64,000 nucleotides of DNA from Planctomycetaceae bacterium. GTDB lineage: Bacteria > Planctomycetota > Planctomycetia > Pirellulales > Pirellulaceae. The notes beneath the pieces are model-generated. The model searched no databases and was not told where the DNA came from. It saw nothing but the letters and a program-made list of their open reading frames with translations. Positions 1-64,000 of the stretch are shown one piece after another. The position numbers were made by a program, and so were the translations under genes. The DNA is taken from NCBI GenBank assembly GCA_007694185.1, contig RECD01000145.1, positions 1-64,000 of the forward strand, in the 5' to 3' direction. Within the stretch, counting starts at the first letter, position 1. The number at the start of each line of letters is the position of its first letter.

Positions 1-39
1 GCAGTAAGCGGGTCGACATGAGTCTTTGCTGATATCACT

Positions 40-101
40 ATCAGCCGGCACGCGCTAGCGTCCGGTTTCCGGTAACCGGACGCTAGCGCGTGCCGGCTGA
101 T
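40..101. repeat. Perfect 28-bp-arm palindrome (large hairpin)
   Basis: Bases 40-67 are the exact reverse complement of 74-101, with a 6-base loop at 68-73. The arm contains the self-complementary octamer CGCTAGCG. On the plus strand the right arm runs into TTTT (101-104), so it could terminate transcription entering from the left. On the minus strand it lies downstream of the ars operon but has no T-run. It could equally be a dispersed palindromic repeat; I saw no second copy in this window. Confidence 0.85.
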
Positions 102-314
102 TTTGCCGAATGATTCATGCGGAGGTGCTTAGGGAGCGGCGAAAAAAAGGTTTCTGGAGCGAATGGCATTGGCGACCGACCGGAATCGGCTCGTTGCACG
201 GACCACGGACCGGATAACGAATGATCGATGCCTCACCCACCCATTCCGGTGTCGTTAACGATCGCCTACCAGCGGTCCAGCGCGGGTATCCATTGACGAC
301 AACCCCGATTCAGA
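102..314. other. Non-coding stretch downstream of arsG
   Basis: With the palindrome, the first 314 bases hold no convincing gene. Open frames here are short and out of character. I see no terminator-like T-run on the minus strand between the arsG stop and the palindrome. Confidence 0.5.
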
Positions 315-1001
315 TCAGCTCAGATAAATCTGCTGGATCGTGATGTAGATACCGACTGCCAAAATGCTGCCGCCGGTGATCCGGCGGAGCCAGGTTTCTG
401 CGCTGGTGACTTTCTTGAAGAACGCGGAAAACGATTGCTTGCCAAAAACAAGCAACATCGCGCAGACCAAAACGGGCACGCCGGTGCCGATACCGTAAAT
501 CGCCGGAAGCAACAGGCTCGAATCGTTCTTCACCGCCAGCGGGATCAAACTCCCGAAGAACAGCGCGGCCGATACGGGACAAAAACTCAGAGCGAACAAC
601 AACCCCAGCAAGCCGGAGCCGACGAGACCCAGATTTTCAAACCGCTCTCGCAGTTTTTGCATTCCCTGGCCGGAACTCATCGGCAACTCGATCAGCCCGA
701 GCAAAATCATGCCGACGAGGACCAGCAGCGGGCCGAGGAACAGATTGAGATACTTCTGCAGCCAAACCGCCAGTCCGGGCGCGGACAAAAGACTCGCGAC
801 GACCAGCGCCCCGAGCACGCTGTAGGCGAGCACGCGCCCCAGGGTGTAGAGCAAGCTGGATGCGACCGTTCTCCATGACTGCCCTAAACTGCGACTGACG
901 TACGAGATGGCGGCGATGTTCGTCGCCAGAGGGCACGGGCTGATCGACGTGAGCACACCCAGCCAGAGTGCCGAACCCACCGCTATCCAATAGCCATTCA
1001 T
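315..1001 (-). CDS. arsG: ArsG-type aromatic arsenical efflux permease (DsbD/CcdA-like fold)
   Basis: A 228-aa integral membrane protein with about six hydrophobic segments. Conserved Cys-Pro sites in the first segment (C23, context SISPCPLAT) and the fourth (SFCPVSAALFFG) are typical of the CcdA/DsbD-like transporter fold. The family includes ArsG, which exports trivalent aromatic arsenicals. The start at 1001 (MNGYW) is chosen because the longer open frame upstream runs into arsF and has no membrane-protein character. It is the last gene of the operon, 16 bases after arsF, which itself follows arsE, matching the arsEFG order. No other metalloid permease is visible in the operon, so this is the only candidate exporter. 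The family is clear; the substrate is inferred from context. Confidence 0.8.
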   Translation of the reverse strand: MNGYWIAVGSALWLGVLTSISPCPLATNIAAISYVSRSLGQSWRTVASSLLYTLGRVLAYSVLGALVVASLLSAPGLAVWLQKYLNLFLGPLLVLVGMILLGLIELPMSSGQGMQKLRERFENLGLVGSGLLGLLFALSFCPVSAALFFGSLIPLAVKNDSSLLLPAIYGIGTGVPVLVCAMLLVFGKQSFSAFFKKVTSAETWLRRITGGSILAVGIYITIQQIYLS

Positions 1002-1017
1002 GGCTGATTCTCTCCGA

Positions 1018-1506
1018 TTACAAGACCTGGAAGTCGGCCCAGGCTTGATGGATGAAAGCGGTGAAACCGGACTGTTCGCCGGTGTGGTCCCAGACCTCTT
1101 CGAGGTTTTTCCAGCGGACGACGTTGCCATCTCGCGTTTCGACCAAGACGACGGTCGAGGTGAAAACCTTGAATTGGTCGACCAGCGACGCGTTCACGTC
1201 GGAGGTGTAGTCGGCGGTCTGCCAGGCGAGCTTGCCGGCGTCGACTTCCGAGCTCAACGCGTCGTGAGAGAAGCTCTCGATTTTGCGGCAGGTCGGGCAG
1301 CGGTGCGGCGAGTGGAAGTAGACGGCGGAGAACTGCGTCGCCGCCAACTTCGTCGTCAACGCCTCGGGCCCGACGCTGGAGGTTTGCACCGCTGCGGTTG
1401 CCTCCGAGCCGGATTCCGTTTTGGGAGCGACTTTTCGGACTGCCAGCGCGAGGCTGACCGCTATGAAGCCGAGCAACAGAATGCTCAATGCAGATTTGGT
1501 TTTCAT
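1018..1506 (-). CDS. arsF: ArsF-family thioredoxin-fold reductase subunit
   Basis: 162 aa with an N-terminal hydrophobic anchor (about residues 6-23), then a thioredoxin-like domain carrying CPTC at 70-73 in the context HSPHRCPTCRKIE. This matches the ArsF family, named for a role with ArsE in reducing nitro-aromatic arsenicals before ArsG exports the product. The anchor and a short Ser/Thr/Ala linker place the redox domain outside the cytoplasmic membrane. Its ATG overlaps the arsE stop by 4 bases (ATGA), so the two are probably translationally coupled. The role in nitro reduction is established for the family but only inferred here; a general thiol-disulphide role is the alternative. Confidence 0.78.
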   Translation of the reverse strand: MKTKSALSILLLGFIAVSLALAVRKVAPKTESGSEATAAVQTSSVGPEALTTKLAATQFSAVYFHSPHRCPTCRKIESFSHDALSSEVDAGKLAWQTADYTSDVNASLVDQFKVFTSTVVLVETRDGNVVRWKNLEEVWDHTGEQSGFTAFIHQAWADFQVL

Positions 1507-1763
1507 GATCGGTTCTCCGTTTCTTGGGACTGTTCCATGAGTTGTTTGATTTCGGCGGGCGAGGGCAACGTGCCGGCAGAAACGACCTTGCCATCGATCG
1601 CTAACGCGGGCAGGGCTGACGGGTTGAACTCCAAAACTTGCATGATGTCGTCGACCTTCTCGACCGTATCACCCGCTTGACGTTGGCTAGCCGCGTCTTG
1701 CGCGTTCTTGAGCAGGTACGCGCACTTCGTGCATCCGGTACCGAGGACTTGGACCTTGGCCAT
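1503..1763 (-). CDS. arsE: Small thioredoxin-family protein, ArsE-like
   Basis: 86 aa, the usual size of the small thioredoxins annotated as redox-active disulfide protein 2. It carries CTKC at residues 11-14 right after the first beta strand. There is no signal peptide, so it is cytoplasmic. It has a good ribosome-binding site (AAGGAG ahead of the ATG) that follows directly from a short ATAACG repeat containing the arsA stop. It overlaps arsF by 4 bases. Position immediately before arsF and arsG suggests ArsE, although the small thioredoxin fold alone would not separate it from other members. Confidence 0.75.
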   Translation of the reverse strand: MAKVQVLGTGCTKCAYLLKNAQDAASQRQAGDTVEKVDDIMQVLEFNPSALPALAIDGKVVSAGTLPSPAEIKQLMEQSQETENRS

Positions 1764-1775
1764 CGGGAGTTCTCC

Positions 1776-1793
1776 TTATCGTTATCGTTATCG
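1776..1793. repeat. Three tandem TTATCG hexamers at the arsA/arsE junction
   Basis: TTATCG is repeated three times. On the minus strand (CGATAA) the array supplies the arsA TAA stop (1788-1790) and leads directly into the arsE ribosome-binding site. Changes in copy number would alter spacing and could move the arsA stop. Confidence 0.7.
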
Positions 1794-3569
1794 TTTCGAG
1801 GTGGCCAGATCTTGCTGTAGCAACCGTCGCAGGCCGTCGAGTCCGGTCGGCGGCTCGATCTGCCACGGGATCGTTATCACTCGGTTGGCGTGCGAATCTT
1901 TGACTTCTCGCAGGTACCGCTGCTCGTGAGCTTGCCGCAATTTCATCAGTGGGTCGACGAGCGGCAGCGGGCTGAGCACCTGGTTGAGGACCCATGCGAA
2001 GGGTTCGATTTCCGCGCGTCGCAGATCGTTTTGGAGCGCGGCGGCCTCGTGCACCGGGGTCGCCTCGGGCAACGTGACGACCAAAACGCGAGTGAACTCG
2101 GGGTCGCGCAGCCGGGGCAGCAGGTTTTCGACCGCCTCGGGCATTTCGCTCGACTGTCGCGTGACTTCGCGGTGATAGGCGAGTGCGGAATCGAGCAGCA
2201 GAATCGTGTGCCCCGTGGGGGCGGTATCGAGCACGACAAACTTGTTGGTACCGGCGGCGACCGCATCGGCGAACGCGCGGAAGACGGCGATTTCTTCCGT
2301 GCAAGGCGATCGCAGGTCCTCTTCGAGCAGGGCCTTGCCTTGGGGATCGAGGCCGGCGCCCGCCCGTCCCAAGACCTCGGCCGAGTACTTCGCGGTTTCC
2401 GCTTCCGGATCGATGCGATTGACAGACAGGTTGGGCAGGTGCCCGTCATCCAGTGCCGCGGCCAAGTGGGCAGCGGGATCGGTGGTCGACAGGTGGACTT
2501 CATAGCCCCGTTCGGCGATCGCCACCGCCACGGCCGCGGCGACGGTCGTCTTGCCCACGCCCCCCTTGCCCATCGCCAAGATGACGCCGTGACCCGGCGC
2601 GACCAGATCGTCGATCAGATCGGCCAGCGGGGGCAGGTCGTCGAGTCGGTCGAATGACTCCGATGGCGAAGTGTGGGCGGACGCAAAATCTTGGGTACCG
2701 AGTTGCCGGAGTGAGTCGATGCCGAGAATTCCGGTGGGGCTGAGCGGAACCACGGTCTGCGGAAACGCTCGGAGTCCTGCCGGCATCGCGGCGAGCGCCG
2801 CCTCTCCGCGTTGCTGGAGCGCTGCGGCATAGGGATCGCTCGAGTCCGAGGCGCGAAAGACGCCGTTGATGACCAGGTGTTGATTGTTGACACCCAGTTC
2901 TGCCAGTTCGACGCTGGTGCGGCTCGCTTCCTGCAATGCGCTCGCCTCGGCCCGCGCGACCAAAATCAGCGTCGTCACCGCGGAATCGCTGAGCGCCTTG
3001 ACCGATTCCTGATAGAGTTTCTGCTGGGCTTGCAAACCGGCTAGCGGCCCGAGGCAACTGGTGCCGGTCGTGTTCTGCTGCATGAAGCCATCCCAAGCGG
3101 AGGGCAGCGTCAACAGGCGAAGCGTGTGGCCCGTCGGTGCCGTGTCGAAGATGACAAAATCGAACTCCGACGTAGCGGCCCGATCGCCCAGCAAGCGTGA
3201 AAACTCGTCAAAGGCGGCAATTTCCAACGTGCAGGAGCCGGAGAATTGCTCCTCCATGCTCTGCACGGCGGCCTCGGGCAGCAGGCCTCGATAGGGCGAA
3301 ACCATCCGTTCACGGTACTCGGCCGCCGACTTCTCGGGATCGATGTTCATCGCGAACAACCCAGGCACCGCCGGGACTGCGGTCGGCCGATTCTCGAGTG
3401 CGACGCCCAGCACTTCGTCGAGATTGGATGCGGGGTCCGTAGAAACGAGCAATACCCGTTGGCCTGCATCGGCCAGCCGGACGGCGGAAGCACATGCCAC
3501 CGACGTTTTTCCGACGCCACCTTTACCTGTGAAGAACAGGTTGCGCGTCGGCGAGTTGAGGAATTCCAT
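1788..3569 (-). CDS. arsA: Arsenical pump-driving ATPase ArsA (two-domain)
   Basis: 593 aa with two homologous ATPase halves. Each has a deviant Walker A, GKGGVGKT (about 15-22 and 334-341), and the DTAPTGHT signature. The three cysteines that bind As(III)/Sb(III) in the classical enzyme are present as C113, C172 and C423, almost the same numbering as the E. coli plasmid protein. It energises metalloid efflux in the cytoplasm and receives As(III) from ArsD. The start has AAGGAA eight bases upstream. It lies 48 bases after the arsD stop. ArsA normally docks on ArsB or Acr3; neither is seen here, so its membrane partner is uncertain. Confidence 0.95.
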   Translation of the reverse strand: MEFLNSPTRNLFFTGKGGVGKTSVACASAVRLADAGQRVLLVSTDPASNLDEVLGVALENRPTAVPAVPGLFAMNIDPEKSAAEYRERMVSPYRGLLPEAAVQSMEEQFSGSCTLEIAAFDEFSRLLGDRAATSEFDFVIFDTAPTGHTLRLLTLPSAWDGFMQQNTTGTSCLGPLAGLQAQQKLYQESVKALSDSAVTTLILVARAEASALQEASRTSVELAELGVNNQHLVINGVFRASDSSDPYAAALQQRGEAALAAMPAGLRAFPQTVVPLSPTGILGIDSLRQLGTQDFASAHTSPSESFDRLDDLPPLADLIDDLVAPGHGVILAMGKGGVGKTTVAAAVAVAIAERGYEVHLSTTDPAAHLAAALDDGHLPNLSVNRIDPEAETAKYSAEVLGRAGAGLDPQGKALLEEDLRSPCTEEIAVFRAFADAVAAGTNKFVVLDTAPTGHTILLLDSALAYHREVTRQSSEMPEAVENLLPRLRDPEFTRVLVVTLPEATPVHEAAALQNDLRRAEIEPFAWVLNQVLSPLPLVDPLMKLRQAHEQRYLREVKDSHANRVITIPWQIEPPTGLDGLRRLLQQDLATSKR

Positions 3570-3617
3570 GACCGCGGTTCCTTGTCATCTTTCGTTGTTT
3601 TGACGGGTAGGGAGCGA

Positions 3618-3989
3618 TCAGCAGCAACCGGTCGTGCCGGAGCATCCGCCGCCTGATTGCACGACGGCAAGCACGGGCTTCGGTTGGGACGTCCCCGCCC
3701 AACCCGCGAGATCCTGCCGCGACGGATAGACCTTTTGGCTGACGATCTGGCCGTCGACGACGACCACCGGCAAGCAATCGACACCGTCCGTACCGAGTAA
3801 TTGACGGATCGTCTGGTTCTCGACGAATGCCTGGGGCTGCTGAGCCAAGTTGTACCGCTCGACCTGGCAACCTTGGCCCTTCAGCCAATCGAGGTCGGCG
3901 GCAAATCGCGGCAGCACAGGATCGACGTCGGGACCGCAGATTCCGGTCGAGCAGCACATCGGCTTGTCATAGATTTGTACGGTTTTCAT
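3618..3989 (-). CDS. arsD: ArsD arsenic metallochaperone (possible separate product from internal start)
   Basis: The 3' part of the arsM frame encodes a full-length 123-aa ArsD beginning at an internal ATG. The As(III)-binding trio C12, C13 and C18 and the C-terminal vicinal pair C122-C123 are intact. ArsD hands As(III) to ArsA, encoded immediately downstream, and may act as a weak second repressor. An AAGGAG site sits six bases before the ATG, so independent initiation is likely. Listed separately because the sequence allows either one polypeptide or two. Confidence 0.6.
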   Translation of the reverse strand: MKTVQIYDKPMCCSTGICGPDVDPVLPRFAADLDWLKGQGCQVERYNLAQQPQAFVENQTIRQLLGTDGVDCLPVVVVDGQIVSQKVYPSRQDLAGWAGTSQPKPVLAVVQSGGGCSGTTGCC

Positions 3990-4895
3990 GGCTTGCTCCT
4001 TCGAGACTGGGGAAACGTTGAAAACGGGGGATGAGTGAACGGCCTGGGTGGACGACGGTTTGAGTGCGTGAACCCGCACGCTGGCCGCGAAGGCGTTCAC
4101 ATCGAATGACCGCATGACCGAGGCGATGCCGTCGTGCAACGACCACTGCTCGGCGTTTGCATCCGGCCCGCAGGAGTCACCACCACAGCATCCGGCGTCG
4201 CTCGCGATCGAGTAAGCATTGAGATCAGCCGCGGTGTCCGTCACAACAACCGCGACGAACCCCGCATCCGCGAGCAGGCGGCGATACTCTGCGATCAGGA
4301 TCGCACCGGAGATGCATCCGACATAGGCTTCGACGCTCTGCTTCACTGCGGCTGGCAAAGGTTGCTTCAACGCGATATCGCTTAGAGCCACTCGACCACC
4401 TGGCTTCAGTACTCGCAGGATCTCACGGAACACGGCCAACTTGTCAGGCACCAGGTTGATCACGCAATTGCTGATCACGCAGTCGACGGACTGATCGGGG
4501 AGCGGCAAACGGTCGACCGTCGCCTGGCGGAACTCGACGTTGGTCAGCCCCAACTTCTGCTGGCCGGCACGGGCCCGCCGCAGCATCTCGTCGGTCATGT
4601 CGACGCCGATCACTCGGCCTGATGAACCGACTTTGCGGGCGGCCAGGAACACATCCATACCGCCTCCGCAACCCAGATCGACGACGACCTCCCCCTCGCG
4701 GACGTCGGCCAGCGCGAGAGGGTTGCCACAAGACAGCCCCATGTTCGCTTCGGCGGGGAGTTGATCCAGTTCGGCTGCCGAATACCCGAACGCGGAGGCG
4801 ACGGCTCTCACGGAAGAGGATTCATTGGAAAGCTCACCTCGAGCGACGCCCGCATATTGGTCTCGCACGTCATCGATCCGATTGTTCTCGCCCAT
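3618..4895 (-). CDS. arsM: ArsM arsenite methyltransferase fused in frame to ArsD metallochaperone
   Basis: One open frame of 425 residues. Residues 1-280 are ArsM: SAM motif [11 protein letters not shown] (72-81) and conserved Cys C56 (LSCGNP), C144 (ISNCVINL) and C194 (YVGCISGA), consistent with As(III) S-adenosylmethionine methyltransferases. A roughly 22-residue linker follows, then a complete ArsD from M303 with C12, C13 and C18 (ArsD numbering) and a Cys-rich C-terminus. The ATG at 4895 is chosen for its AGAGGAG site; an earlier in-frame ATG at 4925 is possible. The linker codons contain a good ribosome-binding site just before the ArsD Met, so both a fusion protein and a separate ArsD could be made. 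A sequencing error removing an arsM stop is the alternative. Confidence 0.88.
3996..4001 (-). promoter_or_regulatory. Internal ribosome-binding site for arsD inside the arsM frame
   Basis: On the minus strand AAGGAG is followed by CAAGCC and then ATG of arsD. It is translated as part of the ArsM-ArsD linker (residues SKEQA). A six-base spacing is ideal for initiation. Confidence 0.7.
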
Positions 4896-4998
4896 CGCGT
4901 GCTCCTCTGAGTCGCTATCGCCCATCGCCGAACGACGATATGGGTTGCAAAAAAAATTTCTAATCAGTTGTCGCTCGCCGCCGTGTGCGGCGAGTGGC

Positions 4999-5334
4999 CT
5001 ACAGGTCGGCGACCAACGCTTGGAGTTTGGCCAGCGCGGCTTGGTTGATGCAGTAGCAAACCCGCGGCCCGTCGATCTCACCCTGCACCAGCCCGGTCTC
5101 CTTCAAAATTTTGAGGTGTTGCGAAACGGTGGACTGGGCCAACGGCATTTCTTCCACGATTTCGCCGCACATGCAGGAAGTTCGGCTGAGCAGTAGACGA
5201 ACGATCCGCACCCTTGCCGGGTGTGCCAACGCCCAACTCAGCTTGGCCAAGTCCTCAGCCCAAGCGACATCCGGCAGCGTCAGCTTCTCGCTTGCGGTGC
5301 AGCACTTTTGGGTCCCTGACTTTGCCTTGACCAT
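4999..5334 (-). CDS. arsR: ArsR-family metalloid-responsive repressor
   Basis: 111 aa winged-helix repressor. The recognition helix region ([18 protein letters not shown]) is typical of ArsR/SmtB proteins. Cys pairs at C11-C12 and C54/C56 (SCMCGE) are candidate As(III) ligands. The start at 5334 (MVKAK) is preferred over an ATG 27 codons upstream because that extension would overlie the operator and -10 element. It is the first gene of the ars operon, about 100 bases before arsM. Binding As(III) should release it from the 5383-5400 operator. High confidence in family, good confidence in role from the operon. Confidence 0.92.
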
Positions 5335-5382
5335 CGTCTTCCGCTTTCCCAAATTCAAGCCGCTGACCTCAACGAAAATGTC

Positions 5383-5400
5383 TATCGTCGATATACGATA
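5383..5400. promoter_or_regulatory. ArsR operator (perfect 6-6-6 inverted repeat)
   Basis: TATCGT, six-base spacer CGATAT, then ACGATA: a perfect dyad just upstream of arsR. It overlaps the proposed -10 element, as expected for steric repression by ArsR/SmtB proteins. Confidence 0.75.
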
Positions 5401-5423
5401 CGGTTCTTGAGACATTCTGTCAA
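5395..5423 (-). promoter_or_regulatory. Sigma-70-like promoter of the ars operon
   Basis: On the minus strand a consensus -35 TTGACA (5418-5423) is followed after exactly 17 bases by TATCGT (5395-5400), a 4/6 match to the -10 consensus lying within the ArsR operator. Confidence 0.65.
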
Positions 5424-5845
5424 GGTGATTTCTGAGGGCCTGACGGCGACCATGACTCGTGAACCCGCGTCACCATGGAAATTGAACTCGGTCTCAGCGG
5501 GGTCCGGGGCCACCCGCTCAACAACGCCTCCTCCGAGCCAAAAACCTGGCCCCGCCGAGGCGATGGCACTCGCAGACGACTTCGTTCGCAGGCCTTGATT
5601 GACTCCTGAGTCCCCATAGTCCATGCTCGTTCCTGGCAGGACGACACGAGGCGTCCCGAGGTCCCGCAACTGGTTCTACCCTTGCATCGCTCGTTCGTAG
5701 AACCGTCATGCCGGTGCTCGTTGGCCCCACGCTCGTCGGCCAATGGGGCTCGGCGAGGGGGTGCCATATCCGTTTCGGTGATGTCGCCCAGCTAGGCTGT
5801 CCTTTGTTGAACCCGAGCCGACTCCTAGCCCGTGGAGAATCGACC
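5424..5845. other. Intergenic region between ars promoter and octaheme cytochrome gene
   Basis: About 420 bases with no convincing gene. The open frames here are short and overlap on several strands. An in-frame extension of the downstream cytochrome frame back to 5708 lacks a signal-peptide-like start and was not used. Confidence 0.5.
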
Positions 5846-8338
5846 ATGATTCCCGGTCCGATCGTTGATCGTCAGATGCTCGTCGCTTCCGGCCTGTTCA
5901 TCTGCATGGGTCTACTGGCAACCGTGGCTATCGATACCGTGGCTGAAGAAATCTCCCAACCACCGCGGGGAGTCTGCCCTCCGTATCACCTCCGTAGCGA
6001 GGACGGCGAGGTCATCGATCCCAAACAGTCACCTGCGAAGCCCTACTCACCCAAGCAAACCTGTGGCGTTTGCCACAATTACGAAAAGATCACATCCGCC
6101 TACCACTTCACGCAGGGTTTCGGGGAGCAGCCGACGCGGAAGCAGTCGGAACGGATCGGCTGGGCCACTTCCCCAGGCAATCATGGCGGCAACTGGTGCT
6201 CGCCGGCAGCTCTCTATCCGTACCTCTCCGCCGAGCAGAATGACGACCGGGCCGAGATCGACATGACGTCGTATACCTTTCTGGCCTCGTGCGGGGTATG
6301 CCATCCGGGAGGCGGTTCGGCCGAGTTTGATCGGCAAGGCAGGCGGTACGATCGCTGGGCGGCGGACCCCGCCAGCGGTATCACCGACGGAGGGGACAAC
6401 GACCTGCACGGCGATTACTTCCAAGCCCGTTGGGTGGCGAGCGGAGTCTTAGAAGCGGACTGCCTGATATGCCACCTGCCCGACTACGACATGGCTGCCA
6501 GGAACGGCCAGGTACGAAGCCTGAATTATCGCTGGGCGGCGACGGTCGGCTCTGGATTGGGGGAGGTTTCCGGTACGGTCAAGGACGGGGACGAACCGGT
6601 CACTTCTTATAGGGAGACCATGTTTCGCCCTGATGGCACGCTCGAATTGCCGGTCGTTCGCTCGCCCCCGAATGAATCCTGTTTGGCCTGTCACCAGCAA
6701 CCCGGTTGGAAAAAACGGGGAGCCAACTTCCGCGCCCGGACAGATGTGCATCTGAAGGCGGGCATGCGGTGTGTCGATTGCCACCCGTCAGGTTCCTCGG
6801 CGAGCGACCCGCGGATTTCCGACTATCTCAATCACGGGATCGCCAAGGGGGATGATCCGGGCGGGTTGGTCCATGATCACCTCGACAACACCGTTCGATC
6901 CTGCAAAGACTGTCACGACACCGGTGCCCGCGGCGGGCCGATCGCCAAACACGCCGGGCTGCCGCCGTTGCATTTGGAAAGGATGGAATGCCAGACCTGC
7001 CACGTCCCCGAACGGCTGGTCAAACCGATCTCGATTCAGGCGAGCGCGTTATTGAATGACGCCCCCAGGATTCCCCAAGACGGCAAGCAGCTTTGGACCT
7101 TTTACGGTCCTGATGGTGAATGGCGTAACCACTACGGTTTTTTGAACATGATGGGGTACGATCACAAGCCCACCGAGCCGTTTCGTCCGACGTTGATTCG
7201 GTACCAGGGGACGATACGCCCGGCGAATCGCGTACACAGCGCATGGCCAGGGATCGAGGTGGAAAATCGCTCAGCGCTCTTGCAACCGCGAATGCGAGAT
7301 CTGCGGACGATGTGGCTGGAGCATCGGGAGGATCCGACACGGTATCCCTCGCTGGCGATGATTCGGGATGATGACGGAGACGGGGTCCCTGAGGTCGATC
7401 GCCCCGAAGAAATCGACGCGCTGATTCATGCGGTCACCCAACGCCTTGAGGACGTCGAGTTCCCCATGACAGGCCGTAGGGTCGTGTGGGTACTCAATGA
7501 GCGTGTCTACCGTTCGGGAACCGAATACCGGGAGATGGACAAAGAGACGTGGGAAGCCTCACCGTTCGCCAACGTTCACACCTACAACCATGACATCTAT
7601 CCGGCCCGCGCGGCGCTGGGGGCCAATGGCTGTACCGACTGTCATTCGCCCGGTTCCGACTTTTTCTATGCTCCCGTATTGAATCGGCCCTTTGACCCGG
7701 ACGGCGGCCCCGCAATGACTCCCCAATGGAGCTTGCTCGATCCAACCCCGTTTTGGGCGGATTTGGGAGCGTACCGAGAATACTACGGGAAGCCGGTCCT
7801 CTACGCATTGCTCGCTGGGATCGGCCTCTCAGGACTGGTGCTGGCGACCGTGATCCTAATCGGTCGGTTCCGAAGCGACGGACCAGCCTGGCACTTGGCG
7901 CTCCCCTGGGGGATCGCTGGCGGCGGCGGCTTGGTGTTGTTCGCGATCAGCCTTCACCCCGAAGTGGCGGGCTACGTCTTTCCGTCCCGCGCATGGCTGG
8001 ACAGTCAGCACGTCTTGGTGGCAGGGATCATCTACGCGATCGGCGGGGTGTTGGTTTTGCTGTACTTACGCGACCCACGCTCGAGATCGAGAGCAAGTTG
8101 GATCTTGGGAGCCTGGTGTCTTTTCGGCCTGCTGCTTGCAGGGTTTGGGGGCACTGTGATGCTCTTTGGCTTCACCACCTTTGGTTCATTGAGCCGGTTG
8201 AGCTACACGCTGTTCGATATCGGATTGATGGTCGCTGCGTTAGGAATCTGTGGAGTGCTGCTCGCGGAGGCTACGGCATGTTGCCGTGCCGCGCTCCAAG
8301 CAACGGGCGCGAAATCGGTCGGGGGGATTTGCAACTGA
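5846..8338 (+). CDS. Octaheme c-type cytochrome with C-terminal membrane domain
   Basis: 830 aa. A signal peptide (about residues 9-34) is followed by eight CXXCH heme sites at about 73, 149, 206, 279, 309, 353, 382 and 596. The last is separated from the others by a heme-free stretch of about 210 residues. The C-terminal quarter has about five hydrophobic helices, so heme and membrane parts are in one chain. The start follows a GGAGA site. The layout suggests an extracytoplasmic electron-transfer module coupled to the membrane quinone pool, but I do not recognise a specific substrate enzyme. It stands alone, transcribed away from the ars operon. A relation to octaheme tetrathionate/nitrite-type cytochromes is possible but unproven. 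Confidence 0.85.
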   Translation: MIPGPIVDRQMLVASGLFICMGLLATVAIDTVAEEISQPPRGVCPPYHLRSEDGEVIDPKQSPAKPYSPKQTCGVCHNYEKITSAYHFTQGFGEQPTRKQSERIGWATSPGNHGGNWCSPAALYPYLSAEQNDDRAEIDMTSYTFLASCGVCHPGGGSAEFDRQGRRYDRWAADPASGITDGGDNDLHGDYFQARWVASGVLEADCLICHLPDYDMAARNGQVRSLNYRWAATVGSGLGEVSGTVKDGDEPVTSYRETMFRPDGTLELPVVRSPPNESCLACHQQPGWKKRGANFRARTDVHLKAGMRCVDCHPSGSSASDPRISDYLNHGIAKGDDPGGLVHDHLDNTVRSCKDCHDTGARGGPIAKHAGLPPLHLERMECQTCHVPERLVKPISIQASALLNDAPRIPQDGKQLWTFYGPDGEWRNHYGFLNMMGYDHKPTEPFRPTLIRYQGTIRPANRVHSAWPGIEVENRSALLQPRMRDLRTMWLEHREDPTRYPSLAMIRDDDGDGVPEVDRPEEIDALIHAVTQRLEDVEFPMTGRRVVWVLNERVYRSGTEYREMDKETWEASPFANVHTYNHDIYPARAALGANGCTDCHSPGSDFFYAPVLNRPFDPDGGPAMTPQWSLLDPTPFWADLGAYREYYGKPVLYALLAGIGLSGLVLATVILIGRFRSDGPAWHLALPWGIAGGGGLVLFAISLHPEVAGYVFPSRAWLDSQHVLVAGIIYAIGGVLVLLYLRDPRSRSRASWILGAWCLFGLLLAGFGGTVMLFGFTTFGSLSRLSYTLFDIGLMVAALGICGVLLAEATACCRAALQATGAKSVGGICN

Positions 8339-8366
8339 GCACCGCGTGCGAGGCGCCGAGGCGGGT

Positions 8367-9329
8367 TCAGCGGATCGAGGGAATGCGAAGGTTGACGAGT
8401 TGGGAGTTCGAGACGTTGTTGCCGAAGTCGTCGTGGCGGTCGAGCGTCCAGACCACCCGCTTCGTCTTCGGGTCCAACTCGATCAGCAGCGGTTGTCCCG
8501 GACCGGCGTGACAATTGCCGATCACGTAATGACCGTTTTTCAATACCTCGATCGTCGTCACCCAGGCCAAGCGGATCGGGGGTAAGTCGTCTTGCGACAG
8601 TTGCCAGACGATCCGCTTGTCAGGCGTGACTTCCAGAACCCCGTGGCCGTTGCCGGTCGTCACCAGGGTGTTGCCGCTGGGCAATCGCACGGCCGCGAAG
8701 GCCTGATTCCCAAAGGCATCAGGGCCATGCCCAGAGGCTCGTTCCTTGCCGAACAGTGGCACTTCGTAGTCCCACACCACCTCGGCCGTTTTGCCGTCGT
8801 ATTCGCGGATCACGCCGTCCCGTTCGTGGGCGACGAGGTAGTTGCCGTTGGCCAACTTGCGGACCAGACGGGTGTCGGAGTGGGGATCGGGATGATCGAC
8901 CGTCAGCGGGGTCGCCTTGAGCAGTTTGCCGTCGCGATCGACTTCGATGATCCGCCGCACCCCCGTCTCGGCGATCATCACCCTGCCTTCCCCGAGCGGT
9001 TGGAACCCGTGGACTTCGACTCGCCGTCCTTCGTTGCCGTTGGCCCGCGACGAGTCGTAACTCCACACGATTTGCTTCGTCCGCGGATCGATCTCGACGA
9101 CCTCCGCAGGCCCCCGCTGGACCATCAGGTTGCCGTTGGGCAAGACGTGCAGGTCATGAATCGCTGGCCAGTCCATTTCCCAAGTCACTTCGCCGCTGGG
9201 CGCAAGACGCACGAGTTTGCCGTCGCCGTGCAGCACGACCGCATGATCGGCAATCGCGGTACCGGCAAATGAGCAACCGAGAAGCCCGATTACGAGCCGC
9301 CATGAAAGGGGAGACAGGCCGAGCGACAT
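8367..9329 (-). CDS. Secreted beta-propeller protein (PQQ-like/arylsulfotransferase-like repeats)
   Basis: 320 aa with a signal peptide (about 1-27, ending near AIADHA). About five blade-like repeats follow the pattern of a hydrophobic strand, LPNGN or similar, then EIDP-K---VVW (IVWSYD, VVWDYE, IVWQLS, VVWTLD). Such proteins are exported propellers of unknown ligand and are common in planctomycetes. The start at 9329 is chosen because it opens a signal peptide; the longer frame adds only a charged stretch. The gene converges with the octaheme cytochrome 28 bases away. No catalytic residues are recognised, so only the fold is called. Confidence 0.7.
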   Translation of the reverse strand: MSLGLSPLSWRLVIGLLGCSFAGTAIADHAVVLHGDGKLVRLAPSGEVTWEMDWPAIHDLHVLPNGNLMVQRGPAEVVEIDPRTKQIVWSYDSSRANGNEGRRVEVHGFQPLGEGRVMIAETGVRRIIEVDRDGKLLKATPLTVDHPDPHSDTRLVRKLANGNYLVAHERDGVIREYDGKTAEVVWDYEVPLFGKERASGHGPDAFGNQAFAAVRLPSGNTLVTTGNGHGVLEVTPDKRIVWQLSQDDLPPIRLAWVTTIEVLKNGHYVIGNCHAGPGQPLLIELDPKTKRVVWTLDRHDDFGNNVSNSQLVNLRIPSIR

Positions 9330-9888
9330 GATCGTTCCGAGAAGTGAGGAGGGATGAAGCGAGATTCGCTGATGATGGCACTCGCGGTCGAGGCCGAGCA
9401 ACGAATACCGATGCGAAGCTTACAACATGCCGCCCCAAAACGCATCGCAGCCCGCTCGCGACCGCGTCGCCACCGAATCTCCGTCAGGCAAGGTCGCGGG
9501 TCTGCGTGGCCGCCACCGACGTTGGATGGCTGTGCGACAGGCCGGTACTCGTGAGGCGGCACGGTTCGCGTCGTTTTTTGGTGTGAGCGGATGGGGGCGG
9601 GGCAACCGGTGCGGGATTCAGACGATTCGTGGAATCGGGTATCGTGACGTGATGTGCAACTGGGTTGTGAACATGAGTTGCCGAGTCGCATCGTCACTTC
9701 GCCGGGATCGCGGCGAGCGTCTCCTCGGTGCTGCGGTACAACCCGCTGGTTTGTAGGCCGGCCCATCGAACCGCTTGCGGGTGGTGGCCAGCGGGCTCAT
9801 CTGAAGTCCCCGCGCCTGCTGGCGACTGCTTTGCAACCTGACCCGCTTCCTTCCGTCAACCTTCCCACTCTTCCTTTAGGATTCGGCC
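9330..9888. other. 559-base divergent intergenic region
   Basis: It separates the minus-strand beta-propeller gene from the plus-strand isochorismatase-family gene, so it should hold both promoters. I could not pick a convincing -35/-10 pair. Several open frames of 60-110 codons overlap on both strands and look spurious. Confidence 0.5.
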
Positions 9889-10404
9889 ATGGCCCAAGCA
9901 CTCCTCGTGATCGACGTTCAGAACGATTACTTCTCGGGCGGCAACTACCCGCAGTGGAACGGCGATGCGGTGCTACAAAACATCGAAGCGGCCATCGAAC
10001 GCGCGAAGGCGAAGGGCATCGCCGTGATCCTGGTGCGGCATGTCGTCGACACCGTAAACGGACCGGCACCGTTCTTCGGCAAAGGGACTGCCGGGGCGGA
10101 GATCCATTCGCGGATCCTGGCGGCGGCGCCGGGGGCGCCGGTCATCGTGAAGGAACATGCGGACAGCTTTGAGCAGACGACGCTCGAAGCGACATTGGCC
10201 GAACTCGGCGTGACCGAGTTGCTGATCTGCGGGATGATGACTCACAACTGCATCACCCACACGGCGATCTCCAAAGCGGCCGAAAAATACGACGTCACGG
10301 TCCTGGCGGACTGCTGCACGACGGTCGACGAGATGATCCATCAGCTCGCCCTGCACGCGTTGTCGATCCGCGTGAAGCTGGCGCCGCTGGGCGAAGCGAT
10401 CTGA
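9889..10404 (+). CDS. Isochorismatase-family cysteine hydrolase
   Basis: 171 aa, a complete single-domain member. The catalytic triad is present: D9 (VIDVQNDY), K88 (VIVKEHADSF) and C121 (GMMTHNC). The family hydrolyses amides or vinyl ethers (nicotinamidase, isochorismatase and related enzymes); the substrate cannot be told from sequence alone. There is no signal peptide, so it is cytoplasmic. The start follows an AGGA site eight bases upstream. It stands alone, converging with a small membrane-anchored protein gene. Confidence 0.88.
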   Translation: MAQALLVIDVQNDYFSGGNYPQWNGDAVLQNIEAAIERAKAKGIAVILVRHVVDTVNGPAPFFGKGTAGAEIHSRILAAAPGAPVIVKEHADSFEQTTLEATLAELGVTELLICGMMTHNCITHTAISKAAEKYDVTVLADCCTTVDEMIHQLALHALSIRVKLAPLGEAI

Positions 10405-10430
10405 TCGTTGCGGGTCGATCGGACCGCGGC

Positions 10431-10805
10431 TCACCGCAGCTTGATCGCTTGCTGATTCGTGGCAATGTCGTGATCGCGGATCGACAAGCGGACGGTTCCG
10501 CGATAACCGGGCTCGAAATAACCTCCCGCATCGAGCCGTCGCGATTTTCCATCGGCACCGGTGAATTCGATTTCCAGGTGGCTTTCCCCGGTCGGCTTCA
10601 CCCGTTTCGCGACAACGGCTCCGGGGGGCACATCGCCCAAGGGATAGGACGCTCCCGTGACATGGAGGACCAACGATTTCAGTGGCGTGGGATCGCGGTT
10701 CTCGACAATGACTTCGATCCCGGACGGCCGGAGCTGACCGAGGACGGCGATCCCGACGATCCCGCTGAGCAGCACCGTTAGGGCATAGAAACGGAAGCGG
10801 GTCAT
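10431..10805 (-). CDS. Small membrane-anchored hypothetical protein
   Basis: 124 aa with one N-terminal hydrophobic segment (about 5-25), then a small beta-rich extracytoplasmic domain. The ATG at 10805 has AGGTAGG upstream; a GTG two codons earlier is possible. No family is recognised. Confidence 0.6.
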   Translation of the reverse strand: MTRFRFYALTVLLSGIVGIAVLGQLRPSGIEVIVENRDPTPLKSLVLHVTGASYPLGDVPPGAVVAKRVKPTGESHLEIEFTGADGKSRRLDAGGYFEPGYRGTVRLSIRDHDIATNQQAIKLR

Positions 10806-10972
10806 CGACACCTACCTTGGTTTCCGGTTTCGAAACCGTGCCGCCCGGATGTCCGCAGGAACCTGGGTGGCGGATTGAACCGATGCGAAGTGGCGGAAGT
10901 TCCCGAGCATCGTCACAGACCAGCGAGACGTAAAAAATTTGTACCGGGAGCAACTCATGACTTGCCGTGCCG

Positions 10973-11839
10973 TTATCGCCGGACGGTTGCCGCCGCACGG
11001 ATCGCGATCGCCCTGGGCTCCCCTTTCTTGAATGGCAACCGCACGGCGTGTCGGACGATCCAACGTCGATTATTCGCTCGGGGAGCGTCCTCGGCGTCAC
11101 CGACCTGTGCCAACCATTCCTCACAGAGATCGAACACCAGCTTGGGGTGGTCTTTGGCGATATCGCCCAAGTGATTGGCCACCGAGCGGCGGACGTAGAG
11201 GTCAGGATCGTCTTTGAGCCGTTCCAACAGCGGCAGGGCGAGTTGTGGATTCTGTTGGAACTCCGGCAACCGCTTGGCCCAGGGGAGACGTGGCCGGGTC
11301 CCCTCGCTGACGAGTCGCCGGACATGCGGGCTGGGGTCTTTGGCCCAACGTTTCATCAGACGCAGGGCCTGCGAACGGTAACGCACCAGTAGCGGACGGA
11401 TGCTGTATTCGGCGGTGAACCGCTGCGTCAGTTCGTAGTTGGCCACCATGGCGGATTCGAAGTCGGCAACCCCTCGGGTCGCGATCAATTGCGAGTGGGG
11501 CAGGTAGAAGAAGGGGGCCAAGCCGTTGCCCGCAGTCGCCCGCAGTGGCGGCCCGAACGACCGGATCAGCAGTGGGGCGAGTTCAGCGAAATCGGCAGGC
11601 AGTTGCTCGGACATCGCCTGTGCGATCCGCATCGCCCGTTCGTTCAATTCCAGCGTCGCCAAACCCTTCGCCGCGGTGGTTTGAAAGCGGCGTGGGTCGA
11701 AATCGGGGACAACCGACGCCAGCGATTGGCCGATCAGCCGGATCAACGGACGATCCATCAAATCCTTCAGCGGCGATTCGTAGCGAATCCGAGATGGTGC
11801 CGAAAAACGCTCGGCGGGGTGAGGTGGTGGACGGTTCAT
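10973..11839 (-). CDS. AlkC-like HEAT-repeat DNA alkylation repair protein
   Basis: 288 aa. The N-terminal block (VVPDFDPRRF, LELNERAMRI, LPADFAEL) and the C-terminal helical repeats (DPDLYVRRSVANHLGDIAKDHP) match the AlkC/AlkD HEAT-like superfamily, whose best-known members excise alkylated bases. It is soluble with no signal peptide. The start at 11839 is the last Met before the conserved block; a longer frame exists and the start is uncertain. It is a single gene, divergent from tspO. Repair activity is inferred from family only. Confidence 0.72.
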   Translation of the reverse strand: MNRPPPHPAERFSAPSRIRYESPLKDLMDRPLIRLIGQSLASVVPDFDPRRFQTTAAKGLATLELNERAMRIAQAMSEQLPADFAELAPLLIRSFGPPLRATAGNGLAPFFYLPHSQLIATRGVADFESAMVANYELTQRFTAEYSIRPLLVRYRSQALRLMKRWAKDPSPHVRRLVSEGTRPRLPWAKRLPEFQQNPQLALPLLERLKDDPDLYVRRSVANHLGDIAKDHPKLVFDLCEEWLAQVGDAEDAPRANNRRWIVRHAVRLPFKKGEPRAIAIRAAATVRR

Positions 11840-12055
11840 GTCGAACGGGTCGGGTTCGGACGCTGCGCTGGTTCGGGGCCCCGGTCGTTCAGCGTATCCG
11901 CCCGACCGCCAGGGCACGATTGCCGATACCAATCATGGCAGATCGGGCGGGTTGCCAGTCGATCGAAGATCGGTGGCGGTGGTACGATGTCGACCGAGAG
12001 GGCGGGGTCGGCATCCGATCAGTGGCGGCAGGTTGCAACCACCTCGAATCAGCAC

Positions 12056-12089
12056 TGCCCTGCCCTACTACCCTGCCCTGCCCTGCTCC
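12056..12089. repeat. CCCTG/CCCTA pentamer-like low-complexity run
   Basis: A short C-rich run made of imperfect CCCTGC/CCCTAC units lies just upstream of the tspO start region. The plus strand carries only C, T, A and isolated G, so it might affect transcript structure little. No function is proposed. Confidence 0.5.
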
Positions 12090-12103
12090 GAAAAGGCGTG
12101 TCG

Positions 12104-12499
12104 ATGAGTTGGATGGAATGGTACGACTCCCTAGCGAAGCCGTCCTGGACGCCGGAGCCGTCGACGATCGGGCTAATCTGGCAGATCCTCTACCCGATCA
12201 TTTTGGTCACCTTTGGGTTCGTCTTCTACCAGGCGTTGCGTCGGCAGTTGCCTTGGCAGGTGGCGGTGCCGTTCGCTATCAATTTGGTCGCCAATTTGCT
12301 CTTCACGCCGATCCAATTTGGGTTGCGTAACCTGCCGCTCGCGGCGGTCGATATCCTGATCGTCTGGGGGACGATCCTGTGGATGATCGCGGCGGTTTGG
12401 AAGCATCACCGCTGGGTCGCCGTGGCCCAGTTTCCCTACTTGGTGTGGGTCTCGATCGCGACCGTCCTGCAGTGGACGATCACTTGGTGGAACCGCTGA
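12104..12499 (+). CDS. TspO/MBR family membrane protein
   Basis: 131 aa, Trp-rich, with four to five hydrophobic helices. Characteristic elements are KPSWTP near the N-terminus, IWQILYP in helix 1, and the C-terminal block PYLVWVSIATVLQWTI. TspO proteins bind tetrapyrroles and act in porphyrin or stress signalling. It is slightly shorter than the usual 150-160 aa. The start at 12104 is chosen for AAGG nine bases upstream and the conserved N-terminus; the frame is open much further upstream but reads as non-membrane sequence. Confidence 0.78.
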   Translation: MSWMEWYDSLAKPSWTPEPSTIGLIWQILYPIILVTFGFVFYQALRRQLPWQVAVPFAINLVANLLFTPIQFGLRNLPLAAVDILIVWGTILWMIAAVWKHHRWVAVAQFPYLVWVSIATVLQWTITWWNR

Positions 12500-12679
12500 A
12501 TCGTCATGAAAATCGCGAACCGGCCTGGCTGTGGCGGGTCAGGCGGGCGGTAAAATCGGAGCAGGTTCCGGCAAGCGGGCTAGCACAGCCGACTCGCGAC
12601 GCGGTGGCGTCTGGTCACTCGGTTCCCCGCGAAGTCACCTTTTGACGTAGAAGCCGCACGGCGTAGGCCGGAGAAAACC

Positions 12680-13321
12680 ATGAAAAAGAAGTCGTCAAAA
12701 CGACCGGGCGAGACCGCTCGTCCGGCTCGCAAGACCTCCTCGGGGCAGGCGTCGATCCCCGTCTCCAAGCGGGTCTATCATTTCAAAATCACGCTGATCA
12801 ACTCGAAGCCTGCGATTTGGCGACGGATTCAGATCAAGAACTGCACTCTCGACGAACTGCACGAACACATCCAGACCGCGATGGGTTGGACGAATTCTCA
12901 CCTTTACCGGTTCGACATCGACGGCGAGCAATATGGCGATCCGGATTTGCTCCAGGACGGATTCTTGGACCTCGAGTACCACGATTCGGCGGCGGTCAAT
13001 ATCAGCCGACTGATCCCGGCCGCCGGCCGACGCTTCAAATTCCTATACGAATACGACTTTGGCGACGACTGGCGGCACGAAGTGCTGTTCGAAGGCTGCT
13101 CAGAGGCAGAAACGGGGCTTCAGTACCCGATCTGCATCGACGGCGACCGAGCTTGTCCGCCGGAGGACATCGGCGGCGTCTGGGGCTTCGCAGAGTACTT
13201 GGAAGCGCTCGCGGATCCGGAGCACGAGATGCACGAAGACATGTTGGAGTGGCACGGCCAGTTCGAGCCCGAAAAATTCGCTGCAGCCGAAGCGACTCGA
13301 AACATGCGTCTGGGATTGTAG
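12680..13321 (+). CDS. Plasmid pRiA4b ORF-3 family protein
   Basis: 213 aa. After a basic, low-complexity first 28 residues comes the family domain: HFKITLINSKPAIWRRI, TLDELHEHIQTAMGWTNSHLY, and YDFGDDWRHEVLFEG, then CPPEDIGGVWGFAEYLEAL. The family is widespread on mobile and chromosomal DNA and its biochemical role is unknown. The start follows GGAG seven bases upstream. No transposase lies next to it, so there is no sign of a mobile element here. Confidence 0.88.
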   Translation: MKKKSSKRPGETARPARKTSSGQASIPVSKRVYHFKITLINSKPAIWRRIQIKNCTLDELHEHIQTAMGWTNSHLYRFDIDGEQYGDPDLLQDGFLDLEYHDSAAVNISRLIPAAGRRFKFLYEYDFGDDWRHEVLFEGCSEAETGLQYPICIDGDRACPPEDIGGVWGFAEYLEALADPEHEMHEDMLEWHGQFEPEKFAAAEATRNMRLGL

Positions 13322-13427
13322 AGCGATCGATGAGTAATCGGAGGCCGCAAGAAGGAGAACGGCTGGCGAACGGAGGCTGACTCGGCCGAAAAAGGGATAT
13401 CACCAAGTCGCCGCGATCGAGCTTTTC

Positions 13428-14135
13428 ATGAGTTTCACGTCTACCCGAACCGAGGTCATGCCGAAACCTGTTCGAGCCACCCAGTCGACGGCCGCGGGCC
13501 AGCTCGTTTCGGGCGATCCGACGGGGTGCACCCCGACCGATTGGGTGCTGTTGCCCCCCGGTGACGCGGCGCTGACGCGACGTGTGAAGTTGGCGGGCGA
13601 CCACCGGGTGGAGCAGGAGAAACGGGGCCGAAGGACTTTTTCAAAGGGAGTCTGGGCACCGGCGGCGACGATCGATCGGATCCGGGCGGAACTGGAAGCC
13701 GAGCGATCCACCGAGAGTTTTGCGAAGCGGAAGGTGGCAGACGCCCAACGTCGTGAAAAGGTTCAGACGGCCTACGTCGAGGACTTCTTGGGTGCCGTGG
13801 TGGCGTTCCTCGATTTCCACCCCAAGCACGCGGAGCTTGCCGATCGGTTGGCTCGCGCCGTCACCGACCACGCCACTCCGGTCGGCAGCGGCACCGTCGC
13901 GCGGACGAAGCGAATCCCCGTGGAACAAAGGGCGGAAGCGGCCGTGATCGCCTGGATGCGTCATCAGACGACCGGTTACGACGACATGGTGATTCCTCGC
14001 GTCCGAGGGAAGCGTCGGGAGGTGCGTCGGATGCTGGCCCAGCGATCGAAGGACTTGTTGGTGAGGTACCGGCGAGGTGAAACGGGCGGGACCGTTTGCC
14101 CGCTGGCCGCGGCGTTCCGAGATGAAGCGTCGTGA
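13428..14135 (+). CDS. DUF2293 domain protein
   Basis: 235 aa. The C-terminal two thirds (about 110-225) carry the DUF2293 pattern: FLDFHPKHAELA, VTDHATPVGSGTVARTKRIPVEQRAEAAVIAWMRHQTT and a basic KRREVRR stretch. The N-terminal part (LLPPGDAALTRRV and a basic tail) is also seen in this group. It is basic and probably nucleic-acid binding, but the function is unknown. The start is uncertain between 13428 and the Met at 13458. Confidence 0.82.
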   Translation: MSFTSTRTEVMPKPVRATQSTAAGQLVSGDPTGCTPTDWVLLPPGDAALTRRVKLAGDHRVEQEKRGRRTFSKGVWAPAATIDRIRAELEAERSTESFAKRKVADAQRREKVQTAYVEDFLGAVVAFLDFHPKHAELADRLARAVTDHATPVGSGTVARTKRIPVEQRAEAAVIAWMRHQTTGYDDMVIPRVRGKRREVRRMLAQRSKDLLVRYRRGETGGTVCPLAAAFRDEAS

Positions 14136-14477
14136 AGCCAAACGGCTGGAGTCGGGCTGCCAGCCGATGGGTATGACCGACATCTGCGGCGAGTACCGAT
14201 CGATTTTGTTAATCTGCATATCGGATGCTGAACGCACCGGGTCTGACTCGACGGGGCTGGCCCGGCCCCAACCGGATCGCTGCCGCGTGACGCCCCCCTG
14301 CCCTGCTTGCTCGGGCGTCCTCAGCTGTCACCGTTTGACACTGAAGTCAGGCCTGCGGGTTGGACGGCGCTTCGCCGCAATGGCAACGCAAAAGCGATCG
14401 ATTCGCACCAACTAAACCATTCTTGGCTTTGACAGAGCACTAGCCGAGAGAATCCGCCTTCAACACGAGATCATCCG
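14136..14477. other. 342-base intergenic region
   Basis: It lies between the DUF2293 gene and the beta-propeller gene. I see one short imperfect dyad (TGTCA-N5-TGACA near 14326) and a C-rich run near 14290, nothing more. It should hold the promoter of the downstream gene. Confidence 0.45.
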
Positions 14478-15716
14478 ATGCGATTCCGAATCCTGTCGCT
14501 GCTGCTGTTGTTCGCAGCGATTGGCGGTGCCGGCGGCGTGCTCGCCGGCGATTGGCCGCAGATTCTTGGCCCCAACAGGGATGGGCAGGCGACCGGAGAA
14601 ACGATTTCGGCTTGGACCGAAACGCCGCCGATCCGTTGGCGTGTGCCCTGTGGGGCCGGATACGCCGGGGTTGCGGTCGCGTCGGGCAAGGTGCTGCTGT
14701 GGCACCGTTTGAAGGATCAAGAGGTGCTCGATTGCTTGGCGACCGACGACGGTCGGCGGCTATGGCGAGCCGAGTTCCCGGCGATCTACCGTGGCGGGGT
14801 CGACGCCGATCGTGGACCTCGATCGGTTCCGGTCGTCGCGGGGGATCGCGTGTTCGTCTACGGCGCCGCCGGCGACCTGCACGCCGTGGCGTTGGCGAAT
14901 GGCGAACGGCTGTGGAGCCGAGAACTTCGCACCGACTACGAGGCAGAAGATGGCTATTTCGGGGCCGGTGCCACGCCGATCGTCGTCGGGCCGTTGTTGA
15001 TCGTGCCGGTCGGCGGGCGGCAGGGAGCGGGGTTGGTCGCGGTCCAGACCGTTGACGGGGCGACCCGCTGGAAGGCCACCGACGAAGAGGCGTCGTACGC
15101 ATCCCCGGTGACAATGCGACTGGATGGCGAAACCGCCCTCGTCGCCGTGATGAGCCTGAACACGGTGGTGGTTGCCCCGCAGACGGGTGAGCTGTTGCGG
15201 AAATTCGACTTCGGTCGACGCGGCCCGGTCGTCAACGCCGCCACGCCGTTGGTCGATGACACGCGATTGCTAGTCACGGCATCGTACGGGATCGGCTGTC
15301 GGATGGTCGATTTGGCGACCGTCCCGCCGCGGGACCTGTGGAAATCGCGAGAGGTGATCAGCAGCCAATACGCGACGCCGGTTCGCGGTGGCGATTGGCT
15401 GTATGCGATCACGGGTCGCGAGGACGTCGGGGATGCGGAGTTGCTGTCTGTCCGCTGGACCGATGGCGAGGTCGCTTGGCGGCGCCCCGGTTACGGCACC
15501 GCGCACCTGATCGCGGCCGGCGATCGGATCTTGGCACAACTCACCGCCGGGCGACTGGAACTGTTCGCCGCCGACCCTGAACAATTTCGATCGCTGGCGA
15601 CAGCCGATTTGCCCGAAGGGAGTTATCGCTCGCTACCGGCTTTGTCCGACGGCGTGCTTTACTGCCGCCGCAGCGTGTCGCCGACGCAAGGCGAACTGTT
15701 GGCGATCGAGTTTTGA
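14478..15716 (+). CDS. Exported PQQ-like beta-propeller protein (BamB-like)
   Basis: 412 aa with a clear signal peptide (1-23, ending VLAGDWPQ). The mature part has repeated blades with DGRRLWRAE, NGERLWSRE, DGATRWKA and DGEVAWRRP, the Trp-docking signature of PQQ/BamB-like eight-bladed propellers. The opening DWPQILGPNRDG is common in planctomycete and verrucomicrobial outer-membrane-assembly-like propellers. It is extracytoplasmic. No PQQ dehydrogenase catalytic features are seen, so an enzymatic role is not claimed. It converges on the lactonase gene. Confidence 0.82.
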   Translation: MRFRILSLLLLFAAIGGAGGVLAGDWPQILGPNRDGQATGETISAWTETPPIRWRVPCGAGYAGVAVASGKVLLWHRLKDQEVLDCLATDDGRRLWRAEFPAIYRGGVDADRGPRSVPVVAGDRVFVYGAAGDLHAVALANGERLWSRELRTDYEAEDGYFGAGATPIVVGPLLIVPVGGRQGAGLVAVQTVDGATRWKATDEEASYASPVTMRLDGETALVAVMSLNTVVVAPQTGELLRKFDFGRRGPVVNAATPLVDDTRLLVTASYGIGCRMVDLATVPPRDLWKSREVISSQYATPVRGGDWLYAITGREDVGDAELLSVRWTDGEVAWRRPGYGTAHLIAAGDRILAQLTAGRLELFAADPEQFRSLATADLPEGSYRSLPALSDGVLYCRRSVSPTQGELLAIEF

Positions 15717-15740
15717 CGATCGCCTCAGTCACAGAGAATT

Positions 15741-15799
15741 ACGTGGCATAAGCGGGCGGACAGCGTGCCTCGCTGTGTTCGCGGCCAGCGCCGCCACGT
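15741..15799. terminator. Nested inverted repeat between convergent genes
   Basis: Outer arms ACGTGGC (15741-15747) and GCCACGT (15793-15799) enclose an inner hairpin ACAGCG-N5-CGCTGT (15760-15776). It lies in the 89-base gap between two convergent genes, so a bidirectional terminator is plausible, but there is no U-tract on either side. Confidence 0.4.
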
Positions 15800-15805
15800 C
15801 ATGAA

Positions 15806-17077
15806 TCACGGACGTTTCTCGAGGTCGAGAAAGATCACGCAGGATGGGTTACCCACCGGCTCGTAATGACCGGTGAACCGCAGTCCCCCGGTCTCGTGGT
15901 TCACCTCGAAGACGGTGACGTTGTCGGCCCGTTGGTTGCAGCAATACAAGAACCGTCCCGTGGGATCGAAGTTGAAACTTCGGGGGTAGTTGCCGCGAGT
16001 CCATTCATCCCCGACGTGGCTCAACGTCCCGTCGGGACCGACGGCAAAGATCCCGATGCTATCGTGCAACCGGTTGCCGGCGTAAACGAATCGGCCATCG
16101 TCCGAAACGAGGATTTCGGAGCAGAAGTTGCTGCCCGCGAACCCGGCGGGCAGTGTCGAAATCGTCTGACGCGGCGTCAATCGCCCGCTTTGGCCGTCGT
16201 AATCGAACAGCACGATCGTCGAACCTTCCTCTTGGATCGAATAGAACCAGCGGCCATTGGGATGGAAGTGGAAATGCCGGGGCCCGTCGCCCGGTGGCAG
16301 CGCCACGCTCGGTTGAGCGGCCGGGGTCAGCAGTCCTGTTTCGTCGTCGAACTTCCAGACGAAAATGCGGTCCAACCCCAGGTCGACATGCAACACGAAC
16401 CGCCCGGACGGATCGGCTTGGATCATGTGGGCGTGCGTCCGGTCGTGACCGCTGAAGGCAAAGCTGCCCGGCGGGGCGTTCACGGCTCGGGTCGGGCCGA
16501 TTTCGCCAGCGTCCTGATGGACGGCAGTCGGCTCGCCCAACTTGCCGTCGGGCAGGATCGGCAACACGGCGATCGATCCGCCGAAGTAATTGGCCACAAG
16601 CAAGAACCGTCCCGAAGGATGGATGCTGACGTAGGTCGGACCGGCGCCACCCGACGGGACCGTGTTGAGTAGTTTTAGATTGCCGTCGTTATCAACGGCG
16701 AAGGAACTGACCGTGCCCTGTTGACCGTCCTCCCCTGCCCGATCGGTTTCGTTGGCCGAATACATCCGCGTTCCGGCCGCGTTGAGCACCAAGCTGCTGG
16801 GGCTGGTCCCCAGCTCGAACACCCCCGCCGGCGACAACGCACCAGTAACCCGATCGACATGGAACAGGTGAATGCCGCGACCGTTGCCCGGCGGCAAATC
16901 GACCTGGGTCGGGAGGACGTCGGTCAGCGGTGAGCTGAAAGTCCCGACGTATGCCACGAGCGGCCGTTTCGCGGGACCGTCCGCGGCACGGAGAGACGCG
17001 GGGTTGGTCCAAGCGCTCACCAGGCAGGCGATCGCGACGATCAGGAACCGGTCGGGGGAAAAACAAGGCTGCGTCAT
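15806..17077 (-). CDS. Exported lactonase-family beta-propeller (6-phosphogluconolactonase-like)
   Basis: 423 aa with a signal peptide (about 10-31). It has the seven-bladed lactonase-family pattern: YVGTFSSP, GIHLFHVDRVTGALS, GTSPSSLVLNAAGTRMYSANE, GGAGPTYVSIHPSGRFLLVANYFGGSIAVL, HAHMIQADPSGRFVLHVDLG, DGPRHFHFHPNGRW and SEILVSDDGRFVYAGNRLHDSI. YbhE-type members hydrolyse 6-phosphogluconolactone, but this one is exported and is better read as a lactonase-fold protein of unknown substrate. It is a single gene facing the beta-propeller gene. Confidence 0.85.
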   Translation of the reverse strand: MTQPCFSPDRFLIVAIACLVSAWTNPASLRAADGPAKRPLVAYVGTFSSPLTDVLPTQVDLPPGNGRGIHLFHVDRVTGALSPAGVFELGTSPSSLVLNAAGTRMYSANETDRAGEDGQQGTVSSFAVDNDGNLKLLNTVPSGGAGPTYVSIHPSGRFLLVANYFGGSIAVLPILPDGKLGEPTAVHQDAGEIGPTRAVNAPPGSFAFSGHDRTHAHMIQADPSGRFVLHVDLGLDRIFVWKFDDETGLLTPAAQPSVALPPGDGPRHFHFHPNGRWFYSIQEEGSTIVLFDYDGQSGRLTPRQTISTLPAGFAGSNFCSEILVSDDGRFVYAGNRLHDSIGIFAVGPDGTLSHVGDEWTRGNYPRSFNFDPTGRFLYCCNQRADNVTVFEVNHETGGLRFTGHYEPVGNPSCVIFLDLEKRP

Positions 17078-17336
17078 GGGGGCACGTCATCGGTGAGGTG
17101 AAGGGGGCGGGATTCGCCGGGCAGAAGGACCAGTTTAACCCGTGGGGAGGGAGGGAGAAGCGAGTGGTGACAACGAGAAACGCAGGGTCCATGGCGGGTT
17201 TTCATGGCTGGGCCTGTGGCACCGCGCGAATCCCGATAGCGCATACTGTTACGGATCGACTGCCGTCGGCTTCGGCTCGCTGCTTGCGAACCCACTCACG
17301 TCACCGCCCCGCCACCTCAACCCCACCCGTTTCGAC

Positions 17337-18812
17337 ATGTCGCAACCCTTCGTGAAATCGGTTTTTTTGTCGCTGCTGGGCTGGCTTGCGTCTGGCGGCA
17401 TGGTCTTAGGTCAAGCGATCGAACCGCTCGTGCGAGTCGTCGACTTGGACATCGATGAATCGGCAGCGATCACGCTGCACGACGGGGCGGTCGCCAACGT
17501 GCGTTTGTTGGCGTTGGACGAGGATCGCGACCGGGTGCGTCAGGCGGTTCGCAGCGCTCGGGTTCGGCTCGACGTCAACGGCACGATCGTCGAGCTGGAA
17601 TCGGGGATGTACAACCTGCCGGTAACGGTCGCTGGGGTCCAGGTCGATTGTTCGGTCACCTCGGGATACAACTCCAACGGGACCCCGGAGTTCTGGGGTT
17701 TGAAGAAACAGGCTAGGCTTCGGTTGTGGCCAGCCGGTTCGCCGCTGACCCGTCCGGGGACGTTCCGGTACCCCGTCGATCAACGCTGGTTCGCGTCGGC
17801 GACCTGGTTTGACAACGAGCCGGTCGATGGCGGCGCCCGAATCCTGCCGAAGATCTACTACCACTCGGGGCTCGATATCGGCGGGGCGGAAGGGATGGTC
17901 AACGTCACCGCGGCCACCGACGCCCTCGTCGTCAGTGTGGGGCTGGAAGTCCACCCGGACCATCGCGAAGGGACACCGGTCAAGCCCCGTTACGACGTTG
18001 TCTATCTGCTTGACGGGCGGGGGTGGTACTACCGTTACAGCCACCTGCAGAGGATCGACGAGTCGCTGGCGGTGGGGCGGGTGATTCCGATCGGGCATCC
18101 GATCGGGGTGCTCGGCAAGGAAGGCGCCAGTGGCGGTTGGTCACATCTGCATTTCGAAATCGTCGCGCGACAACCGTCAGGCGAATGGGGGACGCAGGCC
18201 GGCTACGCGTTGATCCGCGAGGCCTACTTGCGCGAGCACCGACCGCGGCTGATCGCCTGCTCCCGACCACGACATTTCCTCGTCGCCGGGGAGTCGGCCG
18301 AACTGGACGGCAGCCGCAGTTGGAGTGCCACAGGCGAGGAATTGCGATACGAATGGCGATTCACCGACGGAGGATCGGCGGTGGGGGAAAAGGTCCGCCG
18401 CAGTTACCCGCGGCCGGGGCGATACAGCGAAATCTTGAAGGTCACCGACGCTGCGGGCAACATCGATTACGACTTTGCCATCGTTCAAGTCCTCAACCCC
18501 GAGACGCCCGACCTTTATTCGCCATCCTTGCATGCCGCTTACGCACCCACGCTCGGTTTGACCGCCGGGCAAGAAGTCACTTTCAAAGTGCGTGCCTTCA
18601 ACGTTCAGGGGGGTGAAGAACGTTGGGATTTTGGCGACGGCAGCCCGGCCGTCACGACCCGTTCGGATGGCAACGTTGTGGCTTTGAATCCGGACGGCTA
18701 TGCGATCACGACTCATCGCTATGCAACCCCGGGCGATTATCTGGTGCGGATCGAACGGACCGGCGCCAACGGGTTGACTGCCACCGAACACTTGCACGTC
18801 ATCGTCGAGTGA
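17337..18812 (+). CDS. Secreted M23-family metallopeptidase with PKD domain
   Basis: 491 aa. A signal peptide (1-26) precedes an M23 (LytM-like) domain with zinc ligands H176 and D180 (HSGLDIGG) and the HLHFEI motif (H270, H272). A PKD-like beta-sandwich follows (GESAELDGSRS, YEWRFTDGG, GRYSEILKVTDAAGN), then a second PKD-like region. M23 enzymes cleave peptidoglycan cross-links or act as non-catalytic regulators; the metal ligands are intact here. The start at 17337 gives the signal peptide. Peptidoglycan in planctomycetes is thin but present, so a wall role is plausible but inferred. Confidence 0.82.
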   Translation: MSQPFVKSVFLSLLGWLASGGMVLGQAIEPLVRVVDLDIDESAAITLHDGAVANVRLLALDEDRDRVRQAVRSARVRLDVNGTIVELESGMYNLPVTVAGVQVDCSVTSGYNSNGTPEFWGLKKQARLRLWPAGSPLTRPGTFRYPVDQRWFASATWFDNEPVDGGARILPKIYYHSGLDIGGAEGMVNVTAATDALVVSVGLEVHPDHREGTPVKPRYDVVYLLDGRGWYYRYSHLQRIDESLAVGRVIPIGHPIGVLGKEGASGGWSHLHFEIVARQPSGEWGTQAGYALIREAYLREHRPRLIACSRPRHFLVAGESAELDGSRSWSATGEELRYEWRFTDGGSAVGEKVRRSYPRPGRYSEILKVTDAAGNIDYDFAIVQVLNPETPDLYSPSLHAAYAPTLGLTAGQEVTFKVRAFNVQGGEERWDFGDGSPAVTTRSDGNVVALNPDGYAITTHRYATPGDYLVRIERTGANGLTATEHLHVIVE

Positions 18813-19037
18813 GTGGCCGGCGCACGCGGGCGATCCGTCGGCAAGGGCTGTCCCGATGTGGTCGTGTCGTCGGTGCCGGCAAGTCGCCTCGCCGATTTCC
18901 GGTGAACGCAGCCCCCCTTCGAGCCCCCCGCTTGGCAATTGAGTCCATCACTCGCTTCGAATGCCCATCCGATCTTGGGGCACTCGACCGCGATTCACCT
19001 GATGGCTGCCTTCATACAGGTGCTCGAATGACCGACC

Positions 19038-20114
19038 TCACTGAGCGGTCGATTTGGAGCCTTGAGGCCCTCCGGAGATCGGTTGGCCCATCGGCAGGGG
19101 GCGGGCGGCGGTGGCGTAACCGCGCTGATACAGGTGTTCCTTCAGCCGCCGAAACTCGGCGAAACTGTCCGGGTAAACCCAGACGGTGACCGTCGTTTTG
19201 TCGGGGTTGCGACCGGCCAGTTCGATGTCGAGCGGGCCGGCGTTGTCGGCGAGCACTTTTTCGAGCGGCTGGCCGTGCGGTTCGCTCAGCGGTTCCACGA
19301 CCATCGCCACCAATTGAACGCGGGTGGCGGTGCCGATCCGCCCGCCCTGGTTGATCGTTTCCTTCGACTTGTCCATCTCGTAGCGGGCGACGAAACCTTG
19401 GATCGGACCGACGGCGGAATCCATGCGGCCGTCGCGAGAACCGCCGGCCGAGCGCTGAAAGTCGTTGCGGATCGCGTCGACGAGGCGATCGATCGGCACG
19501 ACGGCGAGGCGGCCGGCTTTGAGGCGAAAATGCAGCTCCTCACCGAAGACGGTCTTGGCCATGGGGGTCGGCAGATGAGAAACGGCGACGACCGGGCGAT
19601 CGTTCTTGGCCGCCTGCTCACGGGTCGCCCGCAAGGTCTCCAGTTCCGACTTGGCTGACACCAGTTGGGCTTCGACCTTACCCCGCTGAACAATCTGTTC
19701 GTCGAGTTCGAGTTGTTTTTCTTCCCAAGCCTCCTTGGCGGCTGCCAGCAGATCGAGCCATTGATCGCGGCGTTCGCGAGCCGCTTCCAGTTCCATATCG
19801 CTGGTACGGATCATCGCTTCGAGCCGCTGGGATGCGGCCAGCGCCTGAGCGGCGCGGCTGGTTTCGCGATCGAGGTCGAGCAATTGTTCTTCGAGCGCAT
19901 CGATCGTTAGAGAATCCTTCAACGGCTCGAAAGGGGCGTCAGAATCGGGTTCGACCGTATGACGGGCAGAACGAATCAGTTCGGCAACCTCTTCAGTACG
20001 GCTCCCCAGCACGACGACCAAAATGATCAGAATTCCGACCAGGTTGGCGACGATGTCTAGGAAAGCGTCGTGGCCCAAGGCGGGCGAACCGTTGCGGCGT
20101 CGGCGTGCGGCCAT
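19038..20114 (-). CDS. MotB/ExbD-like single-span protein with the conserved Asp
   Basis: 358 aa. The N-terminus is basic, then one transmembrane helix (about 17-38, AFLDIVANLVGILIILVVVL) carries Asp at residue 20, the position of the proton-carrying Asp of ExbD/TolR/MotB. A coiled coil follows (about 65-150), then a compact C-terminal domain ending in a conserved-looking FAEFRRLKEHLYQRGY. It is the third gene of the trio, sharing one base with the preceding stop (TGATG). It is expected to pair with the channel encoded at 22249-23751. The function of the assembled motor is unknown. Confidence 0.72.
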   Translation of the reverse strand: MAARRRRNGSPALGHDAFLDIVANLVGILIILVVVLGSRTEEVAELIRSARHTVEPDSDAPFEPLKDSLTIDALEEQLLDLDRETSRAAQALAASQRLEAMIRTSDMELEAARERRDQWLDLLAAAKEAWEEKQLELDEQIVQRGKVEAQLVSAKSELETLRATREQAAKNDRPVVAVSHLPTPMAKTVFGEELHFRLKAGRLAVVPIDRLVDAIRNDFQRSAGGSRDGRMDSAVGPIQGFVARYEMDKSKETINQGGRIGTATRVQLVAMVVEPLSEPHGQPLEKVLADNAGPLDIELAGRNPDKTTVTVWVYPDSFAEFRRLKEHLYQRGYATAARPLPMGQPISGGPQGSKSTAQ

Positions 20115-22252
20115 CAGCGGTTCTCCCGAGTCTGGATCAACAACCCGCTGCCTTCATACAGCCGCTGAAGCTGCGAATACCGAAGTTGAGCCCCGTCGCC
20201 AACGGCCACCTCCAACACCGGCTGCCAGCGGGAGTTCGGCACGGACGCCCCCCAGTGGCGAACACGTTCACGGATGTCTGTAGCCATTGCGATCGCCGCC
20301 CGCTGGACGTCGCCATCGGGGAACGGATAAGACCTGGGTTCGCCCCGTCCGCCCTCTGGCAGCAGCACGAACCGATCGGCATGACACTCGACCCGGATCA
20401 TTCTCAGCACTTCGTTGCGGGGCCCCGAGTTGGTTTGGGGTGGCAAGGCCCAGTCTCTCCCGACACGGGTCACCGGCGGGGGTGATGCCGACTGAAAGTC
20501 GACGCTCGGGGAACCCGACATCGACTGCGCTTCTTCGGCGTCCATGTTGGCGGCACCGGAAGCCTGCGGGCCACCGGGACCGCCCGACGCGGAAGCCGAC
20601 GCGGCACTGCCTCCCTGCGCCGTGCCGGACGCGCTGCCCGTAGCGGAGCCGCCTGCCGTGGCGTCGGCGAGGGCCCAACCTTCCTGTGGACCGTCTTGCT
20701 GCGAACCGGCTGAACCGGGCGAAGAACCGGCTGGGGAGGCGCGCGACGCGTCGCGTGATCCGTCCATCGATCCGGCAGGGTCGCCCCCAGCGGCAGAGAA
20801 GCCGGGTTCGCCGACGCCGACCGACCGATTCGCGGCGACCGCCCCGATCTCTCCCGTCCCCGGTGTGCCCAAGTCAGGGCTGCCGGAATCCCTTTGTCCG
20901 TCCCCCGTCTGCCCTATGCCCGTCTGCCCTATGCCCGTCTGCCCCATGTCGGCAAGGCCTTCGGTTGCGCCGGTACCAACTCCACGGTCCGTTGAGGACG
21001 ACATCCCAGCCCCTTCGCGGGAACCGTCGCCGAGCCCATTGCCGGAGGCACCGGCGTCGCCGGTGGGGCGTCCCCCGCCGGCGACAACCCCGAGGTCATC
21101 CCCAGCATTTTCCGAACCGATTGGCGCGGACCGTGCGGCATCGCCCGTCGCCTCGGCGCCGTTGAACGCAGATCCGGAATCACTCGGCGAGGTCCCCAAG
21201 CCGTGGTGAGGCCGTGTTGCTCCGCCATTGGCTTCGTCGACCAAACTTCCATAGGGAAAGGCCGTCGCACGCCCTCCGCCTGCGCTGCCAGCGCCACCAC
21301 GACCGCTCCCGCCTCTGCCGCCGAGCCGGGCGAACATGGCGTTGCGGCGATCGATCGATTGCCGGATCGTCGCTGCCACTTTCGAATCGAGAGCTGAGTC
21401 GGAGGGGGGGAACGCCAATTCGACATCGCCGGGTAACAATTCGTAGCCAAATTGATCATCCCAGCCCTGCATCGCAGAACGGGCGGCTGCATAAGTCGCA
21501 ATGCCGTCGGGGCGGACGACCAGCAGCGGATAGGGGGCAACGGCATCCTGGTAGTCGTGCAGGGCATGATGCCGGATCGTCCGCAGGGCAGCTTCGAGCG
21601 GATTAGGGAAACCGGGTTGGCTATCCAAGTGCGCACTTGGGATCCGCAGGTTACCGGGTTGGAGGTAAACCCCGTCGTGGCGACATTCGATGTAGATCGG
21701 TCGGCGGTCTGTCCCGTTGGGTCCTTTGTGGGGGACGATCACGATCCGCGGGGTCTGGGTCTGGAGCTCTTCCTGTAACTCGGCGATCGCTCCCTTTTCC
21801 TGTTCGATCTCGATCAACAGTCGGTCCAGCGTTTGTTGAGCCTGACCGACATCACCGGAGGCCTCCGAATCTTGCGACCGATCGACCTCGACCGACAGCG
21901 ATTCGAGTTCTTCACGGAGCCGGCGGATGTGATCCTCGAGATGAGCCAATCGGTCGCGGCGTTGTTCGAGATCGGCGGTCTGTTCTTCACGCATCTTGAC
22001 CGTCTGCTCCCGATGCCAACGGGCTTCACGGAGTTGGCGATCGATCTGTTCGGCGGCAGCGGCTAGTTCTGCGGGATCGGGGAGATCGGGATCCGGTCCT
22101 GCTGGTTCGGCCTGGGTGGTCGAAGCGATCGCCTCGCCGGCATTCTCGGCGACCAGTGCCAGGAGCAGGATCAGTGTCCCCAAGGTGCAGACGAGCACGG
22201 CCAGGAACGGAAAGAGGTTAGGCGAGATTCCCTCGCGGCGACGGCCGCTCAT
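20114..22252 (-). CDS. Large MotB/ExbD-like protein lacking the conserved Asp, with a Gly/Ser-rich central region
   Basis: 712 aa. The N-terminal helix (about 14-35, PFLAVLVCTLGTLILLLALV) aligns with that of the downstream partner, but Ala18 replaces the Asp. A coiled coil runs from about 60 to 155, then a conserved domain (RPIYIECRHDGVYLQP, about 178-300). Residues about 300-590 are low-complexity Gly/Ser/Ala and include a GQTGI repeat. A second folded domain (about 610-700) again has RVECHADRFVLLPEGG, resembling the first: two copies of one domain around a disordered linker. It overlaps both neighbours (4 and 1 bases). Role unknown, probably a stator-like or envelope-force component. Confidence 0.68.
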   Translation of the reverse strand: MSGRRREGISPNLFPFLAVLVCTLGTLILLLALVAENAGEAIASTTQAEPAGPDPDLPDPAELAAAAEQIDRQLREARWHREQTVKMREEQTADLEQRRDRLAHLEDHIRRLREELESLSVEVDRSQDSEASGDVGQAQQTLDRLLIEIEQEKGAIAELQEELQTQTPRIVIVPHKGPNGTDRRPIYIECRHDGVYLQPGNLRIPSAHLDSQPGFPNPLEAALRTIRHHALHDYQDAVAPYPLLVVRPDGIATYAAARSAMQGWDDQFGYELLPGDVELAFPPSDSALDSKVAATIRQSIDRRNAMFARLGGRGGSGRGGAGSAGGGRATAFPYGSLVDEANGGATRPHHGLGTSPSDSGSAFNGAEATGDAARSAPIGSENAGDDLGVVAGGGRPTGDAGASGNGLGDGSREGAGMSSSTDRGVGTGATEGLADMGQTGIGQTGIGQTGDGQRDSGSPDLGTPGTGEIGAVAANRSVGVGEPGFSAAGGDPAGSMDGSRDASRASPAGSSPGSAGSQQDGPQEGWALADATAGGSATGSASGTAQGGSAASASASGGPGGPQASGAANMDAEEAQSMSGSPSVDFQSASPPPVTRVGRDWALPPQTNSGPRNEVLRMIRVECHADRFVLLPEGGRGEPRSYPFPDGDVQRAAIAMATDIRERVRHWGASVPNSRWQPVLEVAVGDGAQLRYSQLQRLYEGSGLLIQTRENR
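20907..20951. repeat. 15-bp tandem repeat, three copies, inside the Gly/Ser linker
   Basis: GTCTGCCCTATGCCC is repeated exactly twice, followed by a third diverged copy. It encodes GQTGI units on the minus strand. In-frame expansion or contraction would only change linker length. Confidence 0.85.
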
Positions 22253-23751
22253 GCGGCTCGCCTGCTGTTAGCAGCCGGATTCGGATCCTGCTCCCGGTCA
22301 TCGGCGAAGGGATCGCGTGGGTCGGATTCCGGGTGGTCGGTCGGGACGCCGGTTGACCCTGCTGTCGCTGCGGAACTGACGTTCAGGGGACCGGTCGTAT
22401 CCCATTGTTCGGCGAGCGCTTCCCGGCCGGCAGGTGGCAGGTGTTGGCTCAGCACGTCGACCGCCCGCGCCAGCGTCAGCATGGCATCTGCCAAGCCATC
22501 TCCCACCCTTCCGGTGGCGCGAGATTCCTGTTGCCATTGTTGATGGCGGTGCTCGACCGCCGCGTTCCAATGGTTCCACCGCTGCGTGATTTCGTCACCC
22601 CATTGTTGTTCGATCTGAGCGAGAGCTTGGGAATGCTCCCGCAGCGCGTCGGCATGGTCGTCGAAGGCACGGGAATGAATCTGAAGGACGGGCGACAGGG
22701 TTTCCAACATCGATTGGCTGATTCGCTGACCGCCATCATCCGCGACCCGCCGCCAATGTTCCTGAGCTTCATCGATCGTGTTTCGCCAGAGTTCGGCTTG
22801 GGACGCCAGCGACTGGCTAACCGCGACCCGAATCCCGTCACACAACAGGGCGATTTGGGCGGAAGGGTTGTCGGCACGGTCATCCGAAGGCAAACGATCG
22901 GCGAGCAGCTTGCCGACCCGTCGATCGATCTCCGCTAGCAGCAATTGTTCCGATCTCTCGACCGGAAACTGCAAGAAAATCGCGACGACCGACAACACCA
23001 GGCCCAGCGCGGTCGTATCGAACGCCACATACAACCCGATCTTCAACCGATCGACCGCGGCAGATCCGTCGGTGAAGTCGAGTCCGCCAAGGGTCTGGGT
23101 GATCCCGATCACGGTCCCCAAGAACCCGAGCATCGGGATGGCCCAGATGATGATCCGAACCAGTTGCAGCGAGTCGTAAGCGGTATCCAGTTCTCGGGCG
23201 GAGACTTCGCGAAGGTCATCCGAAAGGTGACGGGTTGATGCCCGATTGGACTGGCGTCCTAGCAATTCGGCGAGCCTGTTCACCAGCGGACTGCGGCGGG
23301 TCGTCGGCGTCAGTTGATCGAGCGAATCGAGCCACCAGCTTGCGACTCGGCCGGCATCGTTCTGGGCGAGCCAGCGGTCGGCATCGCCGGCACCGGGCGG
23401 CAGTCCCGGCATCAGATCTTCGTCACGTAACCCGTCGGTCAATCGAGCTTGCCGGCGGACCCGCAGGATTTTCGCCGTTAGGATCGCCAAGGCGATCGCG
23501 AACAGATAGGTCGCGGCGACCGCGACGGGGTGCCCGAGGAAGTAACGTTCGATCGGCGCGAGCGGGACCGCCCACGCAAAGAGGTAGAATAGCGACGCGC
23601 CGATCAACCCGAACAAGATCCCCAACGGGCCCTCCGCGACTCCGGCGCCCGAGCTGTTTTCCGGGCCGCTGTTCGAGTGATCTGGCGAGTTGACGGGGGC
23701 GGGGGCGAGATTCGCCCTCGCTGTGGCGGTGGATTCCGACTGTTTCGCCAT
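22249..23751 (-). CDS. MotA/TolQ/ExbB-type proton channel protein
   Basis: 500 aa. Two N-terminal helices (in GILFGLIGASLFYLFAWAVPL and VAVAATYLFAIALAILTA) are followed by a cytoplasmic loop. Then come the signature pair of helices with IIIWAIPMLGFLGTVIGITQTL and GLYVAFDTTALGLVLSVVAIFLQ, the MotA/TolQ/ExbB core. A long cytoplasmic helical C-terminus (about 270-450) follows. It is the first gene of the trio, with an ATGA overlap into the next. The start is uncertain: 23751 (MAKQSE) is chosen, while an ATG at 23847 has a better GGAAGG site but would add an unconvincing leader. It should form a proton-driven motor with the two downstream proteins. Confidence 0.82.
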   Translation of the reverse strand: MAKQSESTATARANLAPAPVNSPDHSNSGPENSSGAGVAEGPLGILFGLIGASLFYLFAWAVPLAPIERYFLGHPVAVAATYLFAIALAILTAKILRVRRQARLTDGLRDEDLMPGLPPGAGDADRWLAQNDAGRVASWWLDSLDQLTPTTRRSPLVNRLAELLGRQSNRASTRHLSDDLREVSARELDTAYDSLQLVRIIIWAIPMLGFLGTVIGITQTLGGLDFTDGSAAVDRLKIGLYVAFDTTALGLVLSVVAIFLQFPVERSEQLLLAEIDRRVGKLLADRLPSDDRADNPSAQIALLCDGIRVAVSQSLASQAELWRNTIDEAQEHWRRVADDGGQRISQSMLETLSPVLQIHSRAFDDHADALREHSQALAQIEQQWGDEITQRWNHWNAAVEHRHQQWQQESRATGRVGDGLADAMLTLARAVDVLSQHLPPAGREALAEQWDTTGPLNVSSAATAGSTGVPTDHPESDPRDPFADDREQDPNPAANSRRAA

Positions 23752-24067
23752 GGTTCCGATCGTCCTGACGTTCGACTGGAAATCGAGCCCACGCGGCGAA
23801 AGCCCGATCGCCACGTGAAATAAGGGGTTGTTCTCAGATCGTTCCATCGGCCTTCCCGGCCCGCCAACTTGACGCAATCACTACAGGCGGCAAGCTCGGT
23901 CATCCGACAGCAGCGACCATGAACGGCTCTTGTTCCATGAAACACGGTTCGGATACAAGGCGAATTCGGTAACGGTCATGAGAAGTTCTTGGCCGATCGA
24001 CCTGCCACGACGGCGAACCGCCGCCCGACCACCCTGTTTGCACCTGGCCCGCCAGAAGGAGTTCGAG

Positions 24068-24523
24068 ATGAATGGAACGAGCCGATCCGCCTTGAGTCTG
24101 GTCGCTGCCATCAGTATCGGGATGGTCGTCGTGGCAACGGCAGCCGATGGGACCGGGCCGGTCGGAGGTGCCGGTTTGGCCAAAGAGCCCGGCGGGATCG
24201 CCGGACCGGCCGGAAATGGCGGCACCGAGCAGACGAATGGGCCGTTGCCGCAGCCGATCCTGTTGCAGGGGGCTTCCAACTCCGGCCTGCCACCGCAACT
24301 GACGACAGCGGGCGATATGATCGGATTTTCCCGCGAGCTTGGCGACGGACTTCAGGCAATTACACTGATTAACGCGTCGCGCCGTTGGATGGCCGTGTAT
24401 CATATCAATGCCGAGGGCCAGATCCGTTTGGCCAGCAGTCGTCCGCTGGACGCCGACTTTTCCATTCAATTCAATGCCACGTCGCCGCTTCCCGACGAGA
24501 TCCGTCGGTTGCAAGGGAAATAG
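24068..24523 (+). CDS. Small secreted protein of unknown function
   Basis: 151 aa. It has an N-terminal signal peptide (about 8-25), a Gly-rich mature N-terminus, then a conserved-looking block (SRELGDGLQAITLINASRRW, IRLASSRPLDADFSIQFNAT). The start is set by AAGGAG eight bases upstream. I have a sense of similar proteins in planctomycetes but no function. It is divergent from the motor trio, sharing the 23752-24067 region as promoter DNA. Confidence 0.72.
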   Translation: MNGTSRSALSLVAAISIGMVVVATAADGTGPVGGAGLAKEPGGIAGPAGNGGTEQTNGPLPQPILLQGASNSGLPPQLTTAGDMIGFSRELGDGLQAITLINASRRWMAVYHINAEGQIRLASSRPLDADFSIQFNATSPLPDEIRRLQGK

Positions 24524-24765
24524 CGGGCGATTTTCGAACCCTGGCTGGTTCGGGCGTTGGCCAGATTGGGATTCAGGTCGGTCATTCCTGCGGAGACCGA
24601 ATCGGCAAGGTCGATCGTTCGCGCGTGCGCGTCGTCCTCATCCGCTCGCGTTAACGATCCGAAGATCGGTTGCTGGCGGCGTGAGGCGTGATCCGCGTCG
24701 TACGCCCGCAGTTGCCCCATGCCCCTTTTTACGCCGTCAGCCCTCTGAGCGGAGTGTTTCTGAAC

Positions 24766-26151
24766 ATGTCTAGCCAGTTTATATCATTAGAAGAAGCCGC
24801 TAAGTTGCTCGGCGTCAGCTCGGAAGAGTTGGTTTCGATGCGCAGCGACGGCAAGATCCGGGGTTTTCGCGACGGCACCAGCTGGAAGTTTTCGGTCGAT
24901 GATGTGAAGCGGACCGCGGACGAATTGAAGGACGAGAACGAAGCCTACGATCCCTACAAGCTCGTCGGTGACGACGGCGGCGACGACGACGAATACCGAT
25001 TGGCCGCGGAAGACGACGACTCCGCGGAATCTTCCGAGTCCCCCGCAGCGGCAGCCGGACCCGCGACCTTCGGTTCGGATGACATCGAGCTGAAGTTGGA
25101 CGAACCGGTGCTGACACACGATTCCGAAGAGCTGGATCTGACGATCGAGCCGAGTTCCGCTAGCAGCGGATCGCTGCCGCTGGAGGAGGTCTCCGGCAAC
25201 CAGGGCGGCGACAGCGAATTGCGACTGCAGGCCGACGATCAGGACAGCGACGACGAAGTGTTGGGCTTGAGCGAAGACGTGCTGGGAACCGAACCGGTCG
25301 CCAGTGGCGGTACGGCTGGCAGCGGTTTGGAGTTGATGGAAGACGCGGACGATTTGGTCGGCGGTGCGAGCGGCGTGCTCAGCGACATCGATGTGCTCGG
25401 CAACCGCGGGTCGGGCAGCAGCCTGATTTCGCGCGGTAGCGGAAGCAGCGGTGTGAACGCGGGAGACGACGATGACGACCTGTTGATCACCGACAATGAA
25501 GACGAATTGGTATTGGGCGGCGGCAGCGACCTGTCGATCAGCGGCGACAGCGGCATCAACCTGATGAGCCCCTCGGACAGCGGGATTTCGCTGGAAAGCG
25601 AACCGCTCGACCTGGCCGGCAGCAGCATCTCGTCGATCGACCTTTCGGGCGAACTCGGGAGCGACATCGGCAGCGGCGGGTCGGGCAGCGGTTCGGTCCC
25701 GGGTGCCGAGGACTTTCAATTGTCGCCGTCAGGTTTGGCGCTCGACGCGGACAACGACAGCAGCTCGCAAGTGATCGAAGTCGAGGACAGCGCCGCGTTC
25801 GCGGAGGTGGATCCCGACGGCCTGGACGCCGCCGCGTTCGGCGAAGCCTTGGACGGAGACGACGCCTTCGGAGAGGAACCTGGCGAAGGGGGCTTTGACG
25901 AGGAAGCGAGCGGTTTGGATGAGGGTTTTGGCGAAGAAGCCGCCCCGGTCCGTGCCGGCGGCGCGGCCACCTACGAATTGCCCTATTCGGTATTCGAAGT
26001 GGTCGGCCTGGTCTGCGTCGTGACCGTGATGAGCCTCGGCGGGATGCTGATGTCGGATTTGGTTCGCAACCTGTGGACCTACAGCGAACCGGCCGCCCCT
26101 GTGAGCGGTTTGACCGACTGGCTGATCGACATCTCACCGTTCGGCAGTTGA
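24766..26151 (+). CDS. Membrane-anchored helix-turn-helix protein with acidic low-complexity middle
   Basis: 461 aa in three parts. Residues 1-50 are an excisionase/MerR-like HTH (FISLEEAAKLLGVSSEELVSM, GKIRGFRDGTSWKF). Residues about 55-400 are an Asp/Glu/Ser/Gly-rich stretch, almost certainly disordered. A single transmembrane helix at about 407-429 (VFEVVGLVCVVTVMSLGGMLM) and a short tail end the protein. The DNA-binding end would be cytoplasmic, so it could tether DNA or a protein to the membrane. The Met at 24766 is chosen because it opens the HTH. Function unknown. Confidence 0.75.
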   Translation: MSSQFISLEEAAKLLGVSSEELVSMRSDGKIRGFRDGTSWKFSVDDVKRTADELKDENEAYDPYKLVGDDGGDDDEYRLAAEDDDSAESSESPAAAAGPATFGSDDIELKLDEPVLTHDSEELDLTIEPSSASSGSLPLEEVSGNQGGDSELRLQADDQDSDDEVLGLSEDVLGTEPVASGGTAGSGLELMEDADDLVGGASGVLSDIDVLGNRGSGSSLISRGSGSSGVNAGDDDDDLLITDNEDELVLGGGSDLSISGDSGINLMSPSDSGISLESEPLDLAGSSISSIDLSGELGSDIGSGGSGSGSVPGAEDFQLSPSGLALDADNDSSSQVIEVEDSAAFAEVDPDGLDAAAFGEALDGDDAFGEEPGEGGFDEEASGLDEGFGEEAAPVRAGGAATYELPYSVFEVVGLVCVVTVMSLGGMLMSDLVRNLWTYSEPAAPVSGLTDWLIDISPFGS

Positions 26152-26196
26152 TCCCTTCTCCTATCCGTTTCTTTGCCAGCCGATCTTGGGGCCCCA

Positions 26197-27294
26197 ATGA
26201 CCACGCAGAAACCGGTCGTGATCTCGACGCTGTTCATGGCCATGGCACTCGCGGTTTCGGTGGTGTCGGCGGCCGAGGTTGCGACCTTGGCGGGCACGGG
26301 AGAATCGGCCTGGACCGGGGATGGCGGACCGGCGATCGCCGCGGCCGTCGGCGAACCGTACGGCGTCGAGATCGGTCCGGACGGTGCCCTGTACGTCTGT
26401 GAAATCGCCAGTCATGTGATCCGGCGGATCGACATGAAAACGGGGATCATCTCGACGGTCGCCGGATGTGGCGTGCAGGGCTATTCCGGCGACGGGGGCG
26501 ATGCGAAGCAGGCTCAGCTCAACGAGCCCTACGAAATCCGCTTCGACCGCGGCGGGAATTTGATTTTCGTCGAAATGAAAAACGCGATCGTCCGCCGGGT
26601 CGATGCGACGACGGGGATCATCACGACGATCGTCGGCACCGGACAAGAAGGGTTCGCGGGGGACGGCGGTCCTGCCACGCTTGCCCAGATGAAGCAACCG
26701 CACTCGATCGCCTTGGATGCCGCCGGCCACCTCTACATCTGCGACATCGGCAACCACCGGATTCGTCGTGTTGACGCCGAGACGGGCATCATCAGCACCT
26801 TCGCGGGCACGGGTTCGCGAGAGCCGACGCCGGACGGCGCGGGTATCGCCGGCACGCCACTGAACGGCCCCCGGGCGCTTCACTACGATGGTCGCGGGAC
26901 GATGGCACTCGCGTTGCGAGAAGGAAATTCGCTGTATCGAATCGAATTGGCCACCGGGGTGTTGCGGCACGTCGGTGGGACGGGCCGTAAAGGCTATACC
27001 GGCGACGGGGGAGATGCCAAATTGGCGACCCTTTCGGGCCCCAAGGGAGTAGCGGTATCGCCCGCGGGAGACATCTATTTCGCCGATACGGAAAGCCACA
27101 CGGTGCGGGTCGTCCGATCCGCTACCGGGATCATCGAAACCGTCGTCGGCGATGGCCAGCGGGGCGACGGCCCGGATGGGGACCCGTTGAAATGCCGTTT
27201 GGCCCGCCCGCACGGCGTCTGCGTCGATGCCAGCGGAAACGTCTACATCGGCGACAGCGAGGCTTTTCGCGTGCGAGTGTTGAAGGTCGACTGA
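26197..27294 (+). CDS. Exported NHL-repeat beta-propeller protein
   Basis: 365 aa with a signal peptide (about 8-27). The mature protein has about six NHL-type blades: repeats of GIISTVAG/GIITTIVGTG, GDGGDAK-A-LN-P, and VRRVDA-TG. The fold is a six-bladed propeller, extracytoplasmic; ligand unknown. The ATG at 26197 is chosen over a TTG 24 bases upstream. It lies 45 bases after the HTH membrane protein gene and may be cotranscribed. Confidence 0.85.
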   Translation: MTTQKPVVISTLFMAMALAVSVVSAAEVATLAGTGESAWTGDGGPAIAAAVGEPYGVEIGPDGALYVCEIASHVIRRIDMKTGIISTVAGCGVQGYSGDGGDAKQAQLNEPYEIRFDRGGNLIFVEMKNAIVRRVDATTGIITTIVGTGQEGFAGDGGPATLAQMKQPHSIALDAAGHLYICDIGNHRIRRVDAETGIISTFAGTGSREPTPDGAGIAGTPLNGPRALHYDGRGTMALALREGNSLYRIELATGVLRHVGGTGRKGYTGDGGDAKLATLSGPKGVAVSPAGDIYFADTESHTVRVVRSATGIIETVVGDGQRGDGPDGDPLKCRLARPHGVCVDASGNVYIGDSEAFRVRVLKVD

Positions 27295-27395
27295 CCGGGG
27301 AAATCGCAGCCGCCCGAGTCCGACCACTTCGAAGCCTGACGCCCCATGCAGCGGGCATCTCGCGGCGGGACGCCAGGTCAACGCGGGACAAGTCC

Positions 27396-28466
27396 CTACA
27401 GCTTGCTGGGCAGAACATCCCCAAAAAATCGCATCCAATTTCCGTGCAGGATCATCGAGATGTCCTCCGCCGAATAGCCCCGCTTTTCTAAGAGGGGCGG
27501 CAAAATGCGACTGAGGTCGGTGTAGCGATTCAGGTCCGTCGGGGTCTGTTCGTTACCGTAACCGCCGTCCAGATCGGTCCCGATCCCGACATGCTTGGTG
27601 TTGCCGGCGAGTTGGCAGACCAAATCGATGTTTTCGACGGCTCGCTCGATCGTCATTTGGGGTGGCGTTAAGCCCCGGACATAACCGTGCTGGAGCATGA
27701 TCACGTCGAAGGCGATCCCGATGACGCCCCCACGGTCGATCACGGCTTGGTACTGTTCGTCGCTGAATTGCCGCTGCCAACTGCTGAGCCGACGTGAATT
27801 CTGGTGGCTGGCGTGAATCGGGCCTCCGAAATGGTCGAGCAGTTGCCAGAAGGCGACATCGGAGAGGTGAGTGACGTCGACCGTCATCCCTAATCGCTCG
27901 ATATTCTTCAGCAGCGGGATGGCGTCCAACGCCAAGCCGACCTCGCAACGGGTCCCGCCGCCGTAGCGGTTGGCGCCGTAATGGGTCAAACCGATCGCCC
28001 TTAATCCGTGCTGATAGAACTCCTCGATCGTGTCCGGAGTCAACACGGGGTCGGCCCCCTCCATCGTCAGGATGAAGCCCAACGGCGTTTTCTCGGGATC
28101 CGCGCGGTAGGCTACAAAATGATCCGCCAGGTCCTCGCGGGTGGTTAGCATCCTCATCCAGCCCTCCCGCTCCATGGCTCGGTAATACGCCAGGTGGGCG
28201 TGAGCCATCGCGTAGCAGGTTTGGGGCGTTAGCCAGCCCATCTCATGGTTGATCTCTTTTTCCTGGCGAGCCAACAGGGTAGTCAAGCAGATCCCCATGC
28301 CGGCTTCGCGCAGCTCCGGCAAGGACAACGTCCCCCGGCCACGCCCCTTTTGGGTCATCTCCAGTGACAATTCCTGGGCGCGAATGTCGTCAACGGACGA
28401 CCTCAAGTCCCGGTTCCAATCGACGGCATTGAGAGCCAAATCAAGGTGAGCGTCGAACATCAGCAT
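27396..28466 (-). CDS. Membrane-dipeptidase family (M19) peptidase
   Basis: 356 aa. All five zinc ligands of the M19 renal-dipeptidase fold are visible: H7 and D9 (DAHLDLA), E136 (MEGADP), H200 (VTHLSD) and H221 (HASHQNSR). The GIGTDLDGGYG motif near the C-terminus is also present. It hydrolyses dipeptides; some relatives act on D-amino-acid or other amide substrates. There is no signal peptide. The start at 28466 has AAGG about nine bases upstream. It lies 12 bases after the acetyltransferase stop and is probably cotranscribed with it. Confidence 0.92.
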   Translation of the reverse strand: MLMFDAHLDLALNAVDWNRDLRSSVDDIRAQELSLEMTQKGRGRGTLSLPELREAGMGICLTTLLARQEKEINHEMGWLTPQTCYAMAHAHLAYYRAMEREGWMRMLTTREDLADHFVAYRADPEKTPLGFILTMEGADPVLTPDTIEEFYQHGLRAIGLTHYGANRYGGGTRCEVGLALDAIPLLKNIERLGMTVDVTHLSDVAFWQLLDHFGGPIHASHQNSRRLSSWQRQFSDEQYQAVIDRGGVIGIAFDVIMLQHGYVRGLTPPQMTIERAVENIDLVCQLAGNTKHVGIGTDLDGGYGNEQTPTDLNRYTDLSRILPPLLEKRGYSAEDISMILHGNWMRFFGDVLPSKL

Positions 28467-28478
28467 CGGTGGGAAACC

Positions 28479-29636
28479 TTAAGCGGTGGGAGGGGCGGGG
28501 CGAGAATCGGTCAGCGGTTTGTCGTACAGGCGGTGCGTTTTGGTCTTGCGTCCTCCGGCACGCTCGATCGTGTTGCGGCTCAGGGCGTTGCTTTCCAGCA
28601 CCCAGGAAAACTCGCCAACCTCGATCCCCCAGCGGATCGCGTCGGGCAGAATCCGGGCGAGGGTTACCAAGCCGAGGCCCCATTTCTGATACTCCGGCAG
28701 GACGTTGGAGCTGATCAGACGCAACCGTTTCAACTTTTTCCGCTGGAAGAACAAGCGAAACCAACCGAACGGGAAAATCTTGCCGTTGATCTTTTTGATC
28801 AGCGGATTGTAATCGAGCAATCCCAAGCCGGCACCGACGGGCCGCCCGTCGATCTCCGCGATGCTGGTCATCTCGGGCACGATCAAGTGCTTCAGGCCCT
28901 TGGCCTGGTGCGCGACCTCCTCGGGACTCATCGGCACCGCCCCCCAAGTCCCCCGCAGCGACTCGTTGTAGATCTCGAGAAACGTCTGCACGTCGCGGTA
29001 AAAATTCTTCGTGTCCATCGGGCGGCAGACCACTTTGAATCGCCTGGTCGCCTCCTCGATCACGAACTTCAGTTTCGGATCGAGCGTTTCGAGCATGTCG
29101 ATGCTGGCGTAGTAGCTGTACATGTCCTGGACTTTGGCACAGCCACCCGCCAGCAACAACGCCTCGTAGTACTCCGGGTTGTAGGTGATCAGGAAGGTCG
29201 GTGGGGTATCGAACCCATCGACCAACAGCCCGCATTCGTAATTGAGACTCGGGTTGACGGGACCTCGCATCACCGTCAGCCCCTGTTCCCGCAACCAATC
29301 CGCAGCCCCTTCGAGCAGCACCCGAGCCGCTTCGGTGTCATCCCGGCATTCGAAGAAACCGAAAAAACCGACCTGATCCTGAAACCGTTCGTTGTGTCCG
29401 ACGTTGACGATCGCCACCACCCGGCCGACCACCTCGCCGCCCCGCTCGACCAAAAAAGCTTGGCTGCGATTCCGTTCGTAGAAGGGGTGGTGACGGAAGC
29501 CGACCAGTTCATCTTGAACGCTCCACAACGGCGGCACCCAATTCGGATCCCCCTCGTAGACTTGGCGTTGAATGCGGACAAATTGGCGACGGTCCGCAGC
29601 GGATTTTACCGGTCGGCAGATCGGATTTTCGGGCAT
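28479..29636 (-). CDS. GNAT-superfamily N-acetyltransferase-like protein
   Basis: 385 aa, soluble. The N-terminal half has an acyltransferase-like core (QVYEGDPNWVPPL, FLVERGGEVVGRVVAIVNVGHNE, FFGFFECRDD). The C-terminal half resembles a second GNAT lobe (EIDGRPVGAGLGLLDYNPL, NVLPEYQKWGLGLVTLARILP, WVLESNALSRNTIERAGGRK). The layout fits a double-GNAT family often annotated only as N-acetyltransferase; substrate unknown. ATG 29636 is used; a TTG five codons earlier opens the frame. It is paired with the dipeptidase and divergent from the TrmH-family gene. Confidence 0.7.
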   Translation of the reverse strand: MPENPICRPVKSAADRRQFVRIQRQVYEGDPNWVPPLWSVQDELVGFRHHPFYERNRSQAFLVERGGEVVGRVVAIVNVGHNERFQDQVGFFGFFECRDDTEAARVLLEGAADWLREQGLTVMRGPVNPSLNYECGLLVDGFDTPPTFLITYNPEYYEALLLAGGCAKVQDMYSYYASIDMLETLDPKLKFVIEEATRRFKVVCRPMDTKNFYRDVQTFLEIYNESLRGTWGAVPMSPEEVAHQAKGLKHLIVPEMTSIAEIDGRPVGAGLGLLDYNPLIKKINGKIFPFGWFRLFFQRKKLKRLRLISSNVLPEYQKWGLGLVTLARILPDAIRWGIEVGEFSWVLESNALSRNTIERAGGRKTKTHRLYDKPLTDSRPAPPTA

Positions 29637-29726
29637 CAAGCGTCCGGACAAACGTTTATGGATCGGTCAAATTCTGGCACAATGCGGCCATCAGAATAAC
29701 ACCCCGCCCGCCGGAAAGCAGACGCC

Positions 29727-30629
29727 TTGACGCCACCCCCCATCATTTCCAGCCCACAGAATCCGCTGATCCGACGGATACTGAAGCTGCGCGACAACCG
29801 CTATCGCCAACGGGAAGGGGCAGTTCTCGTCGACGGGACTCGCGAGATTTCGCGGGCGTTGGCCGCCGGCTTCCGACTGCAATCGCTGTTAACACCCGCC
29901 ACACGGGAAAAGAAATCGCCACTGGACGACGAACATGGCAAAACAAGCCTCCATAACCTGGTCGACAACGGTGACAAATCGGTCGTCTTGGTCAGTGACG
30001 AATTGCTTGCCAAGGTCGCATATGGGGGCAATCCTCGCGGTGCGGTGGCGGTGTTCGACCGCCCGGAACCGATGACGCTGGAACGGGTCCGCTTACCTGA
30101 AAATCCGTTGGTGTTGGTGCTGGTCGGGATAGAAAAACCGGGAAATGCCGGGGCAATTTTCCGATCGGCGGACGCGGTCGGGGCGGATGCCGTCATTCTC
30201 TGCGGGAGCGGGTGCGATCTGTTCAACCCGAATCTGATTCGAGGCAGTTTGGGAACGGTCTTCTCCTTGCCGGCCGTTCAGGCATTGGAATCGGACGCTT
30301 TCGCCTGGATCCGCGGGCGAGGCCTGCACTGCGTGACCACGATCGTCGGGGCGTCACAGAGCTTTTGGGATGCCGACTACCGTGGCCCGACGGCGATCGT
30401 GGTCGGGTCCGAAGCCGAAGGCTTGGCGGGCTGCTGGCGCCCCGAATCGGGCGCCCAGTGTCCCGCAAAAACGGCTTCGGATAGCGACTCGCTGACGATG
30501 GTCAGCATCCCGATGGCGGGCATCGCAGATAGCCTGAACGTCTCGGTGGCAGCCGCGGTGTTGCTTTTCGAAGCTCGTCGCCAGCGGCTTTCTCTCGAAG
30601 CCACGCCGTCACCCCTTCCGGCGCTTTGA
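29727..30629 (+). CDS. TrmH/SpoU-family RNA 2'-O-methyltransferase
   Basis: 300 aa. The N-terminal substrate-binding domain (NPLIRRILKLRDNRYRQREG, FLVDGTRE-like) is followed by a SPOUT domain with all three motifs: motif 1 GIEKPGNAGAIFRSADAVGAD, motif 2 VVGSEAEGL, and motif 3 IPMAGIADSLNVSVAAAVLLFE. It methylates rRNA or tRNA ribose using SAM. About 25 residues are inserted between motifs 2 and 3. It opens with TTG at 29727, with GGAAAG upstream; no better in-frame ATG precedes the conserved region. Confidence 0.87.
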   Translation: MTPPPIISSPQNPLIRRILKLRDNRYRQREGAVLVDGTREISRALAAGFRLQSLLTPATREKKSPLDDEHGKTSLHNLVDNGDKSVVLVSDELLAKVAYGGNPRGAVAVFDRPEPMTLERVRLPENPLVLVLVGIEKPGNAGAIFRSADAVGADAVILCGSGCDLFNPNLIRGSLGTVFSLPAVQALESDAFAWIRGRGLHCVTTIVGASQSFWDADYRGPTAIVVGSEAEGLAGCWRPESGAQCPAKTASDSDSLTMVSIPMAGIADSLNVSVAAAVLLFEARRQRLSLEATPSPLPAL

Positions 30630-30851
30630 AACCGCGTGGCCACCGCGGACCCTGTATCCGAGCCCAACAATCGGGCGACCCGCCACATCCAGACCAATCG
30701 GAAGAATCGTTAATGTCGTCGGCTTCGGCATTCCGATAACGAGCATCGGGTGGGAAGTGCGTCACGATCATTAGGCACCGCTCTCACCCGACAGCAAAAC
30801 CGCCCCGGGGGAACCCGCTGGCGGATTCAGCTCAACCGACAGGTCCGGGGA

Positions 30852-32639
30852 ATGAAAATGCGCGGCCGACAGCAACGACGATCGACAGCAGCGGGACGGC
30901 ATGGGCGCTTATGGCTCGTCGGCATGATCGCCTTCTCCTCACCGGCTTGGCCGATGAGCTCGCTGATGTCCCAGGAGCCAATCTTGCTGGCCCCGCTGCC
31001 GCTGCAACCGCAACCGGTGGCCGGCGTCCCGCACGTCAAGGTCACCCCGTTCTGTCTGCCCACCGACAAAATCGTCACGGGCACCGGCGCGTCACGATCA
31101 ACAGACTTCGGGGCTTGGCCACATCCGGTACTCAATCGTAACGCGAATTTTTCTGAGACAGATGCGGGGACAGGCCCCGGTACGACGGATCGGGCCGCAG
31201 CGACGATTCAAACGGTAGCGGAACAGCACGACACGACCCAGGATGGAAAAACGGCCGTCGCCTTCGCACTCAGTGACAGCTCCGACTCGACCGCGACGAA
31301 TGGGTTGCCACCGGCCTCCATCCTGGGCAGGAAAGTTCGGGTGACGAGCGTGCCCGCCGGTCCTGAAAATGGCGAGGTCGAGCGACTGACCGACACAGAT
31401 CCGGCAGTGGAGCCTCCGATAGGATCGCAACTGGCGGCGGAGGCTGCCGCTGATTCGTCAACGCGAGTTAGCCTTGTTTTCGAAGACAAAAGCGCTCGGG
31501 GCGTCGACCTGAGCCTCACCGATCGCCCCGCAGTCAAAACGCCTCGACCGACGGCAGCGGGGGCGCTGATCGAATCGGCCACAGCACCGAATTTGGAAAG
31601 CCCTGAACCGGCCGGACGCCCCGCCTGGCGAGGTGAGCCGGAGGTCAAGACGACGACGGTAGCGCCGCCGACGCTAACCAAAATCCCGATATCCGGACGA
31701 ATTTTGCCGGTCCCCGCCTTGGGCGATCCGAGTCACGCCAACGAGAGCCTAACGGATCGGGAGTCTGTGCCGAACCAAAACGTAGCCGACCGACAGCGGC
31801 GAATCATTCACGGCGCACGGCCCATGGTCGACGTCAGCGTGCCGCCGTTGGCGATCGAGCGAGGCCACCGCTCGGGGGCGAACCTGTTGGAGGTCGCGGC
31901 AGACCGGAAAACCGACAGCCAGGCCTCGGAAACGTCTGCCACCGTCCCGACTGGCGGTGTCGTCGCGGCTGCTGAGGCGATCCTGAGCGGTTCAGGTAAA
32001 CCTGCCGGCGAAGCGCAACCATCGAACAATACCGCCGACCTATCGACATCCCCCACGGCCGTGGAACGGTCCGTGTTGGCGGCGTCGGCCACGGCGTCAT
32101 CGTCGGCTGGAATCCCCAAACAAGCGGCCGCGGCCCCCCCGGAAATTGCATCGGGGGTCCACCTAAGGTTGACGTCGGAGCCGGCGGCGGAAGTCGTCGG
32201 CCGACTGAGCCTCCAACCGACCGAAGTCAGATCGATCACGGTCGCGGAGCCGATCCGTCGGTTCCACAGTGAGGCACCCCATGTGTGCACGGCACTGACA
32301 AGCCAGGCGGGAAAACTTCAGTTGATCGCCACCGGAGAAGGCGTGACCCGATTGACCTTGGAACTGGGTCACGGGGAGGGCGAGACCAAACGGGTGGCGT
32401 ACGAGGTAACGGTCGGCGGCAACCGATCGGCAGGATTCCAGTCATCCGAAAACTTGGCTCAGAAATTGAACGAAACCGTCTCGCTGGCCTTCCCGCGTCT
32501 CAATGTCCGGGTGCTGGCCCTTGAGGACCGGCTCGAGATCGTCGGCACCGTGCCCGACGAAGCTACCGCCAAACGGATCTTGCGGATGGTCCGCTCCGCT
32601 TGTCCGGTGGCGGTGAATGATCGTTTGAATGTCCGCTGA
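30852..32639 (+). CDS. CpaC/secretin-N-terminus and BON-like exported protein
   Basis: 595 aa. A basic N-terminus and hydrophobic stretch (about 20-38) suggest export. The next roughly 390 residues are low-complexity and look disordered. The C-terminal 160 residues resemble the pilus-assembly N-terminal domain of CpaC-type secretins (LSLQPTEVRSITVAEPIRRF, KLQLIATGEGVTRLTLEL), followed by a BON-like module (RVLALEDRLEIVGTVPDEATAKRILRMV). The secretin pore domain itself is absent. It may be a periplasmic accessory of a secretion or pilus system encoded elsewhere. The start is uncertain between 30852 and 30858. Confidence 0.62.
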   Translation: MKMRGRQQRRSTAAGRHGRLWLVGMIAFSSPAWPMSSLMSQEPILLAPLPLQPQPVAGVPHVKVTPFCLPTDKIVTGTGASRSTDFGAWPHPVLNRNANFSETDAGTGPGTTDRAAATIQTVAEQHDTTQDGKTAVAFALSDSSDSTATNGLPPASILGRKVRVTSVPAGPENGEVERLTDTDPAVEPPIGSQLAAEAAADSSTRVSLVFEDKSARGVDLSLTDRPAVKTPRPTAAGALIESATAPNLESPEPAGRPAWRGEPEVKTTTVAPPTLTKIPISGRILPVPALGDPSHANESLTDRESVPNQNVADRQRRIIHGARPMVDVSVPPLAIERGHRSGANLLEVAADRKTDSQASETSATVPTGGVVAAAEAILSGSGKPAGEAQPSNNTADLSTSPTAVERSVLAASATASSSAGIPKQAAAAPPEIASGVHLRLTSEPAAEVVGRLSLQPTEVRSITVAEPIRRFHSEAPHVCTALTSQAGKLQLIATGEGVTRLTLELGHGEGETKRVAYEVTVGGNRSAGFQSSENLAQKLNETVSLAFPRLNVRVLALEDRLEIVGTVPDEATAKRILRMVRSACPVAVNDRLNVR

Positions 32640-32771
32640 TTCCCTGAAGGTCGCGGGAAGTCGCTTCCCCGACCGGCATCCGATCCCGTCATCCGCAACA
32701 TCACCTTAGCAATCGCGATGATCACTCACGGTGGTCAAGACGAACGCCGTTCGCAGGTTAAAGGTATCCCG

Positions 32772-34109
32772 ATGGAACTTTCCAAGATGTTCAGCCGAAC
32801 TGTCCGAAGCGGCTTCCTGTTGACGGCCACCTCCCTGCTCGGGATTCCCATGACGGGCGGGGAGGCGTTCGGGCAATTCGATCGTCCGACGACGCCGCCA
32901 CTGTTGCAAACACCGACCTTCAACCTGAACGATCTCCCGCTCGAGGAGGGCGAACAGATCATCAGTTCGACGATCGACGGCGAGACGATCGAGTTCGAGG
33001 GGAAACCTTACCGGACCTTCGATCCGAACCAGGCGTCGACGATGGACAGCCTGGGATTGTCGCACGGCGATCCGAGCTATTCGCCGCAGGGCGTCATGGC
33101 GAGAGGCTGCTCGACCGGTCGTTGCGGGACCTGCCGCAGTTGCGGAACAGGCCGGGGAATTGGCGGCGGCGTCCTGTCCGCAGTTGATTTGGGGGGCAGG
33201 CCCCGCGTCGGGATGGGCGGTGACGTTTGCGGGCCGGTCTGCAACCCCTACCGCTATTGGGCCGCAGACGCGTTGTACATGAAGAACGGCAACGTCAACA
33301 ATTCGCGACTGCCCGGCTACTTCGGGCTGAGTGACCCAGACTTTGAACTGGGTGCACGGATCACATACGGGGCCGTCCCCAACTGCCGCGAGGGATTTGA
33401 ATTTTCTTTTGTCGGGCTGCTCGAGTGGGAGACCCAGGCTCTACGAACGGACCCAGCTGCCGGGATCATCTCGAACTTGCTACCAGGCGACCCGTTGTTG
33501 CTGCCGAGTGAGCTGACCAGCTTCTTCGGCGCGGACGCTCAATTTCAGTCACTCGAGTCGAGCTTCTGGAGCTTCGAGGCCAACCGCACCCTGATCGGTT
33601 GGGACGTCGTCAAAATCCTCTACGGTGCCCGCTACATCGACTACCAGGAGGACTTCTTGTTCGTCTCCAGTCGTCCAGCGGCCGATGGGGTCGCTCCAGG
33701 AGTTCTTCGGTCATCGACCGACAACCGAATGCTGGGCGCTCAAATCGGCATCGACATGACCTATCCGCTGACCTGCCGACTCTGGAGTGACGCCCGGGCC
33801 CGGGCGGGTGCCTACATCAACTTTGCCGAAAACAACTTCCAGTTCATCAACGACGCCGACACGCGAATCTTCAACTCGGACGATCGGGCCCGATTGGCCG
33901 GCGTGCTCGAATTGGGTGGCGGGCTACGGTACTACCTGACGAACAACCTGTTCCTTCGCGGTGGTGGCGAGTTGTGGTACATGACTCAGGTGGCCTCCGC
34001 CTTGGACCAATTCGGTGTGACCATGAGCCCCAGCACGGGCAGCAGGGTAGACGTCCGAGACGACCTGTTCCTGTTCGGGGTCTATGTCGGTGCGGAATGG
34101 CGGTTCTGA
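32772..34109 (+). CDS. BBP7-family outer-membrane beta-barrel protein
   Basis: 445 aa. A signal peptide (about 10-34, ending AFGQF) precedes a linker with a short Cys-rich segment (RGCSTGRCGTCRSCGTGRG). The BBP7-type barrel then begins at CNPYRYWAADALYMKNGN. Strand-like alternation continues to a C-terminal aromatic (VGAEWRF), typical of barrels inserted by Bam. The BBP7 family is characteristic of planctomycetes. AAAGGT precedes the ATG at 32772. Its stop abuts the stop of the convergent PH-domain gene. Confidence 0.83.
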   Translation: MELSKMFSRTVRSGFLLTATSLLGIPMTGGEAFGQFDRPTTPPLLQTPTFNLNDLPLEEGEQIISSTIDGETIEFEGKPYRTFDPNQASTMDSLGLSHGDPSYSPQGVMARGCSTGRCGTCRSCGTGRGIGGGVLSAVDLGGRPRVGMGGDVCGPVCNPYRYWAADALYMKNGNVNNSRLPGYFGLSDPDFELGARITYGAVPNCREGFEFSFVGLLEWETQALRTDPAAGIISNLLPGDPLLLPSELTSFFGADAQFQSLESSFWSFEANRTLIGWDVVKILYGARYIDYQEDFLFVSSRPAADGVAPGVLRSSTDNRMLGAQIGIDMTYPLTCRLWSDARARAGAYINFAENNFQFINDADTRIFNSDDRARLAGVLELGGGLRYYLTNNLFLRGGGELWYMTQVASALDQFGVTMSPSTGSRVDVRDDLFLFGVYVGAEWRF

Positions 34110-34745
34110 TCACATCGTCTGAATGTGAACGCTGCGGCGTTTGCGTTCTCGGCGGCGAACGTCATCGATCTGGCCCGCGACCACCCGAACGTTGGCGATC
34201 CCCGGCATGGTCAGGTGGGGGTGACTTCGATCGGTGCTGGTGATCTCGATCGTACCGATCCCCATGATTCGCTCAACCGGCCCTTGTACGAAGCTGACGT
34301 CTTCGATGTCGATCACCTCGATCCGGTCGGTCCGTCGGCGGATCAATCCCGACTGGTGGATGAACCGCTGGCAGGTCAACTCGTACTGGATGCTGGCTCG
34401 GCGAACCAGGTAGGTCCCGACGACTCCGACCCAGAGCAGAACGATCACGCCCGCAGAAATCGGCCAGCCGGGAATTTCGTAGATCAGGGTGGCGACGATC
34501 ATTCCCACGGAGATCAAGGTGGCGAGGGACGCGGGCCCTGCCAACGCTTGAGGGCAGTAATTTCCCTGCCAAAGCAACTTTTCGCTGTCGCCATCCGACC
34601 CCGAGGACTGCCGACTGCCGAGTTGATCGCGGAATCGGTCAGTAGCGGTTGGGGGCGAAGACGAGGCGGAGTCGGAGGACAAATCAGGGTTTTTTTTCAC
34701 GGCCAGGCGTCCAAGAGTGGTGTTGGCGGATACCTTTTTGATCAA
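34110..34745 (-). CDS. PH-domain (YdbS-like) membrane protein
   Basis: 211 aa. A low-complexity N-terminus leads to two transmembrane helices (about 75-94 and 97-116), then a bacterial PH domain: YELTCQRFIHQSGLIRRRTDRIEVIDIEDVSF and GIGTIEITSTD. The PH domain is cytoplasmic and of unknown partner. The frame opens with TTG at 34745 (AGGA four bases upstream); no in-frame ATG precedes the helices. Its stop codon TCA (34110-34112 on the plus strand) directly abuts the BBP7 stop. Confidence 0.75.
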   Translation of the reverse strand: MIKKVSANTTLGRLAVKKNPDLSSDSASSSPPTATDRFRDQLGSRQSSGSDGDSEKLLWQGNYCPQALAGPASLATLISVGMIVATLIYEIPGWPISAGVIVLLWVGVVGTYLVRRASIQYELTCQRFIHQSGLIRRRTDRIEVIDIEDVSFVQGPVERIMGIGTIEITSTDRSHPHLTMPGIANVRVVAGQIDDVRRRERKRRSVHIQTM

Positions 34746-34977
34746 GGCATCCTATCATTTCCCCATCTCGGTGTGACCGCAACGGGCGGGTGCCATGGGG
34801 ACCGCTCGCCGCCCTGATCAGCCGACCCGAACGACGGTTCGTTGCCGGGGTCATCCGAGCGGTCGGTCGCAGGCCGTGAGTTAGCCGTTCCGAACCGCCG
34901 GGTTTGCGGCCCCAGCGAACTGTGCGCCCCCGGAGCGATGCGGCAACGGGGGATCGAAACATTTTCTATCCGTTGGC

Positions 34978-35436
34978 ATGCGCTGTCCCTTCTGTCACGC
35001 CGATAACGACCGCGTCGTGGACACCCGCGCGACCGAGGACGGGTACGTGATCCGCCGGAAACGGATCTGCGGTTCTTGCCTGCGGCGATTCATCACGCTC
35101 GAAAGGCTGCAGGAAGCGAGCATTCGGGTGGTCAAGCGAGACCAAAGCCGCCAACCGCTTGACCGCGAGAAGATCCGGCGCGGCATCGAGCGGGCCTGTA
35201 GCAAACGGCCGGTCGGCAGTCAGCAAGTCGAGCAATTGGTTCAGGAGATCGAGTCGGAGATCTATCAGATCTACGTGTTGGAAGTCTCGACCGAGCAGAT
35301 CGGAGAAATCGTGATGCGTCATCTGGCCAAGACGGACGACGTCGCCTACATCCGCTTCGCCAGCGTTTATCGGGAGTTCGGCAGCGTCGGCGATTTCATC
35401 AACGTGATCGAACCGCTACGTCCCAAAGACGACTAA
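34978..35436 (+). CDS. nrdR: Transcriptional repressor NrdR
   Basis: 152 aa. It has the N-terminal zinc ribbon C3-x2-C6 and C31-x2-C34 (MRCPFC, CGSCLRRF), then an ATP-cone domain (VVKRDQSRQPLDREKIRRGI, VEQLVQEIES, VAYIRFASVYREF). NrdR represses ribonucleotide reductase genes in response to nucleotide status. It is full length and stands alone in a GC-rich context. The core KRDQSRQPL is slightly unlike the usual KRDG, but all four Cys are present. Confidence 0.95.
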   Translation: MRCPFCHADNDRVVDTRATEDGYVIRRKRICGSCLRRFITLERLQEASIRVVKRDQSRQPLDREKIRRGIERACSKRPVGSQQVEQLVQEIESEIYQIYVLEVSTEQIGEIVMRHLAKTDDVAYIRFASVYREFGSVGDFINVIEPLRPKDD

Positions 35437-35499
35437 CCGAAGCCAGCCCCGCGTTCCCCGTCAGCCCACCATCCGCTCACGAGCTTCGGATTCGCATAG

Positions 35500-36696
35500 T
35501 CAACCGAGCACCTGACCGATCGCCTCGCAGAGTCGCTCGACGTTGTCGGGGGTCACCCCCGCGACGTTGATGCGGCCACTGCCAACGATATAGATGCCGT
35601 AGCGGTTCCGCAGCAAATCGCATTGCATGGGAGTCAAACCGGTGTAACTGAACATGCCTTTTTGAGCGAGCAGAAACGAGAAGTCACGGTCGGCACCGCC
35701 GCCACGCAGTGCCTCCACCAAGCGCTGTCGGGTTTGGGCGATCCGCTCCCGCATCTGTTCGAGTTCTTGATGCCACAGGTTGGTCAGTTCGAGATCGGTC
35801 AAAACCGTCGCGACGATCGCCGCGCCGTGCCGAGGCGGATTGCTGTAATTCGCCCTCACCGCCCGTTTCAATTGGCTCACCGCTGCCGCCGCGCTTCCCG
35901 CGTCGCGAGTCACCACCGCCGCCGTCCCGACCCGTTCGCTGTACAGACCGAAATTCTTAGAAAAGGAGCTGGCCAGGACCAATTCGTCACAAACCGTCAA
36001 GAGCGTTCGCAGCCCCTCGGCATCCTTGTCCAAGCCGTCGCCGAAACCCTGGTATGCGAAATCGACCATCGGCAGCAAGCCTCGGGCGCTGAGCACCTCA
36101 GCGACCTGGCGCCACTGGTCCGGCAGCAAGTCGACCCCGGTCGGGTTGTGGCAACAAGCGTGCAACAAAACCACGTCGCCTGGCCGGGACTTGGTTTCCA
36201 AGTCCTCCAGCATCGCGGGAAAATCGAGCCCCGTCTTGGAGGCGTCGAGGTAGCGGTAGGCATGGGTCGCCAAACCGGCGGCCGAGAAAACGTTGATGTG
36301 ATTTTCCCAGGTCGGGTTGGAAACCCAGACGGTAGTGGCGGGCATGTGCGAGGCAAGAAAATCGGCAGCCACGCGGACGCCACCCGTACCGCCGGGGGTC
36401 TGAACCATCGCGACCCGGTCGGCCTCGACCGCGTCACCGAAAACCAGTTGCCGGGCCAGATCGCGGTAATCCGCCAAACCGTCGATCCCCAGGTACGTCT
36501 TGGTCGTTTCATGATCGAGCAGGTAGCGTTCGGCCCGTTTGACGCACTCGAGCACCGGCGTCCGCCCCGCGGCATCCTTGTAGACCCCGACAGCAAGATT
36601 GATTTTCTCGGGGTTCGGATCGGCCTGAAAAGCCTCGGACAGGCCCAAAATCGCGTCGGGGGGTGCGGCCCTGAGGGTCTCAAACATGCTTGCCAT
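35500..36696 (-). CDS. Aspartate/aromatic aminotransferase (AspC/TyrB class)
   Basis: 398 aa, full length, class I PLP enzyme. The Schiff-base lysine is K247 (ASSFSKNFGLYSERVG). CHNPTGVDL, GIDGLADYRDL and the N-terminal INLAVGVYKDAAGRTPVL are typical of AspC/TyrB. It moves amino groups between glutamate and oxaloacetate or aromatic 2-oxo acids in the cytoplasm. The C-terminal domain is intact (GMFSYTGL). AspC versus TyrB cannot be decided by eye. It is divergent from the GMC oxidoreductase gene. Confidence 0.92.
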   Translation of the reverse strand: MASMFETLRAAPPDAILGLSEAFQADPNPEKINLAVGVYKDAAGRTPVLECVKRAERYLLDHETTKTYLGIDGLADYRDLARQLVFGDAVEADRVAMVQTPGGTGGVRVAADFLASHMPATTVWVSNPTWENHINVFSAAGLATHAYRYLDASKTGLDFPAMLEDLETKSRPGDVVLLHACCHNPTGVDLLPDQWRQVAEVLSARGLLPMVDFAYQGFGDGLDKDAEGLRTLLTVCDELVLASSFSKNFGLYSERVGTAAVVTRDAGSAAAAVSQLKRAVRANYSNPPRHGAAIVATVLTDLELTNLWHQELEQMRERIAQTRQRLVEALRGGGADRDFSFLLAQKGMFSYTGLTPMQCDLLRNRYGIYIVGSGRINVAGVTPDNVERLCEAIGQVLG

Positions 36697-36776
36697 CGAA
36701 TGCGTTCGTGATAAAACCGCGACGGTGCGGCAGTCGAAATCGTAATGTTCCCCGCCGGCTTCCGCGAGACCTTCCG

Positions 36777-38345
36777 ATGCCCGACCCTTTTGACTTCCTG
36801 ATCGTCGGCGGCGGCTCGGCGGGTTGCGTCGTCGCGCGGGTCTTGGCCGACCGCGGTTGGCGGATCGGGCTAATCGAGCCCGGTCCGGATCAACCCGCTA
36901 GCAAGGTCCCCGCCGATTACTTACGGGCATTTCGTTCCGCAGAGGACTGGGACTTCGAAACCGAACCGCAGCCCGCCTTAGCCGGTCGTCGCATCCGCCA
37001 GCCGAGAGGCAGGGGGCTGGGCGGGTCGACCCGCATCAACGCGATGATTTGGTACCCGCCCCGAGATGTCGACCTGCGCCGACTGGCCCGTCACGGCGGA
37101 ACGCATTGGTCCGCTGCGGATTTGCGAGCCAGCCTCACCGAAGTAACGACCTGGGTGTCCCCTGAGTCACCTCGGTGGTTGTCCGAAGCGAGCTCCCGAT
37201 TTCTGAAAGTTGCCCGACCGGCGATCGAGCCGCCGCACGCTTACCATCGGATGTCCGATCGGTCAGGCCGCCGGACGGCCGCCGAGTTGCTGACCGGCTG
37301 CGACCGGATCCGCAGGATCACCGGGTCGGTCGACCGTGTCCTGTTCGCGGAAGGCACGGAAAGCCCCGGCCTGGCGCCGGCCGGCGCGGAGCGATCGACG
37401 CGGGCAACCGGCGTGTGGCTCCGTCCCGACGCCCTCGACTCGCCCCATGTCGTGTCGGCAAATCGCGGGGTGATTTTGTGTTCCGGTTCGCTCGGTTCCC
37501 CCTGTATCCTGATCCGCAGCGGCATCGGCCCACGGGACGTGCTGCAAACCTGCGGGATTCGGCCGAGGCTTCTGCTCGAAGCGGTCGGTCGCAACCTGAT
37601 CGACCACTTGATCATGCCCTGCATTTTCGAGTTGCCGGAGTCCGCCCGCTTCGCCCCACGGCCAACGCCGCGGGACTTGGCGCGGTGGCAGGTCTCCGGT
37701 AGCGGTCCACTCTCCAGCAACCTGGCAGAAGTCGGAGCGATCTACCCGCTGGTCGTGGACGACAATCCGAAAATCCGTCGCCCCCGTCAAACCGACACCG
37801 TGGGACAGACAGCGGAAACCGCCATCCAGGTCCACGTGACTCCGACCCATTATTTGCTGCATCCTGACTCGCGAGCCCCCGCAGCGATGACGATCGGTGT
37901 CAACCTGTGTCAGCCCCGCTCGCGAGGTCGGGTATGGCCCGTTTCCGTCGATTCGACTGCCGCACCGTCGATCGATCCGGGATACCTGACCAGCCCCGAG
38001 GACCTGACAGAATTGGTCGCCGCGGTCGGCGTCGCGCGCGAATTGGCGAGCTCACCCCCGCTAGCAAGCTGGGTCTGCGGCGAAAGCCTGCCGGGCGTTC
38101 GGCGTGATTCGACCGCGGCGACAGAACGCGCGATTCGCAGGTACGCTCAAACGCTGTACCATCCGGTCGGGACCTGCCGGATGTCGGCACTCGGTGACGG
38201 GGTTGTCGATCCTGACTGCCGCGTAAAAGGTACTCACAACCTGTGGGTGATCGACGCGGCGGTGCTGGGCGACATCCCGTCCGTGAATCCCAACGCCACG
38301 ATCATGATGCTGGCGCACTTGGCGGCAACGCGGCTGGCCGTTTGA
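36777..38345 (+). CDS. GMC-family FAD-dependent oxidoreductase
   Basis: 522 aa. The N-terminal FAD-binding fold (FLIVGGGSAGCVVARVLAD, about 7-25) and GMC signature 1 (RGRGLGGSTRINAMIWYPP) are followed by the C-terminal region YHPVGTCRMS and DAAVLGDIPSVNPNATIMMLAHLAA. Choline dehydrogenase-like members oxidise alcohols; the substrate is not evident here. No signal peptide is seen. The ATG at 36777 opens the conserved fold. Its last 44 bases overlap the 3' end of the convergent NAD(P)-binding gene. Confidence 0.88.
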   Translation: MPDPFDFLIVGGGSAGCVVARVLADRGWRIGLIEPGPDQPASKVPADYLRAFRSAEDWDFETEPQPALAGRRIRQPRGRGLGGSTRINAMIWYPPRDVDLRRLARHGGTHWSAADLRASLTEVTTWVSPESPRWLSEASSRFLKVARPAIEPPHAYHRMSDRSGRRTAAELLTGCDRIRRITGSVDRVLFAEGTESPGLAPAGAERSTRATGVWLRPDALDSPHVVSANRGVILCSGSLGSPCILIRSGIGPRDVLQTCGIRPRLLLEAVGRNLIDHLIMPCIFELPESARFAPRPTPRDLARWQVSGSGPLSSNLAEVGAIYPLVVDDNPKIRRPRQTDTVGQTAETAIQVHVTPTHYLLHPDSRAPAAMTIGVNLCQPRSRGRVWPVSVDSTAAPSIDPGYLTSPEDLTELVAAVGVARELASSPPLASWVCGESLPGVRRDSTAATERAIRRYAQTLYHPVGTCRMSALGDGVVDPDCRVKGTHNLWVIDAAVLGDIPSVNPNATIMMLAHLAATRLAV

Positions 38346-38967
38346 GCATTTTCAACGCGCAATTTCCTCCCCACCCTTCGCGAACCGCCAGGTGGATGTA
38401 GAGCATCGCGGTCGCCTCAAGGTAGCGGGCGTTGCGAAGCGGCCCCGCGTCCACCGGTTCCATGCCGAGTTGCCGGATGAGATCGGCGACGATCCGCTTG
38501 GCTTCGTCCTCGTCACCACAGTAGAACTGGGTCGCGCGGTGGTCCCCGTAGACCGGGTCGGCCAACGTCGCGACGCTGCTGGTGTTGAAGGCCTTGACCA
38601 CCCGAGCCGTGGGGGCCCACATCGCCATCCGCTCACCCGCCGAATCGTTATGACCGACTTGCAAGCCGTCGAACGTGGCGTTCAACGGGTTGGTGCAATC
38701 GACCAACACGGCCTGATGAAAGTCGACGACCGAGCTCAAAATGGCAGACGCCTGGTCATAGGGAGCCGCGTAAATCACCACCTCAGCGCCCGAAACCGCC
38801 GCCAGCAATCCGGCCACCTTGCATCTGGCAGGGGACTCGGCGAGCACGCGGCGGGCCTTGGCGCCGGCGGGGTCACGACTGGCAAAAGAGACGTCGTGCC
38901 CGGCCGCCACGAGACGTCGGCCGAGGACCGAACCGAGGTTGCCGGTTCCGATGATCGCAATGTTCAT
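38302..38967 (-). CDS. NADPH-dependent F420 reductase-like oxidoreductase
   Basis: 221 aa. It opens with a dinucleotide-binding fold (MNIAIIGTGNLGSVLGRRL) and matches the small F420-dependent NADP oxidoreductase family: SRDP, AAPYD, DCTNPLNATF, VKAFNTSS and FYCGDEDEAKRIVADLIRQLG. It transfers hydride between NAD(P)H and F420 or a related cofactor in archetypes. Here the cofactor partner is uncertain because F420 synthesis is not in view. Its 3' end overlaps the convergent GMC gene by 44 bases. Confidence 0.83.
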   Translation of the reverse strand: MNIAIIGTGNLGSVLGRRLVAAGHDVSFASRDPAGAKARRVLAESPARCKVAGLLAAVSGAEVVIYAAPYDQASAILSSVVDFHQAVLVDCTNPLNATFDGLQVGHNDSAGERMAMWAPTARVVKAFNTSSVATLADPVYGDHRATQFYCGDEDEAKRIVADLIRQLGMEPVDAGPLRNARYLEATAMLYIHLAVREGWGGNCALKMLKRPAALPPSAPAS

Positions 38968-39099
38968 GGCTCGATTGGCTCGATCAGGACGGCCTGATCA
39001 GGAGGAAAGACTTCTGAGTTGGGAATACGGTGCCACGCGGTGAAACATGTCCCCCCCCGGCCCCGGCGGTTTTCCGAGCGGCCGGTGTCGCAACCACCG

Positions 39100-40293
39100 T
39101 CAGCAACGCCGAACCCGATCCAGCAGCGTGATGCCGATCGTGATCAGCACCAAATTACCCAGCCAGACCGCGTACGGCGGCCACGCACCCGATTTGGCCT
39201 GATCGAAGCCGAGGATGAATAATGCGTAATACAGCACCATCGTCGGCAGGAAGCATATACCGAAATTCGTCCAGTAGTCAGCGGTCCGGGTGATGATTGC
39301 GAGTGGCGCCCCGACCAACACGAAGCACAAGCAACTGAACCCTTGAGACCAGCGGCGCCAGGGCTCCGTATGCAATTTCGCCATCCGATACTTGCTGCCC
39401 TTGATTTTCTCCTCGAGCGCCACACCGCCCGAACCGGCGATTTCTTCCCACCGCGCCCCGAGCAAGGCAAAACCGGTGTGAGCAGCCAGTTCGCCGATCG
39501 CTTGGCGCGTTCGCCGCTCTTGAGCGATCGTTTCGGGACCGATTTCCAACAACGACAAGGCACTGGGGGAAGCACTGCTGACATCACGTTTCCGCAACGC
39601 TTTACCGAGGGAGATCCGAAACTCGGTCTCGCCTGGCCAGATCCCCTCGAAGCCTCCCCCGCCCTCGACCTGACTGTCGGTCACATGCAGCACCAGAGTC
39701 TCGGCATCCGAATCGAGACGCAGACTCCCTTCGCGGGCGGTCAATTCGATCAAGCTTCCATTTCGCGAACGGATCTTCACCGTGGGATGGATCAGCCGAC
39801 GACCGTCAACGTCCTGGACGTGAATCGTGAATCCGTGGCTGGAGCTGTAGGTGTGCTGAGACTGCAAGAACCGATAGGCGATGTCCTCCAACGATTGCAA
39901 CACGACCCGCGAAACGCCGGGCTTGCCCCAAGACACGGTCAAGTCGCTTAACACGACAACGCAGGGGCTGAGCACGACCGCAAACACCAACGCCGGTTTG
40001 ATCACTTGCAGCGGCGACACGCCAATCGCCTTGATCGTCGAGACCTCCCCATCGGCAGACATCCGGCCGTAGACGCAACAGACCGAAAAGAGGGCGGTCG
40101 CCGGTACGGAATGCTGAAGACTCAGCGGCAGGACATACGGCAGCAGTTGCAGCACGGACAACGGCCCCAAGCCCTCGCGCAACAACTCCCGCCCGACGCC
40201 GATCAATAAAATCAACAGCGTGAGCGTGAACAGCGCGACGACGAAAATCTTGACGATTTCGCCGACAATGTAGCGGGTAATGCGGCTGGTCAT
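39100..40293 (-). CDS. LptF/LptG-type lipopolysaccharide export permease
   Basis: 397 aa. The layout is that of YjgP/YjgQ: three N-terminal helices (about 12-110, including ALFTLTLLILLIGVGRELL), a long periplasmic beta domain (about 140-260), and three C-terminal helices. YGRMSADGEVSTIKAIGVSPLQVIKPAL is a strong family element. It takes part in LPS transport from the inner membrane. Only one copy is here, and LptF versus LptG cannot be told. ATG 40293 is used; a GTG four codons earlier is possible. It follows the MoxR operon by 72 bases. Confidence 0.87.
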   Translation of the reverse strand: MTSRITRYIVGEIVKIFVVALFTLTLLILLIGVGRELLREGLGPLSVLQLLPYVLPLSLQHSVPATALFSVCCVYGRMSADGEVSTIKAIGVSPLQVIKPALVFAVVLSPCVVVLSDLTVSWGKPGVSRVVLQSLEDIAYRFLQSQHTYSSSHGFTIHVQDVDGRRLIHPTVKIRSRNGSLIELTAREGSLRLDSDAETLVLHVTDSQVEGGGGFEGIWPGETEFRISLGKALRKRDVSSASPSALSLLEIGPETIAQERRTRQAIGELAAHTGFALLGARWEEIAGSGGVALEEKIKGSKYRMAKLHTEPWRRWSQGFSCLCFVLVGAPLAIITRTADYWTNFGICFLPTMVLYYALFILGFDQAKSGAWPPYAVWLGNLVLITIGITLLDRVRRC

Positions 40294-40365
40294 GAAAGTT
40301 TCCACCGGGGCGAACTTCCAGCTCTACCAAAACCCACGTCCGGAATACAGGTCAACTCGGCCGAT

Positions 40366-41628
40366 TCAAGACCCCGACCCGGCGTCTTCAGACCCAGCAG
40401 CCATACCGGGAAGACGCCCGGCCCCAGACCCCGCTGGATCGCCGCGCTCGGCTTCCAGGGTGCCTGGCTGCGGAGTGCCAAGCCGCTCCGTTGCAGCAGG
40501 TTCCTTGGTCGCAGGATCGGTGCCCGGCTCCGTGAGCCGGGTCTGAGCCGCCCGATAGAGCTTTGCCAACCGAACCAGAGTCGGCAAGACAGCGGCCTCG
40601 TAGTCAGCCTCGCCGAGGTCGGCGCGTCGGTCATGCAGACGCTCCAACTCCGCTTCGAGTTCGTTGCGTTGGACCACTTCCTCCGGCGTGAAAGGGATGC
40701 GTTCGCTGTCCGGTGCGAGCGTGATTTTGGCGGCCAAGCCGCCGTCGAGAGAACGGGTAGGATCTCCCGTTTTGGCGACCGCACGCGTGCCTCGAAATGC
40801 CGTCGCCGGCGTTCCTAAGCCGTCTGCGTTGTCGTCCAGCAAAGCATTTTCGGTCAACAGTCGGCCGGAGGTTTGGTAGAACCGCCGAACCCCGGCAGCG
40901 CCCGCAAGAAACGCCTCCAGCACCGAGACCTCTCCATCGTGATCGAGGTCCGAATGAGGATCGAGGATCGCGGCAGAGACATACTCGCCAAACCGGGCAT
41001 AGTTCTGCTCGATGCCGCTTTGGGTCGCAGTCACGATGACACGATTTTCACCCGAAAGCGCATTGATGAACGGACCGCTGGCTGAAAAGGCGGCGATCAC
41101 GACCAACGGCCGACGAATGTCTCGAACCCACCCCGCCAAGTCGTCCCCAGAAACATCCGGCCCGCGAAGGTTGAACTTCGCTATATTTTGCCCGAACGTG
41201 CCATGGCCGAGCAGGATCAGCCAAACCGGCTCGGAGCGATCCGGATCGAGCGCCGTCAACGCCATCTGCAACCGCTCGCGGTCGGTCAGGCCCGCCGCGG
41301 CGTCGCCCGCAACCGACTTTTCATCGCCGATTCGCGTGAAGCCGGCGCCGGATCGCCGGGCGGCTTCTTCCCAGGAATCGGCCCACCCCGTGAAGGCCTC
41401 GCCAAACTCCGGTTCACCCCCGGCACCGACAACCACGATCATGTCGGGCGCCGCATCGGGCCGCTGGGCGGCGGCCGGTCGCGCGGACGCCATGGCACCC
41501 CAGCCGATTAGCAGCGGGACCAGCCAAAGCCGGAGCCCAAGGGACAGGTAGCCGGCGTCTCCGAACCTGTCCCCACAGGAACGGGATGGGGAGCTGGCCG
41601 CGGTCGAATGACGGGAGCGAAGTTTCAT
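40366..41628 (-). CDS. Caspase-fold (C13/C14-like) protein probably lacking the catalytic Cys
   Basis: 420 aa with an N-terminal hydrophobic export signal (about 33-54). A caspase-like core includes the His motif LLGHGTF (H142) and, where an ACxSG-type cysteine is expected, AAFSASG (about 179-185). Ser/Ala stand there and no Cys is near. EF-hand/dockerin-like DLDHDGEVSVLEAF and DDNADG follow, then a long helical tail. Position and exported signal suggest an envelope protein. The catalytic role is doubtful: it may be a pseudo-enzyme or use Ser. Its start overlaps the previous stop by 4 bases (ATGA), with GGAAGG upstream. Confidence 0.68.
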   Translation of the reverse strand: MKLRSRHSTAASSPSRSCGDRFGDAGYLSLGLRLWLVPLLIGWGAMASARPAAAQRPDAAPDMIVVVGAGGEPEFGEAFTGWADSWEEAARRSGAGFTRIGDEKSVAGDAAAGLTDRERLQMALTALDPDRSEPVWLILLGHGTFGQNIAKFNLRGPDVSGDDLAGWVRDIRRPLVVIAAFSASGPFINALSGENRVIVTATQSGIEQNYARFGEYVSAAILDPHSDLDHDGEVSVLEAFLAGAAGVRRFYQTSGRLLTENALLDDNADGLGTPATAFRGTRAVAKTGDPTRSLDGGLAAKITLAPDSERIPFTPEEVVQRNELEAELERLHDRRADLGEADYEAAVLPTLVRLAKLYRAAQTRLTEPGTDPATKEPAATERLGTPQPGTLEAERGDPAGSGAGRLPGMAAGSEDAGSGS

Positions 41629-44267
41629 GGCAAGCCCTTCCAACGCCGTATTCCCCATTCGCCACACAGACAAAGGATTGCCAACATCATGACCCAGGGA
41701 CGATGCCAAATCGGATAGACCCAAGCTTGAGTCACCGGAACCTTGCGGGACGGGAGACTGGCGACAAAGGCGTCCAATCGGTCGGCGTCGACGAGTTCGC
41801 CTCCGGTGGCGTCAGCCAAACGCTCCAGCCCCGACCGGTTGACGGTCAATTGTCGGAACTCGGCCGCACTCGGATCGGCCGTCCAACCCGTCTGGGCTTC
41901 CCCCACCTCACTAGCGTCCTCGGCGACCACCCGTGCGGTGACCCGGTATCCTCCTGGTTCACGAGCCCAATAACGTGCGACGTAGCGTCCGGGCAGGTCC
42001 CAATCGGCCTCGGCCGTGAGCGTGAACGGTTCACCGGCGGGACCGTCGTCCCCCGAACTTGCGGGCGGGGTGATCTCCAACCGAACCGTCGCGTTCTCGA
42101 CCGGCCCGAAGGTCTCATCCCAAACCGTGGTAACCAAACGCACCGGTTCGCCAGGGTCGTCACTGGCGATCACACGACACTCGACACGTCGCGGGGACTC
42201 GTTGACCAACCAGCGGGTGATCTGGCGCCAAGCCTGCGCGGGATCGTCTCGGGCGGGGAATGTCTCGGCTGAACTTGGGCCGCCCCTCGTCGGGTCACCC
42301 TCCTGCTCGCCCACCGCCAGCGGCGAGCCGACCAAACCGGCGGACGACCCGGAGAATCGTCGCGTGGAGAGCGGGCGGCGCATCGACCAACGCCACAAGT
42401 CACCCAGCGGAATGGCCACGGTTCGCCCTTTACCGAATCGCTGGGCCGCGATCGCCGGGGTGACATCTCCCTCGGGATCGCGAACCATCGCCAAGACCGA
42501 CGCGCCCGGCTTGGCAAGACCGGTCGGCGAGCGGGTTTGGAAAGCCGGCATCCCCGCGATCCGGTCTGCCTCGGCCCGCTCCGTTTCACGCAGCCGTACC
42601 CACGGTTGCAACATGCCTTCGCGGGTGAGTTCCAGCCGGTAACCTCGACCGATCCCGTTGGGGCCGCCCGCTGGCAAACCGGTCTCCACGCCGTCACGAT
42701 CCCGGGGCGGATAGAGCGGCGAAAGCTCTCCCAACGTGCCCTGGGCGAAGCGTTTTCCGGCGAAAGCCTCCGGACCACCCAACAGCATCAATCCGCCTCC
42801 CCGCTGGGCGACGAACCGGCGGAGCAGGCGAAGCTGATCCTGAGAAAAGAACTCGGGTTCGATGTCGTCAAGGATCACGGCATCGAACGGAAACAGCTCC
42901 TCCGCCGTCCTCGGAAAGCCACGCGCCAATTCGTCCGCGTCACGAACCCCCAATCGGATCAACACCGCCTCGTCGTAACGCTCGGCCGTTTCGCCGTCGG
43001 TTTCTTCCAACCCGACGAAGAGCGGATTCGAGGTGCTGACGTCACGATCTCGAAAGGTGAATTTGGCTTCTTTGTCCGCGATCCGTAGCAACCCGACCAA
43101 ATCGATTTCGGCGTCTTCCTGGAGCGCTCGGCGGAGGAACTTGAACTCCCAATTCGGCCGTCCGGCCAGGTACAGAATCCGGTGCGGACCACGAGAGCCC
43201 TCGACGGTCAACCAACGGGAATTATTCCGAAACGTGACTTCACCCGCGGCGGCGGGTGAATCCCACGTCGCACGGTCGGAAGGACGAAATACGGCAACCC
43301 GATAAAATCCGACTCCCTGACGGATCGGTCGAAAACGAAAGGTGACCTGCGTCCCACCCTGCGGCGCCGCTCGCCCCCCTGCCCCCCCCGCCGCCACAAC
43401 GTCAGTCGAATCACCAACATCGGCCTGGTCGACTTGGTCGCCCGGATCGGCTAGTTCTTCCCCACGATCAGATTCGGCCAACACGATGGCCTGCTCCTGA
43501 ACCACAACCCCGGTCTGGCCATCGGTCAATTGGACGATCGCCGGCTGGCCCGCCAGCCCGTCGGCCTCGACACGCACTCGCACGGTTACCGGGGCCGTTT
43601 CGAAATCGGAGCGACTGACGCTGACATCGGCGATCCGAGCGTCGACGATTCGCTCCTCGGCACGATGGACGACGGGATAAACCGGGAAACCGAGTTGAGA
43701 CCAATTGGGGGATCGCTCGGTGGGGACGTCGGTCGCATTCCCGTCGCTGAACAACAACACCCCAGCGACCGGTCGATCGCGCAGTCGGGTCGCCAAGCCT
43801 TCCAGACCGGTGGTCAGGGACGAAGCCCAGCCGTCCATCGGAAGCGTGTGCAAATCGGTGACGTTGTCCAAGCGGGAATCGAATGCATACGACCGGACAT
43901 CGAAGTCCTGCGCCAAACGGACCCGCCAAGCCTCCTCGGGCCGAACGAGCTGTCTCACCTGATCGGCGCGACTCGGCGATTCGGGGGTCGATTGCAACGC
44001 CATGCTGGCGCTGTTGTCGACCATCAGCACGACCAAGTTCGACTGAGGCTTGGGCCGCGTGCCGCTCCGCATCGGTTGGAGCAAACAGATTGCCAACAAA
44101 CCGATGGCCGAAAGCTTCAACACAGCAGCAAGGGCAGCGAAGCCGGTTTTGGGTCCAGGCGAGAAGGCATAATTCCAGAGCACCACGATCGCCAGGATGG
44201 CAGCGACGGCCAATGCCCAGCCCGCCCAGTGAGGCGCGCCCCAGACCCAATCTGCAAACGGGTTCAC
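41625..44267 (-). CDS. Large membrane protein with VWA and glutamine-amidotransferase-like domains
   Basis: 880 aa. Two N-terminal helices (about 15-34 and 45-64) precede a VWA-like domain with the MIDAS motif DNSAS (84-88). After a beta-rich middle is a GATase-like fold (FDAVILDDIEPEFFSQDQLRLL, RGGGLMLLGGPEAF). The start is a GTG overlapping the previous stop (GTGA). The catalytic Cys of true amidotransferases is not evident, so it is probably a ligand- or protein-binding module. Such proteins follow BatA in planctomycete MoxR operons. Function unknown. Confidence 0.75.
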   Translation of the reverse strand: MNPFADWVWGAPHWAGWALAVAAILAIVVLWNYAFSPGPKTGFAALAAVLKLSAIGLLAICLLQPMRSGTRPKPQSNLVVLMVDNSASMALQSTPESPSRADQVRQLVRPEEAWRVRLAQDFDVRSYAFDSRLDNVTDLHTLPMDGWASSLTTGLEGLATRLRDRPVAGVLLFSDGNATDVPTERSPNWSQLGFPVYPVVHRAEERIVDARIADVSVSRSDFETAPVTVRVRVEADGLAGQPAIVQLTDGQTGVVVQEQAIVLAESDRGEELADPGDQVDQADVGDSTDVVAAGGAGGRAAPQGGTQVTFRFRPIRQGVGFYRVAVFRPSDRATWDSPAAAGEVTFRNNSRWLTVEGSRGPHRILYLAGRPNWEFKFLRRALQEDAEIDLVGLLRIADKEAKFTFRDRDVSTSNPLFVGLEETDGETAERYDEAVLIRLGVRDADELARGFPRTAEELFPFDAVILDDIEPEFFSQDQLRLLRRFVAQRGGGLMLLGGPEAFAGKRFAQGTLGELSPLYPPRDRDGVETGLPAGGPNGIGRGYRLELTREGMLQPWVRLRETERAEADRIAGMPAFQTRSPTGLAKPGASVLAMVRDPEGDVTPAIAAQRFGKGRTVAIPLGDLWRWSMRRPLSTRRFSGSSAGLVGSPLAVGEQEGDPTRGGPSSAETFPARDDPAQAWRQITRWLVNESPRRVECRVIASDDPGEPVRLVTTVWDETFGPVENATVRLEITPPASSGDDGPAGEPFTLTAEADWDLPGRYVARYWAREPGGYRVTARVVAEDASEVGEAQTGWTADPSAAEFRQLTVNRSGLERLADATGGELVDADRLDAFVASLPSRKVPVTQAWVYPIWHRPWVMMLAILCLCGEWGIRRWKGLP

Positions 44268-47200
44268 TGACCGCTCCCGAGGCTTTCGTAGTAGCGGCGG
44301 ACCGCCTCCGAGTACTTCTCGGGGACCGGGTCGCGATCGATCGGCACCACGGCTTGCCGATCGGCGGACCGGCGAAGCAATTCGGCCGCGACTTCGCGAG
44401 TCAATTCTCGCAACGGCTTGGCGATCTGCTCTTCGACCCCATCCCATTCGGGCTGGTTCGAATGCCGACGCAACTCGGCCCGGGTCTGACGTGCCCGCTC
44501 CCGAATCCGGGTCACCTCGGAACGCATCTGCGGGTCCTCGATCATCTGCTCGACGTCACGCAGCCGATCCGACCACTCGCGATAGCCCTCGCCGCTCAGC
44601 GGTGCCGAAAAACCTCCTCCGCCGCGGGCTTGGCTCCCCCCTTCCGCCAAACGTTCCGCGATCTGGTCGGTCATGCGTTGGCCCCGCCCGCCCCCGGCCT
44701 GTCCTGCATCCGACGGCTGATTCCCCTGCTGGCTTGTCGGTCGGTCCGTCGGCTCTGTCTGACCGGGCAGCAGTAGGTCAGGTGGCTGACCTGATTGACT
44801 TGGTTGACCTGATTGACCTGAATCTCCCGGTTGACCGGAGGCCGAACCGGGCGTTTCGGAACCGGGTTGCCCCGGTTGCGGTTCCCCTTCGGATGGGGCG
44901 TTCGGACGTCCTGAGGATTCTTCCGCCGACGGCTCACCCGAATCGGTCGCCCGCCCTCGTCCGGTGGCAGTTTCGATCTCGCGATCGAGCTGTTCTTGGA
45001 GTTCTTCTAACTCTCCCAATGCCCGTTGCAACGCTCGGGTTTGGTCGCCTAGCACCGCATCGGCCGCCTTGTCCAATCGTTCGCGGAGTTCCGTGATCTC
45101 GCGATCGGCTTCCTCCCGCAGGCTGTCAGCCTGCGGTTGCAGCCCCCGACGGAGCAATTCGGCGGTATCGCCGAGCTTACGCTCGACCTTCTGTTGCTGG
45201 GCGGTGCGGAAAGCGTCGTACAGTGTCTGGGCTAGCAAAGGCTCGGAAGACTCGGCTTGCTGAACCGTCTCCTGGACCTGATCCATCAGCCCGCTCAAAC
45301 GCTCTTGCTGCTCCCGAAGTTCCGCCGGCAAGTCGGATTGTGGAACCTCCGGTCTCAGCCCCGGTCCGGCCGCCGCCGGAGTCTCGGGAGCCGCTTGCTC
45401 GGACATCTTGCGCGCGATCTCCTGTTGCCGTTCGTCGAGCTCGCGGGCATCGGACCGAATCTGCCGCATCGCTTCATTAAAGTTACCCGCGGCCTGTTCC
45501 CGAAGCTCCTCACGCATCTCATCCAGTTCACGCTCGGCCCTGGTCCCCGCGGCCAGCGCCTCGGCCGCGTCCTGCCGGGCCAACGCCTCGCCGGCGCGAC
45601 GGATATTTTCTCGGGTCTCTTCCAGACGCTCACCGGCATCCCGCATCGCCTGGGAAGGCTCCTGGGCGCTTTCGCCCTGCTCACCCGCCTGCTGTGGGGG
45701 CTGCCCAGCGGGTTGCCCAGATGGCTGTGTCGCGGAAGCCTGCTGAGCCTGTTGCATCCGATCGGCCAACTCGTCGGCGTCACGCAGAAGGTCCTGCTCC
45801 TGGTCGCGGAGCCGCTTCAATTGCCGCTGGGCCTCCTCTCGTTCCGCTTCCGTCTGAGCCAACTCCAGTGCCGATTGCAATTGCGCGATCTGCTTGTTGA
45901 TGTCCTCTTGCCGCTGCGCGAGTTCCCGCAAGCGATCGATCACCTCGCGCTGCTCGCCCCCTTCACGCAAGGTTTCTTCGACCGACGCCCGCGATTCGGT
46001 TTCGTAGCGGTTCTCGTCGTTCTTCAGTTCCAACTGATCCAACTGCTGTTGCCGTCGCTGTTGCGAGGAACTTCGCGACGCCGATGCGGACTGAGATTCC
46101 TGCGAGCGGCTGACCTGGAACTCGCGAGCCCGCAGCCCGAGCAAGGCCTGGTAGGCTACCTGTTGATTCCGCAGCGCCCCAGGCAGAGAGGCGGTCGAGA
46201 GTTCGTCTCCCGCAAGACTCAAGGCCGCGGCCGAATCCGTCATCGCGGTTGTGGCGGTTTCAACAAAGCCGACGGACTGTTCGTCATTGACCCGCTCTGC
46301 CAATTCGTTCAACTGGCTCAACGCGTCCTGCTGGGCAGCAGCGACCGCCGCCAGATCACCCGGAAACTCGGCCGAAGGTGAGGAGGACGATTCGCGCCGG
46401 ATCAGCTTCCAGGTGGCGTGGATGATCTGCTTCTGCAGTTCGGCCAACTCCTCTGCCTCCTGCCCGTTCCCTTCGCCCCCGGGCTGCTGGTTCTGACGGT
46501 CCGCGAGCCCGGCTTCGGGAGATTGGTCCTCGCGGTAGATTTCCTCGAGCGGCCGGACTTCGGCGAACCGCAAATCCCCTTGCGTCAATCGCGTCGAGCC
46601 ATCGGGTGCGAAATCTTCGGCCCAAAAGTGATAGGTCAACAATTGGTCAGCCCGGGCGTCCAAGCTTTCGAAGTCGAGCAGGTAGTCGCCGCGCGCCGTC
46701 TGCCCACGGGGAATCGATTCACCCAGGACGACCTCGACGGGTTCCGCATCGGCCAGTTGATAGGTGATCCCGAAACGGCGGATGCCGAAGTCATCCCGCA
46801 CCGAAACCGCGACCGGATACTCCTCCAACGGCGAAACGTCGGCATCGCCGCCCAGCACCAATTTCAAATCCGGCGGCTGATTCGGCAGGGCTCGAGCGAC
46901 CAATTCCGGAGGGAACTTGTTTTCCCGACCGGCCAGATCGACGAGTTCCAGCCGCCAACGCTTGGTCGTTGTCAATTCGAATTCGGCAAAGTAGCGGGAT
47001 GCCGCCTCCGGATCGACCCGCAAGGCGACGCGCTCACCCGACTCGTCGACCAATACGGCCGACTCAACGGGGTGATTCAGATTCAGCTCCCACCCGACTC
47101 GGGTCCCTTCGACAGCGGTGACCCGCACCGTGTCGTCCACCCGCTTGTTCTCAAGGCCGGTATAGGACGGGTACTCCAACTTGGCGTCCGCACGGACCAG

Positions 47201-48031
47201 TTCTGGATAGTCAAAAACGTCGACCCGATAGGGCTGACTTTCGTAACGGCCCGAAACCACCTGATAGCGCAGCGGTTGATCGACCGACGGCAGGAAGGCG
47301 CTGAGCACCGGATCGGCCAAGGTCGGTTGCATCGGCAACCGTCGTTCCGAGCCGTCCTCCGCGATGCAGACCAACTGTACATCCTCCCCGAGTGTAGCCC
47401 GAGGATCGAAACGCAAGCTGACGATCAGACTCTCCCCCCGCTCCACTTCAGTGTCGCCTGGTTCGATCGTGACCTCGCCGATCGGCAATGGCGACAGCTT
47501 GGCAGCCGAAGCCCGGCTCGACGGCCTCGTCGTGGCGAGAGTCACCAAAGACCCGAACATCAAAGCGATCGCGATCAGCCCCATCAATCGGCTTAACCAA
47601 ACCTGCGTCCCCGGCACGGCGTCGGTCCAACGATGAGTCAGGGAATGATCATGAGCCTCATCGAAAACGCGCCGCCGCAGGTATCCGCCACGAGACTCGG
47701 CCGGTTCGTTCGCCAACTCGACCGCGGTCAACAGCCGTTGTTGCAGCGTTGGGAAATGGCGTTCGATCAGCGACGCGACCTCACGCTCGCAACGAAACGA
47801 ACGCCGCACGATCTGGATAACGATCAACCAACCGACAGCCACCCCCGCCAGGATGAGGGAGGCGGCGGCACCGCCGGCCCAACTGCCCGATCGGACCGGT
47901 TCGATCGCCAGCCAGGCGATCAACGCGGCGGACGACGCCAACGGTACCGAATACCACCAGAATCGGACCCCTCGGAGGCCGCGGGTCACCGGACGGAGAC
48001 GCTCGTAAATTTGGTCGCTCAGATCGAACAT
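44264..48031 (-). CDS. Very large coiled-coil membrane protein (DUF4175-like)
   Basis: 1,255 aa. Two helices near the N-terminus (about 27-45 and 52-70) and a third at about 135-155 are followed by a beta-rich extracytoplasmic part. Then comes a long Gln/Glu/Arg-rich coiled coil (about 540-1050) with many LREEAD, LRELAQRQEDIN and QAQQAS-type heptads. A Pro/Gly/Ser-rich segment with repeated GQP/GQS units comes next, then a conserved-looking helical end. DUF4175 is the nearest family I recognise. The Met at 48031 opens the hydrophobic region. It lies 160 bases after BatA and overlaps the next gene by 4 bases. Role unknown. Confidence 0.72.
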   Translation of the reverse strand: MFDLSDQIYERLRPVTRGLRGVRFWWYSVPLASSAALIAWLAIEPVRSGSWAGGAAASLILAGVAVGWLIVIQIVRRSFRCEREVASLIERHFPTLQQRLLTAVELANEPAESRGGYLRRRVFDEAHDHSLTHRWTDAVPGTQVWLSRLMGLIAIALMFGSLVTLATTRPSSRASAAKLSPLPIGEVTIEPGDTEVERGESLIVSLRFDPRATLGEDVQLVCIAEDGSERRLPMQPTLADPVLSAFLPSVDQPLRYQVVSGRYESQPYRVDVFDYPELVRADAKLEYPSYTGLENKRVDDTVRVTAVEGTRVGWELNLNHPVESAVLVDESGERVALRVDPEAASRYFAEFELTTTKRWRLELVDLAGRENKFPPELVARALPNQPPDLKLVLGGDADVSPLEEYPVAVSVRDDFGIRRFGITYQLADAEPVEVVLGESIPRGQTARGDYLLDFESLDARADQLLTYHFWAEDFAPDGSTRLTQGDLRFAEVRPLEEIYREDQSPEAGLADRQNQQPGGEGNGQEAEELAELQKQIIHATWKLIRRESSSSPSAEFPGDLAAVAAAQQDALSQLNELAERVNDEQSVGFVETATTAMTDSAAALSLAGDELSTASLPGALRNQQVAYQALLGLRAREFQVSRSQESQSASASRSSSQQRRQQQLDQLELKNDENRYETESRASVEETLREGGEQREVIDRLRELAQRQEDINKQIAQLQSALELAQTEAEREEAQRQLKRLRDQEQDLLRDADELADRMQQAQQASATQPSGQPAGQPPQQAGEQGESAQEPSQAMRDAGERLEETRENIRRAGEALARQDAAEALAAGTRAERELDEMREELREQAAGNFNEAMRQIRSDARELDERQQEIARKMSEQAAPETPAAAGPGLRPEVPQSDLPAELREQQERLSGLMDQVQETVQQAESSEPLLAQTLYDAFRTAQQQKVERKLGDTAELLRRGLQPQADSLREEADREITELRERLDKAADAVLGDQTRALQRALGELEELQEQLDREIETATGRGRATDSGEPSAEESSGRPNAPSEGEPQPGQPGSETPGSASGQPGDSGQSGQPSQSGQPPDLLLPGQTEPTDRPTSQQGNQPSDAGQAGGGRGQRMTDQIAERLAEGGSQARGGGGFSAPLSGEGYREWSDRLRDVEQMIEDPQMRSEVTRIRERARQTRAELRRHSNQPEWDGVEEQIAKPLRELTREVAAELLRRSADRQAVVPIDRDPVPEKYSEAVRRYYESLGSGQ

Positions 48032-48191
48032 CAGGACGACTCGCTCGACGTTTCGAGGAAGGGCCGAGAGGCATCGGAATGCCACCGGACCGAATGACTA
48101 ACGCTCTGAATTCTAACGCTTCTTCAACCCGCCAGGCCGAGAAACGGATCGCACGTCGACAGGATTCGTCATCAAACCGGTGCTTCCTCGG

Positions 48192-50456
48192 TCAAGTGGG
48201 GCTGAGTCCACTCGACGTAACTCGTGATCGAGCGATCCAGCCGCCGACGAACGTTTCCGCAGCCAGCAAGCCGAGCACGCCGATCAAGAACCAACGCCAG
48301 AGCGTCTGTTGGCTTTCCAGTTCGACATCCCGGAGTTGCCGCTCGCTCTGCTCTTCCGCCGCCCGCTTCGCCGCCCCACCGATGACGATGCCGAGCCTCT
48401 CCAACTCATCCGTTTCCAACGGTTCGGTTCGGCTTTCCGACTCGTCCAAGTTCACCGCGACCGAGGTCTCCGCGCCGTCCCAACCAAGCCGATAGACGCC
48501 GGGACGATCAACCCGTTCAATATCAGCCAATCGTCCCAATGACGCCGTCGGCAAGGTCACCCGATCGATCTGAATCTCCGCAGGTTCCGCCGGCAGGTTG
48601 GCGGTCGACAACCGCTCGCCGACAACCCGTCGATCAGCAACGCCATCCTCGGGCCGATCCGCGTCGAGCAACCCGAACATCAAAGGAACGAACTTGGTCG
48701 ACAGCCCGAGTTGGCTCTCCAGCGGTTGCCAACCGGCCGCGAACGCCCACACACGCCCCTGCCCATCGGTCCGCTCGACCAACGCCGGCGAACCGTCGTC
48801 AAATGCGACCAAGACCCGACTGCCGTCGGGCAGCCCGGTGATCGTGCGATGGGCCCAAAATCGAATCCGCGAGAAATCGTTGTACTCCGGACCTGCCAAC
48901 GGCGAGAACAAAGGGTGAGCGAAGTCGATGCGTGTCCAAATCGCGTAGTCACGCACGGGGGCCTCGGTTACGCTCAAGCTGTCGTCGTCGAACAATGCCC
49001 GTAGCGCCCGCTCGCCGGAGTCGTCCCCATTGATCGCTGGCGCGGGCAGATACGCCAGCCTCCCGCCCGCTCGAACGTATGCCTGCAAGCTCCCGAGCGT
49101 GTCCGCATCGAGGTCGCCTGAAGCGACGATCAGCGGCACCGACCTCGGATCGACCGCTCCCAGGGGCCCGGCAGAAACCGGCAGCGTTGCCGCCCCGGAA
49201 GCGCCGGGAGAATCGGAAGTTTCGGCATCCCCATCGGCCGTCGAGCCCAGGCCGGTCCGGTGGTGGGCAAAGGTGACACGGCGGGTCGCCGTATCGAGCG
49301 TCAGTTGACGTAGGTAATGAAGCGGACTGTCCCTCGGTTCGGGCAATTTCGGACCGAGATACAAAACCGTTTGGGGACTTGGTGACCGATTGGCGAAGTA
49401 CCGTACGTTGTCAAAGTCCTGGTCGTCTCCGGTCAAGCGGATCGCGACCGCGTCGGCGGGCGGAGGGGGCAGCCGAACCGCCAGTGACTGACCCGGTGGC
49501 ACCTGCACCTCACGCGGTGGGTCGGCCACGGGACTGTCGTCGGCCCGCAACCAGGTAAGACGAAACTGAGCCTTGTCGGAATCCTCTGAATTGGTGACCC
49601 GTATTCGAAACACGGACTGAGACCCCTCGGGCCCCTGGTCCCCCTCGATCGCGCCGGTCGTGGGATCGGTCGCCGCGATCCGCGGCAGACTGATCCACGC
49701 GTTGGACTGCCCGCGGGCGGTAACCCGACGAACCTCGACCGGCACTTCGCGCGGCCAAGCAAAACCCTGCAACGTTTCCCGTTTGGCACCCGACTGCAGA
49801 TCGCTGATCAGCACGACTTGGGTGCTGCCGACGACCGCGTTTGACTCGGAGTCGGCAGCGTCTTCCATAGCGGATGTCGGAGACCCATCGTTCTCGACAG
49901 CCAATTCGGCCGCTGCCCGCAAGGCAGCCCCCAAATCGGTTCCGTTCCAACTCGGCAGTTGGTCGGCAAACAAAGAATCACCGACGGCCCGGAGGGTTTC
50001 GATCGGAAGCGTCTTTGCCGTTTCGAAATCGAGCCGCAGGTCGGGCCGGGCGTCGAACGCGATCACCGCCAGCGAGTCACCCGGATTCAGCCCCGTGGTG
50101 ACGGACCGGAGTTCGGCGATCGCTTGGGTCCAAAGGTCACCACGCCGCATGCTGGCGCTGGTATCAACCAGGACGATGGTCCGCCGCGACAGCCCCTCGG
50201 ACGACTCGGAGGCCGCGCTTCTCAAAAAGGGCCTTGAAAAGGCGAACGCGAGCAGCAACAAGGCGAGCGCCCGCAGCAACAAGAGCGGCAAGTTCTCGAC
50301 CCGACTGCGGTTTCGCAGCGGCGGCCGCATTTCCGGCAAGAACATCGTCGAGCTGATCGGAGTCCGCTTTTTGACCTGGCGTCGAATCAGGTGAAACAGG
50401 ATCGGCAGGGCGATCGCCAACGCCCCCAGGGCATACAGCGGAGCGAGCAAGCTCAT
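48192..50456 (-). CDS. BatA-type VWA membrane protein
   Basis: 754 aa. The N-terminus is the BatA domain (LLAPLYALGALAIALPILFHLIRR), followed by a second helix (about 56-75) and a VWA domain with MIDAS DTSAS (98-102). The rest is a large beta-rich extracytoplasmic part and a final transmembrane helix (WRWFLIGVLGLLAAETFVGG). BatA proteins act with MoxR ATPases in envelope stress or assembly. It overlaps DUF58 by 4 bases, implying coupled translation. Confidence 0.87.
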   Translation of the reverse strand: MSLLAPLYALGALAIALPILFHLIRRQVKKRTPISSTMFLPEMRPPLRNRSRVENLPLLLLRALALLLLAFAFSRPFLRSAASESSEGLSRRTIVLVDTSASMRRGDLWTQAIAELRSVTTGLNPGDSLAVIAFDARPDLRLDFETAKTLPIETLRAVGDSLFADQLPSWNGTDLGAALRAAAELAVENDGSPTSAMEDAADSESNAVVGSTQVVLISDLQSGAKRETLQGFAWPREVPVEVRRVTARGQSNAWISLPRIAATDPTTGAIEGDQGPEGSQSVFRIRVTNSEDSDKAQFRLTWLRADDSPVADPPREVQVPPGQSLAVRLPPPPADAVAIRLTGDDQDFDNVRYFANRSPSPQTVLYLGPKLPEPRDSPLHYLRQLTLDTATRRVTFAHHRTGLGSTADGDAETSDSPGASGAATLPVSAGPLGAVDPRSVPLIVASGDLDADTLGSLQAYVRAGGRLAYLPAPAINGDDSGERALRALFDDDSLSVTEAPVRDYAIWTRIDFAHPLFSPLAGPEYNDFSRIRFWAHRTITGLPDGSRVLVAFDDGSPALVERTDGQGRVWAFAAGWQPLESQLGLSTKFVPLMFGLLDADRPEDGVADRRVVGERLSTANLPAEPAEIQIDRVTLPTASLGRLADIERVDRPGVYRLGWDGAETSVAVNLDESESRTEPLETDELERLGIVIGGAAKRAAEEQSERQLRDVELESQQTLWRWFLIGVLGLLAAETFVGGWIARSRVTSSGLSPT

Positions 50457-51444
50457 GAAGCACCTCCGGCAGTCCCGCTGCGCAACATGCCGCGGCGAGA
50501 GGTTCGGCCGCCACGACGCTGCTGCGTTGAAACCACGTGCGCCAGGGCGTCAGCCAGCGGTTGGTCCGTCATCATTTCGTACAAATCGACGCCCAGGGAC
50601 TCACAGATCACCCGGACCTGCTCGCGGTGGGCGGCAAAGTTCCGCTCGTATTCCGGTCCGACCGTGGCCGGATCGAGCGGCACTTCTCGGCCCGTTTCCA
50701 GATCGACGACCGTGGTCGGTTCGGGAATCACCAACCGCAACTCACCCGGGTCGAGCGTTCGCAGGACGATCACCTCGTGTCCGCGACTGCGGAGCAGCCC
50801 TAAGTTCATCCGCAACTGATCGATGGGCGCGAGCAGATCGGAAATCAGGATCGCCAATCCGCGTTTGGTGATCCGCTGGGCGAGTTGGCGGAGCGGCGAA
50901 TCGAGATCGGTCCCACTACCGGCCAAGGGACGTGACAGCGCGATCATCAGTTGGCGAAAATGCCCGGGACGCTGCCGCGCCGGGATCCAGTCACCAATCG
51001 AATCATCGAAGGTCAGCAGCCCCACGCTATCCCGTTGCAGGGTCATGTAGTAAGCCAGCGTGGCAGCCAGGGTGACCGCGTACTCCCCCTTGGTGTAGGC
51101 CAAGGTCCGGTAGCCCATCGATCGGCTCCGATCGAAAATCAGGTAGACGCGACGATCCGTTTCGTCCTCGAACCGCTTGATGAAGTAGCGGTCGCTGCGT
51201 GCGTAGAGTTTCCAATCGAGCCCCCGCGGGTCGTCACCGGGGACGTAGGGACGGTACTCGCTAAACTCGACGGAAAACCCATGAAACGGGCTACGGTGCA
51301 GTCCGGTGTAGAATCCCTCGACAACCCCTCGGGCGCGAAGCGTCAGATTCTTGATCCGCATCAACGCCTGCGGATCGTGTTCCCCCGGGCCGCTCGACAG
51401 AAGCCTTGGAGAGGCCGACGCCTTCGTGTCCGGTCGATCGGCCA

Positions 51445-51448
<4 letters not shown>
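50453..51448 (-). CDS. DUF58 domain protein
   Basis: 331 aa. The DUF58 signature YVPGDDPRGLDWKLYAR (about 68-84) is followed by a VWA-like MIDAS (FDRSRSMGY, about 106-113). It is soluble here, without membrane helices. DUF58 proteins are constant partners of MoxR ATPases. It overlaps both neighbours by 4 bases (ATGA). Two adjacent ATGs at its start make the exact Met ambiguous. Confidence 0.9.
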
Positions 51449-52461
<1,013 letters not shown>

Positions 52462-52619
52462 GACGGGCGGTTCCGGAATGGCGGTTGTTTAGGAACCGAC
52501 TCAGTCTAACGGAGCGGCGCAAGCCTGTTGGTAATCATCGCCTGATTTCCGGGGCACGCGGCTGACATTAAATTGCGTCCTGCCGCTTCGATTTTCCGCC
52601 GCAGTCCGAGAGGAAAGCC

Positions 52620-53567
52620 ATGACTCATCAACGGAAGCAACGGCTGCAAGCCCTGCTGGGGGCGATCGTTCCGCTGCCGGAGTTTTCGTCCGAGGATGCG
52701 AAACAGTTGTGCGCCGAGATGACCCCGCAATTCATCACCCAAACGCTGACCCAATTGGTCCGTGAAGGGATGCTGCACCGTCATCAGGACTCCAAGCAGA
52801 CCCGATTCCGCTGGGCGGTGCCCCAACACCAGTTCGTCCCGCAACAGTGGATCGACCGTCAGGTCCACTCCGAACAGGTGACCGAAACGCCGCTGGAAGA
52901 ACGGCCACGTGAAAAGTTACTCAGCCAGGGAGCCGAATCGCTGAGCACTGCCGAGTTGCTGGCGATCCTGATCCGCGTCGGGATCCGCGGCGAATCGGCG
53001 ATCACGGCCGGCCGTAAGCTCGCAAACCGATTCCACGACCAACTGCACCAGCTACGTGGCTCGAGCGCCCCGGAATTGAAGGGAGTCAGCAGCGCGGTCA
53101 CCAGTGCGAGCTACGCACAAATCATGGCCGGTGTCGAACTCGGACGGCGGATCGCGAAAGCCGAAGCGAGTCAACGCCGCGACAAGCTGAGGATCACCAG
53201 CAGCGCGGTGGCGATCGAGTTCTGCGCAGAACGCTTCGCGGCCCTCGCCGCAGATGCCGTCCAAGAAGAGTTTCACATCGTCACCCTAGACACCAAACAC
53301 CAGCCGCTCGCGACACATCGGATCACGGTCGGGACGCTCGACGCCAGCCTCGTTCATCCTCGCGAAGTCTTTCGGCCGGCAATCCGGGATGCGGCCGCCG
53401 CGGTGCTGCTGGTCCACAACCACCCCAGTGGGGATCCGACCCCCAGCCGAGAAGATCACCAGGTGACCGATCGGCTCACCGAAGCCGGCAAGCTGATCGG
53501 CATTCAGGTGCTGGACCACATCGTCGTGGCTCGCACCCGCTCGCTGAGCATCCGCGACTCGACCTGA
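52620..53567 (+). CDS. radC: RadC/JAB-family protein with N-terminal helical extension
   Basis: 315 aa, about 90 longer than typical RadC. Residues about 90-315 are RadC: a UBA/HhH-like N-domain (LSQGAESLSTAELLAILIRVG) and the JAMM metalloprotease-like core with E217, H266 and H268 (HNHPSGD) and D279. Residues 1-80 look like a small helical, possibly winged-helix, domain. RadC function is unsettled; the name is historical. The start follows GAGAGG. Confidence 0.87.
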   Translation: MTHQRKQRLQALLGAIVPLPEFSSEDAKQLCAEMTPQFITQTLTQLVREGMLHRHQDSKQTRFRWAVPQHQFVPQQWIDRQVHSEQVTETPLEERPREKLLSQGAESLSTAELLAILIRVGIRGESAITAGRKLANRFHDQLHQLRGSSAPELKGVSSAVTSASYAQIMAGVELGRRIAKAEASQRRDKLRITSSAVAIEFCAERFAALAADAVQEEFHIVTLDTKHQPLATHRITVGTLDASLVHPREVFRPAIRDAAAAVLLVHNHPSGDPTPSREDHQVTDRLTEAGKLIGIQVLDHIVVARTRSLSIRDST

Positions 53568-53613
53568 GCCAGACCGGCCCGCAAGCGCGGGCCGCCGATC
53601 CGGTCAGCGAAAA

Positions 53614-54687
53614 TTAGCGGTAAAACGACCCCGCCCCGACGGACTGTCCGGTCTGACCGGCCGGGTAGCTGGTCGCCCCCATCGTGCTTCCCGGGGTGTA
53701 CCCGGTCGCCTGCTGGACCTCACCCTGAGGTTGGGCGGATGCCGTGTAAGCCTCCGGCTGCTGCTCAGTCGCCGGAGCACTCGTGGCAGGAACCATACCG
53801 GGCATCGTGAACCCGCCCCCCGTCGTCGGTCCGCTGGTCGATGCGGTCGACTCGTTCGGCAAGCCCGGCATCGCGAAACCTCCCGGCGGCAATGCCGGAG
53901 CGGCGGCGTCAGCAGCAATGGTCGGCGTCGTCTCGGCGAAGCCCTTGGGCGGCATGCCCGCGACCGTCTGGCCCGACTGGGCACCGGTACCGGAACCATT
54001 GGATTCGGGGCCGGCACCGGGCAGCGGGTAGCCGACCGCGGCATAGTTGGAAGCCGATGGCAAAGGCCCCATCGAACCGATCGAAGCGGCTGCACCACCG
54101 GCCGGATTCGGGGACGAGATGCCGTAAGCGGGCAGTGGGTTATCGGACGTGGCAGCGACGGACGTCGGCGGCTGTCCAAACAGCGAGCCGCCAGGGCCGG
54201 TGGGACTTGCGCCCGAGGTCGCAGCAGGCGGGCTAGTGACGTAGGAAGGGGTGGGGCCGGAGTATCCGTTGGCGATCGCCGCCGCCGAATTTGGAGCTGC
54301 GGTGCTCGTGCCGCCGGCCTGACCGACCTGGTTGCCGGGCATCGCGGCGGACTGGCCGGCAGGGCCACCCGCAACCGATCCGGCCGCAGCGACTTGGCCG
54401 GTCTGCGGCTTGACGCCCGCCGGTGACGCGGCCACCGATTCGATCGGGTTGGGAACCGCCGACGCCGACGGCGACACGGGATAGGTTTGAGTCGGCCCGA
54501 TGCCGGCGAGCGTATCGGCAGACGGCTCTTTCTTCGAGCCAAAACTCGGCCAACTCGGCTTAGCCCATGTCGGCATGGACGGCGCCGAAGTCCGACAACC
54601 GCTACCCAACATGACCGTCGGCAAGCAGATCGCTACAAGCACGCCCAACCGCAGCTGACGTGAACAAGGCTTCGTGATTTCGTACAT
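53614..54687 (-). CDS. Low-complexity Ala/Gly/Pro/Ser exported protein, probable lipoprotein
   Basis: 357 aa. A basic N-terminus and hydrophobic stretch (about 13-29) end in GSGC (imperfect lipobox). The rest is low-complexity Ala/Gly/Ser/Pro/Thr without a recognisable domain. The start at 54687 opens the signal sequence, though the Shine-Dalgarno-like AAAGGG is almost adjacent to it. It may be an envelope-anchored flexible protein. No family recognised. Confidence 0.6.
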   Translation of the reverse strand: MYEITKPCSRQLRLGVLVAICLPTVMLGSGCRTSAPSMPTWAKPSWPSFGSKKEPSADTLAGIGPTQTYPVSPSASAVPNPIESVAASPAGVKPQTGQVAAAGSVAGGPAGQSAAMPGNQVGQAGGTSTAAPNSAAAIANGYSGPTPSYVTSPPAATSGASPTGPGGSLFGQPPTSVAATSDNPLPAYGISSPNPAGGAAASIGSMGPLPSASNYAAVGYPLPGAGPESNGSGTGAQSGQTVAGMPPKGFAETTPTIAADAAAPALPPGGFAMPGLPNESTASTSGPTTGGGFTMPGMVPATSAPATEQQPEAYTASAQPQGEVQQATGYTPGSTMGATSYPAGQTGQSVGAGSFYR

Positions 54688-55128
54688 CCCTTTCAATCCT
54701 CGTTTCGGGTGAACGATCGACAGCGCGAGCGGTTCACGACCGGCGGGCCTCCTGCCCGTACCGATCTGCCGCCGGGGTGCCGCTGGCGACCATCCGGTCA
54801 CCGGGGAGACGCCGCGCACTCACACCATTTCATTTCGATTTTCGTCCCGATCGACCCACCCAATCCACAAAAACTTCTCAGCCGCCAAAAACAGCCCAGC
54901 AGAAAATGCGTGCGAACCGTCGCAGCCCATCGGAACGCTGGTGGGGTTAAACCGACGGTCTGCCTGGCGTCAATGGCAATCCGGAGTCAAAACGCCGAAG
55001 CCGATGCTGGCACCGATCTGCCCATGCCCTGTTACTTGGCACCGGTTCCCATGATGGGCATTGCTCGCCGGCAGCGGACGCGAGTGTGAAGGAACTCGCA
55101 TGCCCCTTTGGGGGTTAAAAGCGGATTT
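54688..55128. other. 441-base intergenic region
   Basis: It lies between two minus-strand genes. It should carry the promoter of the lipoprotein gene. I saw only a short C4-A3-G4 dyad near 55104 just downstream of the outer-membrane gene, too weak to call a terminator. A 126-codon plus-strand open frame here looks spurious. Confidence 0.45.
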
Positions 55129-56046
55129 TCAGCGGGCGTAGATCAACCTCACGATGCCGGACAACTCGTATCCCTCGGTGGCCGTTCCCAAGCCAAGGCC
55201 GGCCTGCAACTCCCAGCGATCCGTCAATTCGATGTGGGATTGTGGCACGAGAATGAAGTTACTCGTCCCGTCCAAGGCGACCGCCAAGTTGGATTCCAAC
55301 CCCAGCGTCAACCAGTCGTTGACTTCCGCGAACAGCGTCCCGTTTACTAACCGCTCGAACGATTCGAAGTTGTCGCTCCCCTCCAGATCCATCCTGCCAC
55401 CGAACATGAACAGGACACTCCAGGTTTCGTCGAGCCGCACCCCGCCCAGGTAAAGCAATGTCGAATTCCAGGTTTCGAATTGGGGCGTCGGCTCGATCAG
55501 CACCTGGACCCCATGGATGTAGTGGTCGTCGAAGGCGGTCCCGAAGGTCCACTGGATCCCCAGTTTCAGCTCCTCCAGCGTACCGCCCTCGAAAGGCAGT
55601 TCGAACTCAATCGCCAGCCGATCGCTCAGGGCGATTTCCACCTCCGGCGCCCACTCGACCTGTTGCCGGTCAGGAGTCGAGGGACCAGGCCCAAACGGGT
55701 CGTCCCCCAACTGTCGGTTTTTCGCTCTCCAAGGAAAAATCGCGAGCGTGTTGAACTCGATGTCGCCTCGCGTCGGCCCCAACGGTCGCACCAAGTCGAA
55801 CAGCAGCGGTTCGGGGACTTTCACCCCCCACCCCTGTCGGCCTCGTTCGGGCGCCGAACTCCAGATTTGTTCCCGGACAACGCCGCCTGGCCATTCCGAG
55901 TCCTCCAACGGCGAGAACGGGTGCTGGTAGGATTCGTCCGTCCATCCGTCCAGAGTAAGCGACTGTGGGTCGTCCGCCATAGCCGAACCGGCCGCCGGCC
56001 AGGCGAGGAAGAGCAGAACCAGCGGAACAACGGGCCAACGCTTCAT
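55129..56046 (-). CDS. Outer-membrane beta-barrel-like protein
   Basis: 305 aa with a signal peptide (1-25, ending AMADD). The mature part alternates hydrophobic and polar residues as in barrels (EIALSDRLAIEFELPFEGG, LTLGLESNLAVAL, HIELTDRWELQAGLGLG). It is likely a porin or transporter-like barrel of unknown substrate. The ATG at 56046 sets the signal peptide. Confidence 0.65.
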   Translation of the reverse strand: MKRWPVVPLVLLFLAWPAAGSAMADDPQSLTLDGWTDESYQHPFSPLEDSEWPGGVVREQIWSSAPERGRQGWGVKVPEPLLFDLVRPLGPTRGDIEFNTLAIFPWRAKNRQLGDDPFGPGPSTPDRQQVEWAPEVEIALSDRLAIEFELPFEGGTLEELKLGIQWTFGTAFDDHYIHGVQVLIEPTPQFETWNSTLLYLGGVRLDETWSVLFMFGGRMDLEGSDNFESFERLVNGTLFAEVNDWLTLGLESNLAVALDGTSNFILVPQSHIELTDRWELQAGLGLGTATEGYELSGIVRLIYAR

Positions 56047-56480
56047 GGATGTCAACGACCTAACCATAAATGGACAATGGGAGAACCCCTCCATGCGGGG
56101 CCCCGGTGAGCACCTTCGTCGAGCCCCTTCTGATTCGTCTTCGGCAAGCAGAACCCGCCGACTTGAACACTTGCGCAGACTTTAACGCTTGCCGAAACGT
56201 TGCAACCTGGTGGAGAATCAGGAAATTTGTCCCTGTCGGGTTCTTGGTCGGCACCTACAATGTCGGCAATCGCCGTGCGCTGGGGTGTCTTCGTAGGACG
56301 TGATCGCTCTGGGTGCCGGATCGATGGCGACGATCCATGTCCCTTCCGTAGCGACACGGTTCTGATCTCGAATCGGAGACGTTCCCGACCGCTGCGATCC
56401 GCGGGCCGCGCATCGCCCTCGGCGGCCGGACTGGTCGCTCTGTCCGCACGGCTATCCACCCCAGACTGGGAAGTTCACTC
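56047..56480. other. 434-base divergent intergenic region
   Basis: Between the outer-membrane gene (minus) and the YgiQ gene (plus), so it should contain both promoters. No convincing consensus pair or small gene was found. Open frames on both strands here lack a ribosome-binding site. Confidence 0.45.
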
Positions 56481-58583
56481 ATGCAGTTGCCGGTTATCTC
56501 TGATCCTCGCCTGACGCCCAAACCGGCTTTGCGGTCGGCCGATACCGATTTTTTGTCTCGGCTGGGAGAGGCCTCGGCGGGCATGAATCAGCCCATTCGC
56601 CAACCCGCGGGGCCGATCGCGACCAGGGCGCTGCCGATGAGCATGGAGGAAGCTCGGCTGCGCGGCTGGGACGAGCTGGACATCGTGTTTGTCACCGGTG
56701 ATGCCTACATCGATCACCCCAGTTTCGCGATGGCGATTCTCGGGCGGGTGTTGGAAGCGGCCGGGTATCGCGTCGGCATCGTCAGCCAGCCCGATTGGCA
56801 CCGTTGCGACGATTGGCGTCGGTTCGGCCGACCGCGGCTCTTCTTCGCGATCAGCGCGGGGAATATGGACTCGATGATCAACCACTACACCGCCAACAAG
56901 AAGGTTCGCAACGACGACGCCTACTCGCCCGGCGGCCGCATCGGGCTTCGACCCGACCGCGCGACGCTGGCCTACTGCCAACGGGCCCGCGAAGCGTTCA
57001 AGGGCGTGCCGGTGATCGCCGGGGGAGTCGAAGCGTCGCTGCGGAGGCTCGCGCATTACGACTACTGGAGCGACAAGGTCAAACGCTCAATCCTGCTCGA
57101 CAGCAAGGCCGACCTGGTCGGTTTCGGGATGGGTGAAAACGCGATCGTCGAGATCGCTCGGCGATTGGAAGCGGGCGAGTCGGTGAAAGAGCTGCGCGAC
57201 ATCCGCGGGGTCGCCTACGCGTTGGGCGCAAAGGAGACCGCACCGGAGTCGGTTCGGAGCGAGTTGCTGGAACTGCCTTCCTACGAACAGGTCGTAGCCG
57301 ACAAACTGGCCTTCGCCGAGGCGACCCGGATCATTCACAACGAGACGAACCCGCTCAACGCCCGCCCGTTGATCCAACCGCATGGAACTCAAGCCGTCGT
57401 TTGCAACGTCCCGCAACTGCCGATCGGCGAAACGGCGATGGACGCGATCTACGACCTGCCTTACACCCGTCTGCCGCACCCCTCGTACAAGGAAAAGATC
57501 CCCGCCTTCGAGATGATCAAGCACTCCGTCACGATCATGCGAGGTTGTTTCGGGGGCTGCACGTTCTGCTCGATCACGGCGCATCAGGGTCGGATCATTC
57601 AATCCCGCAGCAAGGAATCGGTGCTGGGCGAGATCCGAAAAATGGGCGAATTGCCCGACTTCAAAGGGGTCGTTAGCGACATCGGCGGCCCGACGGCCAA
57701 CATGTACCAGATGCGTTGCACGCGACCGGAGGTCGAAGCGGTCTGTCGCCGCCAATCGTGCGTTCACCCCAAAATCTGCAAACTCTTGGGGGTCGATCAC
57801 CAGCCCGTCATCGAACTGATGCGCGAAGCCCGTTCGCTGCCCGGGATCAAGAAAGTGCTGGTCGCCAGCGGGATCCGCATGGACCTAGCCAGGACGTCCC
57901 CGGAATACCTCCAGGAATTGACCGCCCATCATGTCGGTGGGAAGCTCAAGGTCGCGCCCGAGCATGTCGACAAAGACGTGCTCAGTAAAATGCGCAAACC
58001 GAAGAACGACGATTTCGAGCACTTCACCGAGGTGTTCCAGGAAGAATCGGCTCGGGTCGGCAAGAAACAGTACATCGTCCCCTATTTCATCGCTTCCCAT
58101 CCCGGCAGCGACATCAAGGCGATGATCGAATTGGCCTTGTTCCTAAAACGCAACGGCTACAAGCCCGACGCGGTACAGGACTTCATTCCGGCGCCGCTCG
58201 ATGTCGCCACGACGATGTACTACACCGGACTGGACCCGTTTACCAAGCAGCCGGTTTACGTCGCCAAGGCGTTGAAAGAACGCAAGTACCAGCGGGCGTT
58301 GATGCAGTTTTTCAAGCCGGAGAATTATTTTGAAGTCCGCGAAGCCCTCCGGATCGCCGGCCGAACCGACCTGATCGGCGACGGCTGCGATGGCCTGATC
58401 CCGTCCAAACCGCCTCGAGAAGCGATCGAGCGAAGGCGTCAGGACGCGGGGGCGCGTTTCCGAGGCGAGTTCGTTCACCGACTCGCCGGCGGTGACACCG
58501 CCACCGATACCAAATCGTCAAAAAAACAACGCCGCCGACGCAACTCGACCGGATACCGCCCCGACCGTTCCGGCGCACAGTGA
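56481..58583 (+). CDS. YgiQ-family radical SAM protein
   Basis: 700 aa, full length. An N-terminal cobalamin-like region (FVTGDAYIDHPSFAMAILGRVLEAAGYRVGIV) precedes the radical SAM cluster motif C356-x3-C360-x2-C363 (GCFGGCTFC). Further family elements are KVRNDDAYSPGG, VIAGGVEASLRR, DIGGPTANMYQM, KVAPEHVD and PYFIASHPG. YgiQ is a UPF0313 protein; the biochemical role is not settled. The start at 56481 follows the pattern of the family. Confidence 0.92.
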   Translation: MQLPVISDPRLTPKPALRSADTDFLSRLGEASAGMNQPIRQPAGPIATRALPMSMEEARLRGWDELDIVFVTGDAYIDHPSFAMAILGRVLEAAGYRVGIVSQPDWHRCDDWRRFGRPRLFFAISAGNMDSMINHYTANKKVRNDDAYSPGGRIGLRPDRATLAYCQRAREAFKGVPVIAGGVEASLRRLAHYDYWSDKVKRSILLDSKADLVGFGMGENAIVEIARRLEAGESVKELRDIRGVAYALGAKETAPESVRSELLELPSYEQVVADKLAFAEATRIIHNETNPLNARPLIQPHGTQAVVCNVPQLPIGETAMDAIYDLPYTRLPHPSYKEKIPAFEMIKHSVTIMRGCFGGCTFCSITAHQGRIIQSRSKESVLGEIRKMGELPDFKGVVSDIGGPTANMYQMRCTRPEVEAVCRRQSCVHPKICKLLGVDHQPVIELMREARSLPGIKKVLVASGIRMDLARTSPEYLQELTAHHVGGKLKVAPEHVDKDVLSKMRKPKNDDFEHFTEVFQEESARVGKKQYIVPYFIASHPGSDIKAMIELALFLKRNGYKPDAVQDFIPAPLDVATTMYYTGLDPFTKQPVYVAKALKERKYQRALMQFFKPENYFEVREALRIAGRTDLIGDGCDGLIPSKPPREAIERRRQDAGARFRGEFVHRLAGGDTATDTKSSKKQRRRRNSTGYRPDRSGAQ

Positions 58584-58765
58584 ACTGGGAGGTTGCGAAG
58601 CGGCCGGTCGCCCCGCAGTTTCCCGCGAACGCCGCATTGCTTAGCACGCCTGCCCCGAGCGCGGAGCCGACCGACGGCATCTGAGCCGGACATAGCCTGA
58701 GCACCGCAGGCCCGTTCCGTGAGCACTTCGGCACACCGGCGCGCTTGGGAGGGGTTCGATCGAGC

Positions 58766-58795
58766 TTGATTTCAAGTTGCCGGTCAGCGTAGGAT
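58766..58795 (+). promoter_or_regulatory. Possible promoter just before the Cys-rich gene
   Basis: TTGATT (58766-58771), 18 bases, then TAGGAT (58790-58795): each a 4/6 match. A transcript starting about seven bases later would begin at or near the ATG (58802), so the mRNA could be leaderless. Confidence 0.3.
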
Positions 58796-58801
58796 AGTCT
58801 C

Positions 58802-59347
58802 ATGAAAAGTTTCGTAGCACCAGCCGTGATGCCCCGCCTGAGCCGAATGCTCGGTTTGGTGATGTCATTTTCCTTGATATTGGGACCGACGGTCTCGATG
58901 GCGAGGTGTTGCTGTGTCGCTAACGAAGTTCGCCAATGGATTCGGCTTGCTGCCCCGGAAGCCGGTTGTTGCTCGCAGTCGGCTGCTTCTTCCCGATTAG
59001 CTGATGCGGTCGGCACGGACGCAGCTTCACTTGAAGCCTGCAGCCAATCGAGCTGCTGCCAGCGGACGGCGAACTTCCTCTCCGCAGTTCCTTCGTACCA
59101 GATTGATGCGGGGGATTCCGACTGTGGCTGTGAGCGGCAGTGCGTCGGCGACTTGGCTTTCGAAAATGCAGCCCTGCCGCCACTGGCCGAATCGATTTTC
59201 GACAGCCATTCCTTGGCAACCTCTTTGCCGGGTTGGGTTTTTTCCCTGGATCGCGATGCCCCTGCGCCGATCGCGGGTGCGACATCCGGTCTGCCGGTGC
59301 TCTCTGCGCAGGATCGCTGCGTGCGGCTTTGCCGCTGGCTGAATTGA
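58802..59347 (+). CDS. Secreted cysteine-rich protein of unknown function
   Basis: 181 aa. A signal peptide (about 17-34) ends at SMARCCC. There are 13 cysteines, in pairs or close groups (C36-C38, C56-57, C85-86, C108/C110/C114, C173/C177). The spacing suggests metal or disulfide chemistry outside the cytoplasm. No family recognised. It sits 123 bases before the Cys-repeat gene, in the same direction. Confidence 0.68.
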   Translation: MKSFVAPAVMPRLSRMLGLVMSFSLILGPTVSMARCCCVANEVRQWIRLAAPEAGCCSQSAASSRLADAVGTDAASLEACSQSSCCQRTANFLSAVPSYQIDAGDSDCGCERQCVGDLAFENAALPPLAESIFDSHSLATSLPGWVFSLDRDAPAPIAGATSGLPVLSAQDRCVRLCRWLN

Positions 59348-59470
59348 ATCTCGCGAACGTTGTTCTCGTTCGTTGATGGTCTCTCGCCGTTGTTTCATTC
59401 GTCGCCGTTGTGACGAACCGCGCGAACGACCGAAGGTTCAGTTTTTCCATGTTTTTTGAGAGTAATCAAG

Positions 59471-59938
59471 ATGTTCAAAACGCTATCCATCCTGTTTGCC
59501 GTGACGCTGCTCGGAGCCGTCATGGGCATGGCCGTTCGATCGAGCTTGGCCGAATCGGCGTCGATCGAGGCCTGCGCCTGCGGGGCCTGCGAGGCTACCT
59601 GCACCTGTTGTGCCGGTGGCGAATGCGTCTGCGCCGCTTGCGGTTGTGACGCTTGTGACAGTCCGGCTTGCTGCGGCACGTCGGCCTGCACCGCCGGCGA
59701 ATGCTCCGCGGGTCAAACCCTCGCGTCCACCGACGCATGCATTTGCGGGGCGTGCGAAGCTGCCTGCACCTGCTGCACCGGTGGAGACTGCGTCTGTGCC
59801 GCCTGCGGCTGCGAAGCTTGCGACAGCCCAGCTTGTTGCAGCACGTCGGCGGGTGCCGCTGGCGACGGGCTGTCTGCCTGCGCGAGCGGGGCATCGGCCT
59901 GCGGCTTGACAGCCGTTAAGTCCTGCTGTGCCAAGTAG
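59471..59938 (+). CDS. Metallothionein-like secreted Cys-repeat protein
   Basis: 155 aa. An N-terminal signal (about 5-28) is followed by two 45-residue repeats, at about 33-77 and 88-132, 35 of 45 residues identical by my count. I count 32 cysteines, in patterns such as CACGACEATCTCCAGGECVC and CDACDSPACC. The high Cys content with almost no aromatics resembles metal-binding proteins, but this one carries an export signal, unlike metallothioneins. The start at 59471 has GAGAG upstream; a Met five codons earlier is possible. The tandem repeat is also clear at DNA level, with a 165-base period. Confidence 0.75.
   Translation: MFKTLSILFAVTLLGAVMGMAVRSSLAESASIEACACGACEATCTCCAGGECVCAACGCDACDSPACCGTSACTAGECSAGQTLASTDACICGACEAACTCCTGGDCVCAACGCEACDSPACCSTSAGAAGDGLSACASGASACGLTAVKSCCAK
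59567..59866 (+). repeat. 165-base-period tandem repeat encoding two Cys-rich units
   Basis: Two similar units, 59567-59701 and 59732-59866, encode the two 45-residue Cys repeats. It looks like an in-frame duplication. Confidence 0.8.
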
Positions 59939-60340
59939 GGCTCGCTAACGTTCCGCCAGCGAGCAGGACGAGTTTTTTCGGCCCCCACCGAATTGGGCTC
60001 GGGTCTCAACCGGCCGACTCCAGTGTCGACGGCGAGCCGCTGATTTCAAAAGCCGCTGCAACGGCTACTTGATGGGGCCGATCCTTCCCCCTGGTGGGGA
60101 CGGATCGGCCGTTTTCACTCCATGCTGCCGATCTCAGGGCTTATTTCGTTGATCGGGGCTTGCGAGGGATCTAAACTGATAAGGTGCAAATCTTTCGCAC
60201 TTTTCCCTAGGTTCCTGCGACGATAGACCAAGGAGTCATCTCACGGGACCCGGGCGTTGGGACGGGCTTTGCTCGCTCGGTTTGCTTATCCCCTCATTTT
60301 TGTCAGACGGATCGCCTGATTATCAGCCGGACTGGAGCCT
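59939..60340. other. 402-base intergenic region with terminator and kinase promoter
   Basis: It contains the 60076-60115 hairpin terminator and, beyond it, the expected kinase promoter, for which no clear consensus pair is seen. Another short stem (GTCCTG/CAGGAC plus CTCGCT/AGCGAG) overlaps the end of the Cys-repeat gene, just ahead of TTTTTT at about 59972. Confidence 0.5.
60076..60115 (+). terminator. Rho-independent terminator after the Cys-repeat gene
   Basis: A 9-bp stem GGCCGATCC/GGATCGGCC with an additional CCCC/GGGG inner stem, followed by GTTTT. Confidence 0.75.
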
Positions 60341-63300
60341 ATGGAGACGCCGCGCCCTACGATTGCTCGTGGCGATTCATCCGCCGAAAGCTCACAGCCC
60401 CCCGAAAGCTCACAGCCCCGCGGGCCACTTCCCCAGTCCGATGCTCCATCCACGGAATCCCAGGGAAATCCGCTCCCGCTGGCCGGGCCCGGCAACGACG
60501 CCGCGTTCATTCGGACTCTTGACGCCCTCTCTCTTAGACAGGAGGCAGACGAAAAAGCCGAAACCGTCATTCGGCGTCCAGAAGGTGGTTCATCGGTCCG
60601 GTCACTTACAAGGGCATCCGCGTCCAGCCCAGCGGACGTCGCCAGCGTGTTGCTCGGCAGGCAACTCAGCCACTTTCACCTCGAGGAACTGATCGGCGGC
60701 GGTGGCATGGGGGCCGTCTTCCGAGCGCGTGACGAGCGGTTGGACCGGACGGTCGCGATCAAGGTGATCCCGTTCATCGGCGACGACCCCGACATGCAGC
60801 GGCGGTTTCGCAACGAGGCCCAAGCCGCTGCCCGGCTGGATCATCCGAACATCGCCCGGGTTTACGATGTGGGGATGTTCGAGGGTTGGCGATACATCGT
60901 CTTCGAACACATCGAAGGCATCAACATCCGCGACTTGGTCACCCGCGATGGGGTACTCAGCATCGATGACGCGGTCTTCTGTACCCGACAAATCGCCGAG
61001 GCGCTGCATCATGCCAGTGGCCGAGGCGTGGTACACCGTGACGTCAAGCCATCCAACATCCTCGTCAATACCGAGGGCGAGACGAAGTTGGTCGACATGG
61101 GTTTGGCCCGCAATGATCAACTCGAGATCTCGGGGGACATGACAGCCAGTGGTGTGACGCTGGGAACGTTCGATTACATCTCGCCGGAGCAGGCTCGCGA
61201 CCCGCGGGATGCCGACGTCCGCAGCGACATCTACTCCTTGGGCTGCACCCTGCACTTCATGTTGACCGGCGAACCGCCCTACCCCGGCGGAACGGTTCTG
61301 CAGAAATTGCTCAACCACGGCAACGCCCCACCCCCAGACCCGACGCTGATCCGCCCGGATGTCAGTGGTGACCTGAAGGCCATCCTGCATAAGATGCTCG
61401 CCAAGTCTCCCGACCTTCGCTACCACCGGGCGATCGATCTCGTTGCGGACTTACGTGAACTAGCCAATCGGGAAGGGCTGGTCCGCGCGGGCTCACAAGG
61501 CACCCTAGCGATCACTCGGGAAGACCTCACCGTCGGCTCTTGGGTCACTTACCTCCCCTGGCTGGTGGCCGCCGGCGTGTTGGTGTTGGGCGGCGTCTTT
61601 TTGCAACTCATCGCCTCGCTTCGTGAAGACGCATTTGTCCTCGACGTCCCCGGCTCCGCGGTCGCTATCCGCCAGGTCGACCAGGAGCCGGTGACACGCC
61701 CGCTCCCCGAGGAGCGGCCCGCGGAATCGCGCCCCCCGACCCCATCGCCGGCGGGCGACCCTCCGGTCAACCCGACACCACCCGATTCACCCGGCCCGCC
61801 CCTGACCGCCAAGGCGGCTGCGGCCGATTCGGCGAGCGCTGTCGAGAACACCGCAACCGAACCGGTTGTCATGCCGACCGACAAGCCGCCGGGGTCGGAT
61901 TCGCTCGCGGCCGACGACGGTTCGCCTCAACCTCTCGACGAGAACGGCTCGCTCCCAACGGACGTTGCCGTTGTCGGACCGAGGTTCTCCGAAATCGCGA
62001 TGCCGCGAGAAAACTCACCCGCCCCTGGGGTCGTCAGCCCTGCCGAATCGCCGGCGCCTGCGAAAATCGATCGGATCGTCATCAGCCCCGCCGATCGCTC
62101 GTGGCCGGAGAACGTGCGGACGGCCGAGACCCTCGTCGATGCGCTTCGCCAAGCCGATGAACTCGGCGTCAACGAAATCGAAATCGCCGTGCCCACGATC
62201 GATAGCCCGCCGATCCGGATTCCCCGTGACGGGCTGGTCATCCGCTCGATCGTCGGGGCAACCGAGATCCGTTTCATCTCGGAATCGAAGCCGACGATGA
62301 ACCGAGCCGTCATGATTGACGTCGGCCCGTATCGGATCGATTTCCAGAATCTCCACTTCAACTGGCAAGTCCGCAGCGCATCGATCGATGGCGGATGCCT
62401 CTTTGCCTTAACGGACAACCGCTCGGTCCGATTGACGAACTGCACGATCACCATCGAAAACTTGGCCGAACGTGAAGACGTGTTCGCGTTCGAGATCGAC
62501 GGCCCCGTCGGCCTGGCGGGGGTGATCGGTGAATTGGGACAGGACCCGTACGGCCTGCGGACGGCGTCCGAGCCCAACGGGCAATCGAAGGAATCCGACG
62601 GCCGCCCCCCAGGACGAACTTCTTCGCCGCGAACTCCCCTCCCTCCGCTGGTTGCAATCGAGCTGAATCACGTCGCCTGCCGAGGCGAAATGACCTTGAT
62701 TCGGTTATCGGATTTCCTGCAATTGCAATTCCGTTGGGACGACGGCCTGTTGGCGGTCTCCGGAAGGATGCTCGACATCGCCGGCCCTGACAGGGAATCG
62801 GGGGTCGGCGGAACCCAAGTCCAAATGCGACTCAGTCGCCTCACCGCCTCAACCGGCCAGGGCCTGGTACGCACCCGATTGGCAACCGCCGAGGGTCAGC
62901 CGATCTTGATCGACCGCGACGCCCAAAATGTCGTCTTTCGCTCACCGTCAGCGGCCCCACATGTCGAATTTCTCGGCTTGGAAACCGCTTTGGAAAGCCC
63001 GGACATGTGGGTGACCCTCCGCGGGGAAGACAATGCCTATGACCTTGAACCGGAGGGTGACTGGCCGATCCTCGACTTGACCATGGCCGACGGGGAAAGA
63101 GAGGTGTTTTGGATGAGCCAGATGATCATACCGAGCCGACCTCCATGGGTTGCGGAACGATCGCCCAGTTGGGTCGTCCGTTGGAGTGATCCGGTCGACG
63201 AAAGCCTGCCACCCAGCCAGCGAGTCTTGTCCGATTTTTATCAGGATGGCACCGTTGTCCCCGGATTTGACCGCACGAGTCTCCCCAACTTCCCTCAACC

Positions 63301-63349
63301 TCCCGGCTTTTCGCCTGTTTTGAGCGAATCCCCTCCGACTGTCCCGTGA
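60341..63349 (+). CDS. Transmembrane Ser/Thr protein kinase (PknB-type) with large exported C-terminus
   Basis: 1,002 aa. The kinase domain (about 107-375) has the Gly loop GGGGMGAV, K141, HRDVKPSN (D234) and a DMG instead of DFG at 252-254. GTFDYISPEQ and SDIYSLGCTLHFMLTG complete it. A single transmembrane helix at about 403-427 is followed by a Pro-rich linker and about 400 residues outside with no recognised family. A segment (about 625-720) has beta-helix-like strands (IRIPRDGLVIRSIVGATEIRF). It phosphorylates Ser/Thr on cytoplasmic targets, signalled from outside. The start has GGAG upstream; an 18-base direct repeat lies near the 5' end. Confidence 0.9.
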   Translation: METPRPTIARGDSSAESSQPPESSQPRGPLPQSDAPSTESQGNPLPLAGPGNDAAFIRTLDALSLRQEADEKAETVIRRPEGGSSVRSLTRASASSPADVASVLLGRQLSHFHLEELIGGGGMGAVFRARDERLDRTVAIKVIPFIGDDPDMQRRFRNEAQAAARLDHPNIARVYDVGMFEGWRYIVFEHIEGINIRDLVTRDGVLSIDDAVFCTRQIAEALHHASGRGVVHRDVKPSNILVNTEGETKLVDMGLARNDQLEISGDMTASGVTLGTFDYISPEQARDPRDADVRSDIYSLGCTLHFMLTGEPPYPGGTVLQKLLNHGNAPPPDPTLIRPDVSGDLKAILHKMLAKSPDLRYHRAIDLVADLRELANREGLVRAGSQGTLAITREDLTVGSWVTYLPWLVAAGVLVLGGVFLQLIASLREDAFVLDVPGSAVAIRQVDQEPVTRPLPEERPAESRPPTPSPAGDPPVNPTPPDSPGPPLTAKAAAADSASAVENTATEPVVMPTDKPPGSDSLAADDGSPQPLDENGSLPTDVAVVGPRFSEIAMPRENSPAPGVVSPAESPAPAKIDRIVISPADRSWPENVRTAETLVDALRQADELGVNEIEIAVPTIDSPPIRIPRDGLVIRSIVGATEIRFISESKPTMNRAVMIDVGPYRIDFQNLHFNWQVRSASIDGGCLFALTDNRSVRLTNCTITIENLAEREDVFAFEIDGPVGLAGVIGELGQDPYGLRTASEPNGQSKESDGRPPGRTSSPRTPLPPLVAIELNHVACRGEMTLIRLSDFLQLQFRWDDGLLAVSGRMLDIAGPDRESGVGGTQVQMRLSRLTASTGQGLVRTRLATAEGQPILIDRDAQNVVFRSPSAAPHVEFLGLETALESPDMWVTLRGEDNAYDLEPEGDWPILDLTMADGEREVFWMSQMIIPSRPPWVAERSPSWVVRWSDPVDESLPPSQRVLSDFYQDGTVVPGFDRTSLPNFPQPPGFSPVLSESPPTVP

Positions 63350-63380
63350 CGAATCGTCCGGTTGCGAACTTTTGCCGCAT

Positions 63381-63410
63381 TTGACTTTTGGATCTGGTCG
63401 AGGTTTTAAT
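63381..63410 (+). promoter_or_regulatory. Promoter of the single-heme cytochrome gene
   Basis: TTGACT (63381-63386), 18 bases, then TTTAAT (63405-63410), 5/6 in each hexamer to the consensus TTGACA/TATAAT. It lies about 50 bases before the ATG. Confidence 0.5.
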
Positions 63411-63460
63411 AGGGCGTTGGTTTGTGCCCACCTGAACTTTCGTTCCCTCGGAGACACTTT

Positions 63461-63850
63461 ATGAGACGTTTTGTTTTAGCCCTTGGCTGCACCTTCCTGC
63501 TCGTGGCCCCCGCCTTCGCCACGAACGAGTTCAACAAGGAATGGAAGGAACACTACACCGGCGAGGGTGCTGACGAGGACTTCGTGAAAACGGCCCGACG
63601 GGCCGGCTGCAACGTCTGTCACGTCAAGGGCGAGAAGAAGACCGAACGCAACGAATACGGCCAAGCGGTCCGCGAACTTCTGAATAAAGAAGACTTCACC
63701 AAGGAATGGGTCCAGGCGAATCCGGAAAAAGCCAAAGAACTGATCGTTGCCGGTCTCAAGAAAGCTGGTGAATCGAAGAGCAGCGACGGCAAAACCTTCG
63801 CCGCCAAGCTGAAGGCCGGCGAATTGCCCGCGACGGACGCTGGGCTCTGA
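63461..63850 (+). CDS. Small exported single-heme cytochrome-like protein
   Basis: 129 aa with a signal peptide (1-20, ending AFATN) and one CXXCH motif at 50-54 (CNVCH), the c-type heme site. The remainder is helical and charged. A conserved planctomycete protein of this layout is common but its partner is unknown. The start has GGAG eight bases upstream. Confidence 0.72.
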   Translation: MRRFVLALGCTFLLVAPAFATNEFNKEWKEHYTGEGADEDFVKTARRAGCNVCHVKGEKKTERNEYGQAVRELLNKEDFTKEWVQANPEKAKELIVAGLKKAGESKSSDGKTFAAKLKAGELPATDAGL

Positions 63851-63910
63851 TCGCTTGTCACCGTCGACGGGCTCGATGACGCCCGGACGCCAGACCACTG
63901 CGATTACCAG

Positions 63911-63957
63911 GAACCTCCGGCCGCTCCTCTCGTGAGCGATCGGAGGTTCTCGTTTTT
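63911..63957 (+). terminator. Strong rho-independent terminator after the cytochrome gene
   Basis: Stem GAACCTCCG/CGGAGGTTC (63911-63949), with inner CGCTC/GAGCG, followed by TTTTT at 63953-63957. Confidence 0.85.
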
Positions 63958-64000
63958 CTCATCGACCGGCCTTCACCGAGAGCGATTTGCTTGCGGCAAG

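Follow-up and report, generated by a model that had tools for sequence, protein, structure and literature searches.

A metallothionein-like gene and its candidate leader form a proposed copper-response unit in Planctomycetota

The described metallothioneins (eukaryotic MT, SmtA/BmtA and mycobacterial MymT) are rich in Cys, arranged as CxC, CxxC and CxCC motifs in repeated units, and they contain few or no aromatic residues or His. Csp1 is an exported Cys-rich copper store, proposed to hold many Cu(I) ions outside the cytoplasm (PMC7558416). Among regulators, CutF of Rhodobacter capsulatus acts as an exported nascent chain: its Cys motif and C-terminal stall-like motif, combined with a stem-loop, render production of the downstream oxidase copper-dependent (PMC9973294), and the copper sensor CruR of Bordetella pertussis follows a comparable upstream-regulator logic (PMC9426467).

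We analysed a window of 64,000 nt from a Planctomycetaceae bacterium (contig RECD01000145.1), in which a metallothionein-like gene, here called B, lies behind a second Cys-rich gene, A (Table 1). B shares the metallothionein features listed above but, unlike the metallothioneins, has a presumed export or anchor segment, belongs to a family of larger proteins and matches no metallothionein model. Like Csp1 it is Cys-rich and presumably exported; however, Csp proteins are pre-folded four-helix bundles to which the Cys lattice of B is unrelated, and neither B nor the B profile matched solved Csp chains or the Csp Pfam model. A sequence-only reading of this DNA had described B as an exported metallothionein-like metal sink and had noted that known metallothioneins are cytoplasmic. 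The latter is fair for SmtA and MymT but passes over the exported Csp1 copper stores, which have another fold (PMC7558416). The sink is still the reading best supported by composition and by variable unit number, but the partner gene A had been missed, and A with its copper-pump connection is the best clue to metal and regulation.

A resembles CutF, CruR and CzcI in its secretion signal (by hydropathy), its Cys motifs and its conserved extreme C-terminus, as well as in being the first gene before metal genes and in the predicted RNA structure that precedes the downstream gene. It differs from them in its target, a metallothionein-like gene, and in its tail, which reads LC-x-W-xx-stop with CxxxC at the stop codon and has no PP, whereas theirs are proline-rich or RAPP. 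None of 33 A-type proteins matched DUF2946 at E ≤ 1. We propose that A may work like CutF and CruR, yet it is no member of their group by DUF2946 match or proline-rich tail; from this shared logic comes our proposal that A would sense Cu(I) during export and gate B. Collectively, A and B probably constitute a two-gene copper-response unit, with B as an exported Cu(I) sink and A as a nascent-chain leader that controls it.

Table 1. Features of the A–B locus (positions in the window)
Feature	Position	Strand	Evidence or remark
Gene A, proposed LCxW leader of B; 181 aa, Cys-rich, apparently exported	58802..59347	+	Upstream of B 25/25; profile E 3.6e-4
A CCC motif after signal segment, aa 36-38	58907..58915	+	Alignments
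A conserved tail CVRLCRWLN-stop (CxxxC plus W at stop codon)	59318..59347	+	Alignments
Predicted A–B hairpin	59336..59449	+	5′ arm, A last codons and stop; 3′ arm, AAGGTTCAGTTTTTCCA immediately upstream of B
Weak Shine-Dalgarno-like GAGAG before B	59458..59462	+	Not clearly sequestered in window locus
Gene B, 155-aa presumably exported metallothionein-like protein, 32 Cys	59471..59938	+	ORF, homologues, dN/dS
B N-terminal putative signal peptide or membrane anchor, aa 1-27	59471..59551	+	Hydropathy, layout kept in homologues; putative cleavage SLA/ES
B Cys unit 1, aa 35-69, CxCxxCxxxCxCCxxxxCxCxxCxCxxCxxxxCC	59573..59677	+	Invariant Cys columns
B Cys unit 2, aa 90-124 (shares 29/35 residues with unit 1)	59738..59842	+	

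Elsewhere in the window, a small exported protein with a haem-like CxVCH motif (CNVCH) is encoded at 63422-63850 (+) behind a Ser/Thr kinase gene, an order retained in G003, and an exported 321-aa protein at 55129-56094 (-) matches NCBIfam HAEPLYID only weakly, at 35 bits, which is under the cut-off.

Gene A and the RNA before B

The linkage of A and B is directly supported: an A-type ORF was found upstream of B in 25 of the 25 loci examined, with a spacer of 57-130 nt in the 21 that were measured. The pair is flanked by ygiQ and the kinase gene in the window and in G003. It occupies a different site in G001 and G004, and G001 carries ygiQ elsewhere without the pair. Flanks thus vary even within the genus while A–B is constant, so the pair stays together as its surroundings change. 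In two loci (L020 and L021, in G108 and G017), a HupE/UreJ gene, identified by Pfam match and of a family linked to Ni/Co, lies ~3 kb from the pair. HupE/UreJ also neighbours His-rich CutF-like proteins (PMC9973294).

Proteins of the A type have 146-252 residues and 13-18 Cys, laid out as a signal segment (by hydropathy), CCC, CC, CxC and the extreme C-terminus DRCxxLCRWLN-stop. Their middle is poorly conserved and their last residues are nearly fixed; the Arg codons of the tail vary across loci (CGC, CGT or AGA), so it is the amino acids that are conserved and not the RNA alone. In the genome of the window, the tail of A is the sole exact match to this pattern. A lipoprotein identity was set aside, as the lipobox fits only some homologues.

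The RNA between the two genes is predicted to form a hairpin that takes up the last codons and stop of A in its 5′ arm, with z < -2 in 12 of 21 loci (window z -3.06). Alignment of the spacers with MAFFT and RNAalifold left the 3′ arms unaligned, and a swap test was used instead. Among 12 lineage representatives, the duplex energy between the end of A and the region before B was -22.2 kcal/mol within a locus and -17.4 kcal/mol between lineages (permutation p about 5e-5), which directly supports complementarity of the two regions in cis. In nine loci (L026, L030, L031, L032, L035, L037, L038, L040 and L068), the Shine-Dalgarno sequence of B is predicted to be mostly paired in free RNA and to open more when a ribosome sits at the end of A. 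Folding predicted neither such sequestration nor a change with the ribosome at the end of A in the window and several relatives; the predicted unpaired value of the window site was 0.34 in free RNA and 0.38 when a ribosome covered the A tail.

That A is instead a stable exported partner of B, a metal chaperone or loader that is merely co-transcribed with a B that still serves as exported sink, would suit its length and Cys content, as of a finished metal binder, and the lack of a predicted Shine-Dalgarno switch at some loci. We regard this as unlikely, though deserving of attention, given a poorly conserved middle beside nearly fixed last residues, an A end that pairs in cis with the RNA before B, and leaders of the same plan that also precede pump genes. 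Action of A as a nascent-chain leader we consider about evenly balanced.

Proposed LCxW leaders of metal-pump operons

ORFs on the A plan (signal segment, CCC or similar, CC, CxC and LCxWxx-stop) also head metal operons that lack B. In 60 relatives we sampled genes that encode the CusB heavy-metal-binding domain and read their upstream regions; A-type ORFs ending LCxWxx-stop preceded about half of these HMBD/CusB genes, across the order. All loci together yielded 1615 distinct ORFs of 100-260 aa; the ending [LF]CxWxx occurs in 43, almost every one of which is an A-type leader. A loose A-tail pattern applied to 118 genomes was swamped by chance matches, and only in-frame Cys-rich ORFs were taken further.

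The genome of the window itself provides an example: contig C247 carries a cusC-cusB-cusA operon (domains OEP, HlyD_D23/HMBD and ACR_tran; CusA/CzcA family TIGR00914) with a 162-aa leader at its head, whose last residues are MRCLLCVWRL. By alignment, this CusA has Met at E. coli CusA positions 573, 623 and 672 (chain numbering offset by 8), and M573, M623 and M672 of the E. coli protein are the three Cu(I)/Ag(I)-binding methionines of established work.

The kinship of A with the pump leaders is directly supported. Across 33 A proteins and pump leaders, C36, C86, CxC and the tail C-x-W are invariant at a mean identity of 19%. At E < 0.01, a profile built from pump leaders alone recovered 17 of the 21 A proteins, that of the window included, and 0 shuffled controls; the background ORFs that passed it were on inspection mostly further leaders. 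An A profile stripped of its last 14 residues recovered 1 of 20 pump leaders at the same threshold (E < 0.01), so the relationship depends to a large extent on the tail and the shared Cys positions. A second tail variant, CxxLCRFxx-stop with F for W, is seen in L114, L115, L124 (G144) and L118 (G068), and some leaders of this kind precede ABC permease or response-regulator-like genes rather than CusB.

Tentatively, and with slightly less than even confidence, we place A in a new class of 'LCxW' leaders in Planctomycetota. Such translational leaders would respond to metal as exported nascent chains, combining a Cys-rich sensor with an LCxWxx-stop arrest motif. By opening a hairpin of their own last codons they would control copper pumps and, in the window, B. 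Open-access literature on leaders of planctomycete CusB operons yielded none; an earlier description of A-type proteins is possible, because the search was open-access only and lists of CutF-like proteins may include some.

The metal served by the A–B unit is probably copper, favoured by the cusCBA leader of the same genome, the analogy to CutF and CruR, and a B-like gene beside a Csp-like protein in G027. A unit that serves Zn, Cd or another soft metal seems to us quite unlikely. In its favour, metallothionein lattices generally bind d10 metals, and a P-type ATPase with a good Zn/Cd/Pb-type score (ZntA-like) is found two genes away from L118, an A-type leader. Against it stand the Cu/Ag methionines in the CusA behind the own-genome leader, the copper-sensing role of CutF and CruR, and the divergent B-like gene of G027, which adjoins a Csp-like copper store.

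Gene B and its relatives

Gene B starts with an ATG at 59471, and its stop codon ends at 59938; an alternative in-frame TTG at 59456 would give a 160-aa product, and homologues favour the ATG. The other two forward frames contain stops and few Cys. In 2000 mononucleotide shuffles of the gene, the translated DNA reached a mean of 5.8 and a maximum of 17 Cys versus 32 in the real protein, so the Cys content is no artefact of composition. The sequence-only reading had given the protein 155 residues, 32 Cys and two near-identical repeats, all borne out by the ORF and by the 29/35 identity of the units. Over 35 residues each, the units agree in 84 of 105 nt and in 16 codons; the differing codons are mostly synonymous (13, versus 6 nonsynonymous), and therefore conservation acts on the protein.

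The N-terminal export signal of the same reading corresponds to a hydrophobic segment at residues 7-21 (hydropathy maximum 2.3), preceded by a short M-F-K n-region. Candidate signal peptidase sites, SLA/ES in B and AVA/DP or AVS/SD in relatives, would suit a Sec signal peptide, with a membrane anchor as a possible alternative. Once such a signal is removed, the presumed mature protein has 32 Cys in 128 residues (25%), with 8 CxC, 8 CxxC and 5 CC, 0 His and 0 aromatic residues (F, W or Y), and no aromatic or hydrophobic core. Its composition is that of a textbook metallothionein.

Gene B is real: its relatives in > 20 Pirellulales genomes keep the Cys lattice, with a conservation of 0.86 in Cys columns and 0.40 in other columns, and are under purifying selection (dN/dS 0.08-0.28 where computable). 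They were found in 26 of 241 genomes of the host family (a few being of a divergent type), within the genus of the window and in at least one further family of the order (G131). Among the hosts with a name are Neorhodopirellula pilleata, Aporhodopirellula aestuarii and Rubripirellula obstinata. No B was detected in the genus member G002, whose contig stops just after ygiQ. Homologues span 99-255 aa, and the variation in repeat number for which the earlier reading had suggested a search was indeed found, with one unit in G003, G004 and G131, two in most and several in G664. The last of these (L042; G664:C301, 1501-2268) is a 255-aa protein with 49 Cys, in which a standard unit is followed by three near-identical repeats of CKCADCPDxCKGCEDCTEGKCVCTECADDKKSCCAKD, which we read as a recent capacity expansion. 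In L038 (G657:C3, 1498-1932; 143 aa, 36 Cys), a long chain of CExC/CxxC steps stands in place of the second unit.

A divergent B-like protein of 113 aa (L044 and L045) is identical in two genera, G600 and G027, and G004:C355:2967-3263, in the genus of the window, scores similarly to it; this distribution may reflect either recent transfer or assembly contamination. In G027, its gene sits between a heavy-metal P-type ATPase fragment, for which general heavy-metal and copper models score nearly equally, and a gene whose exported Csp-like product matches RkCSP3 (E 3.4e-8).

B matched no family in Pfam, NCBIfam, PHROGs or PDB, and nothing in plasmid and phage collections. The metallothionein models of Pfam and NCBIfam likewise gave no match to B, and 1 of 20 homologues weakly matched Metallothio_Euk (E 0.033). 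An Rfam match of the B repeat to a miRNA family was rejected as far under cut-off. Open-access literature on planctomycete or periplasmic metallothioneins held nothing on point.

Exported Cys residues often pair in an oxidising compartment and planctomycetes have Cys-rich surface proteins, but a disulfide-bonded structural role for B at the surface or in a matrix, with no part in metal handling, is improbable: the odd Cys number in 12 of 21 homologues speaks against complete disulfide bonding, the CxC and CC spacing is of a kind suited to thiolate clusters, an aromatic or hydrophobic core is absent, and the leaders to which B is linked belong to a class that also precedes metal pumps.

Proposed mechanism and its meaning

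From composition and family variation, we think it likely that B is an exported soft-metal sink. Secreted or membrane-tethered, it would hold Cu(I), or a different soft metal, within extracytoplasmic thiolate clusters, with a capacity set by the number of Cys units. While being exported, the nascent A chain would most likely sense the metal, Cu(I); a pause at its C-terminal LCRWxx-stop could then alter the A–B hairpin and so control B. The position of B behind a gene of the copper-pump-leader kind suggests a previously undescribed copper-defence unit.

If this is true, bacteria would possess metallothionein-like copper sinks outside the cytoplasm, with a capacity tuned by repeat number, whereas SmtA and MymT are cytosolic. 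Planctomycetes would, moreover, measure metal at the moment of export through leaders that do not belong to DUF2946. The LCxW tail is a simple handle for finding such operons and possible arrest peptides in a phylum whose regulation has been little studied, and it suggests a metal-related role for genes that lack a family model.
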